This document shows, piece by piece, positions 1 to 23,299 of a stretch of 23,299 bases of DNA. The stretch comes from a candidate division KSB1 bacterium. Lineage in GTDB: Bacteria > Zhuqueibacterota > JdFR-76 > DREG01. Every line of letters begins with the position of its first letter. Positions within the stretch are counted from its first letter, which is position 1. The translations under genes were made by a program, and so were the position numbers. The notes under the pieces were generated by a model. The model searched no databases. It had not been told where the DNA came from and saw nothing but the letters and a program-made list of their open reading frames with translations. The DNA is taken from NCBI GenBank assembly GCA_022566355.1, contig JADFJB010000074.1, forward strand, positions 1-23,299. Reading direction: 5' to 3'.

Positions 1-578
1 TACGGTGCCTCGTTTATTTTTTTCTCCTCAGAAGTCATTTTCCGCACGGTTGCTTTCGGCAATATCTGTTTGACAAATACGTTCATCACGCTAATCATCA
101 ACCAGCCAATAAACGGGGAACGCATTAATTTGAAACCCAATTTGAAATCCTTGTTAAATCCCTTCCAGCTGACGGTTTTTACGATCGCTTCCATGAACGC
201 AATTCCCTTGACATTTTCTTCATGTCCCATGGCATAATGAAAGCCAAGTCCGGAGCCCCAATCATGAATCACAAAAGTAATATTTTTCAATTCCAGCTTC
301 TCAATAAAGCCCTTTATATATTTATAATGATCAGAAAAACGGTAGCTTAGATCGGGTTTATCAGATTTTCCCATGCCGATGAGATCGGGAGCAATACATC
401 GCCCATGCGGGACAGCATAGGGTATAATATTGCGCCACAGGTAGGAAGAAGTCGGATTGCCGTGCAAAAACAGAATGGGGTCGCCGGAGCCTTCATCGAC
501 ATAATGCATCTTTGAACCATGAATCTCGACGTACTTTGATTCGAATGGAAATTCTGCGGATATTTCTTTTGAGGTCAT
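1..578 (-). CDS. Haloalkane dehalogenase-like alpha/beta hydrolase (3' end outside window)
   Basis: The first 192 codons of an alpha/beta hydrolase of the haloalkane dehalogenase family, which splits carbon-halogen bonds hydrolytically in the cytoplasm. The oxyanion/halide loop HGNPTSSYLWRN (residues 39-50) gives the second halide-binding Asn at N41. The nucleophile elbow HDWGSGLG gives Asp106 followed by Trp107, and FMEAI gives Glu130. These positions coincide with the Rhodococcus DhaA numbering (N41, D106, W107, E130), a strong family signature; the catalytic His lies beyond the window edge. The ATG at 578 starts MTSKEISAEFPF, the usual short leader before the first strand. A decayed copy of this gene's beginning lies at 1689-1740. 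Some family members act on other substrates, so dehalogenase activity is inferred. Confidence 0.9.
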   Translation of the reverse strand, partial: MTSKEISAEFPFESKYVEIHGSKMHYVDEGSGDPILFLHGNPTSSYLWRNIIPYAVPHGRCIAPDLIGMGKSDKPDLSYRFSDHYKYIKGFIEKLELKNITFVIHDWGSGLGFHYAMGHEENVKGIAFMEAIVKTVSWKGFNKDFKLGFKLMRSPFIGWLMISVMNVFVKQILPKATVRKMTSEEKKINEAP

Positions 579-806
579 TTTTGGGCCTATTGGGTTTCTA
601 TGATTTGAGTGCATTGTCAAGTTCAGATAATTCTAAATCTATATCCTGAAAAAATCAATTAGTATTTTTGATAAACAATAAAAGATAAGACTAAAGGCGA
701 ATACTCTTTCCTATCGTTCCAAAGGCTCTGGTTAATTTGTTGATTTAGCATTTATTATTGCATCTATGATAACATATTTGTTATCTCATAAATAAAAGAA
801 ATTGTA
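579..806. other. AT-rich intergenic stretch upstream of the HigA locus
   Basis: No convincing gene is seen here. It separates the minus-strand dehalogenase start from the plus-strand antitoxin locus and should carry promoters for both. The only structure seen is the inverted repeat at 768-785, listed separately. Confidence 0.5.
768..785. promoter_or_regulatory. Inverted repeat, possible antitoxin operator
   Basis: GATAAC (768-773) and GTTATC (780-785) are perfect 6-bp arms around a 6-bp spacer, with further imperfect TATGA/TCATA symmetry outside. The site lies 22 bp before the toxin stub and about 110 bp before the HigA-like start. HigA-type antitoxins bind such palindromes to repress their own operon, so this may be a surviving operator. 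That is inference from position only. Confidence 0.3.
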
Positions 807-896
807 ATGCTTCATGTATTCATAAAGAAATCACAAAAAATACCTGAGAAGGAATTGAATATCGCTATTAAAAGAATGAAAGAGGTTAAATCATGA
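792..896 (+). pseudogene. 3' remnant of a HigB/RelE-type (Gp49-like) toxin gene
   Basis: The reading frame after the TAA at 789-791 encodes a short peptide containing KEIVMLHVFIKKSQKIPEKE and ending in RMKEVKS. This is the recognisable C-terminal end of phage-derived Gp49-like HigB toxins, which typically read VLLHGFxKKTQKTPxxEIxxAxxR. It stops with a TGA at 894-896 that overlaps the antitoxin ATG at 893 by four bases (ATGA), the usual coupling in these toxin-antitoxin operons. The N-terminal two thirds, including most of the RNase fold, is absent upstream and the frame is closed by the stop codon. I therefore read it as a 5'-truncated, non-functional toxin. A 30-codon peptide from the ATG at 807 could still be made. 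Confidence 0.65.
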
Positions 897-1180
897 AACA
901 TGATGAATTAAAATCAAAAGCATTTGCTCGTGATTCAATTAAGAAAGAATACGATGCTCTCGAACCAGAATATATTCTTTTAAGAGAAATGCTTTTAGCA
1001 CGGCAAAAGGCTGGTTTGAGCCAGGCGGAAGTAGCAAAACGGATGGGTACGAAACCTCCGGCAGTAACCAGGCTTGAATCCTCATTAACAAGCGGCAAGC
1101 ATTCTCCATCGATTGCAACTATAAAAAAATACGCTGAAGCTTTAGGTTGCCACCTTGAAATCCGATTTGTTCAAAATTAA
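893..1180 (+). CDS. HigA-like XRE-family antitoxin, orphaned
   Basis: A 95-residue protein with a Cro/C1-type helix-turn-helix. The motif LSQAEVAKRMGTKPPAVTRL spans residues 42-61, followed by a typical fourth and fifth helix (SIATIKKYAEALGCHLEIRF). The residue 1-28 extension and the placement right after a HigB-like C-terminus match HigA antitoxins of the Gp49/HigB type. These neutralise a ribosome-dependent mRNA interferase and repress the operon. The start at 893 overlaps the toxin stub's stop codon (ATGA) and is preceded by AAAGAGGTT as ribosome-binding site. With the toxin truncated, this is now probably an orphan regulator or a relic that could still neutralise a related toxin elsewhere. 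Confidence 0.85.
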   Translation: MKHDELKSKAFARDSIKKEYDALEPEYILLREMLLARQKAGLSQAEVAKRMGTKPPAVTRLESSLTSGKHSPSIATIKKYAEALGCHLEIRFVQN

Positions 1181-1230
1181 AGTTCGATTTACATTTATTT
1201 CAATTTTCAATCAGGCACTTTCAAATACGT

Positions 1231-1602
1231 TCAGGAATCAAAGTTTTTCGAATAACTCGGTTGGTAAAGTTGAACGCGAAGATCTCCTGGCATTTTGAAA
1301 TAGGTGGATAATCCAAACCCTAAGTCCACAATCCCGCCAAAGAACTCTACCCCCCGCTCCTGCAATTCCGCAACTGTCTTCTCGATATCGTCACAATAGA
1401 ACGATATATCATGAGAGCCTGTCGGTTTGCCGTGCTCTCCACTCTCGTCTGCAGGGTGGCAGCCCATATCGGCTTCAGGAAGTTCAAAAATTAGCCAGCC
1501 ATCACCTACATCCGTTGACTTTAGTCCGAGTTTATCACGCAAAAACGCACGAACACCCTCAGCATCAGAGCTGTAAAACATAGTATGCACACCACGAATC
1601 AT
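1231..1602 (-). CDS. VOC-superfamily (glyoxalase/bleomycin-resistance fold) protein
   Basis: A 123-residue single VOC domain protein. It begins MIRGVHTMFYSSDAEGVRAF and shows the paired beta-alpha-beta-beta-beta modules: DKLGLKSTDVGDGWLIFELP in the first half, and GSHDISFYCDDIEKTVAEL, then FGLSTYFKMPGDLRVQLYQP in the second. Candidate metal-site residues are His7 in the first strand, His in GSHDISFY and a C-terminal Gln in VQLY. The substrate cannot be told from the sequence. An upstream in-frame start exists at 1629, but AAGGAGAT sits five bases before the ATG at 1602, which decides the start. The gene stands alone, with the decayed dehalogenase fragment just upstream. Confidence 0.85.
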   Translation of the reverse strand: MIRGVHTMFYSSDAEGVRAFLRDKLGLKSTDVGDGWLIFELPEADMGCHPADESGEHGKPTGSHDISFYCDDIEKTVAELQERGVEFFGGIVDLGFGLSTYFKMPGDLRVQLYQPSYSKNFDS

Positions 1603-1688
1603 TTTTATCTCCTTTCTTATTGATGACAAATGAAGTTCAACTCCTCATTTTTGCAGGCCACCACTGATTATTGCTCATAGTCCACATT

Positions 1689-1740
1689 GATTCGAATGGA
1701 AATTCTGCGGATATTTCCTTTTGATAAGGTCGTTTTTGGG
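1689..1740 (-). pseudogene. Decayed second copy of the haloalkane dehalogenase 5' end
   Basis: The 29 bases at 1689-1717 are identical to 538-566, the start of the dehalogenase gene in this window, and similarity continues with small indels to 1740 (compare 567-587). In this copy the start codon reads ACG instead of ATG, and two short insertions break the frame. It is a non-coding remnant of a duplication or of a paralogue lost by deletion, immediately upstream of the VOC gene. Confidence 0.6.
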
Positions 1741-1874
1741 GATTATATTAGATTAATTAGATTATTAGTGATGATAAGTTGTGATAAATGTACCAGCATA
1801 ATTTTTTTATATTTTCCCAAGTCAGTTAGAATCATTTTCTGGTATTAATTTCATTAATATATCTTAATAGACGA

Positions 1875-2445
1875 TCATAATTCCACAATCCACTTTGGAA
1901 TAAAGGGCTGATTAGATACAGACGCTGAAGTTATTTCATTTATTCTAAAACTTTTATGTGAATCAGATACCATTCCATTCTTTTCGACTTCCCAAACATG
2001 CAATATTTTGTTACCAGTTGACGGGTAACGTAGTGAATATGGTTCCACTAAGCGATTTGACCCATGATACAAAACTACCGCACAAAGCCTATTTCTTGCA
2101 GCATACCTTATTTTGTCCAGTTCAGACCGTCCATATTGTAGATCTAACCTCTGGAAAATAGGAACGTGGCACTAGCTCGCCTGTTGCTTGAGGCATTGAT
2201 TGGAGATTTGGTTTTGCCATAGCGGGTTCAAACCACCAAGCGATAGCGTCTTCTAAATCATCAATAAATGTGCTAACAGGTGGTAGTATGTTAATTTGGT
2301 GCGTTAATTGTTGTTGCCACGTCATCCTCAGTAAGTCTAAGTTTATTGAATCCATTATCTGTTTTACCGAGTGAGGTGAGAATCCCTTAAAGTTAAATTT
2401 TTTATCTACTATACTTTTTGCTTGTTGCGGATCTATTTCTTCTCT
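1875..2445 (-). pseudogene. C-terminal part of AbiEii-like gene, separated by two frameshifts
   Basis: After the AbiEii stop (2433-2435), homologous sequence continues in another frame: EEIDPQQAKSIV, FKGFSPHSVKQIMDSINL, ILPPVSTFIDDLEDAIAWWF, ATGELVPRSYF. This is the helical C-terminal region seen in longer AbiEii proteins. Near 2152-2158 the frame shifts back and the text resumes as QRLDLQYGRSELDKIRYAAR, then YHGSNRLVEPYSLRYPSTGN, ending PKWIVEL at 1875. That last part resembles the WYL-like domain fused to some AbiEii-like proteins. One lost base near 2436-2445 (gagAAGAAA from a probable gagAAAGAAA) and one extra base in a TTTTCC run would explain both shifts. They cancel, so the final segment is in the original frame. 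Confidence 0.7.
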
Positions 2446-3065
2446 AAATTACGACTTATATTTACAATGTCATAAACATCTCGAACTCGACCATTTCGTT
2501 CCACAAGCGCACGTGTTTTCTCGGCTAAAATTTCGTTGATTGTATAGCATAGAATTTGAGGAGAGGGACTAGTTGCATCTTCATAATCATGATAAAGATT
2601 ACGGAGTTGAGGAGTGTTCGAAATATACTCGTCTTGAGTAATATCTAATTTTACTCTCTGCAAGCTACTGTTTGGTAAACCTAGAGGGCCACTAAAAGGA
2701 ATTCTTACTTGGTATGATATTTTTTCACGGGGATTTTCATATTCTTCAATTTTCCAGGTTGATCGAGGAAAACTTAAACCCGTGTTTGATTCTATCCAAC
2801 TAGCTACCTCATCCAGATTGGTTGTTATAGAATCAACACTAATCGATATTTCGGGTGAAACTGTAAAATCGAGGTCTTCAGAAAATCTATAGGTTTCAAA
2901 ATAACACTTCTTCAGACAGGTTCCTCCCTTGAATATCCATTTTGAAATAATGGGATGTAATGAGATAGACCTAAGAAACCATCCTATAACATAATCCTTC
3001 TCAATTGTTGTTGGCAACAGATCATGATGCTTAGCTAATTCCAGGATTTGTGCTTTAGGAATCAT
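2433..3065 (-). CDS. AbiEii-like nucleotidyltransferase toxin, prematurely stopped
   Basis: A 210-residue N-terminal part of an AbiEii/AbiGii-family nucleotidyltransferase, the toxin of type IV toxin-antitoxin systems. EKDYV is at residues 22-26. The nucleotidyltransferase core FKGGTCLKKC...RFSEDLDFT spans 45-68, with GG and the DLD acidic pair for metal binding. The later motif AEKTRALVERNGRVRDVYD spans about 181-199. All core motifs are present, so the catalytic domain may still be made. The start at 3065 lies six bases after the AbiEi stop, in operon arrangement. Homologues usually continue after VNISRN; here the frame ends at NLEKK while the missing continuation is found in another frame downstream, so this is a frameshifted gene or an assembly indel. 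Confidence 0.85.
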   Translation of the reverse strand: MIPKAQILELAKHHDLLPTTIEKDYVIGWFLRSISLHPIISKWIFKGGTCLKKCYFETYRFSEDLDFTVSPEISISVDSITTNLDEVASWIESNTGLSFPRSTWKIEEYENPREKISYQVRIPFSGPLGLPNSSLQRVKLDITQDEYISNTPQLRNLYHDYEDATSPSPQILCYTINEILAEKTRALVERNGRVRDVYDIVNISRNLEKK

Positions 3066-3071
3066 TTATGG

Positions 3072-3875
3072 TTATATTCGTATATTAACTCGAAGATTCC
3101 ATTTACTGATTATTTTACCGGATGCTGGTCCGTCTGGATCTAGATTTGAAATTCCCGTAGAAATATTTCTTTGACATTCTTGAATCCAACCCTCAGGGAC
3201 AGGAGTACCGAACTTTTCTGTCAAGAAGCCCAGACGTTTAAATAGTGAACCACGTTGAAAACGTAAAGCATATTTCAATAATAAATCCGGATCGCAATTT
3301 TTGGAATGCCAAAAATTCCTCATGATATCCACTGTGTGTTGTGCGCCTCCTCCGAAGCGAGGAAGATCCAAAATGTCTATGACTAGCCTGTTTGGATCGG
3401 CAATTTCAACAACTTTACTCCCAAACCATTTTGTTATTGTTCCGAAAAACTTTTTTTTTATTATTACTCTCGTTCTAAATCGAATGCCACCAATTACCTG
3501 ATTCGTAACACGTTGAGGTGTCATTGTCACAACCGAGATTGTATTGAATATCTGTTCAGTTAAATCCCAGTATTCAGCTGCAGACCATCCAGAGATAAAT
3601 GCAGGACGAAAAAAATCCATAGCAAGTGGCCATGCATTCTCAATGACAGGCTTTGGTGTTGAAGAAGTAATTGGTACAATTGTATATACTCCACGTTTTA
3701 GACGCTGTAACCATCCTTTCCGTGTCAATCGGCTTAAAATTTGGTTTGCAGTCCCGCGAGGACATGGATGTAGAGAAAGTAAATCATCAATTCCTATTAT
3801 TTCTTTCTCATTTGCTGTGAAGTAGCTGATTATTTTTCGTTCTTGGGTGCTTAATCCTGCTAACTCTTTATTCAT
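3072..3875 (-). CDS. AbiEi-family antitoxin/transcriptional regulator
   Basis: A 267-residue protein of the AbiEi type. The N-terminus (about residues 8-70) is a winged-helix domain, LSTQERKIISYFTANEKEII through GWLQRLKRGVYTIVP, with the terminal wing RLKRGVYTIVP typical of this family. The C-terminal domain carries FISGWSAAEYWDLTEQIFNT, GGIRFRTRVI and DILDLPRFGG, the signature of AbiEi antitoxins. AbiEi binds inverted repeats in its own promoter and counteracts the downstream AbiEii toxin, without a stable protein complex in studied cases. It is the first gene of the pair. The start at 3875 has no strong Shine-Dalgarno. The protein appears intact although its toxin gene is broken. Confidence 0.85.
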   Translation of the reverse strand: MNKELAGLSTQERKIISYFTANEKEIIGIDDLLSLHPCPRGTANQILSRLTRKGWLQRLKRGVYTIVPITSSTPKPVIENAWPLAMDFFRPAFISGWSAAEYWDLTEQIFNTISVVTMTPQRVTNQVIGGIRFRTRVIIKKKFFGTITKWFGSKVVEIADPNRLVIDILDLPRFGGGAQHTVDIMRNFWHSKNCDPDLLLKYALRFQRGSLFKRLGFLTEKFGTPVPEGWIQECQRNISTGISNLDPDGPASGKIISKWNLRVNIRI

Positions 3876-4097
3876 ATATTATCATCGCATATAATGACTA
3901 ACGCTGTAATTTAATACATTTAAATATTAAAAAATATAGCAGATACTCCTAATGTATATTATAACTTCCAATAATAACAATTATTGTAATTAACTGCAAG
4001 TATAATATATTATTGTTGATTAAGTATTAGTCATTGTTTTAACATTTTGTGAGGACCCTAATAACCGTAGCCATATTACTCATTTCTCATTAATCCT

Positions 4098-5027
4098 TCA
4101 ACCAGTTTCCGGCATAAATGTAGGTAGCACAACGCCATTAAAGGGGTGGAATTCACCATATACCTGGCAGAAATGGATCTCACAATTCCTTGCTCCCCAG
4201 GAATAGACTTGCTGAACCAGACTTTTGCAATCAACCGGAATGAGAAATACAGGGGAACGGCCTTTGTTAACATTCAATTCCGCGAGAATCAAAGCAGCTG
4301 CTTGTTCTTGATTTTTTGAAAAACCAGGACCCAACATGTTAACACCCGGGTGATGAATTGAAGCAAGGAATCCTTCGATTGCTCCATTCTCATTTTCAAA
4401 AACCGAGGTATGCCAGATACCGGCTTGATTCTCAATGAAATAACGATAATCCCTTTCTCGACGTATCTGACTGATCTCCATTTCTAATGTAGCGATTGCT
4501 GCAACATCAGCCAAAGTTGCATCCCGAACATATTGAGATTCAGGCAATTGCATATTCAGTCCACCCTTGGGAACTTCGAGGATCATATCCTGGAAAACGG
4601 CTCTGGGGATAAATCCTGCCCGTGTGTAGAGTGAAAAAGAATCGAGGTTCATAGCGCTGGAGATGAGTCTAACCGGTTTATTTTCTCTTTCAGCATAATC
4701 GATGATGAATTTCAACAGGCTTTTAGCGATCCCCGAGCCAAAATAATTTGGGTGAACATTCATGATACCCAAAGAGACATGCGTTTCCCGTGGATGATAG
4801 AAACAAGAACCCATAATCCGACCGGTTTCCGGATGTTCGGCCAGAATACAGCAGCCAGGATCGAGGGCTTCATACATTTCACAGTGCAATCTTGTTGAAG
4901 AAGGCCCACCTTTAAAAGCAGCGCCCAGGTTATGTGCTTCATACCAATAGTTGGTGGAGACATAAATGAGATCGGCCACTTCGGGCCAATCCGCTTTCCT
5001 CATAGCTCTCAGGTTTATTTCTTCCAT
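4098..5027 (-). CDS. Tandem GNAT-family N-acetyltransferase
   Basis: A 309-residue protein with two GNAT folds. The first (about residues 1-150) starts INLRAMRKADWPEVADLIYV and holds a clear acetyl-CoA pyrophosphate loop in VHPNYFGSGIAKSLLKFIID (91-110), followed by a GFIPR strand. The second (about 165-309) begins YVRDATLADVAAIATLE but lacks an obvious acyl-CoA loop; NMLGPGFSKNQEQAAALILA occupies that place. It is therefore probably a degenerate or structural half, as in other double-GNAT proteins. The acceptor substrate is unknown. The gene stands alone, with about 230 bp upstream showing nothing recognisable. The start at 5027 has only a weak ribosome-binding site. Confidence 0.85.
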   Translation of the reverse strand: MEEINLRAMRKADWPEVADLIYVSTNYWYEAHNLGAAFKGGPSSTRLHCEMYEALDPGCCILAEHPETGRIMGSCFYHPRETHVSLGIMNVHPNYFGSGIAKSLLKFIIDYAERENKPVRLISSAMNLDSFSLYTRAGFIPRAVFQDMILEVPKGGLNMQLPESQYVRDATLADVAAIATLEMEISQIRRERDYRYFIENQAGIWHTSVFENENGAIEGFLASIHHPGVNMLGPGFSKNQEQAAALILAELNVNKGRSPVFLIPVDCKSLVQQVYSWGARNCEIHFCQVYGEFHPFNGVVLPTFMPETG

Positions 5028-5259
5028 AGTTTTAAAAGGATTAGCTTTTCGCTAGTATTTCTGACACGAAGAAAATACTCGGTGAGTTCAGAGCGGGTTA
5101 TGATACTTTACTCCAAGTTGCATCGATGATAAAGGAATGATTTTATAGATTATAACCGGATAACCTTTTGAATGCAAATTTTAGTCACGACAACAAATAT
5201 CTTTACGACGATAGGAAGAATCCCTTTGACTCATTTAAGTTTGTTATTTCCAGACCCAT

Positions 5260-5625
5260 TCAAAAACGGGATGTTTTTAAAGCAACATCAGACCAGGCCC
5301 AGGCTTTATTGAATCTATCCTCAACTTCATTGGCTTCTGATTTTTTCTCCTGCATCTCAAGGCTTAATTTTAAGCCATACAAAGATCCGCCATTTTCAGG
5401 GAATATTTGTAAATCTGCCTGGTAGACTTTTTCTTCATCCTCTGGTCCCTGATCAAAATATTTCTGCGCCAAATCTACATTTGTAGAAATTGGATGGTGA
5501 TGATTCCCTAAACCATCTAACAAGGGTGAAAGCCGGCCTTCTTCTGGGTTTTGATTAGCGCAGGAAAGGAAAGCTTGAGATAAAATTAATAAGAATAAGA
5601 GATTATTTCCCTTTGAGAAAATCAT
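5260..5625 (-). CDS. Internally deleted TPR-family lipoprotein (remnant)
   Basis: A 121-residue frame with a lipoprotein signal peptide ending FLSC (Cys22), then LGNHHHPISTNVDLAQKYFD around residues 39-58. This is the usual opening of a large TPR lipoprotein family (homologues continue as DQGLxLxYGFNHxEA...). Directly after DQG it jumps to EDEEKVYQADLQIFPENGGS and ends FNKAWAWSDVALKTSRF, which is the usual C-terminus of the same family. From memory, members are several hundred residues, so most of the TPR core appears to be missing in frame. The start is placed at 5625 because GGAGG lies seven bases upstream; a TTG at 5637 is less likely. It may be an expressed mini-lipoprotein or a pseudogene. 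Confidence 0.55.
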   Translation of the reverse strand: MIFSKGNNLLFLLILSQAFLSCANQNPEEGRLSPLLDGLGNHHHPISTNVDLAQKYFDQGPEDEEKVYQADLQIFPENGGSLYGLKLSLEMQEKKSEANEVEDRFNKAWAWSDVALKTSRF

Positions 5626-5640
5626 TAAGGCCTCCAACTT

Positions 5641-5947
5641 AACCTGAACAATTCATAGCCACAAAGGCTCGAAGGCACAAAGTATTGAAAAAAAAAGAAA
5701 ATAAGTTTTATAAAATAAATCGAAAGAAGCTCAGCTTTTAATCGTAGTTCTTCTAAGTTATATAATCTTAGTGTCTTAGAGTCTTGGTGGCAGAATTTAT
5801 GAATAATGCAGGTTAATAATGAATAATGAGAAACATCACCACTGTTTGATGGGATTAGTTAGAAATGATATCAATTATCTACTTAACCGTTTAGTTACCA
5901 AATCCCTAGCTTACTAATCCCCAATCCCCAGTCCTGTTTCTACTTAT
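5641..5947. other. Gene-free stretch with inverted repeats
   Basis: No gene is seen between the TPR lipoprotein and the end of the 257-residue gene. It contains the imperfect inverted repeat at 5658-5791 and a perfect 9-bp pair GGGATTAGT (5851-5859) / ACTAATCCC (5913-5921), and is otherwise AT-rich. Confidence 0.5.
5658..5791. repeat. Imperfect long inverted repeat (GCCACAAAGG...CTTGGTGGC)
   Basis: The arms are 5658-5682 (GCCACAAAGGCTCGAAGGCA then CAAAG) and 5767-5791. The reverse complement of the second arm matches the first at about 20 of 25 positions. Outside the arms ATTCATA (5651-5657) is mirrored near 5797-5803 with a small offset. Arms of this kind, related to GCCACAAAGACNCNAAGGCA, are familiar as dispersed intergenic repeats in environmental genomes. 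Whether this is a mobile miniature element or a transcript hairpin cannot be told from one copy. Confidence 0.45.
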
Positions 5948-6721
5948 TTATTTCGCGGAATCAACCTTCCCGTGCCCTTCATTCACGGTATTGTCGCTTC
6001 TTTTACCCGGGTACCTCCGTATTGGGGTTTTGTCTTTAAAATGGGTTACCCAAAAACAATAAGCATAAGGGTACATGGTTTGAACGACATGGAAAGGTTC
6101 ATACTCGAAAAGCCGGCGCATAGCCCAGGAAAAGCGATAGCGCGGATCTTCCGGAGTAATAATTTCGACAATACAATCTACCTGGAAACTGACAAAGATG
6201 GGTGCATTACCGGTCCAAAGCACCGAAGCCCTTGGATTGGCTGAAAGATTACGAAAAGTTGATCCCTCAAAAATTTCCAACAACCCTAGCCTGCGCCAAT
6301 CGATATGCTCCGGGTGAGCGTAGAACTCGCGAGCGGTTTTGATGCGAAGTTCCCGTGTATCATTAACGGCGTGCGGCGGTAAAGTTTGAATTTCTGCAAC
6401 TGCACTTTCCACAAGGTTTAAATAATGATCTATGTGCTCATCTTTAGGCGTAAAACCGACACCCTTATTGGCCAGGTTCGGAACTCCATCACCTTCTCCC
6501 CAGGTACCGACAACCGGGAGATGTCCGGCGTTAAATGCAACATATTCATCCTTTTCAATCGCATCATAAATACTGTGTTTATAATCAAGCTGCCAACGAA
6601 TAAATTTCTGCGGTAATTCTTTGATTTCGAATTCCTGAGTCTGACCGTTCTTATTTAGTTTAGCGATTTCGTTCTCCACTTGCACTTGCTGAGTTAGAAT
6701 AGCTGTATCAGTTGTTGTCAT
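5948..6721 (-). CDS. Unrecognised protein linked to the radical SAM/cytochrome cluster
   Basis: A 257-residue soluble protein with no signal peptide, which I cannot assign firmly. Its second half, LLEIFEGSTFRNLSANPRAS (148-167), then FVSFQVDCIVEIITPEDPRY (176-195) and YPYAYCFWVTHFKDKTP (217-233), has the strand pattern of FMN- or heme-binding split-barrel proteins of the pyridoxamine-phosphate-oxidase type. That resemblance is by eye only. The N-terminal half contains LPVVGTWGEGDGVPNLAN, followed by YAHPEHIDWRRLG. The ATG at 6721 has GAGGAG seven bases upstream and begins only 24 bp after the radical SAM stop, so the two are probably co-transcribed. By context it may assist tetrapyrrole handling or assembly of the bd-like complex. 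Confidence 0.8.
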   Translation of the reverse strand: MTTTDTAILTQQVQVENEIAKLNKNGQTQEFEIKELPQKFIRWQLDYKHSIYDAIEKDEYVAFNAGHLPVVGTWGEGDGVPNLANKGVGFTPKDEHIDHYLNLVESAVAEIQTLPPHAVNDTRELRIKTAREFYAHPEHIDWRRLGLLEIFEGSTFRNLSANPRASVLWTGNAPIFVSFQVDCIVEIITPEDPRYRFSWAMRRLFEYEPFHVVQTMYPYAYCFWVTHFKDKTPIRRYPGKRSDNTVNEGHGKVDSAK

Positions 6722-6745
6722 TTCTTCTCCTCATTTAAATCTTGG

Positions 6746-8008
6746 TTATACCAATTTCTCAGGGTTGGTTTCTTGATTTCCTTTAATAAAAGACGGCATT
6801 TTTGAGAATGAATCCTGCCGATCCATTCCGGCGATGGCTTCATTAAATACTGCTGTTGTAACGGAATGAATATGATTCCGTTGCGCAAATATTTCAAGGC
6901 CTTTTTTTACTTTTTTTCTGATAAAAGCAATAGGGATTCTTTGCAGTCGCTCCTGTGCCTCTGAAGTCCACTGAATTTCCGGCAATTCCAATTTTACGCC
7001 GGTAGGCTGATAGGTGCATGCGGGATCTTCCTGCATGGTATCGCCAAAAGTGGCATAAGCCCTGCAACGGCAGCCCCCACAAAGTTCATTGAATTCGCAC
7101 CGGCCACAGCGTCCCTTCAGTTGTTTTAAATCTCTAAGTTTGGAAAAAACAGGGGATGAATGCCAGGTTTCAGTAAAACTTTTTTCTCTGACATTTCCGG
7201 CTACCACATTCATGTAAGGACAGGGGGTCACTTCTCCCTCGGGGGTTATCCTGCAATATTCTGTTCCCGCCATACAGCCACCGCTCTCCAATCCACCTTT
7301 GCCTCTCTCATAGGCTATTTGCTTAAATTGCGGTGCACATTTGGAACGAACCAGCATGGGTTTAAAATTGTCCTGCAGCTCCACTAGATTTGCCAGCATG
7401 TTTTCAGTTCTTTCAGGAGATAAGTCATTCATTTTTTGACCGCGTCCCGTTTGAACCAGGAAATATAAATTGCTGGACCAGGCGCCCTTTTCCCGGGCAA
7501 ATTCTATGATCCTGGGAATTTCATCATAGTTCATTTCCATAACGGTGGTCTGAACCAGAACTTGCAAGCCATTGTCCCGGCAAATATCCAAAGCGCGAAC
7601 AGAATACTCCCAGGATTTTGGTCCGCCGCGGAATGTGTTATGTTTTTCAGGATCGAGCGAATCGATGCTGATGCCGACTCCCTTTACACCGCATTCGATC
7701 ATTTTCCGGGCAACTTTATCTGTGAGCAAAACACCATTGGTGCCCATCACGACCCACATACCTTTTTCGGATGCCCGCAAAGCAATTTCGTAAATATCCC
7801 GGCGTAAAAGCGGCTCACCGCCGGTAAGGATCAGCATTTCAGTACCGAGAGATTTCATTTCATCAATCAAATCAAAACATTCCTCTGTAGTTAACTCCTC
7901 TGCTGCTTTTTTTCCGGCATCCATGTAACAGTGAGGGCACTTTAAATTGCACATCTTGGTGAGATTCCACGAGATGAGGGAAGGTGTAAAAATAGAGGTA
8001 TTATTCAT
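6746..8008 (-). CDS. AhbD/NirJ-like radical SAM/SPASM protein with C-terminal PCP-reductase-like domain
   Basis: A 420-residue radical SAM enzyme. The 4Fe-4S/SAM motif CNLKCPHC is at 20-27, GGEPLL at 63-68. A Cys-rich SPASM/twitch region has C224, C245, C252, C263, then CGRCEFNELCGGCRCRAYA (301-319) and DPAC (C331). This last pattern, CxxCEFxxxCGGCRxRA...GDxxxEDPxC, is characteristic of the AhbD and NirJ enzymes of heme and heme d1 biosynthesis. After it, WTSEAQERLQRIPIAFIRKK and following residues (347-396) match the small PCP_red domain also found at the C-terminus of the protochlorophyllide reductase subunit ChlB. The gene is 88 bp downstream of the cytochrome c genes. It probably modifies a porphyrin, but the product is unknown. 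The start at 8008 lacks a strong Shine-Dalgarno. Confidence 0.9.
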   Translation of the reverse strand: MNNTSIFTPSLISWNLTKMCNLKCPHCYMDAGKKAAEELTTEECFDLIDEMKSLGTEMLILTGGEPLLRRDIYEIALRASEKGMWVVMGTNGVLLTDKVARKMIECGVKGVGISIDSLDPEKHNTFRGGPKSWEYSVRALDICRDNGLQVLVQTTVMEMNYDEIPRIIEFAREKGAWSSNLYFLVQTGRGQKMNDLSPERTENMLANLVELQDNFKPMLVRSKCAPQFKQIAYERGKGGLESGGCMAGTEYCRITPEGEVTPCPYMNVVAGNVREKSFTETWHSSPVFSKLRDLKQLKGRCGRCEFNELCGGCRCRAYATFGDTMQEDPACTYQPTGVKLELPEIQWTSEAQERLQRIPIAFIRKKVKKGLEIFAQRNHIHSVTTAVFNEAIAGMDRQDSFSKMPSFIKGNQETNPEKLV

Positions 8009-8074
8009 AAGATTTTAGATTTCACCAGCGGATTCCAGATTCCGAAATCAGAAATCCGCAATGATTTAAATAAT

Positions 8075-8088
8075 GTTAACTAGTTAAC
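8075..8088. promoter_or_regulatory. Perfect 14-bp palindrome in the gap before the radical SAM gene
   Basis: GTTAACTAGTTAAC is a perfect palindrome in the 88-bp gap between the cytochrome c gene and the radical SAM gene, 67 bp upstream of the latter's start. It could be an operator for a separate promoter of the last two genes. It has no T-tract and is AT-rich, so it is not a convincing terminator. Confidence 0.3.
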
Positions 8089-8096
8089 TAAACCTT

Positions 8097-9614
8097 TTAA
8101 GATTTCCCTTTATATCTTACTCGGACAAAAAAGATCAGACCCAGCTCAGCCAATAGAGTGATCATTGCATATTTGGCCATGGGTCCCACAGCTGATTCGG
8201 TTTCCATGGGTTGTAAATATAAGTTATACCAGGAAGTGAGTCCGCGCTTGTTGCCACGCTCTTTATTAAATCCATCCCAAATAGAAAATGCGATGGGAAT
8301 AAAGGTGTTCTCTTCAAACGATAGTCCATCTTCTGAAATTCTCTTTCGTTTAAAGATGGCAGTCCACTCTCCCTCTTCAAAACTATGAGTGACTTCCAGA
8401 TTTGATTCACCAGGTTTGAGATTCTGACTGCCTTTACCAATATAAAAATCCGCAGAATCTTTAGCTAAGTCGAGGAACCAGAGGTCAACGGAATTTTTAC
8501 TATCACCAAACATAAAATAAGGCTTTTTTATACCCTGTGGCAGTTTTGACGGAAGCAGGATTGCGACAGCATCATTAAATTCATCCGTTTCAGGATCGGC
8601 ATTCGGATCAAAATTTGGCGCGACTAAAGTTGGGCTATTGCCGGCATTGGTTTCGGCGCTCATGTCATGCCAGGTAAGCATGATTGCGATGTCCTCCTGG
8701 TCATATACTGCTTTTACTTTAACCGCATTCACACCAGGATAAAATTGTCTACCCGGTTCAATGATCTGGCCAACGATTGGGAACAGGGTTTCATTGGCAT
8801 TTTGAAACAGGGCTTTACCCTGGCTTATGTCCATTTTACTTTCTAATCCTTCGGCGATTACCAAAGTGCCGTAATTGGCTTCGGACTCTCCCAGGGAATA
8901 CACATAATTCACCAAATGCCATTGATCTTCCGGAGGTTGGATGGAATAGGAAGGCATTGGAGACCCGTCCAATCCTGTTGTAAAAGTTCGATAAATATCT
9001 TCCCGGGTGGGACCGCCTCTAAAAGTCCATTTTTTGCTTAAATCTGCCGCCCGAATGGGTTGATCCCACTGGTCTATCAAAGTTGGGGCAGATGGACCAT
9101 CCCCGAGCCCAAGATTCCCATGGCAATCAACACACTGGTTTTCTACGAAAACTTGCCTGCCTCTTCGGATTGATTCTTCGGTTAGTGATGGCGGATTGGG
9201 AATTGTTATTGGAGTCACATCACCGAAATCAACAAAATCTTTTGAAAAGGATTTGAGATAATACGCCAGGTTGTCCAATTCGTTATTGGAAAAATTTGTC
9301 CATGCCGGCATACCTGTGGATGGCATCCCGTTTTTTATGCTTCTGGTAATGTCATTATGTGTCGGTAATTCACCGCTTTCCGTTGTTCTGAATTTAAACG
9401 TTCCGGAGGTAAAATCGCGTGGCTCGGGTCTGAAATATTTTTTCCCAACGCTGTTGGCATCGCCATTAATTCCATGACATTGGGCACAATATTTATCATA
9501 TAGCTGTTTTCCAGCTGCCCGCTGCTCTTCGGTACCAAGAATGTTATCCTGGGCAGAACCAAAATTGACCAATATAAATAAAAACCAAATATTCGAGTAA
9601 ATCAGTTTTCTCAA
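8097..9614 (-). CDS. Diheme cytochrome c fused to an ethylbenzene-dehydrogenase-type heme-binding domain
   Basis: A 505-residue exported protein. The signal peptide (about 1-21, ending GSAQ) is followed by a cytochrome c domain with CAQCH (43-47) and candidate ligand Met in GMPAW (102). A second one has CVDCH (161-165), with SPMPSY as candidate sixth ligand. Residues about 250-470 form an EB_dh-type domain: IAIMLTWHDMS, AVAILLPSKLPQ, PYFMFGDSKNSVDLWFLDL with M368 as a candidate heme b ligand, and FIPIAFSIWDG. A C-terminal transmembrane helix (about 478-497) anchors it on the periplasmic side. EB_dh domains form the heme b gamma subunit of type II DMSO-reductase-family enzymes, yet no molybdoenzyme is nearby. 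The start is a TTG at 9614 overlapping the previous stop, with AGGAGG just upstream. Confidence 0.9.
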   Translation of the reverse strand: MRKLIYSNIWFLFILVNFGSAQDNILGTEEQRAAGKQLYDKYCAQCHGINGDANSVGKKYFRPEPRDFTSGTFKFRTTESGELPTHNDITRSIKNGMPSTGMPAWTNFSNNELDNLAYYLKSFSKDFVDFGDVTPITIPNPPSLTEESIRRGRQVFVENQCVDCHGNLGLGDGPSAPTLIDQWDQPIRAADLSKKWTFRGGPTREDIYRTFTTGLDGSPMPSYSIQPPEDQWHLVNYVYSLGESEANYGTLVIAEGLESKMDISQGKALFQNANETLFPIVGQIIEPGRQFYPGVNAVKVKAVYDQEDIAIMLTWHDMSAETNAGNSPTLVAPNFDPNADPETDEFNDAVAILLPSKLPQGIKKPYFMFGDSKNSVDLWFLDLAKDSADFYIGKGSQNLKPGESNLEVTHSFEEGEWTAIFKRKRISEDGLSFEENTFIPIAFSIWDGFNKERGNKRGLTSWYNLYLQPMETESAVGPMAKYAMITLLAELGLIFFVRVRYKGKS

Positions 9615-10420
9615 TGTTCCTCCTGCGCTCGGGGACGTTGGTCCGTGTAATCATACAGAAAAAGAATTACATCCCAAATTTCTTCTTCCGACAAAAATTT
9701 TTCCCATGCCGGCATTGCAGAAGACCAGGGTGTTGCCTCTTCCGGCAACCCGGGAGCTCCCTTTGCAATCCTCCAAAACAGGTAAGATTCTTGAAGCATC
9801 GCGATAGTAGTCGGATCGGCGAAGTTTGCCGGGATGGGGTCTAACCCATGGACAAAAATACCATTGCCACGCATGTTGTCGCCATGACAAAACACGCAAT
9901 TTTGGTAATACACCCGCCGGCCATTTTCAACGTGCTTTAGAAAACTGTTCGGATCGGTTTCTTCCAATTCCCGGTAGGGATTCCCTGAAGTTACCAAATC
10001 AATTTTTGTGCCTTTAAAAGTGATTTCAGTTGGCGGCGGTGGATGGATGGTTCTTGCAATAACTGGTGGCTGCACCCGCTTTGCTGCATTTAAGTAAACC
10101 CGGGTAGCGACCAGGGTAGGTAATCCAATAGTCACGATAATTAGGGGAGTCATAAATTTTTTGTCGGTCAAAAACCGAATGATTGAAGATTTAGCAAACT
10201 CCAGATTCTCAGAATCTGCAGTCAAATAAGCCAACAAGGCAAGGGTAACGATTGCCATGAACATGCCAAAGATGGACGACGGCATGGGTGGATCGATGCC
10301 GTAAACCAGGACAAAATAGATCGCAAACCACCAGGCGGCCATCCAACCCAGGATATTGATCCTGGTAAATTTCAGCACAATCATTACTGCGACAACGGGA
10401 AGAACAACTAAGAAATTCAT
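9611..10420 (-). CDS. Membrane-anchored monoheme cytochrome c
   Basis: A 269-residue protein with an N-terminal membrane part and a C-terminal periplasmic cytochrome c domain. Hydrophobic helices lie at about 2-15, 24-40, 49-66 and 91-108. A proline-rich linker (IHPPPPTE, 126-132) leads to CVFCHG (175-180), with candidate sixth ligand Met in SSAMPAW near 233. The closing helix EEEIWDVILFLYDY is typical of class I cytochromes c. It overlaps the preceding diheme gene by four bases (ATGA) and shares its end with the TTG start of the next gene, so translation is coupled. By context it should relay electrons between a soluble donor and the bd-like oxidase. Confidence 0.9.
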   Translation of the reverse strand: MNFLVVLPVVAVMIVLKFTRINILGWMAAWWFAIYFVLVYGIDPPMPSSIFGMFMAIVTLALLAYLTADSENLEFAKSSIIRFLTDKKFMTPLIIVTIGLPTLVATRVYLNAAKRVQPPVIARTIHPPPPTEITFKGTKIDLVTSGNPYRELEETDPNSFLKHVENGRRVYYQNCVFCHGDNMRGNGIFVHGLDPIPANFADPTTIAMLQESYLFWRIAKGAPGLPEEATPWSSAMPAWEKFLSEEEIWDVILFLYDYTDQRPRAQEEH

Positions 10421-11229
10421 TGGCTTCCTTTCAATGATTCGAGATAATCAACCAAAACTTTTAATTGTTGAGTAGACACTCTATCATAAAAACTAATTCC
10501 ATCCAAGTATGTTTTCATAACGGTTGCTGGGAATCCCTCAGTTATGTTTAAATCCGGTTCAAGTACGGATTCATAAATTTGAGATTTTGCGAGTCGATTG
10601 CCAACATCAACCAGACTTGGTCCGATCAATGGAGTGGGTACATCCACTGAATGGCAGGTATTGCATCCGTATGTAACAAATATTCCAGGTCCGTCAAGAT
10701 TAGATATTAGTACCGCGGTTTGTGCCGCTGCACTTTCGGAAGCGCTGGCACCCTGCCCGGTAAAGCTGTGCGTGGTTTGCATGGTTACGGTAGGGGCAGC
10801 GCCAAGTGATTGTAAGTAGGCGATAATCGTTAGAATTTCTTCATCACTTAAACTTATTGGCGGCTTGTGGATCGCGGGCATACCGGGGAGGAATCCTTCA
10901 ACGACATAAATATTCGGATCGTAGATTGATTCGGCCAGGTACTCAATATCAGTCATTCCATCTTTTCTGGCGCTTGCGATAACGCCAATATTTCCTAAGT
11001 CTGGAAATCTGCCATCTGCTGTTGACCCGATAGTGTGACAAGTCATACAGGTTCCTTTACCGCTCATGATTTCTTCCCCAACAACAACCATCTCATCAGT
11101 GGTCATATCAGCGCTGAGTTCTGTGGATTCTGGTGGATAGGTTATCTTTTGCGGCACCTGCTGGCCAACATACCAATAGAATAATGTAACTGAAACCGTA
11201 AAAAGGAAAATAGATAAACCGTTTTTCAT
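10417..11229 (-). CDS. Diheme cytochrome c, N-terminally anchored
   Basis: A 270-residue protein with one N-terminal transmembrane helix (about 5-21) and two cytochrome c domains. CMTCH is at 61-65 with LPGMP (M117) as likely Met ligand. CNTCH is at 189-193 with a late FPATVMKTY that supplies another Met. The second domain resembles the cytochrome-c-type subunits of NO reductases and terminal oxidases in layout. The start at 11229 is chosen because its ATG overlaps the oxidase stop (ATGA) and GGAGG lies eight bases upstream; a longer frame to 11259 lies inside the oxidase gene. It is the second gene of the overlapping set and a plausible direct electron donor to the oxidase. Confidence 0.9.
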   Translation of the reverse strand: MKNGLSIFLFTVSVTLFYWYVGQQVPQKITYPPESTELSADMTTDEMVVVGEEIMSGKGTCMTCHTIGSTADGRFPDLGNIGVIASARKDGMTDIEYLAESIYDPNIYVVEGFLPGMPAIHKPPISLSDEEILTIIAYLQSLGAAPTVTMQTTHSFTGQGASASESAAAQTAVLISNLDGPGIFVTYGCNTCHSVDVPTPLIGPSLVDVGNRLAKSQIYESVLEPDLNITEGFPATVMKTYLDGISFYDRVSTQQLKVLVDYLESLKGSQ

Positions 11230-13037
11230 GACTGTGCCTCCAACGATTTCTCTTCCCAATCCTTTTTACCCGATAGGCTGGTGAGCCAAAATACGATTGC
11301 AATAAATGTAAAGAAAATGAGCACAGTAACTGAAACAACGCCGGAGGCGTAACCCAGTGTGGGTGTAAATGCGTCAGGAGAAGTATCTTTCATTACACCG
11401 TAGATATGCCAGTGCTGACGCAATCCGGAGCGGACATATCCCATCAACCCCATTAACCAGGTGAATGTAATTGCTAAAAAGAAAAGAGCATATTGCGACC
11501 TTGCAGGCATCTTGCCCCATTCAATCTTACCTTTCACTTCAGCATTCTTGTACATATAAACATCGATGATAGTTATGGAGAACATGGCAAATAAGACAGA
11601 TAAAACTTGAGGAACTGACAAACCGATCCGAATTTTCGCCTCGACAAAATATCCGTAGATGCCAAGAAATATCACAAAAATAGCCACTGCCGCAAATATG
11701 GAGAATTGCGCAGTATTGCCCTTTTTAGCCCAGGTGACTGTTGGCACCTTGTTACCGCGGCGGTACAATAGAAAACTCAGGTAAGTCGTTAAGATCAAAA
11801 TATTGACTGCCGTATTTTTCGCGGACATGACACCAAGGACCCCCAGCATTGGATGATGAGCTCCGCCCATTCTTCTGGCTTCTTCTATAGAGGCAACCAG
11901 CGAGTGCGGGGTAGCCCAAACGATGAAGCAGAGAGTAATGGATGCCAAAAGATATTTTATGAATTTTCTGAAGCGTTCGGCGCCTTGAATCCTTTCCATG
12001 CTGAGCCATAGGTAATAATTGGCGCCTAAGAATAGATTGCCGATGAGAACAGCTTGTATGATAAACAGCCAGGAGAATGTTCCTCCCATGAGAACGATTC
12101 CAAGACTTTGGGAATATGCATAAATCTCTTTGCCCAGCCAATAGCCGGCAAAAGGCAGCGGCAACAACGCACTGATTGCGATGAAATTGCCTACATAGCC
12201 CATCCAATCGTAATGAGCCTTTTCTTCTTTAGTTTTAGAGCCTAAGAATTTATAAGCGCCGTAAGCTGCTGCAATGGAGCCGCCAAAGGCAACATTTGCT
12301 ATAATCCTGTGGATGTTGATAGGCATCCAGATAAAATTGTTAATGGCATCCCAGGTACTGATTAACGCGCCGGTTTCTGTTATTCCGTTAGGTGTATTCA
12401 TAAATGTTAACCAAGCATTGGCTATAAACATGATGGCTGTACCAACAATATTTAAGCAGACCCCCAAAGCCAGGTGAACTTTCGGTGAAAATTTTCCCCA
12501 GCCGTAATAATAACTGTATAAGAAAATTGCTTCTGCAAAGAAGAGCATTGTATAGGGTAAAAACGTCGGGGTAAAAATTGCCATCATGTAATTCATTAAT
12601 TTCGGATATAGAACCATAAGCATGAAGGTAAGCATGGCTCCCAGGGCGGCAGTAAAAGAGAAGGATACAGAGAGTAACTTTGTAAATTCATAGGCCAGTT
12701 TATCATATTTTTTTTCTTTGGTTTTGTAACCGATAAATTCGATGATCAGTGCAAACATCGGTACGGCCAGTACAAAAGCGCCAAACATAAGATGTAATTG
12801 CGCTATCACCCACAGTGCCGTCCTGCTACCGACTAATGGGAATTTTCGATATTCAACATTGCCAATCGTTGCTGGAGTAATGGCTTGCTCGATTTGAGCC
12901 GTTTCATCAATGCCTTCTTCTAATTGTTGGGCCTGCCTCTTTAAGCTTAAATCTTGACGCAGTGTATTAAGAGAGACGAACAAACCCATAACAACCATTG
13001 CAGATATAAAAATATACATGTAATTTCTTTTTGTCAT
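11226..13037 (-). CDS. Cytochrome bd-like oxidase catalytic subunit (CydA-like, no Q-loop)
   Basis: A 603-residue integral membrane protein with about 14 predicted helices and distant but clear CydA homology. QLHLMFGAFVLAVP places H82 at the E. coli H19 position. LFFAEAIFLYSYYYGWGKFS matches AFFLESxFxGLFFFGW, with E169 at E107, while the E99 position seems to be Pro161. KVHLALG gives H188, FIANAWLTFMNTPNG matches the ILVANGW..NPVG stretch, and NIHRIIANVAFGG gives H243 at H186. GLRQHWHIYGV (538-548) stands for GRQPW. There is no quinol-binding Q-loop and no CydB or CydX nearby. Instead three cytochrome c genes follow with overlaps. This fits the cytochrome c-associated bd-like group reported in Nitrospira and other phyla. 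Whether it reduces O2, NO or something else is not known from sequence. Confidence 0.88.
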   Translation of the reverse strand: MTKRNYMYIFISAMVVMGLFVSLNTLRQDLSLKRQAQQLEEGIDETAQIEQAITPATIGNVEYRKFPLVGSRTALWVIAQLHLMFGAFVLAVPMFALIIEFIGYKTKEKKYDKLAYEFTKLLSVSFSFTAALGAMLTFMLMVLYPKLMNYMMAIFTPTFLPYTMLFFAEAIFLYSYYYGWGKFSPKVHLALGVCLNIVGTAIMFIANAWLTFMNTPNGITETGALISTWDAINNFIWMPINIHRIIANVAFGGSIAAAYGAYKFLGSKTKEEKAHYDWMGYVGNFIAISALLPLPFAGYWLGKEIYAYSQSLGIVLMGGTFSWLFIIQAVLIGNLFLGANYYLWLSMERIQGAERFRKFIKYLLASITLCFIVWATPHSLVASIEEARRMGGAHHPMLGVLGVMSAKNTAVNILILTTYLSFLLYRRGNKVPTVTWAKKGNTAQFSIFAAVAIFVIFLGIYGYFVEAKIRIGLSVPQVLSVLFAMFSITIIDVYMYKNAEVKGKIEWGKMPARSQYALFFLAITFTWLMGLMGYVRSGLRQHWHIYGVMKDTSPDAFTPTLGYASGVVSVTVLIFFTFIAIVFWLTSLSGKKDWEEKSLEAQS

Positions 13038-13352
13038 AAGTTCTGAGGCCTTTTTCTAGTGTGCTGAAGTGAATAAAAGGATCAATATTTTGTCGTAAAC
13101 TATTATTGTTTTAGCTATTTGTAAATAGTGGAAGAGTTTTAATACGGATTTATTTTTTTATTGTCAAGTACTATTAGATAGACAAATATAAAATGCAAGA
13201 AAAAAATTAAAATTCCTGTATTTTAATTGTTTACTTGATAAATAGAAAATTAAAAATAAAACATGAACATATAAATATATTATTCGTAGGCTTTAAAAAA
13301 TAATACAAGATAAACTGCAATGCGCAAATGACATTTTTCTATAAAGGGAAAT
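13038..13352. other. AT-rich divergent promoter region before the oxidase operon
   Basis: No gene is seen here. This 315-bp stretch lies between the divergent oxidase operon and the 73-residue gene and must hold promoters for both. The only symmetric site noticed is CTATTT-GT-AAATAG at 13115-13128, about 80 bp upstream of the oxidase start. No FNR-type TTGAT-N4-ATCAA box was found by eye. Confidence 0.4.
13115..13128. promoter_or_regulatory. Short inverted repeat upstream of the oxidase operon
   Basis: Perfect 6-bp arms CTATTT and AAATAG are separated by GT, about 80 bp upstream of the bd-like oxidase start. Position suggests an operator or promoter element. In such AT-rich DNA a chance palindrome is also likely. 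Confidence 0.2.
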
Positions 13353-13574
13353 ATGATGAGTTTAAGAGAAGTCCTCACCGAAATAGTCCAAAAAAATACA
13401 CCCATCCTATTGAGTGACGGAACCAACGATTGGGAAGCAGGTACTCTTCTTGAAACCTTATCGGAACCAATGTTAAAAAGGAATGCTCATTTGCAGCCAG
13501 GTTTGTATATTGCGGAAATAAACAGCGGGGGTTATTTGGGGCAGGTTCTGTATAAAGTTAAACCAAAAGGTTAG
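13353..13574 (+). CDS. Small hypothetical protein, 73 residues
   Basis: A short soluble protein beginning MMSLREVLTEIVQKN and continuing LLSDGTNDWEAGTLLETLSE, with a glycine-rich end GLYIAEINSGGYLGQVLYKV. I do not recognise the family. The start has AAAGGGA about five bases before tandem ATG codons, so either may be used. It is divergent from the oxidase operon and convergent with the alkyltransferase-like gene. The composition is normal for a folded protein, so it is probably real. Confidence 0.6.
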   Translation: MMSLREVLTEIVQKNTPILLSDGTNDWEAGTLLETLSEPMLKRNAHLQPGLYIAEINSGGYLGQVLYKVKPKG

Positions 13575-13680
13575 AAATTTCTCAGCTCAAATAATTTACC
13601 TTTGTTCTTTTTCCGATTCACCAGGATTATAAAAACTAACGAAGAGTTCATCCGTCTGATTATTAATTGGAGATCTCAAG

Positions 13681-14007
13681 TTATTGTTGATTCGGATCCC
13701 ACAAAAATCTTTCAGCATTTAATACCTTTTTTTTATCTGAGGATATTTCAATCCCTTCTCCTTCTAAATAAGAGGTACGTTTTTCACAATCTGACTTATC
13801 TTCAGGGTGTGGAAATTTCCAATTTTCCCCTCTGCCTTTCAAAATAACTTTATATACCCAAGGAGCTTTACATCTGCATACTTCCTGACCAATTGCTCTG
13901 ACAGATTGCGGAACTCCAAGACTTTTTGCAATCAAACTGGGTATTGTAATCTTGCCTTTTGGAATTCTTTTAACGATTTGATGTACTTCATTTTTGTTGT
14001 ATGTCAT
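13681..14007 (-). CDS. Alkyltransferase-like (ATL/MGMT-family) DNA-binding protein
   Basis: A 108-residue protein related to the DNA-binding domain of O6-alkylguanine-DNA alkyltransferase. VHQIVKRIPKGKITIPSLIA matches the V..I(P)xGxVxTYxxIA helix-turn-helix opening. LGVPQSVRAIGQEV matches the recognition helix, with its Arg finger (R in VRAIG) kept. The C-terminal EGEGIEIS...AERFLWDP matches the LxxEGV...RFxWDP ending. The PCHRV active-site motif is replaced by PWVYKV, so there is no methyl-acceptor cysteine, and the flanking His and Arg are also changed. ATL proteins flag alkylated bases for nucleotide excision repair. The start at 14007 is fixed by AAGGAGGAG just upstream; an upstream in-frame ATG at 14043 lacks one. 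Confidence 0.8.
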   Translation of the reverse strand: MTYNKNEVHQIVKRIPKGKITIPSLIAKSLGVPQSVRAIGQEVCRCKAPWVYKVILKGRGENWKFPHPEDKSDCEKRTSYLEGEGIEISSDKKKVLNAERFLWDPNQQ

Positions 14008-14108
14008 TTCTCCTCCTTGTAGCAATATATTAGAAAATTTCATATCTACTGCCTAGTTATTAGTTGTTAAGTGCCATAACATCGTGGAGTTGTTTTAGTG
14101 CATAATGC

Positions 14109-14504
14109 TTATCCCATCCAAAGCATAATTAATATTCTGACCATCAGAGCCCCAAGAATTCCCATTATTAGTGAAAGAGCGCTGCCAATTAGAAATGCGC
14201 TATAATGATATTTTGGCGTTGCCTCTGTCCAACTCTTCCAATTGGCGGATACTTTCAGGACGAGCCAAACCGGCACAAATGCATAAACCCCGCTGCCAAT
14301 TGTGATGATGTAAAGTACCCTTTCCAGAAATCCTAACCAGTCCCCGGCTCGCGCCTCCCAATTTGTGCCCCCCAGGTTCCTGCTATGCAGTCGCTTTAAT
14401 AGAGGTCTGATGGGAAAATAGATTGCCAGCCATCCAAAAACAATGATTGCGATAAGATATACAAAGCCAATTTTTAATAGGGCTGCTATCGAGTAATCGA
14501 CCAT
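14109..14504 (-). CDS. Small integral membrane protein of unknown function
   Basis: A 131-residue protein with three or four hydrophobic segments at about 8-31, 62-83 and 101-130. Between the first and second lies a charged loop, RPLLKRLHSRNLGGTNWEAR. No catalytic motif is recognised. The start at 14504 is supported by AGGAG nine bases upstream. It stands alone between the alkyltransferase-like gene and a gene-free stretch. Confidence 0.75.
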   Translation of the reverse strand: MVDYSIAALLKIGFVYLIAIIVFGWLAIYFPIRPLLKRLHSRNLGGTNWEARAGDWLGFLERVLYIITIGSGVYAFVPVWLVLKVSANWKSWTEATPKYHYSAFLIGSALSLIMGILGALMVRILIMLWMG

Positions 14505-14899
14505 TTGAGAAATTCTCCTTTTACTTGTTTTAGCTTTTTATTCTCAACTTCATGATTTTGAATTAATTTTAAAATGCATAAAAATTCCACAAAAATGGAC
14601 CTTTTAGCCATCAATTTATAAGTCGGGTGAATCCTGATAATTGATTAGTTGTAATTATATCTACAATTAGTTTTGGTGTGTTTGAGGATTGTAAAACAAA
14701 TTGTCAAAAAACTCTTAATCTGTCATTTCAGAGAAATTACTCGCTATTATTAAGTCTACTCTAAAAACCGATGCCATCGCTTTTCTAAAAAAAATTGATA
14801 CATAAAAACAAATACTTATGAGAGCGATGGAATCGGTATCCCACCTTTTTAGAATGAACTCATTATTAATATAAGACATAAGTTTTTCGGGAACCAAAT
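14505..14899. other. Gene-free stretch with one long-loop inverted repeat
   Basis: About 395 bp, AT-rich, without a supported gene. A 60-codon open frame from a TTG at 14897 exists but has no ribosome-binding site or recognisable content. The inverted repeat at 14767-14837 is the only structure seen. Confidence 0.5.
14767..14837. repeat. Inverted repeat with 15-bp arms
   Basis: ACCGATGCCATCGCT (14767-14781) pairs with AGCGATGGAATCGGT (14823-14837), with one mismatched position, across a 41-bp AT-rich loop. It lies 63 bp downstream of the TPR lipoprotein stop. The loop is long for an intrinsic terminator, so it may be a decayed mobile miniature repeat or a transcript-end hairpin. Confidence 0.4.
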
Positions 14900-15505
14900 T
14901 TACAGCTTATTCAACCCTTTAATTCTTTCGATCTCCTGTGCCAGGGCGGCTTGTCCTTCGCTGGTTAAGACGTCCACGTTAAAATTTGGATTTAGAATTC
15001 TAACTTCAACCAGACTATTGGTAAAATCGCCCAAAAGGAAATAGTTTTCGGCTCTGACAATACGAAGATCATTTACATCGAGTGATAGACCATGGGAAAA
15101 TTGCCAGGCCGGATCCTGGCTTATGGCATTTTCGGATCGCTGATTTGAGTTGGCATATCTTTTTAATGCATTCAATACAAATGCCCAACCGGCAAACAGA
15201 TCCGCTGTCGGACTTTCTTTTGATGAACCAGCGGTAAATTCATTGTTCGCCCGCGAAAGGTTATCTGATTTGAACAAACTCCACCCCAATCCTAGAAACG
15301 CTTCCGTTGATGCTTGGTCTTTGCTGATCGCTTCAGTGAATTTAGTCGCAGCTGAACTGTAATCTCCAAGCTCAAAGGCCGTCCAACCTTCAGAAATTAA
15401 ATCTTCCAAAGATGGGCCGGTTGGGCCGTTGTCACCGGAAGAACAGGCTAAGAGGATGGGCAAGAGAAAAATACTGAAATATTTGATAAAGCGATATTTT
15501 AACAT
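14900..15505 (-). CDS. TPR-containing lipoprotein
   Basis: A 201-residue exported lipoprotein: signal peptide with lipobox LLAC (Cys21), then a short SSGDNGPTGPS linker and TPR units. GWTAFELGDYSSAATKFTEA and AFLGLGWSLFKSDNLSRANN are the clearest, and a third less regular unit includes AENYFLLGDFTNSLVEVRIL. It probably acts as a protein-interaction scaffold at the membrane surface. The start at 15505 has GGAG eight bases upstream, while the in-frame ATG at 15517 overlaps the subtilase stop. It lies immediately downstream of the T9SS subtilase, so the two are likely one operon. The partner is unknown. Confidence 0.8.
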   Translation of the reverse strand: MLKYRFIKYFSIFLLPILLACSSGDNGPTGPSLEDLISEGWTAFELGDYSSAATKFTEAISKDQASTEAFLGLGWSLFKSDNLSRANNEFTAGSSKESPTADLFAGWAFVLNALKRYANSNQRSENAISQDPAWQFSHGLSLDVNDLRIVRAENYFLLGDFTNSLVEVRILNPNFNVDVLTSEGQAALAQEIERIKGLNKL

Positions 15506-15516
15506 TGATAACTCCA

Positions 15517-18500
15517 TTATTTCAAGTACAACATTTTTCGTGTCTGTGAAAAGTTTTCTGCTGCTAATAGGTAAACATAGATTCCTGCCGCGACAAATTG
15601 GCCGGAGGAGTTTGTACCATTCCAGGAAATTTGATATTTTCCGGATGGCTGCTCTCCCTGGTGTAACACTTTTATAACTTGACCGAGTGTGTTAAAAATT
15701 GTCAGGGTTACATGACTATCTTCAGGAAGATCGTATTCGATAATGGTATTGGGATTAAACGGATTCGGATAATTTTGTCGTAAGGCATATGCGGTTGGAA
15801 GAATATTCGATCCTTTGAATTCGCTATCATACCCTAATTTGAATGCACCAAGCTTATTTGTAAAAATCCTGATAGTATTTTTATCCGGATTTACAGAACC
15901 TGGTAATGGCAACCAATTTCCCCTTTGTTTTTGGAAAACAAATAACTTTTCAGAATCAGGATATTTTTTCGGATCAAAACCGAATTCCATTTCAAAAATA
16001 TTTTCGAATTCATTTGCAGGACTAAAATGATAGATTCTTTCCTCGTTTATATCCTCATAATCCGCAAGAAAATACGTTGATGATTTTAAATCGTCTTTTT
16101 GAATGTGGAGTTGAGCCTGTCCGTCAAGAGAGCTAACGATTTTGGCTTCGCCTGGCTTTGCCAGGGTCACTGCAAAAGACCTCACTTGAACAGAATCGAC
16201 TCCGGTGATTAATCCAGTCGCTTTGGTGCGAATTGAATAGGTTCCAGAAGTTGTGAACTCAAACGCTGCTGAATAAGCGCTTGTTGAATTTGGAATGAGC
16301 TGCATGTTCAGAGAAGTCGTATCACTCCCGACCCAGGCTTTTACTTCCGGTTCTTCACGAAGTGAGGCTTCCGAAATGACGATAATATCCGCATATTTTG
16401 AAGCTGCCGGGTTTTGCAGCACTGATGTTGAAATTGCCGGAGGAATAAGGGCGACGTCCGATCTCAAGCCATTATCCCATAAAAACTGTGCTGCTTCGGC
16501 GTTTGCAAACAATTCACTGGTACTGGCTGCACCAATAACCGCAAAACCGATTTCAACGATTTGATCCGGTTCTATCGTAAATGGTCCAGTTGATGTTAAT
16601 GTCGATACATCGGTCGTATCGATATTTTTCGTTTGAATACCGTTGTGTAAAAAATTCCATTTTTCAGAATTTGTAAATCCGTCACGACCGTCTCCACCAT
16701 AAACCTCATTCGAGTTATGTATGGAACGATAGGATAAGTCTCCAATTGTGGTTAATAATTTTGTCGCTGCGAGAAAAGTCGGATTATTGATTGCGTTTTG
16801 GACATAGCCAATTTTTCTTTGATCATCAAATCGGGCATTATCCATCCCTCCATTCGTAGTTATATCCCAATCGAAAAACAATCCCGCATAAACATTAGTT
16901 AGCGTATTTGTACCCACATTTTTAATATTATATCGATAAATGATGAAATCGTTAAACGGCTCTTTGTTATATGTAAAGGTCGTTTGGCTTATATTCACTT
17001 GCAAAGGTGAGGAGGCAAAAGAATCATCCAATAAAACCGAGCCTTCTTGATCAGAGAATTCTCCTGGTGAAACGATGCTCAAAGCAGTTAATGATTTAAA
17101 GTCATCATCCTGTTCTGAATCTGTACCACCGCGAATGCAATCGGAAAGTGTATTCACACCGGTGCCAATCATTAATCCGCCTTCGAAGAGCATATTCGTG
17201 CCATTGAAAACAAATCCATCGCCTGGAGTATCATCCGCAAATCCGGCAAACCCGATGTTCCCCTGAGCCGTAATCGAGGTTAATAATGTACCGGTATCGT
17301 GAGATAAAATCTGGGGTGGATTGGTGGCAATTTGTACTAAATCGCGATCAGAGTAATTATCCGCCGATATATTCATTATGAATTTTAAAATTGTACCCTC
17401 ACTTATTTCCTTTTCAATTGCAAATTGAAAGGATGCTTCCACAGTGTCATTTGTTTTGAGTACAGCTATATTCGATGAGCCATTAACGATGGAAACATTG
17501 GCATCAATTGCGTTTATCGAAATAGCAATGTTGGATGCATCTTTGAGGTAATTGGTAAACCTGACAACCAGGTTGACGACCTCTTCAACTTCAATATTGC
17601 CCTCACCGCTGGGTTCGGAATACGACGCATCAACAACACGGATGGCCGGAGACTCAGTCTCTTGAACCGCTTGCAATGCATCAACACTTCCTTTACCCAG
17701 CAAACCGGCAAAGCTGGGATTCAGTCCATCAATGTTGTTGGCCGTTACCCTGATTGTCTCTCTTAATTGGTCCACTGTATATTCCGGATGGAGTGTCTTT
17801 ACCAAACCAGCTATTCCAGCGGTAAGCGGCGATGACATGGAGGTGCCAGAGATTCGGATATATTGGTCTTGAGGGGAAGTACTTAAAACAGATGTGCCTG
17901 GTGCAAAAACATCTACTGAAATGCCATAACTAGATGAACCCGCTTTTCTTCCGGTATTGTCAATGCTCCCAACAGCGAGGACATGGTTATAGCTGGAAGG
18001 AAAATGAGGTTCGGAATCGGCATTTTTACGTTCGTTTCCAGCAGCACAAACCAAAAGAGAACCATTTGCATATGCAAAATCGACAATTTCTTGAGCAAGA
18101 TTTGAGTGACGACTATTACCCCAACTACAATTTATAATGTCTGCCCCATTGTCTGCTGCATATGCAACGCCATCGTAAGTAGATTGCAATACACTATCGT
18201 TTTCCGCATTTCTTGGCGCTACATTAACAGGCATAATCGTGCAATTCCAACTAACCCCGGAAACGCCAATATTGTTGTTGGTTACTGCTGCTGCAATCCC
18301 AGCGACATGGGTACCGTGTTGTTCAAGGGAGCGTTGAGATTCACGACCACTCGGGTCGTTTGAGTTGGTTGCAAAACTCCACCCGCGAACATCATCTATA
18401 AATCCATTGTCATCGTCATCGATGCCATTGCCCGGGATTTCGTCTTCATTGTTCCAAATATTGGCCTTCAAATCCTCGTGCTGCCAATCGACACCGCCAT

Positions 18501-19035
18501 CCACAATTGCGATTATGACGTTGCCGGATTCGCCTTTTACAATATCCCAGGCCAAAGCTGCATTAATAAAATTTAGATGGGCTTGCTGCTCCACTTGGGG
18601 GTCATTGGGTGTATCCTGAATTCTATCGATAAACAGAGGTTCTGCATATTCAACAAATGGATCCCTGGCAAATTCTTTCGCAACATCAAAAGGATTTTGG
18701 CCACTATCAAATTTAAAATAATAAACTTTCTTCAGAGGACCAGCCTTCTTTTTGGTAGAGAATTCCAGAAATGGCAAGGCTTTGTCTATGGCATAAACCT
18801 GGTATTTACTATTTAGTTGATCCAATGACTGAATGCCGGTTAATGAGCTCCCTTTTGCCAGCGCGATTTGATCTCTAAATTTCACTACAATCACACCTGG
18901 CTGAACATCCTGCAAAGAGCTTTTCTGAAGAGCAGCCCGGTCAGATTTTAATTTGTCTGAAAATGGATTTGCCTGGATAGAAACAGGCATAAGGATAAAA
19001 AACAATACCCAGAGTTTATTGGTAATCTTAGCCAT
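15517..19035 (-). CDS. Secreted subtilisin-like (S8) protease with T9SS sorting domain
   Basis: A 1172-residue secreted protease. A signal peptide (about 1-22, ending IQANP) is followed by a propeptide-like N-terminus to about residue 150. The S8 catalytic domain has Asp179 (IVDGGVD), His240 (EQHGTHVAGIAA), oxyanion Asn334 (CAAGNE) and Ser399 (SGTSMSSPLTAG), so the triad is complete. Several hundred residues of beta-rich repeats and adhesion-like modules follow. The last ~95 residues hold the FlgD-like sorting domain, LRQNYPNPFNPNTIIEYDLP through GIYVYLLAAE, ending KMLYLK. Such domains direct export through the type IX system and are cleaved or anchored at the surface. The start at 19035 follows AGGTAGGA. 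The TPR lipoprotein lies directly downstream. Confidence 0.93.
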   Translation of the reverse strand: MAKITNKLWVLFFILMPVSIQANPFSDKLKSDRAALQKSSLQDVQPGVIVVKFRDQIALAKGSSLTGIQSLDQLNSKYQVYAIDKALPFLEFSTKKKAGPLKKVYYFKFDSGQNPFDVAKEFARDPFVEYAEPLFIDRIQDTPNDPQVEQQAHLNFINAALAWDIVKGESGNVIIAIVDGGVDWQHEDLKANIWNNEDEIPGNGIDDDDNGFIDDVRGWSFATNSNDPSGRESQRSLEQHGTHVAGIAAAVTNNNIGVSGVSWNCTIMPVNVAPRNAENDSVLQSTYDGVAYAADNGADIINCSWGNSRHSNLAQEIVDFAYANGSLLVCAAGNERKNADSEPHFPSSYNHVLAVGSIDNTGRKAGSSSYGISVDVFAPGTSVLSTSPQDQYIRISGTSMSSPLTAGIAGLVKTLHPEYTVDQLRETIRVTANNIDGLNPSFAGLLGKGSVDALQAVQETESPAIRVVDASYSEPSGEGNIEVEEVVNLVVRFTNYLKDASNIAISINAIDANVSIVNGSSNIAVLKTNDTVEASFQFAIEKEISEGTILKFIMNISADNYSDRDLVQIATNPPQILSHDTGTLLTSITAQGNIGFAGFADDTPGDGFVFNGTNMLFEGGLMIGTGVNTLSDCIRGGTDSEQDDDFKSLTALSIVSPGEFSDQEGSVLLDDSFASSPLQVNISQTTFTYNKEPFNDFIIYRYNIKNVGTNTLTNVYAGLFFDWDITTNGGMDNARFDDQRKIGYVQNAINNPTFLAATKLLTTIGDLSYRSIHNSNEVYGGDGRDGFTNSEKWNFLHNGIQTKNIDTTDVSTLTSTGPFTIEPDQIVEIGFAVIGAASTSELFANAEAAQFLWDNGLRSDVALIPPAISTSVLQNPAASKYADIIVISEASLREEPEVKAWVGSDTTSLNMQLIPNSTSAYSAAFEFTTSGTYSIRTKATGLITGVDSVQVRSFAVTLAKPGEAKIVSSLDGQAQLHIQKDDLKSSTYFLADYEDINEERIYHFSPANEFENIFEMEFGFDPKKYPDSEKLFVFQKQRGNWLPLPGSVNPDKNTIRIFTNKLGAFKLGYDSEFKGSNILPTAYALRQNYPNPFNPNTIIEYDLPEDSHVTLTIFNTLGQVIKVLHQGEQPSGKYQISWNGTNSSGQFVAAGIYVYLLAAENFSQTRKMLYLK

Positions 19036-19182
19036 AAAATCCTACCTTTTAGAATTGATAGAGGTTAAAGAAAATTGTTGTGATTTCCAAAATATAAATC
19101 CAAAATATTTATAGCGAGTAAAAATTGCATTCTTTTTTATGTTTATTAATATTGTTCAAACATTTAAACAAGGAAAAATAAA

Positions 19183-19611
19183 TTGAAAATCAATCATTAT
19201 TTTGTTGCCATTGCTATTGTTTGTGGTTTTTTTGCATGTGAAAAAACTTCCATTTCGAATTCACCTGTTGAAAAAAAATTAATGCTTAACGACACTTTAA
19301 AGATTGCCTACCAGGATACACTCAGAAATACGGATGAAAATAGCTGGCTCACATTTTCTTCGCTTGTCGCAGATTCACGCTGTGCCATCAATGTTGTGTG
19401 CGTTTGGGAAGGTAATGCTGAAATCTCCTTCACTTTTTTTAATGGAATTAAAGGCATAAGTTTCAATTTAAATACCCATCCGATGTTTGTTAGAGATACA
19501 ACTGTGTTAGGCTTTGATTTTTCTTTGATTGAAGTCGATCCATATCCTCATATCGATAGTTTATATACTCCGAATGATTATTCTGTTAGTGTACTTATAA
19601 CTAATAATTAA
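19183..19611 (+). CDS. Small lipoprotein with DSRC...CVWEGNA motif
   Basis: A 142-residue exported lipoprotein with lipobox GFFAC (Cys19). The mature part carries DSRCAINVVCVWEGNAEISF (residues 64-83). The motif DSRCPxxxxCxWxGxA recurs in short uncharacterised lipoproteins of Bacteroidota and relatives, and its two cysteines (C67, C73) probably form a disulfide. No enzymatic function is known to me. The start is a TTG at 19183 with AAGGA about eight bases upstream. It is transcribed divergently from the T9SS subtilase. Confidence 0.8.
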   Translation: MKINHYFVAIAIVCGFFACEKTSISNSPVEKKLMLNDTLKIAYQDTLRNTDENSWLTFSSLVADSRCAINVVCVWEGNAEISFTFFNGIKGISFNLNTHPMFVRDTTVLGFDFSLIEVDPYPHIDSLYTPNDYSVSVLITNN

Positions 19612-20020
19612 GACAGTGAAAACTTATACTTTGGTGATTTGATCTAGTTTCTTTTGGGGTGTTATTAGTAAATTAGTAATAGACTTTATATCAAGGATAA
19701 TGCCTGCAAAAGGATAATGCCTGCAAAAGGATAATGCCTGCAAAAGGATAATGCCTGCAAAAGGATAATGCCTGCAAAAGGATAATGCCTGCAATTATAA
19801 AATCAAATTCTTCATTATTAAAATTTTTGATTATTTGAAATATTTTTTCAATAATTTTCTGTAAACTCATAATTATTTAATAAAGTTCTTCGAAAAAACT
19901 CGTGTGAAGGAAATCCTTCAAACATAGAAGTTTTATTTTTTAGCCGAGAGATTACGTAGAGGAAATGTTAAAAGTATCGTTTAATTTATTTGCAGGATTC
20001 ACAATAAATAAGGAGGTCAT
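19612..20020. other. Gene-free stretch containing a tandem repeat
   Basis: About 410 bp without a gene. It holds the six-copy 17-bp repeat at 19693-19793 and AT-rich DNA that should include the promoter of the second subtilase. AGGAGG lies just before that gene's ATG at 20021. Confidence 0.5.
19693..19793 (+). repeat. Tandem repeat, six copies of a 17-bp unit
   Basis: The unit AAAAGGATAATGCCTGC repeats with an exact 17-bp period: GCCTGC occurs at 19702, 19719, 19736, 19753, 19770 and 19787. The copies are identical except that the first lacks the two leading A bases. The array lies 82 bp after the small lipoprotein stop and about 230 bp before the subtilase start. Perfect identity suggests recent slippage expansion. 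Confidence 0.95.
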
Positions 20021-21880
20021 ATGTTAAAACTTAAAAATACACCAATCGTGCTCATCCTTTTTTTGAGTTTTTGTTGCACTGGCTTTTTTGAAATTACTTA
20101 TGGACAAGAGACACAAACTGATTACTATATGGTTGATGGCCAAAAAATTGATCTGCAAATTTCCTCAAAATATAGTGCAATAAAATTGAAAGAGGGAATG
20201 AGTGCCACTGAGATAAGATCTTTTAGCGCCAGTATCGATACAACGGAGTTTGGGAAAATTGAAACTTCACCAATACTTGAAAATCTTGGCATTTTGCTTG
20301 TCCGGATAAAAGAAGGTGCAGTACCAAGTACGTTTCGGACAGCTGTTGAAAACCTAAGAGGGAGCTCTGAAGTGGAACCTGGGGATCCAGTCCCAGTCTA
20401 TGAGGTCGGAGGTATTGACCAGGTTCTTGTAAATGAATTTATCGTTCAATTCAAATCAGATGTTTCCGAGGCAAACATCCAACAGTTCATTCAAAACACA
20501 AATGCTGAGGTGGTCCAGAAAAATGAAAAAATAAATAACCGCTATACTATAAAATTCACTGGTAAATCCCCGAGAGAAGCACTTACAATTTGCAACGAGA
20601 ATTACCAAAACCCTCTGATTGATTTTTTAGAACCAAATTTTATTCGAATTTATCCTCAACGCCCGAGAATAGAAGGAGATGGAATGGGTGCTAGGGGTGC
20701 TTCTGCGCCTTCTCCCTCAGCAACTCCAAATGATCCTTTGTATCCAAACCAATGGGGATTAAACAATACTGGCGCAACGGGTGTTTCTGATGCGGATATA
20801 GATGCGCCGGAAGCATGGGATATTACTAAAGGATCTAATACAATAATTATCGCAATCATTGATGAAGGTGTTGACACAGACCATCCCGATCTTTCAAGTA
20901 AAATAGTTACTCCCTACGATGCTATAGATGGCGATAATAATCAAGAGCCTAATTCATGGGACGGCCATGGGACGGCTTGTGCTGGAATCGCAGCAGCTCT
21001 CACGCATAACTCGGAGGGAGTTTCCGGTGTCGGGTGGGAAGTAAAGATTATGCCTATTAGAATTGCCCATAGCAATAGTCCAGATGGTGATTGGATTACT
21101 TCCAATTTGATTATTGAAGATGGCATTCGCACAGCTGTTGATCGAGGCGCTAAAATACTTAGCAACAGTTGGGGAGGCGGTTCACCATCCTCTGCTATCA
21201 ACTCCGCAATCGATTATGCGATCACAAATGATTGCGTTGTGGTTTTTGCGGCGGGTAATTGTCGTGTCAGTGGGTCAAACGCATGTCCTCAACCTGTAAT
21301 TTATCCAGCAAATTTATCATTAAGCAAAGTAATCATTGCTGTTAGCGCCACAAACGAATGGGACCAGTTCAAGACTCCTACCAGCTCAGATGGTGAAAAC
21401 TGGTGGGGTAGTCATAATGGCCCGGAAGTCACCCTTTCGGCCCCTGGTGTTCATGTCTACACAACAGATATATCCGGATCGGGTGGATATTCTAGCAATA
21501 ATTATGTGTCTAATTTTAATGGGACCTCAAGCGCAACACCATTTGTTGCAGGTGCAGCTGCACTCGTATTATCCCAAAATAATACTTGGAGTCCAAATCA
21601 AGTACGTACCCAACTTCAGAATACAGCGGATGATTTGGGACCGCCAGGATTCGATAATAAATTCGGATATGGCAGATTGAATGTTTGTGTTGCTCTTGGT
21701 GGTTCGTGTGTATACGGCGTCGCTCCTCCTGCTTCTTGTGCAACGATCGGATTCCCCATTAAATTGTTTGACACTAATTTTACACAAACCCTGGTTAATA
21801 CGGTTTTATTGTTTTCAACAGTTCTAGTATTTTTGCTAATACTGATTTTGCAGACAATGAAGCGAATAATAAAAGTTTGA
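20021..21880 (+). CDS. Subtilisin-like (S8) protease with C-terminal transmembrane tail
   Basis: A 619-residue exported protease. The signal peptide is about 1-28 (ending TYGQ), followed by a ~200-residue propeptide-like region ending in EPNFIRIYPQRP, with FIVQFKSDVSEANIQQFIQN as an inhibitor-I9-like strand-helix. The S8 domain has Asp281 (IIDEGVD), His316 (DGHGTACAGIAA), oxyanion Asn413 (AAGNC) and Ser503 (NGTSSATPFVAG). After the domain, a Cys-containing linker APPASCATIGFP (568-579) leads to a single hydrophobic helix (about 587-610) and a basic end, KRIIKV. It therefore ends in a motif-helix-basic tail rather than a T9SS domain. The start follows AAGGAGG. An Lgt-like gene lies 140 bp downstream on the same strand. 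Confidence 0.92.
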   Translation: MLKLKNTPIVLILFLSFCCTGFFEITYGQETQTDYYMVDGQKIDLQISSKYSAIKLKEGMSATEIRSFSASIDTTEFGKIETSPILENLGILLVRIKEGAVPSTFRTAVENLRGSSEVEPGDPVPVYEVGGIDQVLVNEFIVQFKSDVSEANIQQFIQNTNAEVVQKNEKINNRYTIKFTGKSPREALTICNENYQNPLIDFLEPNFIRIYPQRPRIEGDGMGARGASAPSPSATPNDPLYPNQWGLNNTGATGVSDADIDAPEAWDITKGSNTIIIAIIDEGVDTDHPDLSSKIVTPYDAIDGDNNQEPNSWDGHGTACAGIAAALTHNSEGVSGVGWEVKIMPIRIAHSNSPDGDWITSNLIIEDGIRTAVDRGAKILSNSWGGGSPSSAINSAIDYAITNDCVVVFAAGNCRVSGSNACPQPVIYPANLSLSKVIIAVSATNEWDQFKTPTSSDGENWWGSHNGPEVTLSAPGVHVYTTDISGSGGYSSNNYVSNFNGTSSATPFVAGAAALVLSQNNTWSPNQVRTQLQNTADDLGPPGFDNKFGYGRLNVCVALGGSCVYGVAPPASCATIGFPIKLFDTNFTQTLVNTVLLFSTVLVFLLILILQTMKRIIKV

Positions 21881-22020
21881 TTATCTGAAAAGACTATTCG
21901 CCATGCAATTCAAAGCGGCGATGTAACCTTCTGTCATTCAAAATATTAGTTTTAGGATATGAAAGACGGCTAATCAAAATGGTTTCAGATTTAAACTGTA
22001 GTGTTCATTAAGGGCATTCT

Positions 22021-22866
22021 ATGCAACCTATTTTATTTCAAATAGACACTGCGATTGTATCTTCTTATTCATTCATGTTAAGTTTATCTTTTGTGTTAGG
22101 CTCCCTACTATTTGTCGCTTTGCTCAGGAGTCAAAACATTTCAATAAACAAACTGTTTGGATTGATAATTTTAATCCAGGTTTCTGCTATTGTGGGTTCA
22201 CGTTTCCTATACGTTGTAAATAACTATGAACAATTTGAGTCTGATTTTGTAAATGTGTTCAGTATTAGTCCGGGAGGATTTGCTTTAAATGGAGGTTTGT
22301 TTTTTGTTGTTTTTCTAAGTTTCTTATACATCAAGTTAAATAAATTGTCGTTCTGGAATATTTCCGACTATGCCGCTCCACCTCTTGCAATAGGTATAAC
22401 AATTACTAAAATCGGGTGTTTTTTGGCGGGTTGTTGCTACGGTACAGAAACTTCTTTAGCATGGGGTGTTCAATTTCCGGCACAAAGTATACCCACACAA
22501 CATTATGGGATTTCACATCAAATACATCCCGCCCAGTTGTATGAAGCTATGTCCGGAATTTTCTTTATTATTGCTTTATTAATAATATTTAAGCGTAGAA
22601 AATTTGAGGGACAAATGTTTTTGCTTTTTATAATGTCTTATTTGGGGGTGAGAATATTGAATGATTTTGTACGGGGTGATGCGGTTAATAATTATTTTTT
22701 TAGTTTAAGCCAGACACAATTTCTAAGTGTCGTATTCTTATTAATTGCGCTTGTTTTTTATTGGCTGCAATCGAGAAACATAAAGATTAGTTTGTCTTCT
22801 AAAACCCTGCTTTATATTGAGGATAGAAAAAATAGAATTAAACGGGTGACCAAAATACAGTATTGA
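22021..22866 (+). CDS. Divergent Lgt-like (prolipoprotein diacylglyceryl transferase family) membrane protein
   Basis: A 281-residue protein with about seven transmembrane helices and the Lgt family plan. An early GSRFLYVVNN is at 59-68, followed by SPGGFALNGGLFF (82-94) in place of the SxGGLSFHGG loop. TKIGCFLAGCCYGTE (129-143) stands for the GRIGNFINGExxG signature, HPAQLYEA is at 169-176 and RILNDFVRGD at 211-220 in place of RFxxEFxRxD. Classical Lgt transfers diacylglyceryl from phosphatidylglycerol to the lipobox Cys. The GC...GCC.YG version and the loss of the loop His mark this as a paralogue, so it may use a different substrate. The basic C-terminal tail is cytoplasmic. It lies 140 bp after the tailed subtilase and may share its transcript. 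Confidence 0.8.
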   Translation: MQPILFQIDTAIVSSYSFMLSLSFVLGSLLFVALLRSQNISINKLFGLIILIQVSAIVGSRFLYVVNNYEQFESDFVNVFSISPGGFALNGGLFFVVFLSFLYIKLNKLSFWNISDYAAPPLAIGITITKIGCFLAGCCYGTETSLAWGVQFPAQSIPTQHYGISHQIHPAQLYEAMSGIFFIIALLIIFKRRKFEGQMFLLFIMSYLGVRILNDFVRGDAVNNYFFSLSQTQFLSVVFLLIALVFYWLQSRNIKISLSSKTLLYIEDRKNRIKRVTKIQY

Positions 22867-23176
22867 TTTTATTCCAGGGGTTTTAAATGACGTCTATTTG
22901 TTCAAAATTAAGTCTTGGTGTTTGTGGTATTTTGTTTTTACGGATGGGGGAGAAAATAACTTCTGAACAACTTTATATTTGATCGATTTTACCTTAAAAT
23001 TGAATAGAAGTTAAATTCATAATTTCTTAATTTTTTTTGTTTATTTTTGCTTTATAATTGAGATTCGTTTATATTAAAGTTTATGAAATTTTTCCACACA
23101 CTAGTACAATCCCCATAGCATGATTTAAATCCATTTTAGAAGTTGTCATTTAATTTAATTAAACAAAGGAGATAAT
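22867..23176. other. AT-rich intergenic stretch before the M16-type lipoprotein gene
   Basis: About 310 bp without a gene. It separates the Lgt-like gene from the partial gene at the window end and probably carries the latter's promoter. A perfect TATAAT at 23053-23058 is the best -10 candidate, but no -35 element at normal spacing is convincing. Confidence 0.4.
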
Positions 23177-23299
23177 ATGAAATCCAAAATTATTAGCGGT
23201 CTAGCTGCATTGTTCCTGGTTGCATGTACCAGCCAGTATGCCGGTGATAAAACATCACTGAAAATCGATTATGAAAGTTACAAGCTGGATAATGGACTT
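23177..23299 (+). CDS. N-terminus of a probable M16-family metallopeptidase lipoprotein (runs off the window)
   Basis: The first 41 codons of a lipoprotein: signal peptide MKSKIISGLAALFLVACTSQ with lipobox LVAC (Cys17). It continues SLKIDYESYKLDNGL, which matches the entry strand of M16 (pitrilysin/insulinase-type) domains (xxYxLxNGLxVVLxxD). The zinc motif HxxEH would lie beyond the window, so the assignment rests on this short stretch. AAAGGAG is placed six bases before the ATG at 23177. Confidence 0.65.
   Translation, partial: MKSKIISGLAALFLVACTSQYAGDKTSLKIDYESYKLDNGL

Follow-up and report, generated by a model that had tools for sequence, protein, structure and literature searches.

Why should a CydA-like protein be encoded among cytochromes c, and why should a radical SAM enzyme be encoded beside it? 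These questions are raised by a gene cluster of a candidate division KSB1 bacterium, located within a 23,299-nucleotide stretch (contig JADFJB010000074.1; termed the window). The genome, which is 98.5% complete, and homologous loci of other genomes were analyzed computationally to assess which electron donor and acceptor the encoded oxidase would use and which role its partner genes would play.

Organization of the gene cluster

The cluster consists of six consecutive genes, A to F (Table 1). The first-pass annotation had described six minus-strand genes, overlapping starts and stops across the first four, three cytochromes c and an EB_dh-type heme domain; coordinates and reading frames were re-derived and agree with this description. 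ATGA overlaps join A to B and B to C, an ATTGA overlap joins C to D, and gaps of 88 and 24 nt separate D from E and E from F, respectively. The three cytochromes c carry five CXXCH motifs in total. In D, the EB_dh match scores 51 bits (cut-off 33.3), and a DMSO_red_II_gam match falls below its cut-off. Several membrane helices are predicted, by eye, in the N-terminal part of C. A scan of the window with Rfam found no RNA. Relatives in many phyla have the same A-B-C-D order, a recurrence far beyond what chance would produce.

Table 1. Genes of the oxidase cluster (positions in the window).
Gene	Predicted product	Positions	Strand	Length	Domain matches	CXXCH motifs
A	CydA-superfamily protein	11226-13037	minus	603 aa	PF01654	
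B	Membrane-anchored diheme cytochrome c	10417-11229	minus	270 aa from its ATG	PF00034/PF13442	two
C	Monoheme cytochrome c domain with hydrophobic N-terminal part	9611-10420	minus	269 aa	PF13442	one
D	Diheme cytochrome c with EB_dh-type heme b domain and C-terminal hydrophobic segment	8097-9614	minus	505 aa, TTG start	PF00034 (x2), PF09459	two
E	NirJ/AhbD-type radical SAM/SPASM enzyme with C-terminal PCP_red	6746-8008	minus	420 aa	PF04055, PF13186, PF08369	
F	Split-barrel (PNPOx/HutZ/HugZ/F420) fold protein	5948-6721	minus	257 aa	PF01243 (weak)	

A CydA homolog resembling the OR-N type

PF01654 matches A with 91 bits in the N-terminal half only (model positions 2-240 of 418), and this similarity stops before the Q-loop. 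The Q-loop residues Lys252 and Glu257 are not conserved, indicating that A has no quinol-binding Q-loop. The genome encodes neither CydB nor a second PF01654 protein, so that A is not part of a CydAA' pair. These results bear out the earlier description of A as CydA-like, devoid of the Q-loop and unaccompanied by CydB. A also lacks CXXCH, the feature that separates OR-N from OR-C.

A and canonical CydA share the four-helix core and equivalents of His19, His186, Glu107 and Glu37. H82 of A corresponds to the heme d ligand His19 and is invariant in all 47 homologs, and H243 corresponds to the b558 ligand His186. Only the first half of A could be profile-aligned with canonical CydA, and a cut alignment was therefore used to assign the C-terminal ligands; M404 is a candidate for Met393, read by eye and left unaligned by mafft. 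The Glu99 position is occupied by an invariant Tyr (Y162 in A). Glu445, a heme b595 ligand in canonical bd oxidases (PMC8585947), is replaced by S537 in A and by Ser, Ala or Asn in 46/47 homologs; this alignment is uncertain by one residue, and no Glu is present anywhere at positions 533-540 of A. Unlike canonical CydAB, A has added helices and cytochrome c partners. The absence of the Q-loop residues, of CydB and of Glu445 rules out a canonical quinol bd oxidase (qOR).

The AlphaFold2 model of A (pLDDT 85, pTM 0.83) has the same fold as CydA structures (Z 31-34), and a phmmer search of the PDB returned canonical CydA only. Membrane subunits of Alternative Complex III (ACIII) also match the model (Z 19-23), which may reflect only a shared architecture.

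In the phylogenetic tree, A falls in a third clade of the bd superfamily, apart from qOR and from the CXXCH-bearing CydAs (0.986). Judged from its sequence features and from this tree, which was built on our own sequence set rather than on the 2021 OR-N reference sequences, A would match the published OR-N type, a putative cytochrome c:O2 reductase. The OR-N family was reportedly described by Murali, Gennis and Hemp in 2021. The oxidase itself is of an already known, uncharacterized kind.

The OR-N family, including CydAA' of Nitrospinota and Nitrospirales, likewise has no quinol site, no heme c in CydA and linked cytochromes c (PMC10839748; PMC12342949). Nearly all Nitrospinota CydAs fall in OR-N1 or OR-N2 (PMC10839748; PMC12342949), and Nitrospinota homologs are 55-57% identical to A. 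CydAA' comprises two CydA homologs, whereas only one is encoded here. The bd-like oxidases of Nitrospina and Nitrospira and the Manganitrophus TO_1 resemble A in having about 14 helices, in replacing the Q-loop by extra helices and in retaining the N-terminal heme ligands (PMC3578206; PMC9040806); TO_1 also includes a periplasmic cytochrome b, as in D (PMC9040806). Those oxidases belong to nitrite or Mn oxidation gene sets (PMC3578206; PMC9040806), whereas the A-D cluster is found in another phylum and has its heme c subunits B, C and D in one overlapping operon.

Electron donor and acceptor

B, C and D adjoin A in all 48 well-flanked loci. Together with the lack of the Q-loop and CydB and with the OR-N-like clade, this makes a cytochrome c-fed, rather than quinol-fed, bd-like reductase a well-supported prediction from sequence, as the first-pass annotation had supposed. 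ActB of ACIII is encoded immediately upstream in 21 loci, and ACIII and CoxI genes are frequent neighbors of A loci.

For the acceptor, we infer O2 rather than NO by analogy with Nitrospira, for which the published data favor O2: OR-N is the sole oxidase type in three cultured, aerobic Nitrospirales that are nitrite oxidizers or comammox organisms (PMC12342949). A function other than O2 reduction, either NO reduction or reverse working as a quinone-reducing device like ACIII, was proposed for the Nitrospina bd-like protein (PMC3578206). The active-site ligands of A, which differ from those of canonical bd by lacking Glu445 and Glu99, and the heme-copper oxidase encoded in the same genome would be compatible with such a function, but the cultured Nitrospirales, the invariant His19 equivalent and the frequent ACIII and CoxI neighbors argue for O2 reduction and make this alternative improbable. 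A literature search found no biochemistry of the A subfamily.

A radical SAM enzyme with a PCP_red domain

E has its highest scores with the models of the NirJ2 (TIGR04055; 357 bits) and AhbD (TIGR04545; 310.5 bits) families and scores 210 bits with that of NirJ (TIGR04051), in agreement with its initial assignment as an AhbD/NirJ-like enzyme. With these families, which function in the synthesis of heme d1 and in the alternative heme pathway, it shares the domain order, an RS motif (CX3CX2C at residue 20) and an auxiliary-cluster motif (CX2CX5CX20C at residue 301), the latter being that of NirJ (PMC12505453). E reaches none of the NCBIfam equivalog cut-offs (500, 500 and 515 bits for NirJ2, AhbD and NirJ, respectively). 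In addition, residues 347-391 form a C-terminal PCP_red domain (PF08369; 42.7 bits, gathering cut-off 32.5), which had been missed earlier. Radical SAM enzymes with PCP_red constitute a single clade (99/99), distinct from AhbC/AhbD-like tandems, and among 36 sequences of the clade the RS motif is intact in all and the auxiliary motif (CX2CX5CX20-21C) in 35. Given the missed cut-offs and the separate clade, E was rejected as AhbD or NirJ proper.

PCP_red is shared, above the cut-off, with protochlorophyllide reductase subunit B. Here it occurs on the radical SAM enzyme, on a fusion with universal stress protein (USP) and on a small Zn-ribbon-like protein, and none of the genomes concerned is known to belong to a phototroph. 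To our knowledge, no function of PCP_red has been established beyond protochlorophyllide reductase.

Most SPASM enzymes have peptide substrates, and E scores about 147-159 bits with the PqqE and mycofactocin models. E might accordingly target a protein or peptide instead, for instance by altering a residue of A or of a cytochrome or by introducing a cross-link there, with PCP_red as a protein-binding element. This seems unlikely, as NirJ2 and AhbD are the best models by far, the auxiliary motif is of the NirJ type, the other known setting of PCP_red is a tetrapyrrole enzyme, and a non-systematic inspection of the cluster revealed no evident gene for a precursor peptide.

The protoporphyrin route needs no more than HemH and HemY for its final steps. 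Both are encoded, adjacently, in this genome, and E is therefore probably not the housekeeping heme synthase. The idea that E has the AhbD function, making heme b for the organism, and that a demand for heme is all that links it to the oxidase, draws on the AhbD score (311 bits when rounded), the absence of HemQ from the genome and the presence in same-order relatives of pairs provisionally named AhbC/AhbD-like. Besides HemH and HemY, the extra domain of E, its position in a clade apart from those pairs and the failure to find an AhbC-like partner in the same genome leave this idea very improbable.

Conservation of the accessory set

A PCP_red protein is encoded in 45 of the 48 well-flanked A loci. 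The commonest partner is the USP/PCP_red fusion (43/48); E is present in 25/48 and may be encoded elsewhere in the genome, as in genome G086. E lies downstream of A in Calditrichota, Bacteroidota and Rhodothermota, and upstream in Gemmatimonadota and in one NC10 locus. The neighborhood survey thus upholds the association of the radical SAM enzyme with the oxidase, across several phyla and within one E clade; the view of E as the linked enzyme proved too narrow, because the link extends to a whole set of PCP_red-domain proteins. In the KSB1 genome itself, a second locus encodes a USP/PCP_red fusion, an Mrp-type Fe-S carrier and a PCP_red protein.

The association also holds at the genome level. 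PF08369 was found in 5 of 99 sampled genomes, all five of which have a bd-like CydA (Fisher, 8e-8, without correction for kinship). G086 belongs to a different phylum, in which A and PCP_red occur together in 70 genomes, A alone in none, PCP_red alone in three and neither in four (3e-5). No PCP_red was found in genomes G059, G064, G070 and G087, all of which have CXXCH-bearing CydA. The published OR-N descriptions checked make no mention of radical SAM or PCP_red partners, and open-access text contained nothing relevant linking either to bd-like oxidases. The accessory set is the new part of the finding.

The model of F (pLDDT 80) matches 1vl7, Rv1155 and HutZ in Foldseek searches (E 4e-4 to 8e-4), and its fold would also fit flavin or F420. 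F homologs are encoded beside A (locus L120) and beside OR-C-like CydA pairs (loci L118 and L119), so F is not a family-specific orphan.

A proposed maturation pathway

The best reading of these data is a dedicated tetrapyrrole-modifying or heme-loading pathway: A-D would be a reductase of the OR-N type, and E, F and the PCP_red proteins its dedicated maturation set, with E acting on a tetrapyrrole. We assign this a probability of roughly 55%. The recurrence of these partners beside the oxidase suggests that it may need specially made or specially handled heme.

A-D would form a membrane complex fed from the periplasm: electrons from the cytochrome c pool, supplied in relatives by ACIII, would be taken up by the c- and b-type heme domains of B, C and D and handed on to A, whose hemes would be the most likely site of O2 reduction. 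C, with its own membrane helices, probably stands in for CydB or a second CydA. E would modify a tetrapyrrole destined for A by a radical SAM reaction like those of NirJ and AhbD, the PCP_red proteins and F would hold or deliver the tetrapyrrole, and Mrp would service Fe-S clusters.

Alternatively, the hemes of the oxidase might be of the ordinary b and c types, and its partners E, F and the PCP_red proteins might form a heme trafficking, repair or stress system, in keeping with the USP domains and the split barrel, in which E modifies no active-site heme. This would account for the USP/PCP_red fusion being a commoner partner than E, and for genomes G011 and G023, in which OR-C-like CydA pairs occur with F and USP/PCP_red and E-type enzymes are absent. 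It is nevertheless rather unlikely, because E appears to be a catalytic radical SAM enzyme with its motifs intact in 35-36 of 36 sequences, in one clade associated with these oxidases.

A more specific form of the maturation model, which we hold only tentatively, posits an undescribed active-site heme that is made by the E-type enzyme, loaded by PCP_red carriers and tied to the loss of the b595 Glu. In principle such an oxidase could do without a special heme: Murali 2021 reportedly described an archaeal bd-family member that functions with hemes of the b type alone.

Significance

OR-N oxidases are the predicted terminal oxidases of nitrite oxidizers, comammox organisms and many uncultured phyla, and seemingly none of the cytochrome c-linked OR-N kind has been characterized so far. 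The conserved partner genes offer a concrete test of which heme is used and how it is made, and the partner set could be the missing piece for expression of OR-N oxidases in laboratory hosts. If the proposed maturation pathway is true, PCP_red would gain a role outside chlorophyll synthesis, and an orphan clade of radical SAM enzymes would gain a substrate class.

PCP_red Proteins in the Neighborhood of the Oxidase

The most important feature added here to genes A–F, missed by the first-pass annotation, is a PCP_red domain (PF08369) at the end of the radical SAM protein E; protochlorophyllide reductase carries this domain in its subunit B. The six-gene minus-strand arrangement and the start/stop overlaps described by that annotation proved real on re-reading. 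The rest of the PCP_red set of this genome is grouped at a second locus (L117), with its genes ordered like those that follow F in relatives.

Features of the window and of related loci
Feature	Location	Strand	Content
A	within window 5948-13037 (A–F together)	minus	CydA-like, 603 aa
B		minus	diheme c
C		minus	hydrophobic N-terminal part, monoheme c
D		minus	diheme c, EB_dh
E		minus	radical SAM/SPASM, C-terminal PCP_red (PF08369)
F		minus	257 aa
Toxin-antitoxin pair	window 2433-3875		AbiEii/AbiEi-type (type IV)
Subtilase	window 15517-19035		C-terminal sorting domain, type IX secretion kind
Subtilase	window 20021-21880
L117	G000:C1:24001-42000		conserved proteins of 199 and 122 aa; USP/3xPCP_red/rubredoxin-like protein; Mrp-type carrier; PCP_red protein of 170 aa; CopD-like membrane protein
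L118, L119			tandem CXXCH CydA genes, 169 aa protein (unknown family), F homologue, USP/PCP_red protein
Fibrobacterota fusion	L044:19440-21608		F homologue, PCP_red, two USP domains
Cupredoxin-like protein	L120:16317-17165 (G030)		just upstream of A
L126	G030:C34:8001-20000		separate 267 aa protein with three PCP_red domains; two diheme proteins and a cupredoxin-like protein nearby

Scanning of one genome per species gave 505 relatives; 80 loci were read. Well-flanked loci (at least 3.5 kb upstream and at least 8 kb downstream) number 48 with the window included. Search profiles were built from these same loci, many of them close kin, and the counts therefore describe the cluster and are no independent test of it: B, C and D lie beside A in 48/48, any PCP_red protein in 45/48, a fusion of a universal stress protein with PCP_red domains and a rubredoxin-like motif in 43/48, and an Mrp-type Fe-S carrier in 28/48. 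The linkage of radical SAM gene and oxidase, for which the annotation had proposed such a survey, recurs in several phyla (25/48 loci): E immediately follows the oxidase genes in loci from Calditrichota, Bacteroidota and Rhodothermota, and lies upstream of them in those from Gemmatimonadota and in one NC10 locus.

Pfam's own PF08369 model provided an independent co-occurrence test. Of 99 relatives, 5 have PCP_red, and each of these has a bd-like CydA; a CydA match to A at 1e-13 or better is seen in six genomes, five of them with PCP_red (Fisher 8e-8, uncorrected for kinship). In the phylum of G086, all 70 genomes having A have PCP_red (3e-5 with A-less genomes included); among seven in which A was undetected, three incomplete ones (70–81%) have PCP_red and four lack both. 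In G011 and G023, a CXXCH-bearing CydA pair has a USP/PCP_red protein and a homologue of F next to it, and thus neither F nor the PCP_red carrier is limited to serving one branch of the superfamily; the PF08369 search found no PCP_red in other genomes with CXXCH-bearing CydAs. F is further tied to PCP_red carriers by the Fibrobacterota fusion, a single reading frame.

Assignment of A

A is the sole PF01654 protein of the genome (98.5% complete), which contains no CydB. Modeled with AlphaFold2 on the basis of 47 homologues (pLDDT 85, pTM 0.83), A matches CydA structures with Z of 31–34 over about 350 residues. In the structure of E. coli bd-II, heme d is on His19, heme b558 on His186/Met393 and heme b595 on Glu445 (PMC8585947). 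Profile alignment places His19, Glu107 and His186 at H82, E169 and H243 of A. Because a cut profile alignment matches Arg448–Trp451 to R540–W543, Glu445 would fall on S537; a mafft alternative puts it one residue later, at G538, and by either alignment A has no Glu there. In the S537 column, 46/47 homologues have S, A or N, and E occurs only in a distant paralogue (L029). Where canonical CydA has Glu99, an invariant Tyr is found. The reported lack of a Q-loop was borne out, its site being occupied by extra helices, as in the Nitrospina bd-like protein (PMC3578206).

A four-helix core tree contains three groups: canonical, CXXCH-bearing and that of A (0.986). This fits the division of the superfamily, reportedly into qOR, OR-C and OR-N. 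A is 55–57% identical to homologues from Nitrospinota records, and Nitrospinota CydAs are nearly all OR-N1/OR-N2 (PMC10839748). By this identity and the above features, A is assigned to OR-N as a putative member. The oxidase is of a known but uncharacterised kind.

Proteins E and F

All 36 PCP_red-bearing E homologues form one clade (99/99), whereas AhbC/AhbD-like tandems of related genomes fall outside it. The RS motif is kept in 36/36 and the NirJ-type auxiliary motif CX2CX5CX20-21C in 35/36; the window's E scores under every equivalog cut-off. As ferrochelatase and HemY genes are present, side by side, protoheme is probably made without E; no HemQ was found in the genome.

F is modeled as a split barrel (pLDDT 80). 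Its closest PDB matches, all with marginal E-values, are a putative heme oxygenase, an F420 protein and HutZ; F may handle heme, or its cofactor may be flavin or F420.

Possible Electron Route and Heme Maturation

ActB of Alternative Complex III (ACIII) is encoded immediately upstream in 21 loci, the majority from Acidobacteriota-type records, which suggests a route from quinol via ACIII and cytochromes to A. A cupredoxin-like protein, encoded close to A or to oxidase genes in a dozen loci, is a possible alternative electron carrier.

Gene order, domain content, conservation, co-occurrence and ligand loss are what the analysis shows; the following mechanism is proposed. Electrons would pass from cytochrome c through B, C and D to A, with O2 as the likely acceptor; O2 is favored because three cultured Nitrospirales have no oxidase type besides this one (PMC12342949). 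E would act on a tetrapyrrole, which the PCP_red proteins and F may carry and hand to A. The open-access text searched, subscription papers being outside its scope, contained no description of a conserved PCP_red maturation set. Although short of a finding, a special heme in this oxidase is a good, testable hypothesis.
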